Part shown: positions 1 to 64,000 of the stretch, piece by piece
How the letters are laid out: each line of letters opens with the position of its first letter
Numbering within the stretch: the stretch's first letter is position 1
DNA from: Bifidobacterium actinocoloniiforme DSM 22766
GTDB lineage: Bacteria > Actinomycetota > Actinomycetes > Actinomycetales > Bifidobacteriaceae
Direction: 5' to 3'
Length of the DNA: 64,000 bases
NCBI RefSeq assembly: GCF_001263395.1
Contig: NZ_CP011786.1
Location: 806,001 to 870,000, forward strand
Translations under genes and position numbers: made by a program
The notes under the pieces: model-generated
The model's input: only the letters and a program-made list of their open reading frames with translations
Databases searched by the model: none
What the model was told of the DNA's origin: nothing

Positions 1-581
1 GCGCCGGGACGAGAGACTCGGGCGATCACCGGAATCACGTAAGTCAGGGAAATGAAGGAGACATCGGAAACGACGAACTCGGGCTGGAAGGGCAGGTCGC
101 TCGCCTCAACCTGTCGGATGTTGACTCCGCTAAGCTCAACCACACGCTCGTCGCCAACCAACCGTGGGTCCAATTGGTCATGACCTACGTCAAGGGCGAT
201 CACTCGCTGGGCACCGCGCCGCAGGAGCACATCCGTGAATCCGCCCGTCGACGCCCCGATGTCCAGACAGAGCTTGCCCCTGGGCTCAGGCAGGCCAGAA
301 GCGGAGAAGGCTTGGAAGGCGCCTAGGAGTTTGAAAGCGCCTCGGGAGACGTAATCGTCGCCCTTGTCGGCCTGGAGGAGGTCCGTCGGCTGAACCAGAC
401 GGGAGGGCTTGCGGCAGACCTCGCCATTGACCCGGACAGCCCCCTGCCTGATCAGGGCGGTGGCCCGCGAGCGCGAATCGACCAGTCCTCGGAGAGCCAG
501 AACCTGGTCCAAGCGGCGGGCTGGCCTCGATGACGGCCATTGTTCGGGAGCGGAAGCTGTCACTTCAGGCCTTTCACTCAT
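1..581 (-). CDS. tlyA: TlyA family 2'-O-rRNA methyltransferase (hemolysin A), C-terminus cut by window edge
   Basis: The reverse strand from an ATG at 581 reads through to base 1 without a stop, giving about 193 residues. An S4 RNA-binding domain comes first (about residues 22-85, with RLDQVLALRG and a later SRGAFKLL). It is followed by the Rossmann methyltransferase fold with the SAM-binding stretch DIGASTGGFTDVL and a later VSDVSFISL. Family knowledge: TlyA 2'-O-methylates 16S and 23S rRNA, and its loss gives capreomycin resistance in mycobacteria. A full TlyA is about 250-270 residues, so roughly 60-80 are missing beyond the window. Its start overlaps the stop of the upstream small gene by 8 bases, so the two are probably translationally coupled at the end of a minus-strand operon. 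Confidence 0.9.
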   Translation of the reverse strand, partial: MSERPEVTASAPEQWPSSRPARRLDQVLALRGLVDSRSRATALIRQGAVRVNGEVCRKPSRLVQPTDLLQADKGDDYVSRGAFKLLGAFQAFSASGLPEPRGKLCLDIGASTGGFTDVLLRRGAQRVIALDVGHDQLDPRLVGDERVVELSGVNIRQVEASDLPFQPEFVVSDVSFISLTYVIPVIARVSRPG

Positions 582-780
582 GCAAGTCACGCAGGCGGTT
601 TTGCAACTCGCCCAACACCGTGCGGTAAGCGTCAACCTGCTGTTCGGGCGGCGAATCAACGACCGCCCGCAGTTGCGGGTAGCGCCGGAAGAGGGCCTCC
701 CTAGCCTCGTCCACGCCCGCTGGGGACGCCGCCGCCACGCCTTGGGCGGACGGTTCCATGGGGGTCGCCTCTGCGCTCAT
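574..780 (-). CDS. Small conserved actinobacterial-type protein, function unknown
   Basis: This is a 68-residue hydrophilic protein with no signal peptide or membrane segment. The second half (EALFRRYPQLRAVVDSPPEQ onward) is predicted mostly helical and ends in a charged tail. It lies between the HAD phosphatase (11-base gap to that gene's stop) and tlyA (8-base overlap), the arrangement expected of a real cotranscribed gene. Small proteins in this position between a NagD-like phosphatase and tlyA are common in Actinobacteria. No catalytic motif is visible and no function is assigned. Confidence 0.7.
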   Translation of the reverse strand: MSAEATPMEPSAQGVAAASPAGVDEAREALFRRYPQLRAVVDSPPEQQVDAYRTVLGELQNRLRDLHE

Positions 781-790
781 GACGCCAGCC

Positions 791-1861
791 TCACTGGTTC
801 AGGTGGAAATCGGGGATGCTCAGACCGCTGGGGTCCAGGCCATCGTCCATGGCTGACCAGACCGCGCAGGCAGCGGCGCGCAAAGCATCCAGCTGACTGG
901 CCGGATCGAGCGCTTTGCCGTTTTCGTCCACGGACGTTAACGTCACAGCCCCGTCGTCCAAGCGCGCCCGACTGCCCCCGCAGGTCCATGCCCCGTCGGC
1001 GTCGGCCAGCGGCTCGGGTTGTGGTCGCGTAAGGCCACGGAGATCTTGGGCGATATAAGTAGGCCGCTGATCCGGGCGTGCGGTGATGATCGCTTGAGGC
1101 GTCGCCACGCCCGTCAGGACGACGAGGGAATCATAGCCACCGCGGTCAGCCGCCTCGATGTCCGTGTCCAAGCGGTCCCCTACCGGCAGGGAGTCGGCCG
1201 CGGGGACCGGCTCGTCGCTAGTAGAGAATAAACGGCGGGCCTCGTCGTATATGGCGGGCTCGGGTTTGCCAGCTGAGTCCTCGGGCTCCTGGCCGGTGGC
1301 GGCGATGACCGGCAATTGCAGGGCGCCGTTACCTGGGGCGATGCCGCGCTCCCTCGGGATGGTCAAGTCACGGTTGGTCACGAAGTAGCGGGCTCCGTGC
1401 TCAATCGCATAACAGGCCTGGTTCAGGTCCTCACCGGTCAACGCGGGGTACCAAGATTGGATGACCGCCTGGGGGTCATCGTCGCTGGAGTCAGCGATTC
1501 GCATGCCATTTGCGCGGATTTCGTCGCGCAAGTGGTCGCCTCCAATGACCAGAACCTTTGCGCCGGCGGGCAGGTGCTTGCGCAACATGCGGGCGCCGAC
1601 GATGCCGGAGGTTATGACTTGGTCATCGGACAGCGCAAGGCCGAAGCCTCTGAGCTGGTCGGCCACCACGGACGGGTAGCGGGAGGGATTGTTGGTGGTG
1701 TAGGCCATCGCCATGCCTGCTTGGACGGCCGCCTTGATGCCCTGGGCCGCATGCTCCACGGGGTCCGCGCCCCGGTACACGACGCCATCCAAGTCCAGCA
1801 AGGCCAGCCGGTAGGTCTGGCTCAGCGGCAGGTCAGTACCTTTAAGGAAGCCGGCAGTCAT
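791..1861 (-). CDS. HAD-superfamily sugar-phosphatase (NagD / 4-nitrophenylphosphatase-like)
   Basis: This 356-residue protein has the HAD loops in order. Loop I is DLDGVVYRG, with nucleophile Asp23 and acid/base Asp25. Loop II is in YTTNNPS. The conserved Lys is in AGKPEPAIYD, and loop IV is GDRLDTDI, which binds Mg2+. The cap is of the NagD (C2) type. Such enzymes dephosphorylate small sugar phosphates or nucleotides; the substrate cannot be told from sequence. ATG 1861 was chosen because an AGGAGG lies 7 bases upstream and its ATGA overlaps the TGA of the preceding gene; an alternative start at 1882 lacks this. About 90 residues after loop IV extend the C-terminus and resemble no catalytic element I know. 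Confidence 0.85.
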   Translation of the reverse strand: MTAGFLKGTDLPLSQTYRLALLDLDGVVYRGADPVEHAAQGIKAAVQAGMAMAYTTNNPSRYPSVVADQLRGFGLALSDDQVITSGIVGARMLRKHLPAGAKVLVIGGDHLRDEIRANGMRIADSSDDDPQAVIQSWYPALTGEDLNQACYAIEHGARYFVTNRDLTIPRERGIAPGNGALQLPVIAATGQEPEDSAGKPEPAIYDEARRLFSTSDEPVPAADSLPVGDRLDTDIEAADRGGYDSLVVLTGVATPQAIITARPDQRPTYIAQDLRGLTRPQPEPLADADGAWTCGGSRARLDDGAVTLTSVDENGKALDPASQLDALRAAACAVWSAMDDGLDPSGLSIPDFHLNQ

Positions 1862-3870
1862 GCCTGGTCCTCCTGCGTCCAATCCTCTCCGCTCTCCGCA
1901 GCGGGAATGTTCGTCTCGCTCGGCGGCTCAGGCTCGGCCCCAGGCTCCGACGCGGATTGATCAGGCGCGGCAGGCACGCGCGGGGACTCGCTCACGGCAG
2001 ATTCGGCAGCGTCAACAGCGGCCCCATCCGTAGCCTGGTCGTCCGGCTGTTCAGCATCTGGCTCAGAGGTTGAACCAGCGGATTCGGCCGCGCTAGCCCG
2101 GGCCGTGTCGTCCTGGTCCGGCTCGGCCTGGCCGAGTGTCTCCGGCGAATCCTCCTGGTTGGAAGCCTGCCCGTCTTCAGCCTCATCCTCGCCGCCATAC
2201 AGCGGTATGTCCAGGTCCTCCAGCATGGAAGCGGTGGCGTGCTCCAGGTCGTTGTCGACGATGATCTCCTGCTCTTCCTCATCTTCGTCGCTCTCGGCGT
2301 ACTCGGCCTCCAAGCGATCCAGAACCGGGTCCAGCTTGTGGGATTCGTCGGCGCGTCCGATCTGCTCCAGGAAGTTCTGCTCAGCCTGGAGGGCCCGCAT
2401 CAGGTAATCGCCGGACAGACCCTTGGCCCGGGCCAGCGCTCGCACGGTCTCGATGGCTTTGTCCCACAGGCCCAGGTCGCCCAGGGCGCCTGCATAGACC
2501 AGGAACATCTCCGCTTTGGACTCGCCGCGCAACTCTTTAGCCGCTTCGGACGTGGCTTCTTCGACGGCCTTGCGGGGGTGGCCCAGACCGCGTTCACAGT
2601 CGGCGATGAAAGGCAGGTAGTCCGTGTAGCCGTTCATGCGGTAGGCGGTACGGAACTCCTTGAGGGCCAGTTTATAGTCGCCCTGCCGGTAGGCCACCAG
2701 GGCCAGCGTCTCGCGCGCGATGTCCACCCGGGAGGCTTGCTTGGCCACCCACTTGGCGTGGGCCAAGGCCCGCTCGGGGTCAGACTCCTCCAAAGCGTAG
2801 GCGGCCAGGATGTGCAGGCCGGTGTTCTCCGCGTGCTCCTTGCTCAGGCCGCGCAGCCGCACCTTATCGTCCTTGGAAAGCATGGACCATTCCAAGCCCT
2901 TGGGCATCTTCGGCTCGTCCGGCCTCGGGTCGGTGTACGGGTTCTGCGAGGGATAAGAGACCGTCCCGTCCGAGTTGCGGCGGGGGCCATCCTGGAAGTG
3001 GTCACGCCCGCTGCGCTCGAACCTGCGGTCTTGGCGGCGGTCAGAGCCGGAATCCCGACGATTCTGCCAGCCGGAACGCCGTTCGCCGTGCTGCTGGTCG
3101 CGGCTCCGGTCGTAGCCGTGGCCTTGACCTCCCTGACGCCGATCACCGTAGGAGCGATCCCTGCCTCCATCACGGTAACCGTGGTCGTCGCCGCGCCGGT
3201 CATCACGACGGAAACCGCCACGCCCATCGTCGCGGCCTCGATTGCCATAGGACTGGCGGCGATCGTCGCGATCGTACCGCTTGTAGCCACCGCGGCGATC
3301 ATCGCCATGACCCTGATAACGTCCGTGGTCGTTGCCACCCCGGTCATCACGACGGAAACCGCCACGACGGTCATCGCGGTCCCGATTGCCATAAGACTGA
3401 CGCTTATCGTCACGGTCGTACCGCTTGTAGCCACCGCGGCGATCATCGCCATGACCCTGATAACGTCCGTGGTCGTTGCCACCCCGGTCATCACGACGGA
3501 AACCGCCACGACGGTCATCCGAATCCCGCTCGCCATACTGCTTGCGGCGATTGTCATGGTCGTAAGGCGTGTAACCGCCGCGCCTATCGTCATGCCCCCG
3601 GTAGCCCCGGCGGTCGTCGCGCCTGGGCCTGCCGTCGGAGTTCCCGTGGTCGAACCGCTGCCCGCCGCGCCTGGCGTCAGGATGGTCGTAGCCATGGCCA
3701 TTGGAACGGCCGCCGTCCGAGCCATGACCCCTATAACCGCCGTGACCTTGTCCTTGCCCGCCGCGGTGGAAACCACCGGAACGGCCGCCCCCCGAGTGCC
3801 CGTAACCCGAGCGTGAGTTCCTGCCGTCGCCGCCTGCACGGCCGCGGCCGCCCCTGCCTTCGTCTGTCAT
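1858..3870 (-). CDS. Arg/Gly/Asp-rich repeat protein with TPR-like core and acidic tail
   Basis: This 670-residue protein has three parts. Residues 1-325 are extremely rich in Arg, Gly, Asp, His and Tyr, with RGG-like and DDRRGG units. Residues 335-520 are an alpha-helical TPR-like region (EHAENTGLHILAAYALEES, YRQGDYKLALKEFRTAYR). From about 535 the tail is very acidic and rich in Glu, Asp, Ser, Ala and Pro. TPR cores in bifidobacterial homologues are known, and RGG-type tracts generally bind RNA and favour phase separation, so an RNA-associated role is an inference. Two 48-residue tandem copies sit at residues 118-213. The start has GAGG seven bases upstream. The stop overlaps the HAD gene as ATGA, indicating one operon. 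Confidence 0.75.
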   Translation of the reverse strand: MTDEGRGGRGRAGGDGRNSRSGYGHSGGGRSGGFHRGGQGQGHGGYRGHGSDGGRSNGHGYDHPDARRGGQRFDHGNSDGRPRRDDRRGYRGHDDRRGGYTPYDHDNRRKQYGERDSDDRRGGFRRDDRGGNDHGRYQGHGDDRRGGYKRYDRDDKRQSYGNRDRDDRRGGFRRDDRGGNDHGRYQGHGDDRRGGYKRYDRDDRRQSYGNRGRDDGRGGFRRDDRRGDDHGYRDGGRDRSYGDRRQGGQGHGYDRSRDQQHGERRSGWQNRRDSGSDRRQDRRFERSGRDHFQDGPRRNSDGTVSYPSQNPYTDPRPDEPKMPKGLEWSMLSKDDKVRLRGLSKEHAENTGLHILAAYALEESDPERALAHAKWVAKQASRVDIARETLALVAYRQGDYKLALKEFRTAYRMNGYTDYLPFIADCERGLGHPRKAVEEATSEAAKELRGESKAEMFLVYAGALGDLGLWDKAIETVRALARAKGLSGDYLMRALQAEQNFLEQIGRADESHKLDPVLDRLEAEYAESDEDEEEQEIIVDNDLEHATASMLEDLDIPLYGGEDEAEDGQASNQEDSPETLGQAEPDQDDTARASAAESAGSTSEPDAEQPDDQATDGAAVDAAESAVSESPRVPAAPDQSASEPGAEPEPPSETNIPAAESGEDWTQEDQA
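3232..3519 (-). repeat. Two tandem 144-bp in-frame repeat copies
   Basis: Bases starting at 3301 recur at 3445, an offset of 144. The encoded unit is 48 residues, beginning DDRRGGFRRDD and ending QSYGNRDR. Copy 1 is residues 118-165, copy 2 is 166-213, and a degraded third unit (DDGRGGF) follows. The near-identity of the two copies at DNA level suggests a recent duplication. Because it is in frame, copy number can vary without breaking the gene. Confidence 0.9.
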
Positions 3871-3939
3871 GTCACATCCTCATAGTCAAATGGGGCCGAC
3901 GGAACCGGCCCCTCGTTCTTCCTCGCCCAGCGAGCTGCG

Positions 3940-5262
3940 TCAGCGCCGTTCGAGCGCGCCCAAGGCCTTCTTGCCCCTACGTACCAGGGCGAAACGGCCG
4001 CTTAGGAAGTCTTCATCACCCAGCTGGCGCCCCTGATCATCCACCCGCTCATTGTTCAGGTAGACACCGCCGGACTTAATGGTTTTCCGGGCCTCGGAGA
4101 CGGAGGCGAACAGTCCTGCGCTCACGGCCGCGTCGACCAAGCGATCGCCGGAAGCGGCCTGAGCGAATGCCTTGCCGCCTTGCCCATCATCCACCATCAG
4201 ACCTTGCAGGGCCCCTTCGAGCGTTTCCTCATCCAAGTCGGTCAAAGCCGCGCCACGGCCGAACAAAGCACCGGACGCGTCGAAGGCGCCCTGCGCCGCC
4301 TTATCGCCATGGACATAGGAGGTGACCTCCCAGGCCAGGACCCTCTGAGCTTCACGGGCCCCAGGATTGCTCTGGACCTCGCCGGCCAAGCGCTCAATCT
4401 CGGCCTTAGGCAGGAAGGTGAAAGTCTTCAGAAGCTTGACCACTTCACTATCGGGCTGGTTGAACCAGAATTGGTAGAAGCGGTAAGGGGAGAACATGGT
4501 CGGGTCCAACCAGACCGCGTTGCCCTCGGACTTGCCGAACTTCTTGCCCTGGGAGTCGGTGATCAGCGGGCTGGTCATCACTTGCACGGATTCGCCCCGC
4601 ACCTTGTGAATGAGGTCGAGCCCTGAGGTGAGGTTGCCCCACTGGTCGCTGCCGCCCAGCTGAAGGCGGCAGTCATAGCGGTCGAAGAGCTCCAGGAAGT
4701 CGTTGCCCTGCAAGACCTGGTAGCTGAACTCAGTGAAGGAGATGCCCTCGTCGGAGTTGAGCCGACGCGCCACCGTGTCCTTAGCCAGCATGGTGCCCAT
4801 GCGGAAGTTCTTGCCAACGTCGCGCAGGAAGTCGATAACGCTCATGGAGCCGGTCCACTCATAATTGGACACGAACCTCACCGGGTTGGAGCCCCCAGCT
4901 TCGAGGAAACGCCCGATTTGGACCTGGAGGCGCTTGGCCCAACGAGCCACGGTCTCCTTGGGGTTGAGTGTGCGCTCGCCTGACTGCCTGGGGTCGCCAA
5001 TCAGTCCAGTCGCCCCACCCACCAGGGCTATGGGGCGGTGCCCCGCCGCTTGCATGTGACGCATATTAAGCAGTTGGACCAGGTTGCCCACGTGCAGGGA
5101 AGGAGCGGTAGGGTCGAAGCCGCAATAATACGTGACAGGTCCTCCAGCCAAGAGCTCGGCGAGCGCATCCTCATCGGTGCACTGGGCGACCAGCCCTCGC
5201 CATGTGAGTTCCTCAAAGAGCGAATCGAAGCCCGCTTCCTTGAAATTGGTGACCTTAGCCAT
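3940..5262 (-). CDS. tyrS: Tyrosyl-tRNA synthetase
   Basis: This 440-residue class I aminoacyl-tRNA synthetase charges tRNA-Tyr. The HIGH-type motif is HVGN at residues 57-60, after FDPTAPSL. The KMSKS-type loop is KFGKS at 241-245. The tyrosine-binding GGSDQWGN follows the standard TyrRS order. The C-terminal 80 residues form an S4-like tRNA-binding domain ([16 protein letters not shown]). Length matches bacterial TyrS. The ATG at 5262 is preceded by GGGAG ten bases upstream. No T-box leader is recognisable in the 100 bases before it. Confidence 0.97.
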
Positions 5263-5364
5263 GAGACAACTGCTCCCTATCGACGTGTTCGTATATGAAG
5301 TCGGGACAGCCTTATTTTCGCAGATGAGGCCGACACCGCAAGCCTTGCGCGCCTGGCGCCAGGA

Positions 5365-5901
5365 TCAGGTCTCGGGCTTCTCCGCTTGGCTGGATGTCAG
5401 ATTCAAAAGCCAGGCGCTGCGCTCCTCGGCGGCTGCGTCGTCGGCAGCGATAATCAGGACCGTGTCGTCTCCGGCTATGGTGCCAAGTACCCCGGGCAGG
5501 GGCTGCCGGTCGAAGGCGCTGGCCGCGTATTGGGCCGCTCCCGACGGGGTGCGTACCACCAAGAGGTTCCCGGCCCGCTTGACCGAGGTGATCAGCCCGG
5601 TCAGTACCCGGGTCAAATACGAATCGGTCTTATTAGGCTCACTGGGCGACCCCATGGACACGGCCGCCGCACCCAACAGGCCCTGGTCGGCCGCATCGGG
5701 AATCCAGTAGGCCAGGGCGCCGTCGGGGTACCGAATCTTAGCCGCGCCCAGCTCCTCCAAATCCCGGCTTAAGGTTGCCTGAGTCACTTCAATCCCTTGC
5801 AAATTCAAGAGCTTGACTAGCTGCTGCTGGGAAGTGACCTGGCCTTGTTCCACCAGCTGGCGAATCGCGTCCAGCCGGGCCGTTTTGCTTGCAGGTCGCA
5901 C
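5365..5901 (-). CDS. argR: Arginine repressor
   Basis: This 178-residue ArgR has an N-terminal winged helix (LDAIRQLVEQGQVTSQQQLV, then VTQATLSRDLEELGAAKI). A C-terminal arginine-binding and oligomerisation domain carries GTIAGDDTVLIIA, the usual core. The product is a hexameric, arginine-responsive repressor of arginine biosynthesis. A GTG start at 5901 is preferred: GAGGAGG stands five bases before it, while the upstream ATGs at 5937 and 5922 have no ribosome site and would add residues not usual for the family. No arg biosynthesis genes lie in this window, so it acts here as an isolated regulator, convergent in function but not linked in map to its targets. Confidence 0.93.
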   Translation of the reverse strand: MRPASKTARLDAIRQLVEQGQVTSQQQLVKLLNLQGIEVTQATLSRDLEELGAAKIRYPDGALAYWIPDAADQGLLGAAAVSMGSPSEPNKTDSYLTRVLTGLITSVKRAGNLLVVRTPSGAAQYAASAFDRQPLPGVLGTIAGDDTVLIIAADDAAAEERSAWLLNLTSSQAEKPET

Positions 5902-5920
5902 GCTTGCCTCCTCGTCATGC

Positions 5921-5937
5921 ATGTATTCACTGTACAT
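5921..5937. promoter_or_regulatory. Palindromic site upstream of argR (candidate auto-operator)
   Basis: The stretch has ATGTA and TACAT arms separated by seven bases, placed 20-36 bases before the proposed GTG start and next to a TGAAT half-site typical of ARG boxes. It does not match the full 18-bp ARG consensus, so autoregulation by ArgR is only a possibility. Confidence 0.35.
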
Positions 5938-6003
5938 ACCATACCGGTTGACGAATACCTATGCGCCGGCAGCCGAAGCGGCGGAAGCCACAGCAAGGAC
6001 GTC

Positions 6004-6543
6004 TCAGGTGGTGAGCTGGTCGCTCGACCCCCCACCTCCCTGACCAGGCATCAGGGACTGCATCATCTGCTGGTAGAAGGCATCGGCGCTCATGCCGGAC
6101 AGTGCCATCCAAGCCACCAGACAGGTGTAAATCAGGTTGATGACGACCGCCGCCACGGCCAGCCCGAAGCCTTTCATGCGGAAGGTCCTGGTCCGGTAGA
6201 TGGCGATGCCACCCATCAGGGCCGACAGCAGGGGCACCGGCAGGAAGAGGGCCATGATGAAAGCGATGACCGCATAAGGATCCCAATGACCGTAAGCTGG
6301 GTTCTGCGAGGGATCATCAAGGTCGATGCCATTGAGAAAGCGCTTGCCATGGCGCTTCCCCGGGGCGCCTTGCCCCCTTTGCGCGTCCCGCGGCCCCTGG
6401 TGGGCCTGCGGCGGCTGACCGGGACGGCCCCCCAAGGCCGCAGGAACGGGCCGCCGATTGTCGGACTCCTGGCCGCCCTGGCTGGACTCGGGCTCAGGCT
6501 GACCATAGATGTAAGGGTTCCAGCCTGGGTACTGGCTGGACAT
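6004..6543 (-). CDS. DUF4190-type small membrane protein with Gln/Gly/Pro-rich N-terminus
   Basis: From ATG 6543 the protein is 179 residues. About 85 residues rich in Gln, Gly, Pro and Arg precede two membrane segments (IAFIMALFLPVPLLSALMGG and FGLAVAAVVINLIYTCLVAW), the layout of DUF4190 proteins. The C-terminus is a short extracytoplasmic Met/Gln-rich tail. The open frame continues 41 codons upstream with the same Gln/Gly composition to a TAA at 6669. AAGGAG there precedes an ACG at 6657 by five bases, with no ATG, GTG or TTG in between. The true start may therefore be ACG 6657 (217 residues); see findings. Function is unknown. It lies downstream of pheT on the same strand. Confidence 0.65.
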   Translation of the reverse strand: MSSQYPGWNPYIYGQPEPESSQGGQESDNRRPVPAALGGRPGQPPQAHQGPRDAQRGQGAPGKRHGKRFLNGIDLDDPSQNPAYGHWDPYAVIAFIMALFLPVPLLSALMGGIAIYRTRTFRMKGFGLAVAAVVINLIYTCLVAWMALSGMSADAFYQQMMQSLMPGQGGGGSSDQLTT

Positions 6544-6713
6544 AGCGCCGTACTCAGGCTCTACCCTCTGCCCATAGGCAGGCTGGATAGAAGAAGTGGT
6601 CTGGCCTTGCGCCTGAGGCTGGCCTTGCTGGCCGCCGCTCTTGTAATCTGTATCCGTGCTGGCTCCTTACGCTCCTCGCATCTTACCGCGCCAGGCGCGG
6701 CGGGCGGGGCCGC

Positions 6714-9317
6714 TCATGCCCTAAGCCGAGCGCCGAGGGCTTCGGTCCTCTCCACAATAGCCGCGCGCACCTTCTCGCTCTCCTGAGAGGTGAGCGTACG
6801 GTCGGGCGCGCGGAAGGTGACCGCGAAGGCCAGGGATTTGACCCCCTGCCCGATTTGGTCGCCGGTGAACACGTCGAAGAGCTGAATCGACTCCAGCAAA
6901 TCGCCAGCCGCTTCCTCAATCGCCTCACTCAACTGGGCGGCGTCGACCGAATCAGGCACCGTGAAAGCCAGGTCCTGCTTGACGGGCGGGAAAGTGGAGA
7001 TGGGCTTGGCTTGCAGGGGCTTGAAATCCAAGCCCTCGAAGACACCATCCAGGTCCAGCTCGAAAGCCGCCGTGTGCTCCGGCAACCCCAAAGCCTGGTT
7101 GACGCGGGGATGAAGCTCACCGACCACGCCTATAGCCCTGCCCTCTGCCACGATCACCTGAGCCACCCGGCCGGGATGCCACTGTTGGGGGGCATCCTCA
7201 GCTGCCGGCTGCTCCAGCCGGTAATCGGCTCCCAGGCGGTCCAAGACCCGCCTGGCGGATTCCACCGCGTCGGTCCAGTCCACCGGGCGCTTATCCCCCA
7301 GCCAGCCGTCGTTCAAGGCGTTCCCTGTCAGCAGGGCAGCAACATGCAAACGCTGGGTGGGCAGACCTGCATCCAAAGCGCGCAGCTCATCCTCACTAGG
7401 CTTGCGGCCGCCAGGCAGGGCCGGAATCGACGGCGCCTGGGGATCCCGCAGATAAATGGAACCCAACTCGAAGAGGCGCACATCCTCGTTGCCCCGACGA
7501 ATGTTGCGCTGAACCGTATTAGCCAGGGGCAGCAAGAGTTCGCGGCGCAGGTAAGGGCGATCGGCGGCCAGGGGGTTGGCCAGCTCCACGCTGACCTCCC
7601 GTAGGTCATCTTCCTCGTAACCGAAGGCCTTGAAATCCTCTGGTCCTACGAAGGGGTAGTTCAGGACCTCAGTCAACCCGTACTCGGCGAGGGTGTCCGC
7701 CACCCAGCGCTGGCGGCGCTGCTCCTCAGTCAGCCCCACCCGTCCGGCGACATGCGGGGAGGGCACGCTCACCGGTATCTGGTCGTAGCCCACCAAACGA
7801 GCCACCTCCTCCACCAGGTCGCAGGACTGGGTCAGGTCGGGGCGCCAGGAAGGCGGGGTGACCATCAGCCGACCCTCACCCCTGGGCTCCGTCTTGCAAC
7901 CCACATCAGTCAGGATATCCACGATCCGCTCGACTGGGGCGTCCAAATCGACCAAGCGTTTGACGTCCGCTATGGGGAAGTCGATTCCAGGCAGGTCATG
8001 GGTCCGGTCCACGTCCACGGCCACGGCGTCCGGCTGAGCCGAGCCGTATTCGGCCAGCAGATCGGCCACCATTTGCGCAGCGGCGGGTTGCATGCGCCAG
8101 TCCACCCCACGTTCGAAACGTTTGGACGCTTCGGAAGGCAGCTTGTGGCGGCGGGCCGTACGGGCGATTGAGACCGTGTCGAAGTGAGCCGCCTCAATCA
8201 GGATATTGCGGGTCTCCGCCGTCACTTCGCCGTAGAGACCGCCCATTACCCCAGCCAGGCCCAGCACGCGCGATCCGCGCTTACCCTGCGGGGAGTCGGT
8301 GATGAGCAGGTCTTCCGGGTTGAGCTCACGGTCCTTGCCGTCCAGGGTGGTCAGCCGCTCCCCCGCTTTGGCCCGACGCACCACAATCGGGCCCTCGATT
8401 TTATCCATATCGTAGGCGTGCAGGGGCTGCCCCAGGTCAAGCATGGCGTAGTTGGTCACGTCCACCGGCAGGGAGATGCAGCGCATGCCGGCGCGAACCA
8501 GCCGACGGCGCATCCAGTTGGGAGTGGGCGAACCAGGCTCGTAGCCTCGCACAGCGCGCAGGTAGTAACGATCGCAACCCGGCTGGCCGTGGATGGGCGC
8601 CTGGTCGTCGATCTCCACTTGAACCGGAGCCTGAGAAGCGTCGGCATGGGCGCTCAGCTTGGCGTCCAGCTCGGCCACCGGGTCGGTGTAAGCCGCGCCC
8701 GTCGAATGGTGGTACTCGCGGGCCACACCCCGGTAGGACAGGGCGTAGCCACGGTCGGGCGTGATGTTGATCTCCAGCACCGGATTGTTCAGGTGCAGGA
8801 GCCCCATCGCGTCATCGCCGGGTTGCAGCGCCGCGCACTCCTCCTTGGTAAAACCGTACTTGCGCAAGAGGATGATGCCATCATGGTCCGAGCCCAGCCC
8901 CAGCTCGCGCTCGGAAGCGCACATGCCGTCCGAGATATGCCCATAGGTCTTGCGGGGCTCGATGCGGAAATCACCAGGCAGGACGGCACCGGGCAGGGTG
9001 ACGACGACCTTCTCGCCAGCGGCCATGTTGGGCGCGCCGCAAACGATGCCGCGCGGCACCTTGTTCCCGGCCTCGTCAACCGCGTTGTAAACAGGGCCCA
9101 CGTCGACCTGGCACCAGTTGATGACCTTGCCGTTTTTCTGGGGTTCGGGTTCGGCGGAGACCACGTAGCCGACCACGATCGGGCCGGTGACGGTGGAGCG
9201 GTGAATCTCCTCCTCCTCAAGGCCAACCTTGACGAGGTCCTTGGCCAATTGTTCATAAGTCAGGCCTTCGGGGACCTGCACATGCTCTTTCAACCAATCA
9301 ATGTCAACCATCGGCAT
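6714..9317 (-). CDS. pheT: Phenylalanyl-tRNA synthetase beta subunit
   Basis: This is an 867-residue PheT, the non-catalytic partner of the alpha2-beta2 enzyme, which also edits Tyr-tRNA-Phe. In order it shows the EMAP-like tRNA-binding domain (about 40-155), the B3/B4 editing domain (about 210-410, including the conserved GVMGG-type segment), B5, and a C-terminal ferredoxin-fold anticodon-binding domain (from about 775; FPPVKQDLAFTV). Length is normal for the family. Its start is 7 bases after the pheS stop, with GGGGGAG ten bases upstream. pheS and pheT form one transcription unit, probably with the SpoU methyltransferase upstream. Confidence 0.97.
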   Translation of the reverse strand: MPMVDIDWLKEHVQVPEGLTYEQLAKDLVKVGLEEEEIHRSTVTGPIVVGYVVSAEPEPQKNGKVINWCQVDVGPVYNAVDEAGNKVPRGIVCGAPNMAAGEKVVVTLPGAVLPGDFRIEPRKTYGHISDGMCASERELGLGSDHDGIILLRKYGFTKEECAALQPGDDAMGLLHLNNPVLEINITPDRGYALSYRGVAREYHHSTGAAYTDPVAELDAKLSAHADASQAPVQVEIDDQAPIHGQPGCDRYYLRAVRGYEPGSPTPNWMRRRLVRAGMRCISLPVDVTNYAMLDLGQPLHAYDMDKIEGPIVVRRAKAGERLTTLDGKDRELNPEDLLITDSPQGKRGSRVLGLAGVMGGLYGEVTAETRNILIEAAHFDTVSIARTARRHKLPSEASKRFERGVDWRMQPAAAQMVADLLAEYGSAQPDAVAVDVDRTHDLPGIDFPIADVKRLVDLDAPVERIVDILTDVGCKTEPRGEGRLMVTPPSWRPDLTQSCDLVEEVARLVGYDQIPVSVPSPHVAGRVGLTEEQRRQRWVADTLAEYGLTEVLNYPFVGPEDFKAFGYEEDDLREVSVELANPLAADRPYLRRELLLPLANTVQRNIRRGNEDVRLFELGSIYLRDPQAPSIPALPGGRKPSEDELRALDAGLPTQRLHVAALLTGNALNDGWLGDKRPVDWTDAVESARRVLDRLGADYRLEQPAAEDAPQQWHPGRVAQVIVAEGRAIGVVGELHPRVNQALGLPEHTAAFELDLDGVFEGLDFKPLQAKPISTFPPVKQDLAFTVPDSVDAAQLSEAIEEAAGDLLESIQLFDVFTGDQIGQGVKSLAFAVTFRAPDRTLTSQESEKVRAAIVERTEALGARLRA

Positions 9318-9324
9318 GTCTGAA

Positions 9325-10389
9325 TCACTCCCCCATCACGAATTGGTCGCTGAAGCGCGCATCGCCCTCAACGAGGTCGTGCATATCGTTGATGTCGTGA
9401 CGCAGGAGCAGGGTGCGCTCCATACCCACGCCAAAAGCGAAGCCCGAGTACCGCTCAGGGTCGATGCCGGCCGAGCGCAGCACGTTCGGGTTGACCATGC
9501 CGCAACCGCCCCACTCAATCCAGCCTGGGCCACCCTTCTTGTCGGGGAACCACAGATCCATCTCGGCCGAAGGCTCGGTGAAGGGGAAGTAGGAGGGGCG
9601 CAGGCGGGTCTTGGCGCCCTCGCCGAACATGGCCACGGCCAGCTTGTCGAGCACGCCCTTCAAGTCCGCCATCGTCAGGCCCTCGTCCACGGCCAGGGCC
9701 TCGCACTGGTGGAAGACCGGGGTGTGAGTGGCGTCCAACTCGTCGGTCCGGAAGACGCGGCCCGGGCTGGCGATGTAGAGCGGCACACCGCGCTCAATCA
9801 ACCCGCGCACCTGATCGCTGGACGTTTGCGTGCGCAAGACCAGGTTGGAGCCCACGAACCCTGCGGCGTCCTTGGCCTGATTGCCCTTGACGTAGAAGGT
9901 GTCCTGCATCTGCCTGGCCGGGTGATCAGGGCCCAGGTTCAGGGCGTCGAAGTTGTACCACTCGCTTTCCACCTCGGGCCCGGAGGAGATCTGCCAGCCC
10001 ATGGAGACGAAGAAGTCCTCCACGTCCTCCATCAGCTTGGACAAGGGGTGGCGCGCGCCCAGCGGCCGGCGGTCCACCGGCAGGGTCATATCCACCCGCT
10101 CGGCCTGCAACTTCCTGTGCTCAGCCTGGGCCTGGAGCCGCTGCTCCTGCAGACCGTAGGCGCGGCCGAAGTCGGCCTTGAGCGTGCCCATCAGCTGACC
10201 GGCCGTCTTCTTCTGATCGCCAGGAAGGGAGCCTATCGCCCGGCTGGCCTGCGCCATAGCTGATCCTGGCCCCGCGTACTTGACTTTGAGGGCCTTGAGC
10301 TCCTCCAAATCGGAAGCTTCGCGGACCTCCTGGATGCCTTCGGCCACTTCATCGGTCACCGCGGCCGGATCGAATTGCGCATCTGCCAA
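9325..10389 (-). CDS. pheS: Phenylalanyl-tRNA synthetase alpha subunit
   Basis: This 354-residue PheS carries the class II catalytic core. An N-terminal coiled coil (about 1-85) is followed by motif 2 and motif 3 regions: VESEWYNFDALN, DEGLTMADLKG, and the C-terminal GFAFGVGMERTLLLRHDI. Together with PheT it attaches phenylalanine to tRNA-Phe. No T-box leader is evident in the 65 bases separating it from the upstream methyltransferase, so expression probably comes from a promoter in or before that gene. Confidence 0.97.
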   Translation of the reverse strand: MADAQFDPAAVTDEVAEGIQEVREASDLEELKALKVKYAGPGSAMAQASRAIGSLPGDQKKTAGQLMGTLKADFGRAYGLQEQRLQAQAEHRKLQAERVDMTLPVDRRPLGARHPLSKLMEDVEDFFVSMGWQISSGPEVESEWYNFDALNLGPDHPARQMQDTFYVKGNQAKDAAGFVGSNLVLRTQTSSDQVRGLIERGVPLYIASPGRVFRTDELDATHTPVFHQCEALAVDEGLTMADLKGVLDKLAVAMFGEGAKTRLRPSYFPFTEPSAEMDLWFPDKKGGPGWIEWGGCGMVNPNVLRSAGIDPERYSGFAFGVGMERTLLLRHDINDMHDLVEGDARFSDQFVMGE

Positions 10390-10454
10390 CTTGAGCCCTT
10401 CCCCGCAGGGAAAACCCCACGAAAACTGCCGTCATTCCAGTCTTTTCACTGTGG

Positions 10455-11360
10455 TCACATTCTTTCAAGACGACTCGACATAGCCAGGGCGTAAAGCATG
10501 ACCGCGGCCGAAGTCGCCAGGTTCAAGGATTCGGCGCGCCCGTAAATCGGAATCGAGACAATCGCGTCGACGCGGGCCAGCACCTCCTCGGGCAACCCCC
10601 TGGCCTCATTGCCGAAGAGGACGGCCCGGCCGGCGGCGCCGGAGGGGGACCGCGCCAGGAAGTCAGGCAAGGCTTGGGGCTGACGGCCGTGCGCGCCATA
10701 AATGTCCGCGGCGAGCACAGGCAACTCCCAGCCACGGCAGCGAACGAAGAACTCGTCAGTGCTGACAGGCAGCACGGGGATGTGAAAGATGGACCCGGCC
10801 GTGGCCCTCAGCACCTTGGGATTGAAGGGGTCCACGCACTCATCCACCAGGAGCGCGGCCTGGCAGCCGGCGGCGTCGGCGGCGCGGATGACGGCACCGG
10901 CGTTACCAGGGTCGCGCACCTGCCAAAGCGCTGCGATCAAGGTTTCATTGTCATCGGCGGCCGCTTCTGCGCCCTCCCCCCAATCGGCGGCGAGCGCGTC
11001 CAGGTCATCCCGCATGGCCTCCAGGGACCCTACGCCCACGATGCCTTGGGCGTTCTTGGATATGGCCTGCATGACCCTGCTTGTCACATAATGCACGTAC
11101 ACGCCCGGGGCCTGGGAACGCGCCTGGTCGCGAATCGCGGCCACCGCGGGACTGACCGGCTGCAGCCCATCGCCGGGGCCTACCTCTATGTAGAGGTCCA
11201 TGAGGGCGTCGGGGCGGCAAGCCACGGCCTCGCGTGCGCACTGGGGCCCTTCGATCAGAAAACGCCCGTGGCGCTGGCGTTGGCGGCGGTCGGCCAAATC
11301 GTTTACGCGACGGACCCTATCGGAGCGTGGATTATCGATGACTTCGCGGTTTTCGGGCAT
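10455..11360 (-). CDS. SpoU/TrmH-family rRNA or tRNA 2'-O-ribose methyltransferase
   Basis: This 301-residue SPOUT methyltransferase has an N-terminal substrate-binding region containing RRQRHGRFLIEGPQ. The C-terminal trefoil-knot domain has the family motifs: LWQVRDPGNAGAVIR, then FGNEARGLPEEV, then the SAM-site SLNLATSAAVMLY. It 2'-O-methylates a ribose in rRNA or tRNA; which one cannot be told. Position directly upstream of pheST is conserved in many bacteria. No Shine-Dalgarno precedes ATG 11360. A TAGAGT hexamer ends six bases before it, as expected of a leaderless mRNA. Confidence 0.9.
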   Translation of the reverse strand: MPENREVIDNPRSDRVRRVNDLADRRQRQRHGRFLIEGPQCAREAVACRPDALMDLYIEVGPGDGLQPVSPAVAAIRDQARSQAPGVYVHYVTSRVMQAISKNAQGIVGVGSLEAMRDDLDALAADWGEGAEAAADDNETLIAALWQVRDPGNAGAVIRAADAAGCQAALLVDECVDPFNPKVLRATAGSIFHIPVLPVSTDEFFVRCRGWELPVLAADIYGAHGRQPQALPDFLARSPSGAAGRAVLFGNEARGLPEEVLARVDAIVSIPIYGRAESLNLATSAAVMLYALAMSSRLERM

Positions 11361-11366
11361 AGGCCC

Positions 11367-11372
11367 ACTCTA
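11367..11372 (-). promoter_or_regulatory. -10 element for leaderless SpoU methyltransferase mRNA
   Basis: TAGAGT on the minus strand lies six bases before ATG 11360, with no ribosome site between them. Confidence 0.55.
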
Positions 11373-11597
11373 GCGACCGTCCAGGCCAAAGCCGCGCCAT
11401 GCCACAGCGCTGCCGCATGCAGCGCATGTGGCATACATCACGGAAGAAGCAGGCTCTGCGGTCTTGGCAGGACCCGCCTTTGCTGATAGGCTATAGGGAC
11501 AAGCCAAATCGACTTGCGTGATACAGACATGCTCTGTCCTATGCGCGTCGAGCGAAGGCGCTCATACGGCGACATCTCAAGAATAAAGGAGGCGTTC

Positions 11598-12218
11598 ATG
11601 CCTGTTTATACACTGCCTGATCTGCCATATGATTATTCGGCCCTTGAGCCCTACATCTCCGGCAAGATCATGGAGCTCCATCACGACAAGCATCACCAAG
11701 CCTATGTTAATGGCGCGAATCAAGCCCTGGAGCAGATCCACGACGCCGCCGAATCCGGCGACGTGGCCCAGTCCAACCTGCTGGAGAAGAACCTGGCCTT
11801 CAACCTGGCCGGGCATAAGAACCACACCATCTTCTGGAAGAACATGGCTCCAGCCAACGATCAAGAGCCTACTGGCGAGCTCAAGGCCGCGATCGAGGAG
11901 CAGTTCGGCGGCTTCCAAGGATTCCAGACCTACTTCGAGTCCATGTGCGCAGGCATCCAAGGCTCAGGCTGGGCTGTGCTGGCTTGGGACGCGTTGGGCG
12001 AGCGCTTGGTCACTCTGCAGATGTACGACCACCAGGGCAACCTGCCGGTCACCATCTACCCGCTGGTCATGCTCGACCTGTGGGAGCACGCCTACTACCT
12101 GGATTACCAGAACGTGCGGGCCGACTACGTCAAAGCCTGGTGGCACATCGTCAACTGGCAGGACGCTTCCAACCGCTTCGACGAGGTGCGCGCCCTGAAC
12201 ACCACCCTGGTCAAATAG
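11598..12218 (+). CDS. sodA: Superoxide dismutase, Fe/Mn type
   Basis: This 206-residue Fe/Mn SOD converts superoxide to hydrogen peroxide and oxygen in the cytosol. The four metal ligands are present at the positions of actinobacterial SodA: His28, His76, Asp160 and His164 (DLWEHAYY). Also present are the signatures NLAFNLAGHKNHTIFW and GSGWAVLAWD. It resembles mycobacterial SodA closely in length and motifs; iron or manganese preference cannot be settled from sequence. ATG 11598 is chosen because AAAGGAGG precedes it; an in-frame extension to 11514 lacks a site and is not family-like. Most human-gut bifidobacteria lack SOD, so its presence is notable. Confidence 0.96.
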   Translation: MPVYTLPDLPYDYSALEPYISGKIMELHHDKHHQAYVNGANQALEQIHDAAESGDVAQSNLLEKNLAFNLAGHKNHTIFWKNMAPANDQEPTGELKAAIEEQFGGFQGFQTYFESMCAGIQGSGWAVLAWDALGERLVTLQMYDHQGNLPVTIYPLVMLDLWEHAYYLDYQNVRADYVKAWWHIVNWQDASNRFDEVRALNTTLVK

Positions 12219-12284
12219 GCTCTGTTCAAGCTCAACTGGCAAGGACACGCTGGACTGCCGACCATGTCATTGTCGTAACTTTGG

Positions 12285-12330
12285 CGAAAGCCCGCCGCCT
12301 AGGCCGCAAGGCCTGGGCGGCGGGCTTTCG
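12285..12330. terminator. Strong bidirectional terminator between sodA and the thiamine ECF transporter
   Basis: A perfect 15-bp stem has arms 12285-12299 and 12316-12330, with an inner AGGCC/GGCCT helix around a GCAA tetraloop. A CGAAAG..CTTTCG base serves both convergent genes. Confidence 0.9.
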
Positions 12331-12341
12331 CCTACCTGGGA

Positions 12342-14861
12342 TCAGCCGCCGAAGAAAGCGAAACTGCCACAGAACCAGGCCAAGGCCAGGCTGACCGCCG
12401 GTATGGCCAGGCAGATGGCCAGGAAGGCCCAGTCGCGCGGGTGGACCCGGCTGACCCTGGCATGGGAGCGCGGGCCTGGGCCACCGAAACCGCGCGCCTC
12501 CATCGCCTCGGCCAGGGTCGTGGACCGGCGGATCGACAGGACCAGCAGAGCGAACGCCTGGGGCAGGAAGGCTTTGACCTTGTTCTCGTCTCCCAGCCCA
12601 CGTGAGCGTCGGGAGGCCGTCAGGGCCGCCCAGTCGTCCTGCAGGACCGAGAAGAGGCGCAGACCGGCCAGCCCGCCGTAGACGAAACGGTCGGGCAGGC
12701 GCAGGACTTGGCTGAAGGAGTCGGCCAGGTCTGTGGCATCCACCCCCAGCATCACAATGATGGCCGGGATGCCGATGGCCAGGATACGCAAGGCCGTGGC
12801 GCCCGCCAGTTGGGCCGAGCGCTCGGTGACGCGCATGAGCCCCCACTGCCAGAGCTGCGCCCCGCCGGACTTGCCATACAGGAGAACGGCGATGGCCGAT
12901 CCAGGAGCCCCCACGAAGAGGGGCCACGTGGAACGCACGATCCTCCAAGGCGTGAAGCCTGCAGCCGTCAGCAGGACCGCCTCCATCACCAGCGCGGTCA
13001 GGGCCGAAACCCAGTCCAGGCTGAAAAGGAGCGGCAGGGCCAGCAGGAAGGCGCCGATCAGACGGATGGAGGGGTTGAGCGAGGCGATGGCGGCCGACCG
13101 GGAGGCCGGGCGCGGATCCTCGATCCGCTCGCCCATCGCCTCCACCGGCACGACCACCCCGCCTGGCTCTGCGCCTGGAGCGCTTGAGGCGTTCGAAGGG
13201 CCGCCGAACGGCTCCTGAGCGTCGCCCCCTCCTGGGAATCGGTCCAGGTTGCGGGTCGTCCACACGGCGGAATCCCCGCGCGGGCGCAGCTCAATCACCC
13301 GGGCGCCCAGGGCCTGGACGAGCTCACGGTCGTGAGTCACCACGATGATCGAAACCCCTTGGGACCTCAGGGCGGCGATCAGCTCGGCCATGCTCGCCCA
13401 GGTGGCCCGATCCTGACCGAAGGTGGGCTCATCCAGGATCAGGACGCGGGGGGCGGCCGCCAGGGCCGAGGCCACGGTCAGCCGTCGTTTCTCACCGCCC
13501 GAGAGCGTGTAGGGGTTGGCGTGGGCGTACTGGCTCAGGCGGAATCGCTTGAGCAAGGCATGGGCCGTTTTCTCGGCATGCCCTCGATCCAACCCGGAAC
13601 GCAGCGGAGAAAGCATGACTTCCTCCAGGACCGAGCCCCGGGCGAATTGGTGCTCAGGGTTCTGGAAAACGTAGGAGATGCGGCTGGCCAGGTCGCTGGA
13701 CCGCCAAGAGCCGGGATCAGGGCTCTGGGGCCCGTCTTCTCCTCGTAGAAGGGCTGATGCCTCCACCTGTCCGGCCACCGGTTCCAGCAACCCAGCCAGG
13801 GTCATGGCCAGCGTCGACTTGCCAGCCCCGTTGCCGCCTACCAGGGCGGTGATTTGGCCCGCCCTGAAATCCAGATTGATGCCCTGGGCTATCGCGGCGC
13901 CCTTGCGGCCTATGAATAGGCCTTTGGCTGACAGGAGCGGCGGACCGGCACCCTGATCAGCTGGGTATGAAGGCTCCCCCGCCAGGTGAATGGGCTTGAC
14001 CGCATCCTGGGGCCGGGCATAGCGTTCAGGCACCCAGACGCCGAGTCCGGCAAAATCCAAATCAGCGCGGCCGAATACCTGGCATGGCGAACCGTCGGCC
14101 ACCACGAGCGTGCGCCTGAAGCCTCTGGCGTCTTCTCCCCCGTCCAGGCCCAACACCACCACACGGTCGATCATGTCGATCCAAGGCTCGGCGCGATGCT
14201 CAACCAGGAGCAAGGTCGATCCTCGGCGCTCCAGGACCTGGCGGACCGCGCCCACGACCTGGCCGACGCCCGCTGGATCCAAGTTGGCGGTCGGCTCATC
14301 CAAGAGCAGCACGCCCGGTTCCATGGCCAAGGCGCCCGCCAGGGCCAGCCGCTGCATCTGCCCGCCACTCAAGTGGGTGACCGACCGGTGGAGCTGGAGG
14401 TCCTCCAGGCCTACGGCCGCCATGCTGTTTTGCACACGCGACCATATGCGCTCCCGGGGCAGGTTCATGTTCTCGGGACCGAACGCCACATTATCGCCGA
14501 CCCTCTGGAAGACGGCCTGGGCATCTGGGTCCTGCAGGACCAAACCCACTCGGCCCCGGCCCTGGTCAGCGGGCAGGCCATCGATCAGGATCCGACCCTG
14601 CCGCAGCCCGCCGTCGCTGTCCTCCACCGCGACCCCTTCGCCCTTCCCGGCATCGCCGCCCGCCCCCAAGAGCCCAGCGGCGCCCTGGAGGAGGGTGGAC
14701 TTACCGATGCCGGAGGCTCCCAGGAGAAGGACCCGCTGGCCGGCCGGGATCTTGAGATTAAAATCCTGGACGGAGAAGTAGGAGCGCGAGGCATGCTTAT
14801 ACCCCCATCCCCGGAATTCCAAGGATGCTGGCTGGCCCAGGGGGGCGAGTTTGGCGCTCAT
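12342..14861 (-). CDS. ykoDC: Fused ECF transporter module (ATPase-ATPase-T), YkoD/YkoC type, for thiamine precursor
   Basis: This 839-residue polypeptide fuses the whole energising module. ATPase 1 has Walker A GASGIGKST at 48-56, LSGGQMQR at 164-171 and Walker B LLLDEP. ATPase 2 has GGNGAGKST at 342-350, LSGGEKRR at 453-460 and LILDEP. From about 595 to the end comes a CbiQ/EcfT-like transmembrane T component with four or five membrane segments. In Firmicutes and most actinobacteria these are two or three genes, so the fusion is a lineage trait. It follows ykoE by 19 bases with AGGAGG seven bases before its ATG, forming one riboswitch-controlled operon. The predicted job is ATP-driven uptake of HMP or thiamine. 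Confidence 0.9.
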   Translation of the reverse strand: MSAKLAPLGQPASLEFRGWGYKHASRSYFSVQDFNLKIPAGQRVLLLGASGIGKSTLLQGAAGLLGAGGDAGKGEGVAVEDSDGGLRQGRILIDGLPADQGRGRVGLVLQDPDAQAVFQRVGDNVAFGPENMNLPRERIWSRVQNSMAAVGLEDLQLHRSVTHLSGGQMQRLALAGALAMEPGVLLLDEPTANLDPAGVGQVVGAVRQVLERRGSTLLLVEHRAEPWIDMIDRVVVLGLDGGEDARGFRRTLVVADGSPCQVFGRADLDFAGLGVWVPERYARPQDAVKPIHLAGEPSYPADQGAGPPLLSAKGLFIGRKGAAIAQGINLDFRAGQITALVGGNGAGKSTLAMTLAGLLEPVAGQVEASALLRGEDGPQSPDPGSWRSSDLASRISYVFQNPEHQFARGSVLEEVMLSPLRSGLDRGHAEKTAHALLKRFRLSQYAHANPYTLSGGEKRRLTVASALAAAPRVLILDEPTFGQDRATWASMAELIAALRSQGVSIIVVTHDRELVQALGARVIELRPRGDSAVWTTRNLDRFPGGGDAQEPFGGPSNASSAPGAEPGGVVVPVEAMGERIEDPRPASRSAAIASLNPSIRLIGAFLLALPLLFSLDWVSALTALVMEAVLLTAAGFTPWRIVRSTWPLFVGAPGSAIAVLLYGKSGGAQLWQWGLMRVTERSAQLAGATALRILAIGIPAIIVMLGVDATDLADSFSQVLRLPDRFVYGGLAGLRLFSVLQDDWAALTASRRSRGLGDENKVKAFLPQAFALLVLSIRRSTTLAEAMEARGFGGPGPRSHARVSRVHPRDWAFLAICLAIPAVSLALAWFCGSFAFFGG

Positions 14862-14880
14862 GGCTCCGCCTCCTGCCGGG

Positions 14881-15534
14881 TCACCGACGGTCCGAGCGCG
14901 CCAGGCGGCCGGACTCGAACCGGTCCAAAGCGCCGGTATGGGCGATCGCCAGGTAAAGGCGCCAAACCAGGAATCCCGCGAAGAGCAGGCCCGAAGCGAG
15001 CGTCGTCAGGAAGCAGACCAGGCCGTAGGGCCCGGTGAGTGAGATGGCCTGCAGGTTGGTCAGGAAGACGTACAGCCAGCAGCCGACAGCCGAAAGGGCG
15101 CCGGAGAGCAGGGTGGTGGCCAGGTTCCAGACCCGGTAGGCGAAGAAAAGGAAGGCCAGCTCGGCCATGATCCCTTGCAGCAGGCCGATAAGGAAGGTTT
15201 CAACCGGCACCCATTGGCTGCCCAGCAAGGCTTCCAGCACGGCCGCGACGACCTCCGCGTACACGCCGGCGCCGGGCTTGCGGACGATGACCAAGGCCAG
15301 GGGTCCAGCGAAGAGCCAAAGGCCGTTGAACACCCCAGCCAGGCCAGGAACGATCCCCTCCAGGATCGGGGTGGGGGCCGCCACAAGCATGGCCACCAGC
15401 CAGTAAATCAAGGCCGAAGCCACGCCGATGACCGAGGCCACCGCTATATCGGCCACCCGCCAGCGGAAACGACCCGTACGACTTGGGGTTGAGGAAGTCG
15501 GGGGCTCTCCCCCGTTTGAATACGCTTGCGCCAT
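14881..15534 (-). CDS. ykoE: ECF transporter S component YkoE (HMP/thiamine)
   Basis: This 217-residue membrane protein has about five or six membrane segments. It has the YkoE family marks: the opening RVADIAVASVIGVA, then IVRKPGAGVYAEVVAAVLEALLGSQW and GLLQGIMAELAF. YkoE is the substrate-binding S component for the thiamine precursor HMP in Bacillus, and thiamine itself is also possible. ATG 15534 is chosen over 15579 because GAAAGG precedes it and the upstream alternative would start inside the leader. The TPP riboswitch directly upstream supports the substrate assignment. The SD lies in a helix that can be sequestered (see 15540-15592). Confidence 0.92.
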   Translation of the reverse strand: MAQAYSNGGEPPTSSTPSRTGRFRWRVADIAVASVIGVASALIYWLVAMLVAAPTPILEGIVPGLAGVFNGLWLFAGPLALVIVRKPGAGVYAEVVAAVLEALLGSQWVPVETFLIGLLQGIMAELAFLFFAYRVWNLATTLLSGALSAVGCWLYVFLTNLQAISLTGPYGLVCFLTTLASGLLFAGFLVWRLYLAIAHTGALDRFESGRLARSDRR

Positions 15535-15539
15535 GATAT

Positions 15540-15592
15540 GTGCCTTTCGTCGTATCGCTCCGCCGTTCGCGGCGCGCATGCTAATAAGGCAC
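15540..15592 (-). promoter_or_regulatory. SD-sequestering hairpin (expression platform of the TPP riboswitch)
   Basis: On the RNA strand GTGCCTT (15592-15586) is exactly complementary to AAGGCAC (15546-15540), which contains the ykoE ribosome site. The same 5' arm overlaps CCGTGC (15594-15589), which can instead pair with GCACGG (15611-15606) at the 3' end of the aptamer. Two exclusive helices of this sort give ligand-dependent hiding of the SD. Confidence 0.65.
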
Positions 15593-15602
15593 GGGAAAGT
15601 GA

Positions 15603-15712
15603 CATCCGTGCGCCGGCATTACCCGGTATACGTTCGTCCGGTTGAGGCTGGGCCTCATCTCAGCCGCACGCCGCCGCACCCGCAGGTCCGGTAGCACGCA
15701 GCCCCCGTGTCA
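15603..15712 (-). ncRNA. TPP riboswitch (THI element) upstream of ykoE
   Basis: The minus-strand RNA carries the conserved aptamer parts in order. The P1/P2 opening is ACACGGGGGC. The pyrimidine-binding segment GGCTGAGA sits in GCGGCTGAGATGAGGCC. The pyrophosphate-sensing 3' half is ACCGGGTAATGCCGGCG, ending CACGGA. Spacing and order match THI elements, and the downstream gene is a thiamine-type transporter. Confidence 0.93.
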
Positions 15713-15767
15713 GCTCCCATACTAGGGCGCGGGCTTGTCAAACGGGGGCTGTGCGCAGGTCGTGCGT

Positions 15768-17144
15768 TCAGGCTTCGGTTTGGGCCAATTTATCCAGGAT
15801 CAAGGCCTCGGTGACGATGTTCTTCTTCAGCTCGCTAAGGCTGATGGACTCGTTCGGGCTATGGGCGTTGGCCTGTGGGTCCTCCGGTCCAGTGACCAGG
15901 ACATCGGCGGCCGGGAAGATGCGCTTGAGCTCAGGGATGAAGGGGATGGAGCCGCCCTCGCCCTTGTTGACCGGGGGAACGCCGAATGCCTCCTCCATAG
16001 CCTCCTCGGCAATCTTGACCGCGGCCGAATCGGCGTCCATGGCCCAGCCCATGCCCGCGTCGACTTGCTCGACGCTCACCTGGGCGCCGAAGGGGGCGTG
16101 GGAAACCAGGAAGTCAGTCAAAGCCTGCGCGGCCTCGGCCGGCTCCTGGGTGGGGGCAGTACGCAAGGAGATGCGGAAGCGGGCCGTGTCCGCGATCACA
16201 TTGAAGGAGCCATCAACCGGATGGGCGTCGAATCCGATGACCGAGGCCGAGGGCTTGGTCCACAGGCGGGAGGCCAGGGAACCGGTGCCAGCCAGCTGGT
16301 AGGAGTCCACAATGCCGGCGTCGGCGCGCACCTGGGACTCGTCCATGTCGCGCTGCAATCCGCCGATTGGTTGGTCGGCCTTGACTCCCGGCACCGCCAG
16401 GTCGCCCTGCTCGTCGTACATGGAGGCGATCAGCATGGCCGCCAGCGTATTGGCGTCCAGGACAGGCCCGCCGAACTGACCGGAGTGGACCGGGTGCTCC
16501 AAAACCTTGAGCGAGACGTCCAAGTCCAGGTTTCCGCGCAGGGAGGTGGTCAGACTGGGCAGGTCGGGGGCCCAGTTGCCGGAATCGGCCACGATGATCA
16601 CATCGGACTCGAATTCGCCGCGGTGGGCTTCGATGAAGGGGATGAAGGAGGGCGAGCCCATCTCTTCCTCGCCTTCGATGAAGACCTTGATGTTGACTTT
16701 CAAATCCTCGCCCAAAGCTTTGAGAGCGCCGGAGTGGATGGCGATGCCGCCGCCGTCGTCAGCCGCGCCCCGTCCGTAGAGCCGGTCGCCCCGCTCGCTG
16801 GCGGTGAAGGGGTCGGTCAGCCACTGGCCGTTGTCAGGGGCCGGCTGCACATCGTGGTGGGCGTAGAGCAGGACGGTGGGGGCTTCCGGGTCCACCATCT
16901 TGGAACCGACCACTTCGAAGGCGCCAGGGGTGCCGTCGGCGTTGCTGGCCTGCACCACGTGGGCATCCACGCCCAGCTGGCTGAGCTCCTGGGCAACGAA
17001 CTGGGCCGATCGCTTCATGTGCTCGCCGGTGATGCCCTCGGCCGAGACCGAGCGCAGGGCCACTTTTTGGCTGAGCAGCTCCACAATCCTGGTCCAATCA
17101 ACCTCGACCCGATCCCGGAGATCCTGCGCGCTTAGGGTTGCCAT
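15768..17144 (-). CDS. M20-family metallodipeptidase
   Basis: This 458-residue di-zinc peptidase of the M20 (carnosinase/PepV/DapE-like) group has the metal and catalytic residues in order. These are LLYAHHDVQPAPD (His, then catalytic Asp), the bridging Asp in YGRGAADDGGGIA, the EGEEEMGS pair with the catalytic Glu, and an Asp in IIVADSGNW. A lid/dimerisation domain with the conserved PVHSGQFGG sits mid-protein. It probably hydrolyses dipeptides in the cytosol. AGGAGG precedes the ATG at 17144 by five bases; the longer frame to 17189 has no site. It is transcribed toward ykoE but separated from it by a promoter region. Confidence 0.9.
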   Translation of the reverse strand: MATLSAQDLRDRVEVDWTRIVELLSQKVALRSVSAEGITGEHMKRSAQFVAQELSQLGVDAHVVQASNADGTPGAFEVVGSKMVDPEAPTVLLYAHHDVQPAPDNGQWLTDPFTASERGDRLYGRGAADDGGGIAIHSGALKALGEDLKVNIKVFIEGEEEMGSPSFIPFIEAHRGEFESDVIIVADSGNWAPDLPSLTTSLRGNLDLDVSLKVLEHPVHSGQFGGPVLDANTLAAMLIASMYDEQGDLAVPGVKADQPIGGLQRDMDESQVRADAGIVDSYQLAGTGSLASRLWTKPSASVIGFDAHPVDGSFNVIADTARFRISLRTAPTQEPAEAAQALTDFLVSHAPFGAQVSVEQVDAGMGWAMDADSAAVKIAEEAMEEAFGVPPVNKGEGGSIPFIPELKRIFPAADVLVTGPEDPQANAHSPNESISLSELKKNIVTEALILDKLAQTEA

Positions 17145-17208
17145 GACCGCCTCCTGCAAATAAGTGCCGGGCAAGCCCCTGGCGCCCACCCGCGTCTAGA
17201 CTTCACCG

Positions 17209-17214
17209 TAACCT
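17209..17214 (+). promoter_or_regulatory. -10 element for leaderless DUF3043 mRNA
   Basis: TAACCT ends six bases before ATG 17221, and no Shine-Dalgarno is present. Confidence 0.45.
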
Positions 17215-17220
17215 GTTCGC

Positions 17221-17841
17221 ATGACATGGAAGCTATTCAAGGGCCGTGATTCCGACGATTCCACAGAAGAGTCAAGCCCCTCAGACCAGGACGGCGCGAA
17301 TCAGACCGAAGGCAAAGGCAAGCCCACTCCTAAGCGTCGGCAGGCCGAACAGCGCAACTTGCGCCCCTTGGTCCCCAAAGACCGCAAGGCCAGCCGAAAA
17401 GCCGAAAAAGCGCGGCTGCGGGCCAGGGAGGACGCCGAATACGAGGCCATGCGCACCGGCGATGTCGCCCACATGCCCAAGGCCGAGCGCCTGCCCTGGC
17501 GCATCTACATCCGCGACTATGTGGACGCCCGCTTCGGCGTCGCCGAGTTCATGATGCCTGCCATCATCTTCTTCTTCATAATCACGATGGTCGCGCTGAT
17601 GGCCTGGCCTCAGCTCTACACAGCCTCCATGATCGTCATGTACGCCTACATCATCGCAGTCATCCTCGATTTGTTCGTCATGTGGCGCAAGCTCAAGAGG
17701 CGGCTGATTGACAAGTTCGGCGAGCGCGCCGTGGCCAAAGGCTCTCGCTCCGCCTCCTACGCTTGCATGCGCGCCTGGCAGTTCCGACGCTGGCGGGTCC
17801 CCAAGCCCCGCTACCCCACGCGCGGCCACTGGCCTGAGTGA
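17221..17841 (+). CDS. DUF3043 membrane protein
   Basis: This 206-residue protein has a charged Lys/Arg/Asp/Glu-rich first half (about 1-85, containing PTPKRRQAEQRNLRPLVPKD and KASRKAEKARLRAREDAEY). Two membrane segments follow (about 108-128 and 134-155), then a basic tail. The order and the segment RGDVAH-like TGDVAHMPKAERLPWRIYIRDYVDAR are typical of DUF3043, an actinobacterial family of unknown function. It starts divergently from the M20 dipeptidase, 76 bases away. Confidence 0.85.
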   Translation: MTWKLFKGRDSDDSTEESSPSDQDGANQTEGKGKPTPKRRQAEQRNLRPLVPKDRKASRKAEKARLRAREDAEYEAMRTGDVAHMPKAERLPWRIYIRDYVDARFGVAEFMMPAIIFFFIITMVALMAWPQLYTASMIVMYAYIIAVILDLFVMWRKLKRRLIDKFGERAVAKGSRSASYACMRAWQFRRWRVPKPRYPTRGHWPE

Positions 17842-17919
17842 CCCCAACCCGCTGGCCCTGGCCTCAAGCCCCGTCGCAAGCCCGGAGCGCAACCCTGGAC
17901 CAGTCCGTGGAGGACGGCC

Positions 17920-17925
17920 TATGAT
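17920..17925 (+). promoter_or_regulatory. -10 element for leaderless lpd mRNA
   Basis: TATGAT ends six bases before the lpd ATG at 17932. The nearest GGAGG is 18 bases from it, too far to serve as its ribosome site. Confidence 0.55.
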
Positions 17926-17931
17926 GAACGC

Positions 17932-19434
17932 ATGGACGCACAAGCGGAGCACAAGCAGTCAGCCACTGGCGATCAGGACGGCGAGGACGCCTTCGACCTG
18001 GTCATCCTAGGGTCCGGGCCCGGCGGCTATGCCACAGCCCTGCGGTCAGCCCAGTTGGGCGCAAGCGTGGCCTTGGTCGAGCGGGACCCGGTGGTCGGCG
18101 GCACCTGCCTGAACCGAGGGTGCATCCCCACCAAGGCCCTGGTCACCGCCACCGATGCCATCGCCGAAGCTGCGCACGCCAGACAGATAGGCGTCCATGT
18201 GGAGTATCGGGGCATCGACTACCCCCAGCTCAACGCCTTCAAACAAGGCAGCGTGGATGCCATGACCGGTGGGCTGAGCCAGCTCCTGAACCAACGAGGC
18301 GTGAGCGTCATCCATGGTTCAGGCGCCCTGATCGCCCCCGACGCGGTCGAGGTCAGCTGCCAGGACGGGCCCAAACGTCGCTTGAGCGCGCGAAACGTCG
18401 TCATCGCCACCGGCTCGCGTCCCACCCCCCTGGCTGGAATCCCCTTCTCCGGCGACGTTTTGGATTCGGACCGGGCTCTGGCCCTGGAGCGTTTCCCTGA
18501 ACGCCCAGTCATCATCGGTGCCGGCGCCGTGGCCGTGGAATTCGCCTCCATATGGCAGGCCGCAGGCGCCCAGACGACCCTGATTATTCGCCGGGACCGG
18601 GTCCTGTCAGGCTGGGAGCGCCGCATCGGCTCCACGCTGACCCGAGAACTCAAACGCCAGGGCATCCGGGTCGTCACAGGCTCCCAATGCGCCTCCATCA
18701 ACCCGGATCCCCAAGGCGGCTTAGCCATCAGCTCCAAGCCTTCGGACGCCGCTGCCGGGCAGGGCGAGTCGGAGATCATCAAGGCCGACAAGGCCCTCCT
18801 GGCCATAGGGCGCAGCCCGAACACGGACGCCCCCTGGTTCGCCGAACAGGGCATCGAACTGACCGAGCGCGGCTTGGTCGCCACAGATCCCTGGGGACGC
18901 ACCACGGTTCCCGGCGTCTGGGCCTTGGGGGACATCACCCCCGGCCTGCACTTCGCCCACCGGGCCTTCGAGCAGGGCATCGTCATCGCCGAAGCCATCG
19001 CAGGGCTGGACCCTGAACCGGTGGACGAGGCCACAATTCCTCAGGTGGTCTTCTCCCACCCCCAGGCCGCCTGCGTGGGCTACACCCGTCAACAGGCGAA
19101 GGACAGCGGTCGTTTCACGGACGTAAGGGAGACCCCCTACCCTATGCTGGCCAACGCTCGGATGCATATGAGCGGCCAAGCCGGCGCGCTCTCCCTGATC
19201 ACCGCCCGACCCATGGACGCCGCCGACCAGGGGATTCAGGCCGAGCCGGTCGTCGTCGGGGTCCATATGGTCTCCCCCATAGCCACGGAGCTGATCGCCG
19301 AGGCCGAGCAGCTGGTGGGCGCCCGGACGCCTGTCAGCCAGGCCGCCCGGCTGGTCCACCCCCACCCCACCTTCAGCGAGACTCTGGGCGAAGCCATGCT
19401 CAAGGCCGATGGACGGCCCCTGCACATGCGGTAG
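17932..19434 (+). CDS. lpd: Dihydrolipoyl dehydrogenase-type FAD/NAD oxidoreductase
   Basis: This 500-residue flavoprotein disulfide reductase has the FAD-binding GSGPGGYATALRSAQLG, the redox pair in GGTCLNRGCIPTKAL (Cys-x4-Cys), the NAD-binding GAGAVAVEFASIW, and GVWALGDITPG for FAD. The C-terminal dimerisation domain carries HPHPTFSETLGEA, where His and Glu form the catalytic pair. The normal substrate is dihydrolipoyl groups of 2-oxoacid dehydrogenase or glycine cleavage complexes; none is encoded here, and bifidobacteria generally lack pyruvate dehydrogenase. Its partner is therefore unclear. It shares the neighbourhood of DUF4191 and glnA, which in other actinobacteria follows lipoate genes. 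Confidence 0.92.
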   Translation: MDAQAEHKQSATGDQDGEDAFDLVILGSGPGGYATALRSAQLGASVALVERDPVVGGTCLNRGCIPTKALVTATDAIAEAAHARQIGVHVEYRGIDYPQLNAFKQGSVDAMTGGLSQLLNQRGVSVIHGSGALIAPDAVEVSCQDGPKRRLSARNVVIATGSRPTPLAGIPFSGDVLDSDRALALERFPERPVIIGAGAVAVEFASIWQAAGAQTTLIIRRDRVLSGWERRIGSTLTRELKRQGIRVVTGSQCASINPDPQGGLAISSKPSDAAAGQGESEIIKADKALLAIGRSPNTDAPWFAEQGIELTERGLVATDPWGRTTVPGVWALGDITPGLHFAHRAFEQGIVIAEAIAGLDPEPVDEATIPQVVFSHPQAACVGYTRQQAKDSGRFTDVRETPYPMLANARMHMSGQAGALSLITARPMDAADQGIQAEPVVVGVHMVSPIATELIAEAEQLVGARTPVSQAARLVHPHPTFSETLGEAMLKADGRPLHMR

Positions 19435-19477
19435 ACTAGTCTCCTGAATGAAACCCTGACGATATGACGAGGATGGC

Positions 19478-20209
19478 ATGGCGCGAGACACGAAGAAGAA
19501 GGACAAAAAAAAGAAGACCGGCACGGTTGCCCAGATTCGGCAGATTTTCGCTTTCACCTACAACGACGATAAAGCGCTGCCCTGGTATTTAGCCGCCGCT
19601 TTCCTCCTACCCGTGCTGGTCGCCCTCGTCGGCTGTCTGATTTTCAAGGTTGGCTGGCTCTCGTGGACCTTGACCATGCTCCTGGGCGTCATGCTGGGCG
19701 TTCTGCTGGCCACAATCACGCTGACCCGCCGCTCGGACCGCGTAGGGTACCGGCAAATGGATGGGCGTCCCGGCGCTGCCGGAGCCATCCTGGCCAACAT
19801 CTCCAAGGCCGGTTTCTCCTTCTCCCAGGACCCCATTTGGATCGACCCCAAGACCAAGGACGCGATTTGGCGGGGCTGCGGCCGCACCGGCGTCTACCTG
19901 GTGGGCGAGGGCGACTACGGCCGGGTCATGAGGGCCATGGGCCGTGAAGAGGACAAGGTCAAGCGGATCACCCAAGGCTCGGCCATCCCGATTTACAAGG
20001 TATCCGTCGGCCACGGCGACAAGCAAGTGCCCCTGGAGAAATTGCAGAAGGCCATCCTGCGCAAAAAGGCCAAGCTGACCGCGGAGGAGCTCAACCAGCT
20101 CAAAGCCCGACTGAACACCTTGCAGTTGCGCCAATCCTCGCTGAACATGCCCAAGGGGATGGACCCGACCAAGGTCCACGTCTCGCGCAGGGCCCTGCGC
20201 GGTAAGTAA
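19478..20209 (+). CDS. DUF4191 membrane protein
   Basis: This 243-residue protein begins with a Lys-rich stretch and the family block [14 protein letters not shown]. Two membrane segments follow (about 37-58 and 63-84), then a cytoplasmic domain with [16 protein letters not shown] and a helical C-terminus. This is the DUF4191 layout; the family lies next to lipA and glnA in many actinobacteria. GAGG precedes the ATG by five bases. The function is unknown; conserved synteny with glnA is the only clue. Confidence 0.88.
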
Positions 20210-20345
20210 AGCCGGCCCTCCCCATCTTGGCCAGCGTCAGGGCCGCGTGCCTGGAAACATCCCCGTAACCTCCTGTTCGCGTGTGCGCGTGGACCGCGCT
20301 CCTAGACTGTTGGCTATTGCGTTTCGCTACGAAAGGAGCGGTCAG

Positions 20346-21782
20346 ATGACCGAGCTGAAGACGAAGGAAGATTGTCAGGCGCTCATCGATCAGGAGGGCG
20401 TGGAGTACGTTTCAATCTGCTTCACTGATTTGATAGGCGTGCTCCAGCACATCACGGTGCCGGCCAGCGAGTTCATCGACAACGCCTTCACCGATGGCAT
20501 GGCTTTCGATGGCTCTTCGATCGCGGGCTTCCAGGCCATCAACGAATCGGACATGAAGCTGGTGCCCGACCCTGAGACCGCGTACATCGACCCCTTTCGC
20601 AAGCACAAGACCATGAACGTGGTCTTTTCGATCGTCGATCCGGTCACCGATGAGCCATACTCGCGCGACCCCAGGCAGACCGCCTCCAAGGCGGAGGCCT
20701 ACCTCAGGTCCACCGGCATAGCGGACACCGCCTCCTTCGCCCCCGAAGCCGAGTTCTTCCTTTTCGACAAGGTGCGCTACGAGAACTCCATGCGCCGCTC
20801 CTTCTACGAGGTGGACTCCATCGAGGCCCCCTGGAACTCCGGTCTGGACACCGAGGCTGACGGCTCGGCCAACATCGGCTTCAAGAACAAGGTCAAGGGT
20901 GGCTACTTCCCCCTGCCACCCACCGACCACTACCAGGACCTGCGAGACGACATGGTCGCCAACCTCCAGCAAGTGGGGCTGATCCTGGAGCGTTCCCACC
21001 ACGAGGTGGGCGGCGCCGGCCAGCAGGAGATCAACTACCGATACAACACGCTGACCCGCGCGGCCGACGACCTGATGAAGTACAAATACGTGGTTCACGA
21101 GACGGCGGCCATGAACGGCAAAGCCGCCACTTTCATGCCCAAGCCGATAGCCGGTGACAATGGCACCGGCATGCACTGCCACCAGTCCCTCTGGCGTTCC
21201 GGCTCCCCCCTCTTCTACGACGAGAAGGGCTACGGCGGCCTGTCCGACATCGCCCGTTGGTACGTGGGAGGGCTTATCGCCCACTCCTCCTCGGTGCTGG
21301 CCTTCACGAACCCCACCTTGAACTCTTACAAGCGCCTGGTGCCAGGCTACGAGGCCCCGGTCAACCTCGTCTATTCCGCCCGGAACCGTTCGGCGGCCAT
21401 CAGGATCCCACTGGCCGGCACCTCGCCAGCGGCCAAGCGCATTGAATTCCGCGCCCCCGACCCCTCATGCAACCCCTACCTGGCCTTCTCCGCCCAGCTG
21501 ATGGCTGGTATCGACGGCATCCTGAACCATACCGAGCCTCCGGAGCCGATTGACAAGGACCTGTATGAACTGCCTCCAGAGGAGCACGACCGAATCAAGC
21601 AGGTGCCTGCTTCCTTGGACGAAGCCCTGGACGCCTTGGAGGAGGACCACGACTTCCTGACCGAGGGTGACGTGTTCACCGAGGACCTGATTGAGACATG
21701 GTTGGATTTGAAGCGCGGCGAGATCGACCGGTCGCGTCTGGCCCCCACCCCACTGGAGTATGAGCTCTATTTCCACATTTAA
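20346..21782 (+). CDS. glnA: Glutamine synthetase type I
   Basis: This 478-residue GS makes glutamine from glutamate, ammonia and ATP as a dodecamer. The markers are DGSSIAGFQ, the catalytic-loop region [29 protein letters not shown], and NRSAAIRIP. Tyr407 in [11 protein letters not shown] is at the position adenylylated in the GSI-beta subfamily, so activity is probably controlled by GlnE. ATG 20346 follows GAAAGGAGCGGTCAG and matches the family N-terminus; the longer frame from 20247 does not. A hairpin terminator follows at 21802. Confidence 0.97.
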
Positions 21783-21801
21783 AACAGATTCGCGGTAAGT
21801 C

Positions 21802-21827
21802 AACCCCCAGTCCGGCGATCGGGGGTT
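21802..21827 (+). terminator. Rho-independent terminator of glnA
   Basis: A seven-base AACCCCC/GGGGGTT stem encloses a 12-base loop, followed by TTCTTGT. It lies 20 bases after the glnA stop. Confidence 0.75.
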
Positions 21828-21862
21828 TCTTGTAGTCTCGAAAGTAAGGGAGGATGACGCGC

Positions 21863-23170
21863 ATGCGCTGGCTGAGGGAATTCATGAGTCTGCCGGTCTA
21901 CCTGCGCTCCATGCTCATCGTCGACCTGGTCTGCAGCATCGGTTCGGGCCTGGTTTGGGCCATCGAACTGCTGTTCGCCACCCATTCCCTGGGTGCGAGC
22001 ATGAGCCAAGCTCCGCTGACCGTGACTTGCAGCGCCATCGGCGCCCTAATCGCCAACCCCATCGTCGGCTGGCTGTCCGATAAGCGCTCGGCCTGGACCG
22101 CCATGTACCTGACCATGGCCCTGGCCATCACCGGTTCGATCGCCTTCTGCCTCTCACAAACCTTCGCTTTCGCACTGATCGCCTCCTTCATCTCAGGCCT
22201 AGGCGTCAGCCAGGCGACGGCCTGGACGAGCATTCTGACCCACATCTCCAGCGAGGCCGACCACTCAATCGTCTACGGCATCAACCAGGCGGAGATGAAC
22301 CTGGGTGTAGGTCTGGGCGCGGCCCTGGGCGGGCTGATAGCCGCCAACGGCTCGGACATGCTTTACAGGCTGAGCTTCGCCGGCCGAGCCCTCGGTTTCG
22401 CGTTCATGGTGGTGGCGCTGGTCATTTTGGAACACCGCTACCAGCTGCGCGCCTTGACCGCCAGCAGGATGGTGCGGTCGGAGCAAGTGACGCTGCCCAA
22501 CTCATCCGTCCCGTCCAGCGGGTCCAAGTCCCCAGCCCCCGGAACGGGCCCCTTGCCCCAGCTCCTGCTGACGATGGGGATGCTGACCATGGCAGCCCTG
22601 TTCATGAATATTTTCGGCTACTCCCAGATCGACGCTGGACTGGTCACCACAATCATTTCGGATTCCCAAATACCGGCTTGGTCCCTGGCTTTGGTGGATG
22701 TTGTCAACACTTCGGCCGTGGTGATTTTCAACGTAATCCTCCTGCCCCGGCTCAAGAGCAAGAACCACGTCGCCCTCCTGCGCGCGGTCCCACTGTGCTG
22801 GGCTGGGGCCTGGCTCCTGGTCGACTTCGGACTGAGCCGGAACACCGCAGCCTCCGCCTTGCTCATCGCCTGCCTGGGTGTCTCGGTCTTCGGCATGGGT
22901 GAGGTCCTGCTAGGCATCTCCCAGCCCGTGGTGGCGGCCAAGCTGGGTGGCCCGCGCTTCAGCGGCCGTCTGTTCGGCATCCTCAACACCGCCCAGGCGG
23001 TCGGTTACATCGTAGGTCCCGCCCTCGCCTCATTGATCCTGCGCTTCCACGCCCCCTTGCCCTTGCTCACCATCTGCGCGATCGCCCTGCTGATTTTCTC
23101 CATGCCCTGGCTCATGGCCCTGCGCGTATCTGCCGATCCCCCCGTCCAGGACGGCGCGCCAACCATGTAA
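21863..23170 (+). CDS. Major facilitator superfamily transporter
   Basis: This is a roughly 435-residue protein with 12 predicted membrane segments. Between helices 2 and 3 is the MFS loop NPIVGWLSDKRSAW, and after helix 6 comes a hydrophilic central loop (about 193-225, Ser/Pro/Gly-rich). Family-level similarity is to sugar or drug efflux MFS proteins; the substrate is not evident. The ATG at 21863 has GGAGG nine bases upstream, while an ATG at 21854 touches the site and is unlikely. The gene is on the same strand as glnA but separated by its terminator. Confidence 0.85.
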   Translation: MRWLREFMSLPVYLRSMLIVDLVCSIGSGLVWAIELLFATHSLGASMSQAPLTVTCSAIGALIANPIVGWLSDKRSAWTAMYLTMALAITGSIAFCLSQTFAFALIASFISGLGVSQATAWTSILTHISSEADHSIVYGINQAEMNLGVGLGAALGGLIAANGSDMLYRLSFAGRALGFAFMVVALVILEHRYQLRALTASRMVRSEQVTLPNSSVPSSGSKSPAPGTGPLPQLLLTMGMLTMAALFMNIFGYSQIDAGLVTTIISDSQIPAWSLALVDVVNTSAVVIFNVILLPRLKSKNHVALLRAVPLCWAGAWLLVDFGLSRNTAASALLIACLGVSVFGMGEVLLGISQPVVAAKLGGPRFSGRLFGILNTAQAVGYIVGPALASLILRFHAPLPLLTICAIALLIFSMPWLMALRVSADPPVQDGAPTM

Positions 23171-23249
23171 AGCCCATTCCAGCGCTTATGCCGCACCTTC
23201 CCACCGCCTGCATGCTCACCTGCGATAGGGAAGATCCGCACGGCCTGGT

Positions 23250-23799
23250 TCAGCGCTTGCGCTCCAGCCTATCCTCATGCTGTCGCCAGTATGGGTCCGC
23301 ATAGGCGGCCACCGCCTGGGAGTGGGTCACGACCAGCACGCACTTGCTTCGTTGGTGGGCAAGCCCGGCCGGGATACCCATGATGGTCCGTTCGGATTCC
23401 TTGTCCAGGTTCCCCGTGGGCTCGTCGGCAATGATCACGTCCGGGCAGAGGGCCAGGGTCCAGGCGATTTCCACCCGCTGCTGCTCACCGCCCGACATCC
23501 GCAGGACCTTGCGTTTGGTAGTGGTCTCGTCGATACCCAGCTTGGCCAACAGGGCTAGGGCATCGCCCTTTTGTCGGCGCTCTTGACCCCGGAAATCTGC
23601 ATGGAGAGCACGATGTTGTCCAGGGCGCGGCGGTGTCCAGGCCGTAAACCAGCGAGAGCAGTGTGGTCTTGCCCGCGCCGGAGCGACCCATGATCGGGAC
23701 CAGCTCGTCTTCGTCAAAGGAGGCGGCCACGCCTTTAAGCACCTGGTTGTTGTACTTGCCATAGTGATATGACAGTTTATCCAATGCTAAAACGCTCAT
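23250..23799 (-). pseudogene. Decayed MacB/LolD-type ABC exporter ATPase
   Basis: Reading from 23799, MSVLALDKLSYHYGKYNNQ and an intact Walker A GRSGAGKT appear, then GLDTA. The segment that should hold the Q-loop (roughly 35-40 residues) is missing. A piece reading [19 protein letters not shown] follows in another frame. After a further shift comes the signature region [12 protein letters not shown], Walker [14 protein letters not shown] and the H-loop VVTHS, and a last shift scrambles the tail. An internal deletion plus at least two frameshifts make this a pseudogene. Normal family length is about 220-230 residues. Confidence 0.85.
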
Positions 23800-23809
23800 G
23801 CTGCTCCCT

Positions 23810-24494
23810 CTAGTTTCCTTCCGTAAGAATGCTTCTGGGCTCCAGGCGGGTGGTGGCCGCCACGCTCACCAGACTGGTTATCAGGACGATGCCCAGCGAA
23901 ACGCCCACGCTCTGCCAGGCGGACCAGCTGTCCAGGCCGGTCCTGATCTTGGCTGAATCGACTTGAACCGGACCCTCGGCGTGGGCATCCATGACGACCG
24001 TGCCCGCCCTCGCCCGGCTGCTTGACTTTCGCTTTCTCGTCGGCCTCATATGACGCCTGCTGGCTGGAGAGCATGGACTGCGCGCCCGGCTGGGTGGCCG
24101 CCGCCCCGATTCCCAGGGCCGCGTCCTTGGGAGGTCAGTATCTCGTTCTTTCGGTTGCTGAATGCATCTTTAAATGGCATGGATTGATCGCTCGTGGTGC
24201 CGTCGGCGTAGATGCCGGAGACTCGCAGGCTGGACTTGCCGAAGTTCGCCACTTGCTAGGGGCTGGGCGGCCCTCCTGTCTGCTGCTTGCCCGGACCCAT
24301 CGTGTCGAAGTCCTGCGAGAGCGTCACCTTGGCCCGTACTGGCTGCGGTAGCCTGCTATCAGATCGGCCCGAGGCCCCGCGGATCATCGCTCCCGTCGTC
24401 AGATCACGATGATGGCCAGGGGTATGAGGGCGTAGAGCAGGTTCCTGCCCTTATTGCGCCAGATGTTTTTGAGCGCGTTGGCAAAGATGTACAA
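23810..24494 (-). pseudogene. Decayed FtsX/MacB-type ABC permease
   Basis: A TTG at 24494, after GAAGGGA, starts a typical permease N-terminus (LYIFANALKNIWRNKGRNLL), which ends at TGA 24401-24399 after 31 codons. A central piece in another frame (VANFGKSSLRVSGIYADG) lies near 24140-24260. The last membrane helix and C-terminus (GVSLGIVLITSLVSVAATTR) is near 23813-23900. Intact family members exceed 400 residues; only 685 bases remain. Together with the ATPase it was one efflux system. Confidence 0.82.
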
Positions 24495-24704
24495 TTTGCG
24501 TCCCTTCGTTCGTGTCGCCGCTCGGGATCGCGACTTACCTACCGGATTCACACTATTGAGGAGGAACCGGGAATCGTCCCGACATTAGCCGGAAGCCCGC
24601 TGGGGCTTATCTGGGACTTTGTTGGGAGCGAAATAGACTCCAGATGGGCCGGGTCCACGCCCAGGGCGGACGCCCGAAGGCAGCCGACAGGGCTGAATCC
24701 ATGG

Positions 24705-25382
24705 TCAGCGGAGCATATAGGCGGATTGTATGAAGTCTTGATAGGACATGGCTGACACCGGGCCGCCGGAATGGTTGATCAACCTAGCATGGCTGACGTC
24801 CTCACCGGGATAGCCCGCTCCCACACCGGCAGGGAAGAGTGTGTAGGCCATCGCGTGGTTGTGATTAGGCTCCAACTCAATCTCCAGGGCGCCGGCGACT
24901 TGACCGGACGCTCCAGGCGCGCCAAGTTGCACGGAGGTGACATGACCGGCGAAATCGGGCGCGCTGACCGAGCAGTTGGGGGCCAGCGTGGCCGTCTGCC
25001 CTAGGGAATTCGTGTATGCACCTTGGTATTGGACGCACTCACCGCCTGGATTAGGCTGGGCGAGCGGGTCGGGCTGCCCGGCCGACGAGGGGCCGCCACT
25101 AGTGGCAGCGGGGGCGGCTGACTCCTTGGCCTTGGCTGCGGCGGATTCGCTGGCTTGCGCGGAGGCTTTGCGTTTGGCCGCCGCCCGTGAGCTGGACGCC
25201 GACGCGGAAGCGGACGCCGAAGCCTCGCGCTCGGCTTGTGCCCGGGCGTTGGCGTGGGAAACCGAAATCCCCCAAGCTCCAAGCAGGACCACCAGCGCCA
25301 GGATCACTGCCGCCACGGCTACGATGATGACCTTCCTCCGATGTCCATCAGCCCCAGCCTTCCCCCCGTGCCGTTCGCTCAT
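24705..25382 (-). CDS. Membrane-anchored secreted protein with Ala/Ser/Lys linker, unknown function
   Basis: This 225-residue protein has a short cytoplasmic N-terminus and one membrane anchor (about 18-40, VIIVAVAAVILALVVLLGAW). A low-complexity linker of Ala, Ser, Lys and Arg (about 48-95) follows, then a globular domain of about 120 residues. The domain has a possible disulfide pair, at the Cys of GGECVQYQGAYT and the Cys of ATLAPNCSVS. I do not recognise the domain family. AAAGGG lies shortly before the ATG. It sits beside the decayed ABC exporter, with 210 featureless bases between them. Confidence 0.65.
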   Translation of the reverse strand: MSERHGGKAGADGHRRKVIIVAVAAVILALVVLLGAWGISVSHANARAQAEREASASASASASSSRAAAKRKASAQASESAAAKAKESAAPAATSGGPSSAGQPDPLAQPNPGGECVQYQGAYTNSLGQTATLAPNCSVSAPDFAGHVTSVQLGAPGASGQVAGALEIELEPNHNHAMAYTLFPAGVGAGYPGEDVSHARLINHSGGPVSAMSYQDFIQSAYMLR

Positions 25383-25532
25383 TCGTCCGTCCCTTTCGCC
25401 TTTGATCAGACTGTTTCAGGCCCAGTTTACAGCACAACGCGTCTCGTCCATCATTGAAAGCCAATGGCCGTGCCGCACCCGTCGATGTCTCGTCCCGGGG
25501 AACCGAACCGACCCACCCTGGCAGCATCCACC

Positions 25533-26690
25533 TCAGGCGATTAATCGGTGGGCCAGGGCCTTGAAAGCGGTTGCCATAGGAGTTGGGGCCAGCTTCCCGT
25601 CCTCGCCAAGCACGACCGGACGGCCGGACTCCCCCGCCTCTCGCAAATCGGTCTCCAGGGGGAGCTGAGCGAGAAGGGGGACCTCATAGCCCAGGTCGCC
25701 AGTCAACCGGTCGGCCACCCGCCGGCCACCCCCCTGACCGAAGATGCGCAGACGCTCCCCCTCGTGCTCGTACCAGGCCATGTTCTCCACCACACCCCGC
25801 ACCCGGATCGGCACTTGCAAGGCCACCAGGCCCGAGCGCACCGCGACGTCGGAGGCGGACGGTTGCGGGGTGGTAACCACCACCAGCTCGGCGTTGGGCA
25901 GGGCCTGGGCCACGGAAATGGCCATGTCGCCGGTACCGGGGGCCAGATCCAGGATCAGCACATCGGGCTCACCCCACCACACGTCGGTCAGGAACTGTTC
26001 CAGGGAGCGCTGAAGCCGGGGCCCTCTCCAGAGGATGGCCCGCTCGGACCCGGCGAACATGCCGATCGAGATGAGTTTGACCCCCCAGGCGGTGACCGGC
26101 ATCAGCATACCGTTCAGGTTGGTGGGCTGGGAGTGCACGCCAAAGAGGCCTGGCAGGGAGAATCCGTAAATGTCCGCGTCGATGGCCGCCGTGTCGTAGC
26201 CCAAGGCGGCGAATGTGGCGGCCAGATTGGCTGAGACCGACGACTTGCCTACTCCCCCCTTGCCCGATGCGATGGCGAAGATCCGGGTCTTGGAGCCCGC
26301 TTTGGTGAAGGGGTTGGACCGTCGCTCGGCCTTGAGCTGGTCGACCAGGGATTGAAGCTTGTCCGCGCTCATCGAGGAGACCTCTTGGTGGGGGCGCAGG
26401 ATGGCTTTGGTGTAGGAGGAGACCGCGGCGTCGATCCGGTCCGCGATGGCCCGGGTCAGGGGGCAGCCCTCGATCGTCAGCTCCACATAGATGGTGACGT
26501 CGAAGACCGGCAGGTCAGGACCGCCAATCTGAGCGGGGCCCTCGGTCGCGGGTTCGACCAGGATGTCGGTGATCATACCCAGGTCGGTGATTGGGCGGCC
26601 CAGCTCCGGGTCGATGACCTTGCTGAGACGAGCGAAGACATCGCTTTTGATGCGGCGGGCGAAGGCCTCTAGGTCTGATTGGACGAGCAT
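25533..26690 (-). CDS. mrp: Mrp/ApbC family Fe-S cluster carrier ATPase
   Basis: This 385-residue protein fuses an N-terminal MIP18/DUF59 domain (about 10-105, containing VIDPELGRPITDLGMI) to a ParA/MinD-like P-loop domain. The deviant Walker A is SGKGGVGKSSVSANLA and the switch region is DVLILDLAPGTGDM. The normal role is to bind and transfer iron-sulfur clusters during assembly. ATG 26690 has AAGGAGG only a few bases upstream, and the frame extending to 26753 is not family-like. The protein lacks the CxxC usually found near the C-terminus of many Mrp proteins, which I could not locate here. Confidence 0.9.
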   Translation of the reverse strand: MLVQSDLEAFARRIKSDVFARLSKVIDPELGRPITDLGMITDILVEPATEGPAQIGGPDLPVFDVTIYVELTIEGCPLTRAIADRIDAAVSSYTKAILRPHQEVSSMSADKLQSLVDQLKAERRSNPFTKAGSKTRIFAIASGKGGVGKSSVSANLAATFAALGYDTAAIDADIYGFSLPGLFGVHSQPTNLNGMLMPVTAWGVKLISIGMFAGSERAILWRGPRLQRSLEQFLTDVWWGEPDVLILDLAPGTGDMAISVAQALPNAELVVVTTPQPSASDVAVRSGLVALQVPIRVRGVVENMAWYEHEGERLRIFGQGGGRRVADRLTGDLGYEVPLLAQLPLETDLREAGESGRPVVLGEDGKLAPTPMATAFKALAHRLIA

Positions 26691-26799
26691 GGTCCTCCTT
26701 CGTGCGTCCAGCAGTCGGCTCGACTTGCGCTGGATGAGCGGATGACGCTCCAAGCGCGCGAAGCGCTCACGGCACCCACCCTATAGCGGTCGCCATGAG

Positions 26800-26818
26800 C
26801 GCGCCAGGCCTTGGCGCG
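26800..26818. terminator. Possible weak hairpin after ligA
   Basis: CGCGCCA/TGGCGCG arms enclose five bases, located 21 bases beyond the ligA stop. There is no T tract, so termination is uncertain. Confidence 0.35.
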
Positions 26819-26838
26819 AACTGTTACCGGATGCGTTT

Positions 26839-29457
<2,619 letters not shown>

Positions 29458-29465
29458 TTAGGAGC

Positions 29466-32400
29466 TCACGCATTCAGTGATTGCAGGAACTGCACCTCTA
29501 CCATATCCAAGCCGTCGCTGGGCTCGTCATTCATGCGCGCCGCGGCCATGGACAGGGTGCGCGCCGGCACGAACAGACCGGCGTCCACGCACACGCGTGC
29601 CGCCTGGCGCACTATCGGCTCAACCTTGGTGTGGGGCCAGACCGGGATTCCTTGCTCAGCCAGGACCCTGCGCGCGTCCTCGTAATCCCTGGGAACTGGG
29701 ATGCACTGGGAATCGGCCCGCGCGGTCAGCTCTTCCAACTCACCTTGGAGGGCGGAGACCCGGCCTGGGCTGATGTGCTCGCTCATGATGTAGGCGGCCG
29801 CGGCCAGGTCGAATTCGTCGCGCATCCAAGCGGCGTAGGCGAGCCGGTAGTATGCGAAGGCCGCATCGGAACGGTCCAAAGCCACCTGCAGGGCGTTCAA
29901 GGTGGCGGCCCGGGCGCCGGCCCAGTCCTCCTCACGGGCCAGTTGCACAGCCAGTTTCAGGTGGGGCAGGGGGTAGGCGGGAGCGTAGGAAACCATGGCG
30001 TTCAGGTGTTTCAAGGCCTGCGGCCCCTGCTTGAGCTGGACCAGGATGTCGGCCAGCTCCAGGTGGGCGTAGAAGAGGTTGTCGGGAATCAGCAGGGTGT
30101 GCTCGCCCGGCGTCGCGAACAGGCGGTTGTAGACCACACGCTCCGCGTAGGAGTTGAAGTAGCAGGGCACGGCTTGCGGGTCCTGGCTGACGGCGAACCG
30201 CTCGTCCAGACCGCTCACAACGTTCTCCTCCAATTTCAAGGCGGCGGCCGGGTCGCCGGAAAAGAGTAAGTCACGGGCCTTGACCCGCTCCTGGTCCAAG
30301 CGCTCGGACAGGTCGAAGGAGAGGTCGGGCACCTCCCTCCCATCAATCAGGGAGGAGGTGACTTGGTCGGCCAGGTCAGCCAACTCCGGGTCGCCAATCG
30401 TCTTGACCGTTTCCATAGCCTGCTGGGCCTTGGCCGCCGGGCCTTCGCCATGCTTGGCTTCCAGCCGGCGGAAGTCGGCCATGGCGCGTTCCAAGAGGTC
30501 GGCCCGCTGGATTGAAAGCCCTTCAGCGCCGCTGGCGCCCAGGATGGCGGCGGCCGCTCCGTCGAAGGGGAAGTCCTCCAGCTCAGGCTCGTCCTGGGAG
30601 CCGCGTGGGGCGAAGCGTTCATCGCGCATGTCGAAGACGGCTTCGACCGGTTCCAGACCGCCTGTGCCATCGACCGCCATGGCCGCGTCGAACAGGCGGT
30701 AGAAGGCCTTGGGGTCCTTCAGCCCGTACTGGCGCAGACGGGCCAGGAAAACCTCGCGGGTGAAGGTGACGGTCACCAGGTTGCGCACGGTTGGGTTGCT
30801 CTTCGCTGCGGACAGGGGGTCGCTCCCGCCTTGCCCCTCAGGCGCGTCCGAGTCGCCCTCCTCGCTTTGACCCCCGCCCGGCTGACCGACGATGTCCGGC
30901 CCGGCGAAAGCCATGGAGTCCAAGTCCAACCCTTGCATCAGGTCGGCGAACTGGGAGTTGAGGTCCTGTTCAGACTCCTCCTGGCCGGGCTTAACGCCCT
31001 GGGCGGACTCGCCGCCAGGCTCTTGGCCCATGGAATCACGCACCCCTTCGCCCGGCTCTTGGCCCTGGGCCGCGGAGACCGCAGGCTGCTCGTGAGCGAT
31101 TATATGGTTGGGGTCGCCGTGCACATCCCCATCCTTGGGGTCGGCCTTGGAGCCGGTCGCCGGCAGGCCGCCTGTCCGAGCCTGTTCGAAAGCCGCCAAG
31201 GCCTGGCTCATCATCTCCGCAATCGCTGTGTCTTGCTGAGCCTGCGCTTCCTCCAACCCCAGGGAATCGATATGGAGCCAGACCTGGCCCACCCCGTCGT
31301 CGGCGCCGAAGGCCAGAGCCGCCATCATCAGCCCAACGCGCAAGTTGTAGTCGGCGCTCATCGCGGCCCGCTCACCCTCTTCCAAGTCCACCCAACCCCT
31401 GTGGGCCGCGTCGAAGCGGGAGGAGGGCATCATGGTCCGGCCGGCGCTGGTGAAAGCAATCGCCACCTGGCCGCGCTTGAGGTTTGAGCGGAACTCCACG
31501 TCGAAGCGGAAAGGCAACCTTAGACTGCGCAGCAGGCGGGAGAAGGTCTGCCGGTAGACCCACTCGGATCCACCGGCGCCCTTGGCGCGACCAGGCCTAT
31601 GGTTCGGCGGGCCGGCCGGGTCGGGCTGCCTGGCGGCCAGCTCTGAGGCCTGCCGTCGCGCCGCGGAGAACAAGCCCATGACGGGCTGCCGTCCGTCATC
31701 GCTGACCGGGTCGAAATCACGGGGCAGATCCTCTTCCATTTGCAGGGCGCTGATGGCTGGATCCTCCAAGAGCGCCTGATCCAGCTGGGCGGCCTGCACC
31801 CGGGTAACCGTGTCCTCAACCGGGTAAACGCCCAAACGCCAGTTGCGCTCCAACCAGGCCGAGACCGCGGCGAAGCGGTTGAGGTTGCCCTCTATACGCA
31901 GCGCCCTGAGCGCGGCGGAAAGCTCCAAGCCGTTCTCCCAGGAGAACATGTAGGCCCCGGAATACGAGGACGCATACAAGTGCATGGGCTCGGCGCCATG
32001 AACCGCCTCCAGGCCCGACACAGGGCTCAAGGCGCCCGCCTCCCGCATCAAATCGCCAAAGTAATCCTCCAGACCGGAGGTGCGCAGCCCTTCGGCCCGC
32101 GCACGGACGGCGTCACCCACGCTGCGGCGGATGGCCCCCATAGGCGCCTCACGGTTGAGCCTGCGGAAGATGTTGCCAGCGCCGAAGCCCATGGGCTTAC
32201 CGCCGATCCTCGGCAGCAGGTAAGCGGAGAAGAAGGAAATCGCAATCGCGTCGCGGTATTCCAGGTCATAGCGCAGATCAGCCGGCAGGTCTGGGCGCAG
32301 CTGCTCCAAGGTGTAACGGTTGCCCCTCTTGAGCCAGGAGGCCAGCCAACGCATGCGGTCGGACCCATCTTGGCCGACGATGCCCCCCTGCACGGCCTGC

Positions 32401-32930
32401 ACGACCTGCGCGGACGAATCCGTCTCCAACCCGAAGCGCGGACCGAGCGGGAGCCGCACCTGGCGCTCCTTGCCGAACATGAAAACCGGCTCCATGCCGT
32501 GGGTGTCCATGTCTTCCCGCTCACCGGCGAAGACCCGTCCCCTTCCGTCCGCCAAGGCCACCTGCGCGAAATGGTTCCGATCGGTGAACAGACCCAGGCG
32601 GAAGCCGGAGCCGTGGACTGCAGGCTCCTGCACCCAGCCCAATTCGAGGCCTTCAGGGACCCCATCCATGTGGGGCAAGATCCGCCTCTTGGCCAAGGGG
32701 CTGATGGGACGGGACCGGTGGCCCAGGAAGTCACGCACCTGCTGGGGGCTTACCCCCCGGCCTGATTCAGCGGCCGCCTTGGCCGCATCCTGAAGCGCCT
32801 CACGCAAGGGCTGGGCGGACCCGCCATCTTCGTGGCGCCCGAGGAGAGCCCCAGCCGCTCCCCGCAGCCGCCGCGTCATCCTGCGCCCAAAATCCGCCAT
32901 GCCGCCTGGTATTGCCTTGCTCGTGACCAT
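29466..32930 (-). CDS. Large TPR-containing protein, conserved-looking but function unknown
   Basis: This is about 1,154 residues. The first 500 show an alpha/beta fold with no catalytic motif I recognise (LGLFTDRNHFAQVALADG, YNLRVGLMMAALAFGADD). Around 590-720 is an acidic Gln/Gly/Glu/Ser-rich linker. The C-terminal 430 residues are helical with TPR-type features (HLELADILVQLKQGPQALKHL, WAGARAATLNALQVALDRSD). There is no signal peptide. ATG 32930 follows GGGGAG at ten bases; ATGs at 32960 and 32939 are also possible. It is divergent from the membrane protein at 32981 over a 50-base gap. A scaffold role is only a guess. Confidence 0.65.
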   Translation of the reverse strand: MVTSKAIPGGMADFGRRMTRRLRGAAGALLGRHEDGGSAQPLREALQDAAKAAAESGRGVSPQQVRDFLGHRSRPISPLAKRRILPHMDGVPEGLELGWVQEPAVHGSGFRLGLFTDRNHFAQVALADGRGRVFAGEREDMDTHGMEPVFMFGKERQVRLPLGPRFGLETDSSAQVVQAVQGGIVGQDGSDRMRWLASWLKRGNRYTLEQLRPDLPADLRYDLEYRDAIAISFFSAYLLPRIGGKPMGFGAGNIFRRLNREAPMGAIRRSVGDAVRARAEGLRTSGLEDYFGDLMREAGALSPVSGLEAVHGAEPMHLYASSYSGAYMFSWENGLELSAALRALRIEGNLNRFAAVSAWLERNWRLGVYPVEDTVTRVQAAQLDQALLEDPAISALQMEEDLPRDFDPVSDDGRQPVMGLFSAARRQASELAARQPDPAGPPNHRPGRAKGAGGSEWVYRQTFSRLLRSLRLPFRFDVEFRSNLKRGQVAIAFTSAGRTMMPSSRFDAAHRGWVDLEEGERAAMSADYNLRVGLMMAALAFGADDGVGQVWLHIDSLGLEEAQAQQDTAIAEMMSQALAAFEQARTGGLPATGSKADPKDGDVHGDPNHIIAHEQPAVSAAQGQEPGEGVRDSMGQEPGGESAQGVKPGQEESEQDLNSQFADLMQGLDLDSMAFAGPDIVGQPGGGQSEEGDSDAPEGQGGSDPLSAAKSNPTVRNLVTVTFTREVFLARLRQYGLKDPKAFYRLFDAAMAVDGTGGLEPVEAVFDMRDERFAPRGSQDEPELEDFPFDGAAAAILGASGAEGLSIQRADLLERAMADFRRLEAKHGEGPAAKAQQAMETVKTIGDPELADLADQVTSSLIDGREVPDLSFDLSERLDQERVKARDLLFSGDPAAALKLEENVVSGLDERFAVSQDPQAVPCYFNSYAERVVYNRLFATPGEHTLLIPDNLFYAHLELADILVQLKQGPQALKHLNAMVSYAPAYPLPHLKLAVQLAREEDWAGARAATLNALQVALDRSDAAFAYYRLAYAAWMRDEFDLAAAAYIMSEHISPGRVSALQGELEELTARADSQCIPVPRDYEDARRVLAEQGIPVWPHTKVEPIVRQAARVCVDAGLFVPARTLSMAAARMNDEPSDGLDMVEVQFLQSLNA

Positions 32931-32968
32931 GTCGTCCATTCTCCCCGCCAATCCAGACATGCCGCTTA

Positions 32969-32974
32969 TAGAAT
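32969..32974 (+). promoter_or_regulatory. -10 element for leaderless GT-C-like gene; palindromic core shared with divergent gene
   Basis: TAGAAT ends six bases before the GTG at 32981. The surrounding TTATAGAATAA also supplies TATTCT on the opposite strand toward the divergent gene. Confidence 0.5.
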
Positions 32975-32980
32975 AAAGGG

Positions 32981-35233
32981 GTGCATACACCCCTACCCCG
33001 CCCACTGGTGGCCTTGGCAAAGAGCAAAAGCGTCTGGGCCGCTCTGGCCTTGATCGTCCTGCTGGAATGCTGCCTGTTCAACATGCCCCACTGGCGCTCC
33101 CTGGCCACTGGCGGGGCGTCAGCGGACCAGGGGCCAGCCCCGGCGTGCCTGGGCCCAGGCCTGGTCAGGCTTCCCGGCGGAGCCTTGAAAGTCTCCGATC
33201 CCACCCAAGCCTGGATTGAGACTTCGTCCAAGACCCAACCATTGGAGTATCTCCAAGTCCTGCAAGGCGGGGCGGGCGCCAACGGGTCCGAGCGCATGCT
33301 GGAGCGGGTGCATGTCCGCCTGGACCTGCGAGCGCCTGGCGGCCAAGCCTGGACGCCAGCCGGCACCGCCACATTGAGCTCCTCCCCCTCCTCCGATTAC
33401 TTGAGGAACCGCAGCAACGTCGCCCAACCGGCCCAGGCCCGCTTGTGGATATCAGAAGCTCGCGGGTCCCTGGTCGCCGTGTCCGGGCTGATCGTCAACC
33501 CACGCGTCCCCTTCGCCTTGCGCCCTGCCCGCATAGGGCTGATGGCCTTGGTGGCGGCCCTGGTCATCGCCTTCCTCCCCAACTCCCGTCTCTGGCGAAT
33601 CCACCTGGACACCGGCTCGCGCCTCCAGCGCCTGGCCTTTTGGCTCGCCATGGCACCGGTGGGACTGTGGGCGTCCTGGACCGTTGTGATCCAAATTGGG
33701 GGCTTCGTGCCCGGCGACTTCCACGAGCCCGGCTCCTACACCTACGACTTCAACCAGTACGGCCATCTGGCCGACACCATACTTGCCGGACGCCCCTGGC
33801 TGGACCTGCCCGTTGCCCAGGGTCTGGCCCAGGCGCCCAACCCCTACAGCGTGGCCGTGCGCGAGCGCCTGCTCGCCTCTGGCCAAGGTCCGATCTATTG
33901 GGATTACGCCTTTTACCAGGGACACTGGTATTCCTACTTCGGCCCCCTGCCCGCCCTCCTGCTCTTCGCCCCCTACCGGGCCCTGACCAGCCTGTTCGTG
34001 CCCGGCGGACTCATGCTGCCCACCCCTGCCGCAGCCGCAATCCTAGTAGCCGGGTTCACGCTGACCGGGTCCCTCCTGCTGGTGCGTCTGATCCGCCGCT
34101 ATGTGCCTGGAGCCAGCCTGGGCGCATGCGCCTTTGCCCTGCTGACTTTCCTGACCGGTTCCCAATTGACCTACCTGCTGTACCGGGATGACTTCTACGC
34201 AATCCCCTTCGACGCGTCCATTCTGCTGTCCACGCTTGGCCTGTGGCTCTGGCTGGGAGCCAGGCGGGTGCGGCCCGTCAGCGGTGGCCGCACCCGCCCT
34301 TGGCGGGCCGAGGACAACCTGGAGGGGTGCCTGGCCCTAACGGCCCAGGAGGTCCGCCTGAGCCTGCCGCGCCTGGCGGCGGGATCCTTGGCCATTGGCG
34401 CCACCCTGGGCTGCCGACAGACTTTCATCGCCTGGGGGCTTCTGGCTCTGCCCATATTCGCGCCCGAGATCAAGGCTATGTCGAAGGGCCTGCGGCGGAC
34501 CAACCCACTCTCCGCCTCCCAGCGCACGGACGACCCGCTGACCATCGAACCGGCTTTTTCGGCCGCCATCCTGCCCGCCGCCCTCCTGCCCGTGGTCCTG
34601 GTCGCTCTGCCCTTGCTGGCCTATAACGCCTGGCGTTTCGGCTCCCCTTTGGATTTCGGCAACCGCCACCAAATCACCGTCGTGGATTTGAACCGTTATC
34701 GCCCGCCCCTCAGCAACCTACCCTGGTTGGTCTTCTACTACCTCTTCCAACCCCTGACCGGCTCCCAGGCCTTCCCCTACGTCCAGCGCTTCCCCGCCCC
34801 CCTACCGGTCTGGCAGTACGCGGAGCCCGGCCTCGGCGGCCTGTTCGCCCTGACCCCAATCCTGGCCCTGGCACTGGCCCTGCTTGCCTTCCGGCGTGTG
34901 CGCGAACCACTGGAGGAGACCTTTGCCGTCCCCCTGCTGGAGGTCCTGCTGGGCCTGTCCGCGGCGCTCCTGGCTTTCACCGCCTACATGGGCGGTTTGA
35001 ACCCCCGCTACATGTTGGATTTCTCCTGCCTGTTGGCCCTTGCCGCCGGCCTGCCCCTAGCTCAAGCCCTAGGCCACGATGCCCGCCGGCCAGGCCGCGA
35101 AAGGCGAGTCCTGCGTCTGATCGCCTTGGCCTGCCTCCTGTTCGGTCTGCTGACCTGCGTCCTCTCCTGCTTGACCGCCTTGGAGGGCCAGCCCCTGTTC
35201 GACCAGGTGGCCTCTTGGTTCGCGGCCTTCTGA
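32981..35233 (+). CDS. Polytopic membrane protein, GT-C glycosyltransferase-like
   Basis: This 750-residue protein has about 11-13 predicted membrane segments, starting at about residues 16-34. A 190-residue extracytoplasmic region follows, then segments from 180 onward. The loop before the main helices contains FHEPGSYTYDFNQYGHLADTI, with acidic residues where GT-C enzymes hold the lipid-sugar acceptor site. The layout fits GT-C glycosyltransferases that use polyprenyl-phosphate sugars, but no family is firmly recognised. GTG 32981 lies 6 bases after a -10-like hexamer and has no real ribosome site. It ends about 50 bases before the convergent aminotransferase. Confidence 0.7.
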   Translation: MHTPLPRPLVALAKSKSVWAALALIVLLECCLFNMPHWRSLATGGASADQGPAPACLGPGLVRLPGGALKVSDPTQAWIETSSKTQPLEYLQVLQGGAGANGSERMLERVHVRLDLRAPGGQAWTPAGTATLSSSPSSDYLRNRSNVAQPAQARLWISEARGSLVAVSGLIVNPRVPFALRPARIGLMALVAALVIAFLPNSRLWRIHLDTGSRLQRLAFWLAMAPVGLWASWTVVIQIGGFVPGDFHEPGSYTYDFNQYGHLADTILAGRPWLDLPVAQGLAQAPNPYSVAVRERLLASGQGPIYWDYAFYQGHWYSYFGPLPALLLFAPYRALTSLFVPGGLMLPTPAAAAILVAGFTLTGSLLLVRLIRRYVPGASLGACAFALLTFLTGSQLTYLLYRDDFYAIPFDASILLSTLGLWLWLGARRVRPVSGGRTRPWRAEDNLEGCLALTAQEVRLSLPRLAAGSLAIGATLGCRQTFIAWGLLALPIFAPEIKAMSKGLRRTNPLSASQRTDDPLTIEPAFSAAILPAALLPVVLVALPLLAYNAWRFGSPLDFGNRHQITVVDLNRYRPPLSNLPWLVFYYLFQPLTGSQAFPYVQRFPAPLPVWQYAEPGLGGLFALTPILALALALLAFRRVREPLEETFAVPLLEVLLGLSAALLAFTAYMGGLNPRYMLDFSCLLALAAGLPLAQALGHDARRPGRERRVLRLIALACLLFGLLTCVLSCLTALEGQPLFDQVASWFAAF

Positions 35234-35283
35234 CCAGCCAGCGAACCAGCCCCACCAGCCAATCCGAACGGCGAACCGATGAC

Positions 35284-36444
35284 TCAGCCCAGCAAATCGT
35301 CTACGGCGCTGATGATCGCCTCGAGCCCGGCACGGAAGTCCTGGGGTTCGGGCAGGAGCGAGAGGGCCAAGTATCCGTTAGAGGGCATGTCGAAAAAGTA
35401 GCCAGGCTGCCCGCTGTAGCCGTAGCCTTCAATCAGCCTTTCAACCAGCTCCGTCTCGTCGATCACGGCCGGGAATCGCAGGAGCACGTTCCACCCGCCT
35501 TCGGCCCTGAGCAGGGAGATCGGGCGGCCGTCCAGAGCCTGGCCCAGGTAGCGCAGATTGCCTACGCACCGATCGCGGACCCGCTCGCTCTGGGCCGACG
35601 CCTGCGCCAACAGGCCCGGAGCGGCTTGACTGATCAGTTGGCTCATCGGCAGGTAGTCGTCGGCTATCAGGTCCAGACGCGCTTTTGCCTGGGCCACTTG
35701 CTCAGCGGGACCGGAGACTTGAATCCAACCCAGCTTGGCCTGAGGGGCGGCCAGCATCTTGGAGAGCCCATCAAGGGCGAAAGTGAGCGCTCCCTCCTCG
35801 CCCGCCAACCGCCTGCGGCCCGGCAGCGGGTCCAGCTGGTAGTCGAAGAAGACCTCGTCGGCGATGATGGCCAAGCCTCGGCTGCGGGCCAGGCCAATCA
35901 GCGCCTCCCGCTCTTGGGGGTGCAGGTATGAGCCGGTAGGGTTGTTGGGGTTGATCAGCACGATCGCGCGAATCCTCGCCCCGTCCGGCCCATCCAGGGC
36001 GGTGCGCACCCCGGCCAAATCGATGGTCCAGGAGCCATCGTAGTTCAACTGGTAGGGCAAGGCCTGCACGCACTCCAGCCTGGCTATCGACTCGATCAGG
36101 GGGTAGCCGGGCCGAGGCTCCAGGATCGCCTCGCCTGCGTCGCATAGGAGTTTCATCAGCCAGGAGTAAGCCTGGGAGGTGGATGAGAGCAGGTAAAGGT
36201 CGTCTGGGTCCACCGGCGTTCCCCGCTGCCCCAGGAAACGCGCCAGCTCCAGCCGCAGCTCGATAGGGCCTCGTGGCTCGGCTCGGTACACGCCGGGCAG
36301 GCTGTCCAACGTGAGCCCATGCCGGGTAGGGTTGGAGTCGTTCAGGGGAATCGGCGCCTGCCCTCGCGCGACCGCCTGGGCCTGGGCCAGGGCTATGCGG
36401 TTAGGCTGGCTGGGCCCCGTCCTCCCGGAGAATGGCGCATTCAT
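35284..36444 (-). CDS. Class I/II PLP-dependent aminotransferase
   Basis: This 386-residue fold type I aminotransferase has IVLINPNNPTGSYL (PLP and substrate contacts), the Asp-containing LAIIADEVFFDYQ, and GLSKMLAAPQAKLGW with the Schiff-base Lys. The beginning GLTLDSLPGVYRAEPRG resembles AspC/alanine-type enzymes. The substrate is not identifiable. ATG 36444 is preferred over the GTG at 36456 because GGGAGG lies four bases before it. It is the last gene of a minus-strand pair with ppgK upstream. Confidence 0.88.
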   Translation of the reverse strand: MNAPFSGRTGPSQPNRIALAQAQAVARGQAPIPLNDSNPTRHGLTLDSLPGVYRAEPRGPIELRLELARFLGQRGTPVDPDDLYLLSSTSQAYSWLMKLLCDAGEAILEPRPGYPLIESIARLECVQALPYQLNYDGSWTIDLAGVRTALDGPDGARIRAIVLINPNNPTGSYLHPQEREALIGLARSRGLAIIADEVFFDYQLDPLPGRRRLAGEEGALTFALDGLSKMLAAPQAKLGWIQVSGPAEQVAQAKARLDLIADDYLPMSQLISQAAPGLLAQASAQSERVRDRCVGNLRYLGQALDGRPISLLRAEGGWNVLLRFPAVIDETELVERLIEGYGYSGQPGYFFDMPSNGYLALSLLPEPQDFRAGLEAIISAVDDLLG

Positions 36445-36504
36445 ATGGCCTCCCACCTTTCGCGGTCAGAGGCCCCGCGCCCCCGATTCCGTTCCAGGTT
36501 GCCC

Positions 36505-37305
36505 CTACCGGGCGACCGTGGGCTGGCCGGCCTTGGCCTTGACCTGCTCGTCGATGTAGGAGGCGTAATAAGCGGCGCCGACGATGCCCGCTTGGTTGCG
36601 CAATTTGGCGGGCACGATTGGGGTGTCTACCTTGATGTAGGGCAGGAATTTCTCGCTGACCCTGCTGACCCCGCCGCCTACTACGAAACAGTCAGGGCTG
36701 AAGTAGCGCTCAAGCATCTGGTAGTACTTGGTCAGGCGGGCAGCCCACTTTTTGTAAGAGAGCTTCTTCACATCGCGCACCGAAGAGGCGGCGTAGCGCT
36801 CAGCGTCCTTGCCCTCCAGGGTCAGGTGGCCCAGCTCGGAGTTGGGTATCAACACGCCGTCGTATATCAGCGCCGAGCCGATGCCGGTGCCCAAGGTGGT
36901 GGCAATGACCAGACCATCCTGGCCCTTCGCCGCACCATAGCGCACTTCCGCCAGGCCGGCCGCATCAGCGTCGTTGACCACCGAAACAGGTCGGCCGCAT
37001 GCCTCGGAGAAGACCTCCCACACGTCCTGGCCCAGCCAAGCCTGGTCCAGGTTGGCGATGAAGTCGATTGGGTGCCCAGGCCTGACGGGGGCGGGGAAAG
37101 CGACGCCCACCGGCGCGCTCTCAGGAACCTCGAACTGGTCCAGGAGCTTGCGCGCCACCTTACCGACGGCTTTGGGGGTCGAATGCTCAGGGGTCAGGAT
37201 TTTCTTGCGGGGCTCAGCGAAGTCCCCGGCGACTAGGTCCACCGGGGCCGCCTTAATGCCGGATCCACCGATGTCAATGCCAAAAGCCTGGGCTGTCTCA
37301 ATCAT
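36505..37305 (-). CDS. ppgK: Polyphosphate glucokinase
   Basis: This 266-residue ROK-type kinase uses polyphosphate (and usually ATP) to phosphorylate glucose. The N-terminal phosphate-binding loop is GIDIGGSGIKAAPVDL. The conserved VNDADAAGLAE carries the catalytic Asp, and GTGIGSALIYDG follows. ELGHLTLEGKDAE holds the glucose-contacting Glu. Length and the absence of the ROK zinc motif fit PpgK of actinobacteria. AAGGAG lies seven bases before ATG 37305. It sits upstream of the aminotransferase on the same strand. Confidence 0.9.
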   Translation of the reverse strand: MIETAQAFGIDIGGSGIKAAPVDLVAGDFAEPRKKILTPEHSTPKAVGKVARKLLDQFEVPESAPVGVAFPAPVRPGHPIDFIANLDQAWLGQDVWEVFSEACGRPVSVVNDADAAGLAEVRYGAAKGQDGLVIATTLGTGIGSALIYDGVLIPNSELGHLTLEGKDAERYAASSVRDVKKLSYKKWAARLTKYYQMLERYFSPDCFVVGGGVSRVSEKFLPYIKVDTPIVPAKLRNQAGIVGAAYYASYIDEQVKAKAGQPTVAR

Positions 37306-37426
37306 CCGCTCGCTCCTTCGCCGTCTGCGTATCGAACCGGTACGATACGCATTGTAGCGCACCCGCTCCCCCTAGACCACCCGCCCGGCGACGCGCCTGG
37401 TCTGACGGGCGAGAGAACATGAATGC

Positions 37427-38167
37427 ATGGCCCTAGAACAGACGAGCACGAACCCTGTCACCATCTACTTAACCCGCCACGGGGAGACCACCGCCAATGC
37501 CATGCGCCTGATGCAAGGCTGGTCGGACTTCCCCCTAACCAACCAAGGCGTGGAAGGGACCAAGCAGCTGGGACGAGGACTGAGCGGCATCAGTTTCAGC
37601 GCGGCCTGGGCCGGCATGCTGACCCGCCAGTGGCGCACCTGCCGCAACGCCCTGGACTACTCCGACAACGCCGAAATCCAGGTGGGCATCGATCCCGACC
37701 TGCGCGAAGCCAACTTCGGCTCTTACGAAGGCTTCCCATCCGCCGACCTGATGCAGGCCATCTTCGGCCCCCGAGGCTACGCGCGCCTGGCTGAAGCCCG
37801 TGCCGAACTTGGCTGGGACGCGGCCGCCCAACTCCAGGACCGCATCGCGCAACTGGACCAGGAGAACCGTCTCGACACGAACCTGGACCCGGCCGACCGC
37901 GCGGAGACCAGCGACCAGGTGGCCCAACGCATGGCCGCCGCCTTGACCAGGATCGGCCGCGAGCGCGAGCAAGCTGGCGGAGGCAACGTGCTGGTCGTCT
38001 CCTCCGGCTCCTCAATCGAGATTTTCCTCACCGCCATCAAGAACGACGGCAAGCCCTTCCCGCCCTTCCTCAACAACTCGGTCACCCGTCTGGTCTACCA
38101 GCACGGCGAGTTCACGATTGACGGCGAAATCGCCTCGACCAAGTATTTCGAGCGCGGCCAGAACTAG
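37427..38167 (+). CDS. Histidine phosphatase (phosphoglycerate-mutase-like)
   Basis: This 246-residue member of the histidine phosphatase superfamily has the phosphohistidine motif LTRHGETTANAM, the second Arg in MLTRQWRTCRNA, and the distal His-equivalent region SSGSSIEIFLTA, where a Ser stands in the usual GGH position. The loss of that His is unusual and might lower activity. Substrates range from 3-phosphoglycerate to other phosphoesters. No Shine-Dalgarno precedes ATG 37427. It converges with the GT2 gene across a strong terminator. Confidence 0.85.
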   Translation: MALEQTSTNPVTIYLTRHGETTANAMRLMQGWSDFPLTNQGVEGTKQLGRGLSGISFSAAWAGMLTRQWRTCRNALDYSDNAEIQVGIDPDLREANFGSYEGFPSADLMQAIFGPRGYARLAEARAELGWDAAAQLQDRIAQLDQENRLDTNLDPADRAETSDQVAQRMAAALTRIGREREQAGGGNVLVVSSGSSIEIFLTAIKNDGKPFPPFLNNSVTRLVYQHGEFTIDGEIASTKYFERGQN

Positions 38168-38212
38168 GCTGCCCATCGTAAGCGCATCCGCCAGCCGGAC
38201 GCCCTGCGCGGC

Positions 38213-38258
38213 CAAGGGCCCCGCCAGCGTCATCATCTGCACGCTGGCGGGGCCCTTG
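38213..38258. terminator. Strong bidirectional terminator
   Basis: An exact 18-bp inverted repeat (38213-38230 and 38241-38258) encloses a ten-base loop, with CAAG..CTTG ends. It lies between two convergent genes, 46 bases after the phosphatase stop and 15 before the GT2 stop. Confidence 0.92.
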
Positions 38259-38272
38259 CCATCCCTGATGCA

Positions 38273-39268
38273 TTACTTGAGCGGCGGCATAGGTTTCCAG
38301 TCCGGATCATGCAGGAGCTTACGCGAATCCAGCCAGCCACGCACCAGCTGCGGCACGCCGCTGAACAGGCTCTTGCGGTCCACGGCCACCAGCCGGATCA
38401 GCTCCTTGACGGCGGTCGCCGCCGTGCCCAGGGCGAACATGGCCGGCCGGTAGTCCCCATGGGCCATAAAGTAACGGGCCATGTAACCACGGTTGCGCAT
38501 GATGTGGTAACGATTCATGTCCGAGGTGGAGTTGAGCTGACGCAGGCCCCCCATGTCCCAGTTGGCGATTGGACGAGTGCGGCGCATTACGACGTCCGAA
38601 ACCGCGACCGGCTGCGTGACCTTGCTCGCCAGGTAGCCGTACATCGTGTCATCCCAATAGATGAAGAAGCGCGGATCGGGCAGCCCGATCTCCTCGACGA
38701 CCTTGCGGGAGAAGAAAGCGCCCTCGAAGCACATGGTGTTCATGGCCTTCCGCCCGGAGGGGCCAAAGGCGGACGGGGCCACAGGGTCGGGTATGCCCAA
38801 AGAGGTTATGAAACGGTACTGCCAGTAGAAGGGGCCGCCGTCGTAGTCCAGCCGTGCGCCTTGAATCACCTGGTAGCGATCGGTCCACTTGGCCAATAGT
38901 TCCAGGCCCTTGGGCTCCACAGCCACGTCGTCGTCCATCACCCAGAACCAGTTGGCGCCCAGTTCGTACGCTTTCTTGACGCCGGCCGAGAACCCGCCCG
39001 CGCCGCCGCCGTTGCGTTGTTGAGGAACATAGACCACTCGCTCCTGCTTGCCGTCGGCATCGATGATGGTCTTGCCCCAGCGTCCGGTCGCGCGAGCGGA
39101 GAACTGCTCGACCATGATCCGGGTCTCCGCTGAGTTCTCGTTGTCCACCACCACAATCCGCCAGGGGGCCTGGGTCAGCTGCAGGATGGAGTCAAACAGG
39201 TTCGCCAGCAACTCCTGGCGCTTATAGGTGACGACGACGATGGCCGCCTTACTCAAATCTTGTGTCAT
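38273..39268 (-). CDS. GT2-family glycosyltransferase (GlfT/rhamnosyltransferase-like)
   Basis: This 331-residue GT-A enzyme begins with the nucleotide-sugar fold IVVVTYKRQELLANL and shows IVVVDN. The DDDVAVEPKG motif is the metal-binding DxD. GAFFSRKVVEEIGLPDP and FFIYWDDTMYG are the acceptor-side region of the GlfT2/rhamnosyltransferase group. It likely adds a sugar, perhaps a furanose or rhamnose, to a cell-surface glycan. No Shine-Dalgarno precedes ATG 39268; a CACAAT hexamer ends six bases before it. No other glycan genes adjoin it, so the pathway is not defined. Confidence 0.85.
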   Translation of the reverse strand: MTQDLSKAAIVVVTYKRQELLANLFDSILQLTQAPWRIVVVDNENSAETRIMVEQFSARATGRWGKTIIDADGKQERVVYVPQQRNGGGAGGFSAGVKKAYELGANWFWVMDDDVAVEPKGLELLAKWTDRYQVIQGARLDYDGGPFYWQYRFITSLGIPDPVAPSAFGPSGRKAMNTMCFEGAFFSRKVVEEIGLPDPRFFIYWDDTMYGYLASKVTQPVAVSDVVMRRTRPIANWDMGGLRQLNSTSDMNRYHIMRNRGYMARYFMAHGDYRPAMFALGTAATAVKELIRLVAVDRKSLFSGVPQLVRGWLDSRKLLHDPDWKPMPPLK

Positions 39269-39274
39269 AACCAC

Positions 39275-39280
39275 ATTGTG
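39275..39280 (-). promoter_or_regulatory. -10-like element for leaderless GT2 mRNA
   Basis: CACAAT ends six bases before ATG 39268 on the minus strand, and there is no SD. The first base departs from TANNNT, so confidence is limited. Confidence 0.4.
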
Positions 39281-39540
39281 GCACCGCCCCGCAACTTTTC
39301 ACCCCGGCCAGCCCACCCCCCAGGCTCGGCCGGACCGGCCGCGCCGATGACGACAAGTTCGAGCAGACGTCGCGCTCCGGTCCAGCGTACGCGCCCCGGG
39401 CCTGACCACATCACCGAACCCGATCGCGCCCGCAACTTCCCAGGTCTTCAAGACAGGATGGGGCCACCCGGTCATGCTGCGGCACCGCCACACCCGGCGA
39501 ACCCCCAAGCCAGCAAGGAGTGGAGCGAGGCGATGAGCCG
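39281..39540. other. Intergenic, no gene seen
   Basis: About 260 bases between the GT2 start and the ribU promoter hold no plausible coding frame, RNA gene or clear repeat. A short GGCCGG/CCGGCC inverted repeat occurs near 39338, but with no T tract. Confidence 0.5.
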
Positions 39541-39569
39541 TTGACTGCCTAGATCGCTACTGCTATAGT
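39541..39569 (+). promoter_or_regulatory. Sigma70-type promoter of the FMN riboswitch / ribU operon
   Basis: TTGACT at 39541-39546 and TATAGT at 39564-39569 are separated by 17 bases. The predicted transcript starts about 39576, just before the aptamer. Confidence 0.85.
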
Positions 39570-39583
39570 GACAGCTGTTCCAA

Positions 39584-39711
39584 GTTTCAGGGAAGGTGAA
39601 ATTCCTTACTGGCGGTAGCTGAGTCACGTCACTCAGGAGCCCGCGACCCGCGCAAGCGGTGGATGTCGGTGAGAATCCGAAGCCAACGGTCACAGTCCGG
39701 ATGGAAGAAAC
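39584..39711 (+). ncRNA. FMN riboswitch (RFN element)
   Basis: The conserved RFN blocks appear in order: AGGGAAGGTGAAATTCC, ACTGGCGG, the AGCCCGCGACCC core, GATGTCGGTGAGAATCCGA, GCCAACGGTCACAGTCCGGA and TGGAAGAAAC. A closing helix pairs GTTTC (39584-39588) with GAAAC (39707-39711), ending right before the GAGG ribosome site of ribU. Confidence 0.97.
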
Positions 39712-39721
39712 GAGGCTCTCT

Positions 39722-40327
39722 ATGAGTGTATCCAATCCCAATCAGCAGCAGCCCTCCGATGGCAGGGACCGTTTACGCGACGCCCACTCGACCAGTATCG
39801 GCGGATCCGGCCGCTGGTCCACCAAGCGCATCGCTATCTACGCCCTGTTCGTGGCCCTGACTATGGTCCTGAGCTTCTTTTCCTTCCCCATCTTCCCGGC
39901 CGCGCCCTGGCTCAAGTACGATCCCTCGGGCATCGTAGTCCTGGTATGCGGCTTCGCATTCGGGCCGGCCGCCGCAGCCATCGTCTCGGTACTGGGCTTC
40001 CTCCCCCATCTGTTCACCAACCCCTTCGGCGCAATCATCTCGATGGTGGTGGCCCTGGCCCTGAGCGTGCCTGCGGCCCTGATCTACCGGCGGATGCGCA
40101 GCCGCGCAGGCGCCCTGGTCGGAATTGTGTGCGGCGCGGTGCTGGCCGTCCTTGCGGCCATCGCCTGCAATGTGGTCATCACCCCCCTTTACGCTCACAT
40201 GTCCATGAACGCGGTGCTGGCCATGATCGTGCCGATTCTCCTACCCTTCAACCTGACGAAGTTCGCCATCCACGGCGTCGTCACCTTCCTGATTTACAAG
40301 CCCATCTCTGTCTTGGTCAACAAGTAG
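39722..40327 (+). CDS. ribU: Riboflavin ECF transporter S component RibU
   Basis: This 201-residue membrane protein has five or six membrane segments after a hydrophilic 40-residue lead. The family segments are FVALTMVLSFFSFPIFPAAPW, KYDPSGIVVLVCGFAFGPAAAAIV and NPFGAIISMVVALAL. As the S component it binds riboflavin, and the energising module is supplied by the gene 16 bases downstream. ATG 39722 is used because GAGG lies six bases before it, directly after the FMN riboswitch; the longer frame from 39659 would lie inside the aptamer. The assignment follows both sequence and riboswitch. Confidence 0.92.
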   Translation: MSVSNPNQQQPSDGRDRLRDAHSTSIGGSGRWSTKRIAIYALFVALTMVLSFFSFPIFPAAPWLKYDPSGIVVLVCGFAFGPAAAAIVSVLGFLPHLFTNPFGAIISMVVALALSVPAALIYRRMRSRAGALVGIVCGAVLAVLAAIACNVVITPLYAHMSMNAVLAMIVPILLPFNLTKFAIHGVVTFLIYKPISVLVNK

Positions 40328-40343
40328 CCACGCGTAAACGGGC

Positions 40344-43016
40344 ATGCGGTCAAGCATGACGGTCATCAACGACGCGCGTTTCCTGCAGGGGGCGGACCCA
40401 GCGGGCGACGAACCAGCGGGCGACGAACCAGCGGGCGAGGACGCTCTCGCCCGCCTCAAAGATGTGTCTTTCTCATACGACGGCGGGGCCAGTTGGGCCC
40501 TGGACGGCGTGACGCTCGACGTCCGACCAGGCGAGCTCCTGTGCATCCTGGGGGCGAACGGGTCAGGCAAATCCACCCTGGGGCGGATCCTATCCGGGGA
40601 GGCCGCACCGGACCTAGGCCAAGTCGAGCTGATGGGCCGACAGGTCTTCGCCAACGGCAAGGGCCGGGAGCGCTTCCTGGACGCGGACGCCTACCGCCAA
40701 GCCCGTAAGCGCATCGGCATGGTCTTTCAGAACCCCCAGGATCAAATCGTCACCACGGTGGCTGAGGACGATGCGGCGTTCGGCCCGGAGAACCTGGGCA
40801 TGCCGCGCCAGGACATGCTACGGACCGTGCCTGCAGCACTGGACCAGGTCGGCATGGAAGCAAGCGCGCGCGGAGACCCGACCCGCATGTCCGGCGGTCA
40901 GCAGCAGCGCCTGGCCGTGGCCGGAAGCCTGGCTATGGGCCCGAAAATGATGGTTTTAGACGAGCCTGGGGCAATGCTCGATGCGGACGGTCGGCGCGAT
41001 ATCCAGGCGATTATGCGCCGTCTGACCGCCAGCGGCACGGCCGTGGTCCATATCACCCACCTGTTGGACCAGGCTGAGCAGGCCGATCGTCTCCTTGTGC
41101 TTGACCACGGCCAGCTAGCGGCAGAAGGCAAACCGCAAGACGTGCTCACACGCACGGACCTGTCCGCCATCAACCCTGGGAGCACCGAGCGCGCCCGCCG
41201 GGACGGCCTAGCTGGTCCGGCCCACGACCTCCTGACCGAGAGCTCAGCCTCCCTCGCCGCCTCCGCGAGCGCCCAAGGCACTGGTCAGGCGGCTGCGTTG
41301 GCAATCGAACTGTCCGACGTATCCTTCCGATTTCCCCAAGCCAGTAAGGACAGCTTGACCAGGGTGAATCTGCGGCTCCAGGCGGGACGCGCCCTGGCCG
41401 TGATAGGCCGTAACGGATCAGGCAAGTCCACCCTGGCCCGCCTGATTTGCGCCCTGGCGAAGCCCAGCCGGGGCAGTGTCCGGGTGGCTGGCCTGCCTCT
41501 GGCCGGGCCCGACGCGCCTCAGGGCAAGCGGCAACAGCGCAGGAACCTGAAAAAGCTCCGGACGCGGGTGGGGTATGTGATGCAATACCCGGAGCGTCAG
41601 CTCTTCGCGGACACGGTAGCGCAGGATGTGGCCTACGGACCGGGCAACATGGGTTTGAGCGAAGCCGAAGTGAACCAGCGGGTGGATGACGCCTTGAATC
41701 TATTAGGCATCTCCAATCTAGCCGACCGCTCCCCCTTTGACCTGTCCGGCGGCCAACAGCGTCTAGTCGCCATCGCAGGAGTCGTGGCCTGCACCCCTCA
41801 GGTGCTCGTGCTGGATGAAGTGACAGCTGGCCTGGACCCCCAGGCTGCCAGCCGCATCATGAATCTCCTGGAGCTCCTGCGCCAAAAAGGGGTCACCATC
41901 GTACTGAACACGCACTCCGAGCGGGAGGCCATGAACCTGGCCGACCTGGCCCTCCTGCTGGAGGAGGGCCAGGTCGTGTCCTTCGGCGCCACAGCCGACG
42001 TTCTCGAAAACTACCACCTGCTCCTGGAGAATGCTCCCCATAGCCTGCAGAAAAAGGCAGGTCCGACAGGCGAAGAGGGACTGGGCGCACAATCACAAAA
42101 CAGTCCAGCGGATGCGGATGGGCTGGTCAAAGTCGCAGAAGGGACCGCAGCCAAAGCGAGCGTCGGGAATGCGGCAGGCGGGGGCGCTTCCACCAGTCCG
42201 GTCCCCCCTCTGGATTCCACGAATGCCGGGACCCGCTCAGCCAGCCAAACCCGGCCCTCTTTAGTCGCCCGCCTGGACCCCAGGGCCAAGATTGTGACTT
42301 TCCTGCTGGCCATGCTGACCGCCTTTTTCATCAGCACGCCTCTCCAGCTCCTTCTTGGCCTATGCGCGACGGCCGCCCTGTTCGCGGCCGCCCGGGCCCC
42401 AATGCGTTCGATTCTGCGCTCGGTCAGGGCCTTCCTGGTTTTGATGGTCTTCCTAGCCGTCCTGAACCTCTTGGTCACCCGCAGCGGGCATGAGCTGGGC
42501 CGTTGGGGACCGCTCGTGGTGACCATAGGTGGAATCTGGGTGGCCGTGCTCTACTCCTGCCGTTTCACCTTGATCGTCCTCCTGGGGGCCCTGCTGGTCC
42601 AGACCACGACTCCCACGCAGATGACAGACGCTTTCGCCTCGCTGTTCAAACCGTTGACCCGGTTGGGCTTGCACACCGACGAAATCGCGATGGTGCTCTC
42701 CTTGGCCCTTCGATTCATTCCCACGTTGGACCAGGAGATGCGATCGATCATCGAATCGCAGGCGGCCCGAGGCGGTTCAATCGAATCCGGCGGTCCCTCC
42801 ATGCGCCTACATGCGACCATGGCGATTACCATCCCAGTCTTCGCTGGGGCCCTTCGCCACGCCGACAACCTGAGCCGGGCCCTTGACGCCCGTTGCTACG
42901 AGGGCGGGCGTGGACGCACTCATTACCGCCTCCTCTCCCTGGGCAAGACGGACATGGCCTTCATAGCCCTCATGCTGGCTTACGTACTCGCCCTGATTGC
43001 CCTCGGGTTGTTTTAA
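40344..43016 (+). CDS. ecfAT: Fused ECF module (ATPase-ATPase-T), riboflavin-linked
   Basis: This 890-residue fusion has the same arrangement as the thiamine-linked module but is otherwise distinct. ATPase 1 has Walker A GANGSGKST at about 70-78, MSGGQQQR near 182 and VLDEPGAMLD. ATPase 2 has GRNGSGKST near 355, DLSGGQQR and VLDEVTAGLD. A Ser/Ala-rich linker follows, then the T component from about 645 (LVARLDPRAKIVTFLLAML). It starts 16 bases after ribU and probably energises RibU; it may also serve other S components. Residues 17-33 show a short Ala-Gly-Asp-Glu-Pro repeat. The start at 40344 has a weak ribosome site. Confidence 0.9.
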   Translation: MRSSMTVINDARFLQGADPAGDEPAGDEPAGEDALARLKDVSFSYDGGASWALDGVTLDVRPGELLCILGANGSGKSTLGRILSGEAAPDLGQVELMGRQVFANGKGRERFLDADAYRQARKRIGMVFQNPQDQIVTTVAEDDAAFGPENLGMPRQDMLRTVPAALDQVGMEASARGDPTRMSGGQQQRLAVAGSLAMGPKMMVLDEPGAMLDADGRRDIQAIMRRLTASGTAVVHITHLLDQAEQADRLLVLDHGQLAAEGKPQDVLTRTDLSAINPGSTERARRDGLAGPAHDLLTESSASLAASASAQGTGQAAALAIELSDVSFRFPQASKDSLTRVNLRLQAGRALAVIGRNGSGKSTLARLICALAKPSRGSVRVAGLPLAGPDAPQGKRQQRRNLKKLRTRVGYVMQYPERQLFADTVAQDVAYGPGNMGLSEAEVNQRVDDALNLLGISNLADRSPFDLSGGQQRLVAIAGVVACTPQVLVLDEVTAGLDPQAASRIMNLLELLRQKGVTIVLNTHSEREAMNLADLALLLEEGQVVSFGATADVLENYHLLLENAPHSLQKKAGPTGEEGLGAQSQNSPADADGLVKVAEGTAAKASVGNAAGGGASTSPVPPLDSTNAGTRSASQTRPSLVARLDPRAKIVTFLLAMLTAFFISTPLQLLLGLCATAALFAAARAPMRSILRSVRAFLVLMVFLAVLNLLVTRSGHELGRWGPLVVTIGGIWVAVLYSCRFTLIVLLGALLVQTTTPTQMTDAFASLFKPLTRLGLHTDEIAMVLSLALRFIPTLDQEMRSIIESQAARGGSIESGGPSMRLHATMAITIPVFAGALRHADNLSRALDARCYEGGRGRTHYRLLSLGKTDMAFIALMLAYVLALIALGLF
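40398..40441 (+). repeat. Three 15-bp tandem copies in the ECF module N-terminus
   Basis: The unit CCAGCGGGCGACGAA occurs twice exactly and a third time with a changed end. It encodes an Ala-Gly-Asp-Glu-Pro repeat and can expand or shrink in frame. Confidence 0.8.
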
Positions 43017-43189
43017 AGACAGCGGAAGCTGGCAGAGGGCTGGGTAGAGGGACCGAGGACACCACTGCCAAGCACGCCTGAAACAGCCTCGTTGGAGGGC
43101 GCCACCAGCAACGGGGAGACACCCCCGCGACGAGGGCATGCCCACTCAGCTGCCTCGCCTGCGCATATCTTGAACGAGCCTGAGTACAG

Positions 43190-43228
43190 GCAGAGGGTCG
43201 CGACGAATTACTCGTCGCGACCCTCTGC
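43190..43228. terminator. Strong terminator between the ECF module and clpC
   Basis: An exact 17-bp inverted repeat (43190-43206 and 43212-43228) has a five-base ATTAC loop. Its place between convergent genes makes it bidirectional. Nothing else is seen in 43017-43189. Confidence 0.9.
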
Positions 43229-43268
43229 GTACGTCTCAGGATCTCGCTCCCCGCCTACCGGGGACTAG

Positions 43269-45911
<2,643 letters not shown>

Positions 45912-45940
45912 ACGTGTCCTTCCCTAGAAGACTGCTACTC

Positions 45941-45946
45941 ACTCTA
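45941..45946 (-). promoter_or_regulatory. -10 element of clpC
   Basis: TAGAGT on the minus strand, 29 bases before the clpC ATG, at a distance fitting a 5' leader with the GAAGGA site. Confidence 0.45.
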
Positions 45947-45984
45947 CCGATTTGAGATGACGAATATTCACCCGGCGCCGTCTA

Positions 45985-46001
45985 TTGCGCTCTTAACGCA
46001 A
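45985..46001. promoter_or_regulatory. Inverted repeat upstream of clpC (ClgR-like)
   Basis: TTGCG and CGCAA arms are separated by seven bases, about 40 bases upstream of the -10. The core differs by one base from the ClgR consensus as I recall it (CGC-Y-N-A-N-R-GCG), while the flanks match poorly. It is a candidate site for a Clp regulator. Confidence 0.35.
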
Positions 46002-46006
46002 AAACC

Positions 46007-47086
46007 CTACTGACGCTTGGTCCTGCGCCGCCTGCGAACGGTCTCCGGCTCGCTGTGGGGGCTCTCTTGGGCGTCGTCTTCGGCTTCTTCGGGCCCCTCG
46101 TTGCTGATTTGCTCGATCAACTCCACCTCGGGCCGTTCCTCGCGCGGAGCCTGGCGGACCACATCGATATGGAGGTCGTCAAAGGCCGGAGCGGATTGCA
46201 CCCAGAGCGGGGGCGCCTGCGGCGGGTCGATCTCGGAGTGCTCGCCGCAGCCGTGGTCCAGGGCGACGACCTTGCCGTCGTCCGGGCTCCAACGGTTGGC
46301 GCAGACGCCGAACATGGTTCCCAGTTCGCCTTGAATAGGGATCATGAAACCGCAGGAAGCGCAGGTGGCGCCTTTGGCAGTGCGCGTGGACAGTGATTTG
46401 GGCCCCCGCTGTCCTTCGTACCAGCGCTTAGCGGTCTGGGCCCTGCCCAGGGGGCTCAAGACGTGCCGCCTCGTCAGGGCGAATCGCTCGACCGCCGAAT
46501 CCAGGTCCTGCTTGGAGGCGCGCAGCCAGTCCCGTTCAGCCTCATCCTGTTCGCCCTGGTCGCTTCGCTCGTCCGCTTGGTCGGGCTGATCCCCAGCCTT
46601 CTTGAAAATCGCGCCACCGGCGTCGACCAGCTCCTGCGAGCCCTGAACGGTTTGCTCAGCGTCCTTCTGATTCCCCTGGCTCTCGCTTTCGTCTTGCGCG
46701 GCGGACTCGTAGCCCTTGTCGCCCGGCTGGAGGCCCGGTTCAAGCCTAGGGTCGTCCTTCTCGGTGCCCATCGCATCGGTCACCGACAGGTCGGAGGGAA
46801 GCAAGCGGTCCTTCCAAGGCACCCAGGCCGGCGGAAGGATGGCGTCTGAACCAGGGACCAGGGATGACTCATCGACCGTCCATCGATCCAGCTCGGCGTC
46901 GTGGAAGAGGGTGACCGACCACAGCCAACCCTCATAGCCCTTAATGAGGGAGGCGAAACGGAATTCGCTGACCCCATCCTCCCCCTCGCTGGAGCCGATG
47001 AAGTCACCAACCTCGCTGGGATCGGACGCTACTGACAGGGCCACGTCCCTAGCCAGGTCCTGGGGGTCACGTTGATCTTGGGGCAT
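46007..47086 (-). CDS. DUF3027 protein
   Basis: This 359-residue protein belongs to the DUF3027 type of actinobacteria. It opens with an N-terminal region including EFRFASLIKGYEGWLWSVTL and the characteristic DAILPPAWVPWKDRL. After a long acidic Glu/Gln/Asp linker (about 115-185), a domain contains CASCGFMIPIQGELGTMFGVCANRWSPDDG-type residues (a Cys pair, then a third Cys) and DHGCGEHSE, a possible metal site. ATG 47086 has GAAGG seven bases upstream; an ATG at 47137 lacks a site but extends the frame. The function is unknown. The gene follows the cold-shock gene on the same strand. Confidence 0.8.
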   Translation of the reverse strand: MPQDQRDPQDLARDVALSVASDPSEVGDFIGSSEGEDGVSEFRFASLIKGYEGWLWSVTLFHDAELDRWTVDESSLVPGSDAILPPAWVPWKDRLLPSDLSVTDAMGTEKDDPRLEPGLQPGDKGYESAAQDESESQGNQKDAEQTVQGSQELVDAGGAIFKKAGDQPDQADERSDQGEQDEAERDWLRASKQDLDSAVERFALTRRHVLSPLGRAQTAKRWYEGQRGPKSLSTRTAKGATCASCGFMIPIQGELGTMFGVCANRWSPDDGKVVALDHGCGEHSEIDPPQAPPLWVQSAPAFDDLHIDVVRQAPREERPEVELIEQISNEGPEEAEDDAQESPHSEPETVRRRRRTKRQ

Positions 47087-47214
47087 CGCCACACCTTCGC
47101 CATCCGCCTCGACCGCCAGAGCCAAGGCACCCGTCATTATCCATCGTCTTTGTCGTCCGCTGACCGCTTGACCAACCGTTCGGACCGCCCATTCAGGCCG
47201 CCCGCAGTCAGCCG

Positions 47215-47604
47215 CTAGACCTGCACGTCGAAGTCGTCCGCCACCGCGCGCAACAGGGCCGCCAGCTTGCGCGACTCCTCGTCCGCCGGGTAGCGGTGAC
47301 GGCGCAAGTGGCCACCCGCCGAATCGAGCAGCTTAATCAGGTCCTCAACGATCGCGGCCATGTCGTCCGGTTGAGGACGGGTCGCCTTGACCAAAGAGGG
47401 GGCGGACCCGACCAGCTGGACATCCATGGCCTGAGGTCCTTTGCGGCCTGCGACCACGGAGAAGTCCACCCGGGTGCCCTTGCGTAGGGTCTGCACTCCA
47501 GCGGGCAGGGCCGAGGCCGGCAGGAACACATCCTCCCCCTCGTCTCCGGTTATGAATCCAAAGCCGCGCTTGGCATCGTACCAACGCACTTTCCCGCTGG
47601 GCAT
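47215..47604 (-). CDS. Extended cold-shock domain protein
   Basis: This 129-residue protein has a cold-shock fold in the first 67 residues. Its RNA-binding patch is complete: KVRWYDAKRGFGFIT (RNP1-like) and EDVFLPASAL (RNP2-like). The final 60 residues form a predicted helical extension (MAAIVEDLIKLLDSAGGHLRRH) absent from ordinary 67-residue Csp proteins. Extended Csp proteins of this length occur in Actinobacteria. AAGGAG precedes the ATG. It is upstream of DUF3027 on the same strand. Confidence 0.88.
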   Translation of the reverse strand: MPSGKVRWYDAKRGFGFITGDEGEDVFLPASALPAGVQTLRKGTRVDFSVVAGRKGPQAMDVQLVGSAPSLVKATRPQPDDMAAIVEDLIKLLDSAGGHLRRHRYPADEESRKLAALLRAVADDFDVQV

Positions 47605-47751
47605 GACTACTCTCCTTCAGTTGCATAGGCTCGTAGCGGGCGAGCCTGTTGCGCCCCACCGCCGTAATACCACCAGTCTATCTCAGACAGTATCCCTGAT
47701 AGAGTAAGCGCCCCACTCGCCAAAGCGACGGGCCTCCCGCCCCTACAGATG

Positions 47752-47789
47752 CGTTGGCCGCCGCAACCCGGGGGTTACGGCGGCCAACG
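47752..47789. terminator. Hairpin terminator between the small membrane gene and the cold-shock gene
   Basis: Twelve-base arms (47752-47763, 47778-47789) pair perfectly, with an inner AACCC/GGGTT helix. It ends 20 bases before the small gene's stop on the minus strand. Confidence 0.75.
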
Positions 47790-47808
47790 TGAATAGGGAC
47801 TCAGAGCG

Positions 47809-48054
47809 TCACCGTTCCCCGTCCTCCCGCCGTTCGTCATCCTCACTACGGGCTGCCGGGGCGCCCCAGCCTTTGACTGCCTCATACGCCGTGTAGGCGG
47901 TCACCAGCAGCAGGCACAGGGAAAAGACGGCCGTGGACCAGGTAAGGAGAGTACCGTCACGAGACGCCTCCCATAAGGACTGGATCAGCCAGACCGCACA
48001 GGCCACAGCGGTGAAACCGTATAGCCTGGCCCGCGATCGCTCATTAAGTTTCAT
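47809..48054 (-). CDS. Small two-helix membrane protein
   Basis: This 81-residue protein has two membrane segments (about 10-28 and 38-58) and a hydrophilic, charged tail (about 60-81, rich in Arg, Asp and Glu). ATG 48054 is used, with AAAGGA six bases before it. No family is recognised. It lies 111 bases downstream of the sugar permease on the same strand. The function is unknown. Confidence 0.6.
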   Translation of the reverse strand: MKLNERSRARLYGFTAVACAVWLIQSLWEASRDGTLLTWSTAVFSLCLLLVTAYTAYEAVKGWGAPAARSEDDERREDGER

Positions 48055-48165
48055 GTGCGTTCCTTTCCTCATGCACCTAATCCATTGCCCCGACCGGCCG
48101 GGTCTGGACCGGTGTCACCACTCCAGACCCGAGCATCGACGCTAGCGGCGCCTTCGGGGCGCGGT

Positions 48166-49395
48166 TCAGCTCTTCTTGCGCTTAGAGATGATGTCGACCG
48201 CTACGGCCAGCAGGAGCACCAGGCCCTTGATGGTTTTCACAATGGCTGTGTCCACACCCATAATCGACAGGCCCTGGTTGATGACACCCATCACGAAAGC
48301 GCCGACCACAGCACCGGGGATGGTGCCGACGCCGCCAGCCACGGCCGTACCACCGATGAAGCAGGAGGCGATGGCATCCATCTCGAACTCCATACCGGAC
48401 TGGGCGGTGGCCGAAGCTAGGCGGGAGAGCATGCAGATGGCGGCCACAGCGGACAGGAAGCCCATGTGGACGAAAAGGATGAAGTCAACACGCTTGGTGT
48501 TGATGCCGGAGAGAATGGCGGCCTTCCGGTTGCCACCCACGGCGTAGACATGACGGCCGAAGACCGTGCGGGTCAGGATGAAGTTGTAGACCAGCACCAG
48601 CACGCCCACGATGACCAGCATGATTGGGATGCCGCCCTGAGTGGCGTTACCTGAGGAGGCCAGCAGGTAGGTGACGAACAGGATGGCCACGGAGATTACG
48701 GCGATCTTGATAATCGTCAGGCTCATGGGCTCGGGAATCAGACCAACCTTCTCGGCCCTGCGGCGCTTGGACAGCTGGCTCCAGGCGTAGGCCACGATGC
48801 ACAGCAGACCGACCACGACCGTCAGACCGTCGAACTGCCCCCAGAATCCGAAGATGTTGGGCAAGTAGTTGCGGGCGATACCGCGGAAAGCATCGGAGGT
48901 GATCGGGACAGACTCGCCAACGATGACAGTGGCCAGGCCACGGAAGATCAACATGCCAGCCAAGGTGGTAATGAAGCCGGGGATACCCACGTAGGCCACC
49001 CAGAAGCCCTGCCACATGCCGATGATCACACCCACCAGCAGCGACACCACGATGGCCAGCATCCAGTTGACGCCCTGCCGTTCCATCAGGATGGCGCACA
49101 CGCCGCCGATGAAGGCCACTAGCGATCCAACGGACAGGTCGATGTGGGTGGCGATGATGACCATCACCATACCGATGGCCAGGATGATCACGTAAGCGTT
49201 CTGCTGGATGAGCGAGACGAAACTGTTGGGCTTGAGAAGCACGCCCTTGGTCAGCACTTCGAACACCACCACGATGACCAGCAACGCCGCCACGATGCCG
49301 TACTGCCGGGCGTTGTTGGCAATGGTCGCCAGGAGGCCATTGCCCTCCTGCTTCTGCTTGGCCGGGCTGGCCGGACTTGCGGTTGCCGAGCTCAT
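48166..49395 (-). CDS. mmsB: Sugar ABC transporter permease (MmsB/GguB-like)
   Basis: This 409-residue permease of the BPD_transp_2 (RbsC/XylH) type has ten or more membrane segments and the motifs IPGFITTLAGMLIFRGL, GGNRKAAILSGINTKR and FIGGTAVAGGVGTIPGAVVGA. It pairs with one ATPase and one periplasmic-type binding protein. The gene overlaps the ATPase stop by 4 bases (ATGA). With ChvE-like SBP and GguA-like ATPase, the predicted substrates are monosaccharides such as glucose, arabinose, galactose or xylose. Confidence 0.93.
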   Translation of the reverse strand: MSSATASPASPAKQKQEGNGLLATIANNARQYGIVAALLVIVVVFEVLTKGVLLKPNSFVSLIQQNAYVIILAIGMVMVIIATHIDLSVGSLVAFIGGVCAILMERQGVNWMLAIVVSLLVGVIIGMWQGFWVAYVGIPGFITTLAGMLIFRGLATVIVGESVPITSDAFRGIARNYLPNIFGFWGQFDGLTVVVGLLCIVAYAWSQLSKRRRAEKVGLIPEPMSLTIIKIAVISVAILFVTYLLASSGNATQGGIPIMLVIVGVLVLVYNFILTRTVFGRHVYAVGGNRKAAILSGINTKRVDFILFVHMGFLSAVAAICMLSRLASATAQSGMEFEMDAIASCFIGGTAVAGGVGTIPGAVVGAFVMGVINQGLSIMGVDTAIVKTIKGLVLLLAVAVDIISKRKKS

Positions 49396-50948
49396 GATAC
49401 TGCCACTTCCTTTTCCTTGGTCATACCCTTCATCAGGTATTCCTGGGTAAATCCATTCTTATCCACGTTGTCGGTGATTACGCCTTGGCTGACGGTGTAG
49501 ATGCGGTCGCATATACCGATCAGCTCGGGCAGTTCGGACGAGATGACGATGACGGCCTTGCCGGCATCGGCCAGCTGGTCGATGATCTCGTAGATCTCAT
49601 ACTTAGCGCCCACATCGATGCCTCGGGTGGGTTCGTCGAGGATGAGGATGTCCGGGTCGGCGATCACCCATTTGGACAACACCACCTTCTGCTGGTTACC
49701 GCCCGAGAGCGTGTCCACGCCCTCGTCGATGTCGCGGCACTTGATGCGGAACTCGCGCCGGTACTTCTCGACTTCCTTGACCTCCTCATTGTCGTCCATC
49801 ACGCCGTTCTTGCTCATGCGCTTGAGGGAGGCCATGGAGGCGTTCTCGCGAATGTTCTGCAGCAGGTTGAGCCCGTAGACCTTGCGGTCCTCGGTGGCGT
49901 AGGCCAGTCCGGCGTCGATGGCGGCCTGCACATTGGGCAGATTCACCTTCTTGCCCTTGATGTAGACCGAGCCGGAGATGCCCGAACCATAGGAGCGCCC
50001 GAACACGGACATGGCCAGCTCGGTACGGCCGGCGCCCATCAGACCGGCGAGACCGACGATCTCGCCGGACCTGGCCTCTATGTTGGCGTGGTCGACCACC
50101 ACTCGGCTGGAGTCGAGCGGGTGGTGGACCGTCCAATCCTCGATCCGGAAATACTCGGGACCGGGCTTGTTGGCTGGATGGTCGGGATACAGGTTGGTCA
50201 GAGGCCTGCCCACCATCTTGCGGATGAGCTCGTCCTGGTCCAGCGGCGTCTCCTTGGTCACGAACATGGTCCCCACGGTCGAGCCGTCTCGGATGATCGT
50301 GACGTTGTCGGCTATCTGGGCCACCTCGTTGAGCTTGTGGGTGATAATGATGCACGTCACCCCGTGCTCGTCGCGCAGCTGGCGCACCAGGCTCAGCAGG
50401 TGGGCGGAGTCCTCGTCGTTCAGGGCGGCGGTGGGCTCGTCCAAGATGAGCAACTTGACGTTCTTGGACAGGGCCTTGGCAATCTCGACCAGCTGCTGCT
50501 TGCCGACACCCATGTCCATGATCTTGGTGTCCGGGTCGTCGGGAAGCCCCACCCGCTCCATCAGCCGCTTGGCCTCGGAACGCGTGGCGTTCCAGTCGAT
50601 TACGCCGCCCTTGGCCTGCTCGTTGCCGATGAAAATGTTCTCGGCCACCGACAGGTAGGGGCTCAGGGCCAGCTCCTGGTGGATGATGACGATGCCATCG
50701 GCCTCGGAGTCCTTGATGTTGCGGTATTTGCACGTCTTGCCGTCAAAGCTGATCGTGCCGGTGTAACTTCCATACGGATACACACCAGAAAGCACATTCA
50801 TCAGGGTGGACTTGCCCGCGCCGTTCTCACCGCAGATCGCGTGGATCTCGCCACGCTCCACGGAGAGGTTCACCTGGCTTAAGGCGGTGACCTGACCGAA
50901 TGTCTTGGTGATGCCATCCATATGCAAAATGGTGTCTGAATCAGACAT
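49392..50948 (-). CDS. mmsA: Sugar ABC transporter ATPase with two ATP-binding domains (MmsA/GguA-like)
   Basis: This 518-residue protein has two fused nucleotide-binding domains. Domain 1 has Walker A GENGAGKST, the signature KQQLVEIAKAL (deviant) and Walker B LLILDEPTAAL. Domain 2 has a degenerate P-loop GAGRTE, LSGGNQQKV and LILDEPTRGIDVGAK. This is the standard form for CUT2 monosaccharide transporters. ATG 50948 has AAGGAG seven bases upstream. It is preceded by a strong hairpin after the binding-protein gene and followed by the overlapping permease gene. Confidence 0.95.
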   Translation of the reverse strand: MSDSDTILHMDGITKTFGQVTALSQVNLSVERGEIHAICGENGAGKSTLMNVLSGVYPYGSYTGTISFDGKTCKYRNIKDSEADGIVIIHQELALSPYLSVAENIFIGNEQAKGGVIDWNATRSEAKRLMERVGLPDDPDTKIMDMGVGKQQLVEIAKALSKNVKLLILDEPTAALNDEDSAHLLSLVRQLRDEHGVTCIIITHKLNEVAQIADNVTIIRDGSTVGTMFVTKETPLDQDELIRKMVGRPLTNLYPDHPANKPGPEYFRIEDWTVHHPLDSSRVVVDHANIEARSGEIVGLAGLMGAGRTELAMSVFGRSYGSGISGSVYIKGKKVNLPNVQAAIDAGLAYATEDRKVYGLNLLQNIRENASMASLKRMSKNGVMDDNEEVKEVEKYRREFRIKCRDIDEGVDTLSGGNQQKVVLSKWVIADPDILILDEPTRGIDVGAKYEIYEIIDQLADAGKAVIVISSELPELIGICDRIYTVSQGVITDNVDKNGFTQEYLMKGMTKEKEVAVS

Positions 50949-51020
50949 TTCATCACTCCTTGTTGGTCTGAATACGCCCGGCGGCGGCACCTGACGCGAT
51001 GCGCGCCGCGGGGCCGGGAT

Positions 51021-51053
51021 GGCGGGGCGGCCTCCATCCCAGACCGCCCCGCC
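51021..51053 (-). promoter_or_regulatory. Intra-operonic hairpin between the sugar-binding protein and ATPase genes
   Basis: GGCGGGGCGG and CCGCCCCGCC arms enclose 13 bases, directly after the binding-protein stop. No T tract follows, so it may stabilise the upstream mRNA or cause partial termination rather than full stop. Confidence 0.6.
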
Positions 51054-51060
51054 TCAGCGG

Positions 51061-52236
51061 CTATTGGGCAGCGACGTCGCCCGAGACCAGCTTGTCGAAT
51101 CGATCCTGGGTGAGATACTTCGCCTTAACCAGGTCGGGCAGGTTGTCCTTGGTGATGTTCTGCGGGTCGAGCAACTCGGAGGGCACGTCGATGGTGTTGT
51201 TGTTGAACTTACCGTTCAGGCCGGTGACCTTCTTGCCCTGCGCGATCTCCATCACCATGTCGTACACGGCGTTGGCCAGCTTGTTCACGTCCTTGAACAC
51301 GGTCTGGCCCTGGGTGCCCTTGGCGATGTTGGCCACAGCGATCTCCATAGCGTCCTGGCCGGTGATGTAGGGCCAGTTGGCGCCGCCAGGCTGCATGTCG
51401 GGGCGCTTGGACTGGATGGCGTTGATCACACCCTGGGAGATGCCGTCGTAGGGGCTGAGAACCGCATCCAGCTTCTCACCATGCGCGTAGCTGGAATCCA
51501 GGATGGATTCCATATCCTTCTGGGCCTGCTCGGCTTTCCACGACTGCACGGAGATCTTCTGCCAATCCGAAAGCTTGAAGTCCTTGTTTACGCCGCCGCC
51601 GTGGTTGGAGGGGCTCACCAGCACGCCGGACTTGAAGTAGGGCTGCAACAGCTGCCAGGCACCCTTGAAGAAGTACTTGGCGTTGTTGTCGTCGGGCGAG
51701 CCAGAGAAGAGCTCCACATTGAAGGGGCCCTTGGCGCCGGTCTTGAGACCAAGCTTGTCGATCAGATAGTTGGCCTCCAACACACCGGTCTGCTCCAGCT
51801 GGAAGGTAGCGTAGTAGTCGACGGCCTTGGTGTTCATGATCAGGCGGTCGTAAGCGATGACCTTGGCGCCGGCGTCGTGGGCCTTTTCCACGGCCGGGCC
51901 GACAGCGGTGCCATCCTTGGAGGCCACGACCACGATCTTGGCGTTGTTGTTTACCATATTCTCGATGTCGGCGTTCTGCTGGGCGGGCTTATCGTCAGCG
52001 AAGGAGAGGATGACCTTGTAACCGGCCGCCTCCAGCTTCTTCTTAAGGTTGTTGCCGTCCTTGTTCCAACGTTCCTCGGACTTGGTTGGCATGGAGATGC
52101 CAATGGTGGCGCCCTTCTCTATGCCTCCCTGGGCCCCGTCCGCATACTGGCCTCCACGGGTGTGGCTGCAAGCCGACAACGACAGGCAGGCGGCGACACC
52201 CACGACCACCGCGAACGCTTTCTTGGTCAAGTGCAT
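51061..52236 (-). CDS. chvE: ChvE-like monosaccharide-binding lipoprotein
   Basis: This 391-residue type I periplasmic-binding fold protein carries a lipoprotein signal: MHLTKKAF, a hydrophobic core, and the lipobox LSAC with Cys23. It is then anchored outside the membrane. The mature part begins with GATIGISMPTKSEERWNKDG. It includes VVASKDGTAVGPAVEKAHDAGAKVIAYDRLI and SGSPDDNNAKYFF, the pattern of ChvE/MmsA-type sugar-binding proteins. ATG 52236 is used because the signal begins there; the frame to 52257 is not needed. The adjacent genes encode ATPase and permease. Confidence 0.92.
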   Translation of the reverse strand: MHLTKKAFAVVVGVAACLSLSACSHTRGGQYADGAQGGIEKGATIGISMPTKSEERWNKDGNNLKKKLEAAGYKVILSFADDKPAQQNADIENMVNNNAKIVVVASKDGTAVGPAVEKAHDAGAKVIAYDRLIMNTKAVDYYATFQLEQTGVLEANYLIDKLGLKTGAKGPFNVELFSGSPDDNNAKYFFKGAWQLLQPYFKSGVLVSPSNHGGGVNKDFKLSDWQKISVQSWKAEQAQKDMESILDSSYAHGEKLDAVLSPYDGISQGVINAIQSKRPDMQPGGANWPYITGQDAMEIAVANIAKGTQGQTVFKDVNKLANAVYDMVMEIAQGKKVTGLNGKFNNNTIDVPSELLDPQNITKDNLPDLVKAKYLTQDRFDKLVSGDVAAQ

Positions 52237-52317
52237 CTTTGTACTCTCTTTCCCCATCTTGTTCGGACAAGCACCTGCGCTTGCCAGCCCCCCGATGAGA
52301 TGGCGGGCATAAAGATA

Positions 52318-52345
52318 AGAGTATCGCTTTATGTTAAGTTGTCAA
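52318..52345 (-). promoter_or_regulatory. Promoter of the sugar ABC transporter operon
   Basis: On the minus strand TTGACA (52345-52340) and TACTCT (52323-52318) are 16 bases apart. The -35 sits inside AGTT-GTCA-AACT (52337-52348), a small inverted repeat that could be part of an operator. Confidence 0.7.
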
Positions 52346-52366
52346 ACTCAATAACGCCTATAAACT

Positions 52367-52385
52367 GGTTTTGCATTTTAAAACC
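52367..52385. promoter_or_regulatory. Inverted repeat between the sugar transporter operon and the ROK gene (candidate operator)
   Basis: GGTTTT and AAAACC arms flank seven AT-rich bases, between the divergent promoters. ROK repressors bind palindromes of about this size. Confidence 0.5.
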
Positions 52386-52463
52386 AAATACAATACCGCT
52401 GCCCCTTTCCCCCCGCGATATCCTGTGCACCTAGGCAACCCCAACAACCGCCCGCGAAAGCGC

Positions 52464-52469
52464 TACACT
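52464..52469 (+). promoter_or_regulatory. -10 element for leaderless ROK mRNA
   Basis: TACACT ends eight bases before ATG 52478, and no ribosome site is seen. Confidence 0.5.
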
Positions 52470-52477
52470 TGAGTGTC

Positions 52478-53638
52478 ATGGCACGTGCATTCGGTTCTCA
52501 AAGCTCCCTACGGGAGGGCAACCGTGCCTTGATCCAGGAGGCGATCACCAGGTTCGGCGCCATGACGCAAGTGGAACTGGCAGAGACCACTGGGCTGTCC
52601 ACTGCCACTGTGTCCACCTTGGTGCGCCAACTGGTCGACGAGCGGCGCCTGGAGACGCAGAACACCATACGGAACGGGCGTAGGGCCACGCTGGTAGCGC
52701 CAGCCCGCAAGGACGGGCTACTCGTAGGCGTGCACATCGGTGAGCGCGAACTCCTGATCGACGTGATTGACTACTCCAAGACCATCCTGGCCAGCCACCG
52801 GCTCCCCCTCGCCTTCAGCCACAAGGCCGATACCACCATCGAGCGAGCTATCATCCTGATCAACGAGACTGTGCACAGCATCGGCGCCTCACCCAACGAA
52901 ATCAAGGGCGTGGGCCTGACCGTCGCCGCCCCGGTCGACTCCATCCGGCACGTCATCGCCGTCCCCGGCATCCTCCCCGGCTGGGACGGCATCGATCTAG
53001 CCGGTCCGTTCGGAACTGCGCTGCAAGTGCCGGTGGTGGTGGACAACGACGCGAATGCGGGCGCCATCTGCGAGTTCAGGATGGGCGCCACGGTCGGCAA
53101 AGGCAATTTCATCTACGTTGACGCGAGCAGCGGCGTTGGGGCCGGAATCATGGTTAACGGCTCCCTCATGCGCGGTGTGACCGGATTGGCCGGGGAGATC
53201 GGGCACATCCAGGTCGACCCCCTGGGCTCAATCTGCGCCTGCGGCAACCGCGGATGCCTGAACACCGTCGTTGGCGAGGAACGGCTGATCTCCCTGCTCA
53301 GCGTGACCCACGGCAACATGACCTTGGAAGACCTGGTCGGCTCCGCACTGGCCGGCGACCCCGGCTGCCGCAGGGTCATATCGGACGCGGCCGTGCGCAT
53401 CGGCACGGTGACCGCGGATCTGTGCATATCGGTGGACCCCGAACTCGTCGTGGTCGGCGGCAGGCTGGCCACCGCCGGCGACATGTTCCTGGACCCCCTG
53501 GCCGAGGCGCTCCAGCGCTTGCTGTTCCCTAACGCTTTGACCCCTATACAAGTGGTATCCTCTCAATATCCACTGGATGCGCCGGCACTGGGGGCCGCCC
53601 TGCTCGTCATGGACAGAGAGGACAGGCCACCAGCATGA
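52478..53638 (+). CDS. ROK-family transcriptional repressor
   Basis: This 386-residue protein has an N-terminal winged helix (about 15-75; TQVELAETTGLSTATVSTLV) and a ROK sugar-kinase-like domain. GLTVAAPVD and VDNDANAGAICEF lie in the nucleotide-binding region, and GEIGHIQVDPLG is followed by the zinc-site CACGNRGCL. Such proteins repress sugar operons and release DNA on binding a sugar. It is divergent from the sugar ABC operon, with a palindrome in the gap, and is the likely repressor. ATG 52478 is used rather than TTG 52469, which overlaps the -10. Confidence 0.92.
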   Translation: MARAFGSQSSLREGNRALIQEAITRFGAMTQVELAETTGLSTATVSTLVRQLVDERRLETQNTIRNGRRATLVAPARKDGLLVGVHIGERELLIDVIDYSKTILASHRLPLAFSHKADTTIERAIILINETVHSIGASPNEIKGVGLTVAAPVDSIRHVIAVPGILPGWDGIDLAGPFGTALQVPVVVDNDANAGAICEFRMGATVGKGNFIYVDASSGVGAGIMVNGSLMRGVTGLAGEIGHIQVDPLGSICACGNRGCLNTVVGEERLISLLSVTHGNMTLEDLVGSALAGDPGCRRVISDAAVRIGTVTADLCISVDPELVVVGGRLATAGDMFLDPLAEALQRLLFPNALTPIQVVSSQYPLDAPALGAALLVMDREDRPPA

Positions 53639-53675
53639 GACGACGGTGGATGGCGTGCCAATGATGAGGCGGAAC

Positions 53676-54539
53676 ATGACACAAACAGCTAACACACCAC
53701 TCTTGGAACTCCGCGACATCACCATGCGGTTTGGGTTCATCGAAGCACTCAAATCAGTGGACTTCACCATCTTCCCCCAGGAGGTGGTCGCTGTGGTCGG
53801 CGACAATGGCGCCGGTAAGTCCACACTGATGAAGGTCATCGCCGGCCTGTACCAACCCACGAAAGGCGATATCCGTTGGCGGGGCGGGCCGGTAACAATC
53901 AGCAATGTGCATGAAGCTGACTCCATGGGCATCGGCACCGTCTTCCAAGGGCAGGAGTTCTGCGAGAACCTCAACGTTTCGGACAACCTCTTTCTGGGCC
54001 GAGAACTCACCAGAAGGGCTGGCATCCGTGACGACGAGGCCATGCGCTCACGCTCACGCAGGATTCTGGACACCTTCGCTTCCTCGATTGGCATCGGGCA
54101 GTCCATCGCCTCCCTCTCGACCGGGCAGCGTCAGACGGTGGCCATAGCCCGCACTTTGCTCAACAACCCCAGCCTGGTGCTGCTGGACGAACCGACGGCC
54201 TCCCTATCCGTCATGCAAACCGCCGAGGTGCTCACCTACATCAAACGGCTGCGGACCGAGGGGCGCTCGGTCATGATGATCTGCCACGACCTCCCGGACG
54301 TGTTCGCTGTGGCGGACCGCATCGTCGTGTTGCGCCAGGGCCGGATCAACGGCGTGCACAACACCGAAGACACCAGCTACGAAGAGATCATCGCCCAAAT
54401 CGCTGGCGTCGACACCGACGGCGAGGGGCCCGGCGCCCATCCAACCAAGCGCAAGCGGACCGACCATCAGGGGCGCATGCTGATCGACAGGAGTATGCGC
54501 GTCAAAGCCGCCATATCCCGGACCGGGGAGGGTGGCTGA
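53676..54539 (+). CDS. Orphan single-domain sugar ABC transporter ATPase
   Basis: This 287-residue ATPase of the CUT2 type has one nucleotide-binding domain: Walker A GDNGAGKSTLM, signature LSTGQRQTVAIA (deviant LSGGQ), Walker B LVLLDEPTASL and a His in MICHDLPDV. No permease or second domain follows. FrcA-like single-domain ATPases normally pair with a permease gene, which is absent here. ATG 53676 has GAGG six bases before it. It follows the ROK gene by 37 bases and is probably cotranscribed with it. It may serve the divergent permease or a permease elsewhere. Confidence 0.88.
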   Translation: MTQTANTPLLELRDITMRFGFIEALKSVDFTIFPQEVVAVVGDNGAGKSTLMKVIAGLYQPTKGDIRWRGGPVTISNVHEADSMGIGTVFQGQEFCENLNVSDNLFLGRELTRRAGIRDDEAMRSRSRRILDTFASSIGIGQSIASLSTGQRQTVAIARTLLNNPSLVLLDEPTASLSVMQTAEVLTYIKRLRTEGRSVMMICHDLPDVFAVADRIVVLRQGRINGVHNTEDTSYEEIIAQIAGVDTDGEGPGAHPTKRKRTDHQGRMLIDRSMRVKAAISRTGEGG

Positions 54540-54603
54540 CCGACCAGAGAGACTGCGCGCCGCCCATCCACCCTCCTACCACCGATCGTAAGGAAACCGC
54601 CAT

Positions 54604-54948
54604 ATGTCCACTTTCGACCTCACCATCATCATCTGCTCCACTATGGCCGGCCTGGTCATCGGTGGCCTGTTCGGGGCCTTACCCTGGAAGCAGGAGCAGT
54701 TGAGCGACCGCCAGCAGCGCATGCAACAGATGACCGGGTTCATCGGGCTCTGCGGCGTGCTGGCACTCATCCTGACCCGCCAAGACGCCGCCTCCTGGGC
54801 TCTCATCATCGCCATGATCGCCGGCGTCGGCCTGGTGCGCATACCGCCCTTGTACGCGTGGATCATCAAGCGCTTCCCCGTCTGCCGTCCCACCAGCAAG
54901 AAACACAAGTCACGCACTACTAAGAAGGGCAAAACCGGCAAGCGCTGA
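54604..54948 (+). CDS. Small three-helix membrane protein
   Basis: This 114-residue protein has three predicted membrane segments (about 7-26, 46-60 and 66-84) and a basic C-terminal tail rich in Lys, Thr and Arg (about 90-114). It follows the orphan ATPase by 64 bases with a GGAAACC-type region before the ATG. No family is recognised. Its gene order with the orphan ATPase invites the idea of a partner, but it is too small to be a normal CUT2 permease. Confidence 0.6.
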   Translation: MSTFDLTIIICSTMAGLVIGGLFGALPWKQEQLSDRQQRMQQMTGFIGLCGVLALILTRQDAASWALIIAMIAGVGLVRIPPLYAWIIKRFPVCRPTSKKHKSRTTKKGKTGKR

Positions 54949-54985
54949 GCAGGGGGGCATTTATTCCGGTGGCATCCCTCACAAA

Positions 54986-55019
54986 GCGCCCGCCGCGGTA
55001 ACAAGACCACGGCGGGCGC
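54986..55019. terminator. Hairpin terminator between convergent genes
   Basis: Ten-base arms GCGCCCGCCG and CGGCGGGCGC with an inner GGT/ACC pair. It lies between the small membrane gene and the histidine kinase. Confidence 0.85.
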
Positions 55020-55100
55020 CTCCTACTCTCTAGTGAACGGCGGAATGGCCGTATAAGAAACCCGCCAAAGCAGCCTCTGGATCCACTCAGCGGGCCTAAC

Positions 55101-56867
55101 TCAGTCAGCGTCCCCCTGTGGCGTGGCGGCATCCACTCGCCCCTGCGGCAGCACCACAGTGAAGGTCAGGCCACCGCCGGGCGTGGCCGAAGCGCAGATG
55201 AGGCCTTGGTGGGCCTTCACAATCGAGCGCACAATTGCCAGTCCCAGTCCGGTGCCACCTTTAAGTCGAGCCCTGGACGGGTCGGCGGTGTAGAAGCGCT
55301 CGAACAGGCGAGGTAAGGCCTCCTGACTAGCGCCGGGCCCGTGATCGCTGAAGCGCATGATCACGTAATCACCACCGTTGTCGGCACCAGCAGGACCGGC
55401 TGCCTGGATCAGGGCGTCCAAGGAGTCTTCGCTGGGCGGCATGAAAGTCAACCGCCCCGACTCCCAGGGCAGCGAAATCCGGCCCAAGCCGATTTCGACC
55501 GGGCTGTCCGGTGGGGTGTAGCGGTGGACGTTGCCGATGATGTTGGTCACCACCTGCCGCAGACGGGTGGGGTCGCCGACCAAGTCGATGCGCTCCCAAG
55601 GAGCCTTACGGAAGACGAATGCGTTGCCGCCGCCCTTTGGAAGGTCCAGCAAACCACGGGTGATTTCGCGGTCGGGGTCCAAGGCGTGCAGGTCATCCAC
55701 CGCGTCGTTGACCAAGGAGGTCAGGTTGACGTCCAGGCTGGTATCCACTCCCCTGCCTTCATCCATCCGGGCCAGGGAGAGGAGGTCCTGGACAAGCTCG
55801 GTCATGCGGGTGGAAGAGGCCTCGATATGCCCAATCGACTCGTCGGCCCGCTCCAGGGCGCCAGGCAGCTCCCTTTGCATCCGGTAGAGCTCGGCGTAGC
55901 CATGGATGGCGGCCAAGGGGGTACGCAACTCATGACTGGCGTCGGAGACGAACTGCTTCATCTTCTCCGTGGTCGCCTGTTGCTCACGGAAACTACGCTC
56001 GATCCGGGCCAGCATGGCGTTGAGGGAGGCGGCCAGGGACCCGACTTCGGTGTTGACAGGACCAGCTGGGATGCGCCTGGAAAGATCGCCGGCGGCAATC
56101 TTGGCCGCGGTTTTCTCCATGCGTTTAAGCGGGGCCAGCGTATTCTGAATCAGGAGGGCCGCGATCACCGCCCCCAACAGCACGATCAGGATGCCGACCA
56201 TCCAGCAGTATTGGGTCAGAGCATGGATCGTGTCTTGTTGGTCGCCCAACGACAGGCCTATGAACAAGACCCCCTTGCTGACGCCCATGCCGCCCGGGTC
56301 GTCCAGGCTCCAGCGCATGGCCACCACCCGCCAGGGGGCGTTGGCGCGTTTAAGGCCGTCTCGGTCGACGGGCCCGTCAGTGGATTTGCTGATCACCGCC
56401 GGCGTGGTGAATGGTTGCCCCATCTGCACGCCACCATCCTGGCCGTCGGCCGGCAGCTTGGGGACGGACACCACGCCGTTGACCCGCATGGGGTTCAGGT
56501 CGTCGGAGATGATGACCATGTTACTGTCGCGCACTTGCAGGAAGTAGTCAGTGGGCCCCAGCCCATGCTTGCTTAAGTCCTCGCGGTTGAGCAGGGTGGC
56601 GTTGCGGATGCCCAGTTTGGCCTGTCGAATCAGCTGGGTGTCGGTCTTTTGCAGGAGATAGGTGCCCGCCATCTGGCGAATGGCCAGGGAAATGCCGAGT
56701 GTGCCCACAACCAGCAGGACCAACATGGAGACAATCAGCTTGGTGGTCAGGGGTATGGAATCCAGCAGCCTCTGACGGGACTGGCCCTCCTCTGTGCCCT
56801 GGCCCTCCGGCGCGGCGGTCGAGGCGACCGGAGAGGCGTGCAAGGAATCGCGGCCTTGAGCGCTCAT
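55101..56867 (-). CDS. Sensor histidine kinase
   Basis: This 588-residue kinase has two membrane helices (about 42-62 and 220-241) flanking an extracytoplasmic sensor region of about 155 residues. HAMP (about 240-292) is followed by HisKA with phospho-accepting His312 in SDASHELRTPLAA. The HATPase domain contains N-box GNVHRYTP, a G1-like HGPGAS and G2 GGTGLGLAIV, and has a long insert around residues 470-510. GRVDAATPQGDAD closes it. The pattern resembles TcrY/TrcS-type kinases of actinobacteria. ATG 56867 overlaps the regulator stop as ATGA. Confidence 0.93.
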   Translation of the reverse strand: MSAQGRDSLHASPVASTAAPEGQGTEEGQSRQRLLDSIPLTTKLIVSMLVLLVVGTLGISLAIRQMAGTYLLQKTDTQLIRQAKLGIRNATLLNREDLSKHGLGPTDYFLQVRDSNMVIISDDLNPMRVNGVVSVPKLPADGQDGGVQMGQPFTTPAVISKSTDGPVDRDGLKRANAPWRVVAMRWSLDDPGGMGVSKGVLFIGLSLGDQQDTIHALTQYCWMVGILIVLLGAVIAALLIQNTLAPLKRMEKTAAKIAAGDLSRRIPAGPVNTEVGSLAASLNAMLARIERSFREQQATTEKMKQFVSDASHELRTPLAAIHGYAELYRMQRELPGALERADESIGHIEASSTRMTELVQDLLSLARMDEGRGVDTSLDVNLTSLVNDAVDDLHALDPDREITRGLLDLPKGGGNAFVFRKAPWERIDLVGDPTRLRQVVTNIIGNVHRYTPPDSPVEIGLGRISLPWESGRLTFMPPSEDSLDALIQAAGPAGADNGGDYVIMRFSDHGPGASQEALPRLFERFYTADPSRARLKGGTGLGLAIVRSIVKAHQGLICASATPGGGLTFTVVLPQGRVDAATPQGDAD

Positions 56868-57610
56868 CGCTCGTCCATAGAGCCCTTAGGGCCGCGAATC
56901 ATGTAACCAATGCCGCGCTTGGTCTGAATCAGCGGCTCAACCTTGCTGGATCGGCCGTCCGGACCGGTAACTGTGACGCCATCCACTTTTTTGCGCAAGT
57001 ATGAGATGTAGGATTCGACGATCGCGGCGTCGCCGCCCCAGTCATACTGCCAGACATGGTCGAGAATCTGCGCCTTGGACAACACACGTCCCTCATTGTC
57101 CATCAGGTAGCGCAAAAGCTTGTATTCAGTGGGGCTCAGTTCAATCGGCTGACCAGCTCGGGTCACGTCGTGCGAGTCCTCGTTGATCTCCAGGTCGCCT
57201 ACGCGCAGGATCGGACTATCCTCAGCCTGCTCGTGGGTGCGCCGCAGGATGGCGCGAATCCTGGCGACCACCTCCTCCAGGGAGAAGGGTTTCGTCACGT
57301 AATCGTCGCCACCGACTGTGAGTCCCATGATTTTGTCCTGCGTGTCGTCGCGCGCGGTGAGGAAGAGAATCGGGGCGGAGACGCCCTCTTGCCGGATGCG
57401 GGAGGTCACAGTGAACCCGTCGATGTCGGGCAGCATGACATCCAACACAATCAGGTCCGGCTGCGTGCGCTCGATCACTTCGATGGCTTCGGATCCCGAG
57501 GCTGCGGTCGTCACCTCGAAACCGGCGAAATGCAGGGAAGCGACGAGAAGGTCCCGAATGGATGGCTCGTCGTCCACCACAACGATGGATGCTTCAATAG
57601 GCTTGCTCAT
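56864..57610 (-). CDS. OmpR/PhoB-family response regulator
   Basis: This 248-residue regulator has a receiver domain with the acidic pair VVDDEPS and the phospho-acceptor Asp57 in LIVLDVMLPD, Thr and Lys in the usual switch positions (ILFLTARDD, GDDYVTKPFS), and a winged-helix DNA-binding domain (LRYLMDNEGRVLSKAQIL, YISYLRKKVDG). It and the kinase form a two-component system of the TrcR/TcrX type. The start ATG 57610 is used, lying five bases beyond the TPM gene's stop; the in-frame upstream reading belongs to that gene's shadow. It is likely translated by coupling. Confidence 0.95.
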   Translation of the reverse strand: MSKPIEASIVVVDDEPSIRDLLVASLHFAGFEVTTAASGSEAIEVIERTQPDLIVLDVMLPDIDGFTVTSRIRQEGVSAPILFLTARDDTQDKIMGLTVGGDDYVTKPFSLEEVVARIRAILRRTHEQAEDSPILRVGDLEINEDSHDVTRAGQPIELSPTEYKLLRYLMDNEGRVLSKAQILDHVWQYDWGGDAAIVESYISYLRKKVDGVTVTGPDGRSSKVEPLIQTKRGIGYMIRGPKGSMDER

Positions 57611-57614
57611 AACT

Positions 57615-58397
57615 CTAGCGTGCCGCCTGCTCCTGAGCGTTTCCTGTATATTCACTGTGACGTCCCAACCGCTTCCTTTGGCGACGCCGACGGAACCACC
57701 AGATGACCGCCGCTGCCACCAACAAGGCCAAGACCACCCCGCCGACAGCGACCCAACGCAGGGTCGTCCGCCGCTCATGGTCACTCTTGGAGCGATCAAC
57801 CTGGCGCATCAACGCCTGGGCGGAACCCACCCAGTCCGGCGTATCCTTGTCGCTGATGGGACCCAAAGCCGCCTGGGAGAGGTCATCGACGGTGGACTGC
57901 TCCTTGAGCCAAGCGTCGGAGTTGGCGGAGACCGCCACGACCAGTCTGCCGTCCTTCGAGGCCACCGCCAAAAGGACCGTGTTCGCTGGTGGCTTGGTTG
58001 ATTCCAAGACCTGGCTGGCCCACTTGTCCGGGTTGCTGCCCGGGTAGAAGGAGGGCAGGTAAAGGAGGCGAACATGGACGCCGGTCTTGCTCTGGGTCTC
58101 ATTAATAGCGTCAGTGACCGCGCCGACGTTCGATCCCAGAAGGTTCTGGGTATCGGTTATCTGGTCGGTCAGGGCGCCAACCTCCCCCTTCTCGCCGGTG
58201 GAGCCAGCAGCCCTAGCGGAAGCAGTTGGGACAACCAGGGACAGCAAAACCATGAACACGACCAGAAGGCAGGCGAAAAAGGCCGTGAAGAGCTGATTGC
58301 CCCTGACCCGGGGCGAACGCTTATCCACATCGCCCGCGCGAGTCCCACATTCGACCACATGCTCCCGCAAACCGCATCCACCGTCCTCACACGTCAT
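57615..58397 (-). CDS. TPM-domain membrane protein
   Basis: This 260-residue protein has an N-terminal signal or anchor (about 31-60). A TPM-type domain follows (about 70-190, with EVGALTDQITDTQNLLG, TGVHVRLLYLPS and TVLLAVASKDGRLVVAVS). A single membrane segment (about 213-233) and a basic tail end it. TPM domains occur in thylakoid TLP18.3 and bacterial envelope proteins. It precedes the two-component genes with only five bases between, so it probably belongs to the same regulon or operon. Its ATG at 58397 lies 7 bases after TACAGT with no SD. Confidence 0.82.
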   Translation of the reverse strand: MTCEDGGCGLREHVVECGTRAGDVDKRSPRVRGNQLFTAFFACLLVVFMVLLSLVVPTASARAAGSTGEKGEVGALTDQITDTQNLLGSNVGAVTDAINETQSKTGVHVRLLYLPSFYPGSNPDKWASQVLESTKPPANTVLLAVASKDGRLVVAVSANSDAWLKEQSTVDDLSQAALGPISDKDTPDWVGSAQALMRQVDRSKSDHERRTTLRWVAVGGVVLALLVAAAVIWWFRRRRQRKRLGRHSEYTGNAQEQAAR

Positions 58398-58404
58398 AGG
58401 GTCC

Positions 58405-58410
58405 ACTGTA
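58405..58410 (-). promoter_or_regulatory. -10 element for leaderless TPM mRNA
   Basis: TACAGT on the minus strand ends seven bases before ATG 58397. Confidence 0.5.
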
Positions 58411-58479
58411 GCGGCAGATATGGAAGGGCTGGAGGCCGCCCAGCGTACGAACGAAAGTCACAAAAGAAAGGAAGGCTTC

Positions 58480-58773
58480 ATGCCTCAGTATCAAGTGGAT
58501 TCAGAACAGATCCAGTCCGCGGGTTCCGCCGTCTCCTCCTCGATCGCGTCAATCAGGGACGCAGTCAGCGGGATGTACTCGAACCTGGACAATCTCCAAT
58601 CGGTGTGGACCGGCGCAGCGGCCAGCCAGTTCAACGCGGTCGCGGCCCAGTGGCGCAGCGCCCAACAGCAGATGGAGCAGGCCTTGGAGGGCATGCAATC
58701 CGCTCTGACCCAGGCCTCCTCGGTCTACTCGGACGCCGAAGCCCAAGCGGCCCGGCTCTTCGCATCCTCCTGA
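58480..58773 (+). CDS. WXG100-family protein (EsxA-like)
   Basis: This 97-residue protein of the ESAT-6/WXG100 family has two helices joined by the WTG turn in SVWTGAAASQF, the diagnostic WxG motif. The C-terminal helix has the YxxxD/E export-type pattern (YSDAE). Family members are secreted by ESX/type VII systems or act as small partners; no EccC/EssC ATPase lies within this window. ATG 58480 follows AAAGGAAGG; the longer frame from 58297 is not family-like. It is divergent from the TPM gene and ends at a strong hairpin. Whether it is secreted here is unknown. Confidence 0.87.
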   Translation: MPQYQVDSEQIQSAGSAVSSSIASIRDAVSGMYSNLDNLQSVWTGAAASQFNAVAAQWRSAQQQMEQALEGMQSALTQASSVYSDAEAQAARLFASS

Positions 58774-58826
58774 GACCCTACGGTTTTTCACCCCCCGGTC
58801 GCCGGACGAGCCCGGCAGCCGCAGAA

Positions 58827-58888
58827 GACCCCGGTCGGATTCGCCGGACCAGCGCCATCGCGTTGGCCTCGCGAATCCGACCGGGGTC
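58827..58888. terminator. Strong hairpin terminator between WXG100 and groEL genes
   Basis: A perfect 18-bp stem (58827-58844 with 58871-58888) encloses a 26-base loop. It lies between two convergent genes. Confidence 0.88.
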
Positions 58889-58943
58889 GTGTACGGGGCC
58901 GTCTAGGAACGACCCCTTAAGCCCTATGCAGGAAGCTTCAGGC

Positions 58944-60663
<1,720 letters not shown>

Positions 60664-60668
60664 GCACG

Positions 60669-60698
60669 AGATTAGCACTCGACGACTCCGAGTGCCAA
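60669..60698 (-). promoter_or_regulatory. groEL promoter overlapped by CIRCE
   Basis: The minus strand has TTGGCA (60698-60693), an 18-base spacer and TAATCT (60674-60669). Both hexamers lie within or next to the CIRCE element at 60672-60698. Confidence 0.85.
60672..60698. promoter_or_regulatory. CIRCE operator covering the groEL -35/-10 region
   Basis: TTAGCACTC-N9-GAGTGCCAA has one arm perfect and the second arm differing by one base. It is the HrcA-binding repeat. Confidence 0.92.
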
Positions 60699-60994
60699 CC
60701 CCGCCCAGTCGAATACGCTTGCGGCGAGAACCGCGGTCGCACCGCATCACCTTTGACCTCAATGAGCGGCCCAAACCCGGGGCGGCGCATCTGGATGGGC
60801 TTTCGCGCCAAAGCTGTCGGAAATCCGAGAAAAACGTGCCCGTCCGCCGCTCCGTCCACCCGAGCCCACGGAAAAGCACGGCCTCACTCCAGGGGTTCGA
60901 CGCCGAGCCCGAAAACCCGCACCCACCGCAACGGCATATCCAGAGTCCAGGCGAAGACACGACCGTGACCGAGCCGGGGTCGTCCGCGGGCACG
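60699..60994. other. Intergenic, no gene seen
   Basis: About 296 bases between the groEL promoter and the cold-shock terminator hold no convincing coding frame, RNA gene or repeat. Confidence 0.5.
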
Positions 60995-61021
60995 AAAAAG
61001 GCCCCGGCACCAGCCGGAGCC
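60995..61021 (-). terminator. Terminator of the cold-shock gene
   Basis: On the minus strand GGCTCCGGC-TGGT-GCCGGGGCC is followed by TTTTT, a canonical hairpin with a T tract, 37 bases past the stop. Confidence 0.88.
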
Positions 61022-61057
61022 TGCAGGGAATCCCAAGTAGGGCCCGTTGCTAAAGAA

Positions 61058-61264
61058 TCAGATCACGCGAGCGGTCGTGGCCTGCAGACCCTTCGCGCTC
61101 CTCTCGACTTCGTACTCAACCTTGTCGCCCTCATGAAGAAGCTTGTGAGAGTCCGGCGAGTCAATCGCAGAGTAGTGGACGAAAATGTCCTCGCTGCCAT
61201 CATCGGGGGTGATGAAACCATATCCCTTTTGATCGCTGAAGAATTTCACAGTTCCTTGTGCCAT
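61058..61264 (-). CDS. csp: Cold-shock protein (CspA/CspB type)
   Basis: This 68-residue cold-shock domain protein carries both RNA-binding patches intact: [14 protein letters not shown] (RNP1) and DIFVHYSAI (RNP2). Such proteins melt RNA structure at low temperature. It is short, as is the usual single-domain type, unlike the 129-residue paralogue at 47215. ATG 61264 has AAGGAAG six bases before it; the frame to 61327 is a spurious extension. The AT-rich leader and a clear terminator frame it as a one-gene transcript. Confidence 0.95.
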
Positions 61265-61409
61265 AACTAACTTCCTTAATATAAATCGCTGTGTCACAGC
61301 AGATACGAAACTGACCGCAGCTGCCAAATCAGCTCTTTCAGTTTATCCGACCAGTAGGAAGAAACGCCGAAGCGGGACCGCGATTTTCCACTCTCCCACC
61401 GCTCCCGGT

Positions 61410-62072
61410 TCAGTTGCGCAGGACCGCGACGATAGGGGCCGACGCGCTTGGAACTTGCTGGACGCTGGCGATGCCCAGCGTCTTCGCCACGTCCTCGGCG
61501 GTCGCTTTGTCGCTCTCGTTCTGGTACCAGACGACACTGGCCGGGGGCAGCTGCCCTGTCGGGTTGTCCGCGGTGACGCTCGTATAGCCGGCGGAGACCA
61601 AGGCCTGGCGTCTGCTAGCGGCGTAACCGGTGATTGAGGTTCCGTTGATCACCCGCACCTGAGCCGATTTATTGGCCACAGGAGCCGGCGCTGGCTGCTG
61701 AGTCTGACTGGCCGCAGGCGAAGGCTGGGCCGACTGGGAGGGAGCTGCTTGGCTCGGGGACTTGCTTTCGTTGCCTTGCTGGCCCTGCGCCCCATTGCTC
61801 TTCGCCCGCCCGGCTTCGACTTTACGGCGGACCTGGTCAACCTTGGCGGAGCTGGTCTGCTGGTGCTGCCAGGGCATCTTGCCACCAGAGACGACGGTCC
61901 AAGCGCCCAAGCCGCACAAGACGGCCAAAAGGATAATGACGATGACAGGGACCACCCGAACGGCGAGCGAGCGCGGGCCACGGTGGACCCCGACCGGCCC
62001 CTCCGGCGGGTCATCGAACTCGTCCGGCGTGTACGGCTGGTAACCGGCGTTCTCGTCGCGTTTGCTTGCCAT
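61410..62072 (-). CDS. LytR_C-domain membrane protein
   Basis: This 220-residue protein has a charged N-terminus, one membrane anchor (about 38-60), a Gln/Ser/Ala/Pro-rich linker (about 75-135) and a C-terminal LytR_C domain (about 135-220). That domain contains VRVINGTSITGYAASRRQALVSAGY and SVVWYQNESDKATAEDVAKTLG. The domain is found in LytR-CpsA-Psr proteins and as free-standing envelope proteins in Actinobacteria; its own activity is not known. ATG 62072 follows GGAGGAAGG; the upstream frame to 62345 is not real. Its gene diverges from ung across 145 bases. Confidence 0.85.
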   Translation of the reverse strand: MASKRDENAGYQPYTPDEFDDPPEGPVGVHRGPRSLAVRVVPVIVIILLAVLCGLGAWTVVSGGKMPWQHQQTSSAKVDQVRRKVEAGRAKSNGAQGQQGNESKSPSQAAPSQSAQPSPAASQTQQPAPAPVANKSAQVRVINGTSITGYAASRRQALVSAGYTSVTADNPTGQLPPASVVWYQNESDKATAEDVAKTLGIASVQQVPSASAPIVAVLRN

Positions 62073-62203
62073 AGACCGACCTTCCTCCGTCCGTCCGCCA
62101 TGCACCAAGGCGTGCATCCTCCGGACACGTATAAGGCACAGTCTAATAGTCAGCCCGGTCAGCAGTCCGAAAGGCCCACCCGGCAATCGCTGATTGGACA
62201 CAT

Positions 62204-62209
62204 TATAGT
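62204..62209 (+). promoter_or_regulatory. -10 element for leaderless ung mRNA
   Basis: TATAGT ends eight bases before ATG 62218, with no ribosome site. Confidence 0.5.
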
Positions 62210-62217
62210 TACAGCAT

Positions 62218-63012
62218 ATGGAGCCGATGGAACAAGCGGGGCTCTTTAACGAGCCCGAAGACCCGAAGACGCAGGACCAGCAAACCACTGAATCGACGAC
62301 GGGAGGTGGCCCGGCAGCCAATCGTAAGCCCCTGTCCGAGCTCATCGAACCAGGCTGGGCGCGGGCGCTCGCCCCCGTTGAGCCTCAGATTCACCGGATG
62401 GGGGACTTCCTGCGCTCCGAACTGGCCCAAGGCCACCGCTACCTGCCGGCCTCCAAGAACATCCTTCGGGCCTTCACGATTCCCTTCGACTCGGTCAAGG
62501 TCCTGCTCGTGGGCCAGGACCCCTACCCCACCCCCGGCCATCCGGTGGGACTGAGCTTCTGCGTGGAGCCGAATGTGGACCCAGTGCCCGGAAGCCTGCG
62601 CAACATCTTCACCGAACTGGTCTCCGACCTCGGCGTAGCCCGTCCCACCAACGGCGATTTGACCCCCTGGACCCACCAGGGCGTCCTCCTGCTCAACCGC
62701 TGCCTGACGGTGCGCGTCGGCAAGCCCGCCAGCCACCGAGGCAAGGGCTGGGAGGAAGTCACCGACGCCGCCATCCGGGCCCTGAACGCCCGCAAGGACC
62801 CGCATGGCAAGCCCAAACCCCTGGTCGCGATCCTGTGGGGCAGGCAGGCGCAAAGCCTCGAGCCCCTGCTGACCAACGCTTACGTCATCAAATCGCCCCA
62901 CCCTTCACCCCTGTCGGCCCGCTATGGCTTTTTCGGCTCCAAGCCTTTCTCACGGACCAACGAAGCCCTGCGCTCGATGGGGGCTGAGCCCGTGGATTGG
63001 CGGCTGCGCTAG
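62218..63012 (+). CDS. ung: Uracil-DNA glycosylase, family 1
   Basis: This 264-residue repair enzyme removes uracil from DNA. It has the catalytic water-activating motif [16 protein letters not shown] with Asp, and the later minor-groove loop [13 protein letters not shown] with the catalytic His. The uracil-binding segment (LLNRCLTV) stands between them. Length is slightly above the usual 220-230 because of a 55-residue N-terminal extension of low complexity. The start codon is 62218, with an ATG at 62227 as an alternative. It is followed by the MoxR gene after 48 bases. Confidence 0.95.
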
Positions 63013-63047
63013 GAATCGGCGGGGTCCCTTTCGTCAAGAAAGACCGC

Positions 63048-63053
63048 TAGAGT
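63048..63053 (+). promoter_or_regulatory. -10 element for leaderless moxR mRNA
   Basis: TAGAGT ends seven bases before ATG 63061, with no ribosome site. Confidence 0.5.
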
Positions 63054-63060
63054 ACTGCCT

Positions 63061-64000
63061 ATGGCTTTATTCCCTCCCAGACAAAACACCGGCACTCCCA
63101 CGTCGGCCAGTGCCGCCATGCCTCGAGCAGCGGCCTCGCCCACTCCTTTGAGCCGGGACGACTTAGCAAGGGCCAGCGCGTTAGCCGACCAAATCCGTTC
63201 CCGCTTCGCTTCCACCCTGGTAGGCCAGGACGACCTGCGCGAAGCCTTGTTGGTCACGATGGCCGCCTCCGGCCACATCCTGATTGAATCAGTGCCAGGC
63301 CTGGCCAAAACCACGGCCGCCCAGACCCTGGCCTCCTCCGTCTCGGGCTCCTTCAAGCGGGTGCAGTGCACGCCCGACCTGATGCCATCCGACCTGGTAG
63401 GCACACAGGTCTTCGACTTCTCCAGGCAGACCTTCTCCACCCAGCTAGGGCCCATCCACGCTAATTTCGTGCTCCTGGACGAAATCAACCGTTCCAACGC
63501 CAAGACCCAGTCCGCCATGCTGGAGGCTATGGCCGAGGGGGCCACCACGATCGGCGGCCAGCGCTACCCCCTGCCCCAGCCCTTCATGGTCATCGCCACC
63601 CAGAACCCCATCGAGGAGGAAGGCACCTACAACCTGCCCGAAGCTCAGATGGACCGGTTCATGATGAAAGCGGTCATGACCTATCCGAACGCCGATGAAG
63701 AGACGCGGATGCTGCACATGCTGACCAGCCGAGGCACCGACATGCCCCAGGCGGACCAGCGGAACATGCTGTCCCTGGATGACGTGCTCTTCCTGCGCCA
63801 GGCTGCCCGCCGGGTGCATGTGGCCGAGCCGATCATGAGGTACGCGGTCGACATCGCCGCCACCAGCCGAGGCGCCGGGAGCCGGCCCATCCAGGGCCTG
63901 TCTTCCCGCGTCCGCCTGGGTGCAAGCCCCCGAGCCTCAATCGCCCTGGTCAGGATCGGACAAGCCCACGCCCTGATAAGCGGCCGCGACTACGTCATAC
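63061..64000 (+). CDS. MoxR-family AAA+ ATPase, C-terminus cut by window edge
   Basis: The plus-strand frame runs open from ATG 63061 to the window end, giving about 313 residues. After a 40-residue Ala/Pro/Ser-rich lead, the AAA_3 domain shows Walker A SVPGLAKTTAA, Walker B FVLLDEINRS, sensor 1 IATQNPIEEEG and the arginine-finger region PEAQMDRFMM. MoxR proteins act as chaperones for VWA-domain or metal-insertion partners, often next to DUF58 and transglutaminase genes, which may follow beyond the window. A TAGAGT -10 is 7 bases before the start. Confidence 0.9.
   Translation, partial: MALFPPRQNTGTPTSASAAMPRAAASPTPLSRDDLARASALADQIRSRFASTLVGQDDLREALLVTMAASGHILIESVPGLAKTTAAQTLASSVSGSFKRVQCTPDLMPSDLVGTQVFDFSRQTFSTQLGPIHANFVLLDEINRSNAKTQSAMLEAMAEGATTIGGQRYPLPQPFMVIATQNPIEEEGTYNLPEAQMDRFMMKAVMTYPNADEETRMLHMLTSRGTDMPQADQRNMLSLDDVLFLRQAARRVHVAEPIMRYAVDIAATSRGAGSRPIQGLSSRVRLGASPRASIALVRIGQAHALISGRDYVI

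Follow-up and report, generated by a model that had tools for sequence, protein, structure and literature searches.

The window, a 64,000-nucleotide stretch of the Bifidobacterium actinocoloniiforme DSM 22766 genome, opens with a series of genes in the order tyrS, TPR gene, HAD phosphatase and TlyA-like methyltransferase (Table 1). The open reading frame that the first-pass annotation had placed at positions 1858–3870 was confirmed exactly, on the minus strand and with 670 amino acids. The HAD gene overlaps its stop in the sequence ATGA (spacing –4), and the TlyA-like gene belongs to the same gene run. Among the Bifidobacteriaceae loci with upstream sequence, tyrS lay immediately upstream of the TPR gene in 24/24. 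A plus-strand frame of 525 amino acids (2239–3816) was rejected as a gene because conservation across the class lies with the minus-strand protein; this frame is the mirror of the low-complexity coding strand. Odd base composition was also set aside (GC 0.65–0.69 over 3001–4000 versus 0.61–0.67 nearby), as was an attenuator or terminator in the gap from tyrS to the TPR gene: the hairpin region folded no better than shuffles (z 0.30), and the terminator scan gave a terminator-like site on the plus strand only. No sigma-70-type promoter match was found in 1700–5600, where 0.4 was expected.

Table 1. Genes and protein segments at the TPR locus, in window coordinates
Feature	Position	Strand	Basis or remark
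TlyA-like S4 + FtsJ methyltransferase gene, runs out of window	1..659	-	L180:9787-10659; Pfam S4 and FtsJ
HAD-type phosphatase gene	791..1861	-	Pfam Hydrolase_6, Hydrolase_like, GNAT_like
Arg-tailed TPR protein CDS, 670 aa, ATG start	1858..3870	-	ORF
Acidic C-terminal tail, residues 528-670, predicted disordered	1861..2289	-	Mostly pLDDT under 50
TPR superhelix, residues about 327-527	2290..2892	-	Predicted fold
Linker RRNSDGTVSYPSQNPYT, residues 297-313	2932..2982	-	Strongly conserved in Bifidobacteriaceae
N-terminal R/G/D-rich tail, residues 1-296	2983..3870	-	Composition; pLDDT under 50; charge mixing
144-bp tandem array, 2.4 copies, 91% matches	3179..3519	-	TRF on gene alone, gene coordinates 352-692
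24-residue period array, residues 94-219: five DDRRGG, one DDGRGG	3214..3591	-	
tyrS, directly upstream of TPR gene	3940..5262	-	Pfam tRNA-synt_1b

The AlphaFold2 model of the core was all-helical with a pLDDT of 89.8. This agrees with the TPR core described by the first-pass annotation, despite a best Pfam match (TPR_16, 19.6 bits) below the cut-off of 32.7, the repeats being degenerate. Its fold matches in the PDB were generic TPR domains with Z up to 15.3, for example 4wnf_A (LGN; rmsd 4.4, 197 aligned) and 3vty_A (MamA; rmsd 3.1, 173 aligned), and indicated no ligand. A 73-sequence profile found no relative of solved structure at E ≤ 0.1, and NCBIfam gave two weak matches only, each far under its cut-off. 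The core is confidently predicted, from the model, to be a TPR superhelix. Upstream of it, the linker motif pattern occurred in 37 of 50 Bifidobacteriaceae loci and in 0 of 128 other loci. The C-terminal tail is very acidic, as had been claimed (net charge –44 over residues 526–670); on the scale of the whole protein there is one basic end and one acidic end.

In residues 1–316 the commonest amino acids counted were R at 23.7%, G at 23.4% and D at 16.8%, with Y at 6.3%, S at 6.0% and H at 5.4%. The first half had been described as almost entirely R, G, D, H and Y; it is indeed rich in R, G and D, but the five residues together make up about 76%, so the wording was a little strong. Residues 1–296 are predicted to be disordered, with pLDDT under 50. 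We recovered both near-identical 144-bp copies and the degraded third reported earlier: ungapped DNA identity was 89% between 3179–3322 and 3323–3466, and 68% between 3467–3610 and the reference copy. TRF on the whole window gave the same period over 3179–3582 (2.8 copies, 86% matches). The repeat is in frame, as had been stated, with a shift of 48 residues leaving 46 of 48 positions in agreement and a shift of 96 leaving 31 of 48. Because DDRRGG recurs every 24 residues (residues 94, 118, 142, 166 and 190, followed by DDGRGG at 214), the array is built on a period of 24, two of which make up the 48-residue unit. None of 5000 composition-preserving shuffles reached the five DDRRGG observed (mean 0.027). 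A back-translated DDRRGG pattern, which excludes AGR arginine codons, occurred four times genome-wide, all within the TPR gene, and residues 1–300 had no other match in their own genome at E ≤ 1.

RGG was also enriched in the tail, with 11 observed against a mean of 4.1 (2/5000 shuffles of the same composition reached 11). In an RGG box (di- or tri-RGG), the RGGs lie within 0–4 residues of each other. The tail resembles RGG-box proteins in carrying its RGGs within an Arg/Gly-rich, predicted-disordered region; however, no two RGGs lie within four residues (0/10 gaps; 4/19 for RG, with one triple), Asp is nearly as frequent as Gly, and the family as a whole does not conserve RGG. All 500 shuffles of residues 1–300 showed stronger charge segregation than the real sequence. 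Such well-mixed charges do not favour charge-block condensation and mildly argue, from sequence, against condensate formation by the tail. The proposal of an RNA- or condensate-associated scaffold thus held in part: a TPR scaffold between an Arg-rich disordered tail and an acidic tail is predicted, but the RGG spacing and the mixed charges do not fit.

The protein is not confined to this strain. In genome sets with one genome per species, its family had matches in 278 of the 296 genomes of the class, own included, with two matches in 12 of the 278, and is usually single-copy; TPR gene matches were found in 37 of 39 genomes, again including its own. Named members come from Bifidobacterium, Gardnerella, Corynebacterium, Mycolicibacter and Cellulomonas. 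Of the 145 loci entered into a summary of tails, 128 remained once 4 identical proteins and 13 loci whose start was missing or could not be read had been taken out. The 13 comprised frames open at the 5' edge (L065, L091, L092, L101, L104, L109, L122, L125, L132, L134), L093, whose Arg/Gly-rich stretch lies in another frame, L094, which has a masked stretch, and L146; loci L026–L059 stood outside the summary. As the start we took the first start codon that had a ribosome-site-like stretch. This rule misplaced L070 and L073 (24 residues), for which taking the first ATG/GTG and trimming the core start gave 271 and 219, and L042 failed it despite an open Arg-rich frame upstream. Outside the class, N-termini were short or undefined in L197, L200, L201 and L204.

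Nearly all homologues with a readable start had an Arg-rich tail: all 128 counted loci had such a tail, with a median R content of 24–25% in each of three groups. In other lineages, for example the f37 stretches, tails were RGG-poor and still Arg-rich, indicating that the conserved trait is 'Arg-rich' and not RGG. Median net charge of the acidic tail was –57 in Bifidobacteriaceae and –30 and –6 in two other groups. Arg-rich tails varied in length between about 30 and about 700 residues. Homologues without the N-terminal region had been named as evidence against the scaffold reading, and this partly applies: in L146 only 14 residues precede the core, and in L114, L155, L159 and L172 there are 32–58. 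Very short tails in some members, and the origin of the pulled-down MSMEG_3754 (see below) in a group that includes short tails, count against an RNP scaffold.

The tail drifts in length and sequence by tandem repeats. Arrays were present in 109 of 149 genes, and 671 of 683 arrays had a period divisible by three. In 24 same-genus proteins, median identity to the window was 43% for the tail (shuffle mean 32%) and 83% for the core. This pattern, together with the length range, would suit a tail without a specific ligand, that is, an entropic, solubility-giving disordered arm that stays positive and water-soluble and is lengthened and shortened by replication slippage. We consider this explanation distinctly unlikely: arginine is strongly preferred over lysine even in the 49% GC lineage f37 (tail R 22.6%, K 2.2%; core R 7.8%, K 5.3%), and net charge was positive in all 128 tails, which is beyond what a neutral spacer would need.

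We compared the surroundings of the gene. A same-strand 5S rRNA gene lay upstream in 39 of 40 stretches from class genomes, at a median of 123 bp from the start codon (34/39 within 300 bp). It was absent in 24/24 Bifidobacteriaceae loci, in one class stretch (L203) and in two non-class stretches (L195, L196). In mycobacteria, the position of rrnB behind tyrS is known, and the text on it makes no mention of 'TPR' or 'tetratricopeptide' (PMC10218544). The position just behind rRNA genes in many relatives hints at work on RNA or the ribosome, and it makes a ribosome link directly testable in laboratory strains. Plain co-transcription with rRNA, in that simple form, is not supported: a terminator-like hairpin stood between 5S and the TPR gene in 24 of the 32 gaps that could be tested (40–320 bases), against 1.9 expected from a crude block shuffle. 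Read-through, or a promoter in the rest of the gap, may be the expression route, and the order of the genes could simply have been inherited as passive synteny. This last point, the RGG spacing unlike RGG boxes, the hairpins after 5S and the lack of an rRNA operon at this site in the window's own family all count against an RNP scaffold.

On the other side of the gene, a same-strand HAD gene followed in 80/80 named loci, the 4-base overlap recurred in 71 of 138 loci (some being one gene fetched twice), and TPR and HAD shared a single reading frame in L117, L118, L129 and L146 (the HAD domains of L118 were confirmed by Pfam). The main role of the protein could accordingly be to partner or regulate the adjacent phosphatase: the TPR module would bind that enzyme, and the tail would serve solubility or localisation and lack a dedicated RNA target. 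We regard this as rather unlikely: a same-strand HAD was found within only 24 of 40 class stretches, and the TPR gene is present also where no HAD gene was found (L149 and 13 f37 stretches) or where it lies on the opposite strand (L153, L154). Moreover, the conserved Arg-rich composition is left unexplained.

By gene order and the Mycolicibacter loci L117, L118 and L129, the window gene is likely the orthologue of Rv1691/MSMEG_3754. The latter is likewise a TPR protein gene adjoining HAD, TlyA and NAD kinase genes, with the same order in Mycolicibacter L118; PMC3072309 gives the order as lprJ-Rv1691-Rv1692-Rv1693-tlyA-ppnK-recN. Mycobacteriaceae-type proteins differ in their shorter tails (40 residues in L155, 58 in L159, 79–125 in named Mycolicibacter loci) and in the HAD fusion described above; L155 and L159 belong to family f19 together with the fused L146. 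The literature searched contained no assigned function for the family and no study of the Arg-rich tail or rRNA linkage of the gene. Formaldehyde pull-downs of RNA polymerase catch bystanders too, and MSMEG_3754 is also contained in a ClpC1 pull-down. It is on the high-confidence list of an anti-RNA-polymerase (beta-subunit) crosslink pull-down (PMC7092591), which would suit a DNA- or transcription-complex protein whose basic tail touches DNA or RNA polymerase and not mature RNA. This explanation is very unlikely in our view, given that FLAG-MSMEG_3754 recovered no DNA, unlike HupB and three other tested proteins; the authors cautioned that DNA amounts too small could escape detection and suggested that the protein may be RNA associated (PMC7092591).

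The tail composition, the rRNA/TlyA-like neighbourhood and the pull-down without DNA make RNA association plausible. We tentatively interpret the protein as an RNA- or RNP-associated scaffold, to which we give close to an even chance, the RNA binding itself being inferred. The preference for arginine over lysine and a tail that drifts on a stable core also speak for this reading. In such a scaffold, the disordered Arg-rich tail would touch RNA at many points, each contact weak and tolerant of sequence, and the RNA would most likely be rRNA or nascent transcripts. The invariant polar residues belong to the TPR superhelix, which may hold a protein partner, candidates being the coupled or fused HAD phosphatase and an RNA polymerase or ribosome-assembly factor. 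In lineages where it is long, the acidic tail might compete with RNA for the basic tail and so tune binding by autoinhibition. A broader version, which we consider unlikely, would make the protein an ancient RNP scaffold of Actinomycetota for ribosome assembly or rRNA handling. Its gene, next behind the rRNA operon, would be expressed in step with rRNA by read-through across the short gap, and its tail would be a fast-evolving, composition-selected RNA-binding polyampholyte; Bifidobacteriaceae, whose acidic tails are the most negative, would have lost the operon there but retained the protein.

With about 70% D, R, Y and G in residues 1–316, the protein resembles the DRYG region of eIF4B, which, according to the title of Methot 1996 as cited in PMC11514447, mediates self-association and eIF3 binding. 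It differs in having a TPR core and no RRM (Pfam), and no evolutionary link is suggested. The disordered tail of Caulobacter RNase E is a bacterial RNP-body scaffold. Both are bacterial proteins with disordered, charged stretches thought to meet RNA, but the TPR protein has no nuclease domain and its tail charges are well mixed, not in blocks. If it binds RNA, this family, present in most sampled actinobacterial genomes yet little studied, would parallel, in bacteria, the arginine-rich RNP scaffolds of eukaryotes. With one core and tails of between 14 and about 700 residues, it forms a natural series for tail function.

The gene lies exactly where the first-pass annotation had placed it (see the table), starts with ATG and encodes 670 amino acids, of which residues 1–316 were composed largely of R (23.7%), G (23.4%), D (16.8%), Y (6.3%), S (6.0%) and H (5.4%). 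The 48-residue in-frame duplication described there was recovered as a tandem array with a period of 144, in which 46 of 48 residues agreed at an offset of 48, and a 24-residue period underlies this 144-bp array, as seen in the spacing of its motifs. Shuffled sequences of the same composition contained on average 0.027 copies of DDRRGG, and five copies occurred in 0 of 5000. Neither the back-translated DDRRGG pattern nor residues 1–300 used as a protein query (E ≤ 1) found a further match elsewhere in the 1.83-Mb genome. A 525-amino-acid antisense ORF opposite the repeat-rich gene mirrors its codon composition and is apparently not a gene.

Coordinates of the features (protein positions in residues, others in nucleotides)
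Feature	Sequence	Position	Strand
Arg-tailed TPR protein gene	Window	1858–3870	−
525-aa antisense ORF	Window	2239–3816	+
DDRRGG motifs	TPR protein	94, 118, 142, 166, 190	
DDGRGG motif	TPR protein	214	
5S rRNA	Genome of class stretch L148	39–155	−
TPP riboswitch	L083, flank of Alloscardovia locus	2494–2592	

Tandem arrays were present in 109 of 149 family genes; the period was a multiple of three in 671 of the 683 arrays, and 533 arrays were located in the N-terminal part, and the duplication in the window is therefore typical of the family. The original observation is correct; what it describes is shared by the family and is no peculiarity of this locus. We summarized the tails of 145 loci fetched from relatives' genomes (L-numbers below), namely 50 from Bifidobacteriaceae, 55 from other named organisms and 40 stretches cut from genomes of the same class, and counted 128 after dropping 13 whose tails could not be read or were missing, as well as four identical proteins. 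The median R content was 24–25% in each of the three groups, the net charge was positive in 128/128, and the length ranged from 32 to 696 residues (leaving aside L070 and L073, whose start was misplaced by the start rule). Compared with 24 proteins of the same genus, the window tail was 34–63% identical (median 43%; shuffles, mean 32%, maximum 40%), against a median of 83% for the core. In family f37, whose stretches have 49% GC, the tails contained 22.6% R versus 2.2% K and were RPSS-like and RGG-poor; arginine-rich disorder, and not RGG as such, is the conserved trait. Tail length rose with C-terminal length (Spearman 0.45), and the net charges of the two ends were inversely related (Spearman –0.46; n = 125 for both, the sequences not being independent). 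The first-pass annotation had proposed an RNA- or condensate-associated scaffold, to be doubted if homologues lacked the N-terminal region altogether. This refuting condition applied in part: all 128 counted loci had an Arg-rich tail, but only 14 residues precede the core in L146 and 32–58 in L114, L155, L159 and L172, and such very short tails argue that the tail is not strictly required. In residues 1–300, R/K and D/E were mixed more evenly than in 500 of 500 shuffles. Well-mixed polyampholytes are less prone to charge-block condensation, and the condensate idea is tempered accordingly; the even mixing says little about RNA binding.

The core was matched in 37 of 39 genomes in the relatives search and 278 of 296 class genomes (own genome included in both), as well as in each of the genus's 24 other genomes. 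By our count, 12 of the 278 had two core matches (G059, G068, G089, G114, G125, G163, G198, G206, G241, G287, G288 and G295). In the phylum draw (E ≤ 1e-10), it was found in 61 of 149 genomes, 13 of the same class and 48 labelled as the same phylum. The core model (265 residues, 73 homologues) is a predicted TPR superhelix (mean pLDDT 89.8), and its best PDB matches were generic TPR domains (LGN, MamA; Z 15.3). Fifteen core columns, including R381, R386, E387, R411, D424 and R427 (window numbering), were invariant across all 73 sequences and may form part of a putative binding groove. In the full-length model, pLDDT was below 50 for residues 1–296 and most of the C-terminal tail, the pattern that disorder would give.

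In several named loci, Rfam detected 23S and 5S, together with part of 16S, on the coding strand of the TPR gene and upstream of it. The 40 class stretches (10 families, with 13 from f37 and nine from f32) were chosen from the listed matches for few contigs, blind to rRNA, and 39 carried an upstream same-strand 5S, accompanied in all except L145 by a 23S match. In the fortieth stretch, L148, the sequence stops 1979 bases before the core, and a 5S in its genome (see the table) would sit just upstream of the TPR gene if the record is circular. The distance from the 5S end to the start codon had a median of 123 bp and was ≤300 bp in 34/39, the farthest being 4901 bp (L153) and 2565 bp (L145); the 5S of L145 is perhaps a remnant or an isolated gene. 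Two further class stretches gave upstream rRNA (L202) and none (L203). Among named non-bifidobacterial loci, 30/55 had an upstream 5S and most others end within about 3 kb; seven with 4.6–5 kb upstream of the core had no 5S (L088, L089, L096, L099, L105, L123 and L126). Of ten stretches from outside the class whose upstream sequence reached 7 kb or more, eight carried rRNA and two (L195 and L196) did not, three more being too short upstream to judge. The 41 genomes counted had 1–7 5S genes each, and in G049 and the 13 f37 genomes the 5S preceding the TPR gene was the only one found. Because we calculated the chance of a same-strand 5S within 6 kb upstream as <1% per genome, the adjacency represents conserved synteny; being inherited, it does not count as a separate event in each genome, and it may be passive. 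Of the 32 gaps between 5S and TPR gene whose length allowed the test (L140–L179), 24 contained a terminator-like hairpin (1.9 expected from a crude shuffle), and therefore any co-expression with rRNA must arise by read-through or from a promoter in the short stretch that is left.

Downstream, a HAD-type phosphatase gene overlaps the TPR gene by four bases (ATGA) in the window, followed by a TlyA-like S4 + FtsJ gene. The –4 overlap occurred in 71 of 138 loci, some being the same gene fetched twice. A same-strand HAD gene followed in 80/80 named loci and 24/40 class stretches; it was on the opposite strand in L153 and L154, and was not found in L149 or the 13 f37 stretches. In L117, L118, L129 and L146, the HAD match shares the TPR reading frame (for L118, Pfam confirmed HAD domains in the one polypeptide), and such natural fusions suggest that the two proteins meet. 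That the TPR protein is a partner of the phosphatase is a real rival reading, and could hold together with RNA association.

By family and gene order, the window protein is probably orthologous to Rv1691 of M. tuberculosis. Its M. smegmatis counterpart, MSMEG_3754, was one of five proteins chosen from the high-confidence list of anti-RNA-polymerase-beta crosslink pull-downs (PMC7092591), and also appears in a ClpC1 co-immunoprecipitation table in the available text of PMC10433963. In PMC7092591, FLAG-tagged MSMEG_3754 yielded no DNA, whereas HupB and three further proteins did; its authors note that small amounts could have escaped detection and suggest that MSMEG_3754 may be RNA associated. 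The accessible part of PMC3072309 names an operon lprJ, Rv1691, Rv1692, Rv1693, tlyA, ppnK, recN, and in that of PMC11754781 Rv1691 is a table entry only. The composition, the context and the one pull-down are best read as RNA association, a tentative reading that falls somewhat short of probable. The literature searched contained no apparent study of this very widespread actinobacterial Arg-tailed TPR protein, whose gene neighbours rRNA genes in a large part of the phylum.

In Bifidobacteriaceae, tyrS was directly upstream in 24/24 loci with upstream sequence, none of which had an rRNA match within 5 kb upstream, and the two 5S genes of the window genome both lie >600 kb from the TPR gene. 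In mycobacteria with a second rRNA operon, that operon sits behind tyrS, according to the available portion of PMC10218544. The TPP riboswitch in the Alloscardovia flank (see the table) is unrelated to the TPR finding.
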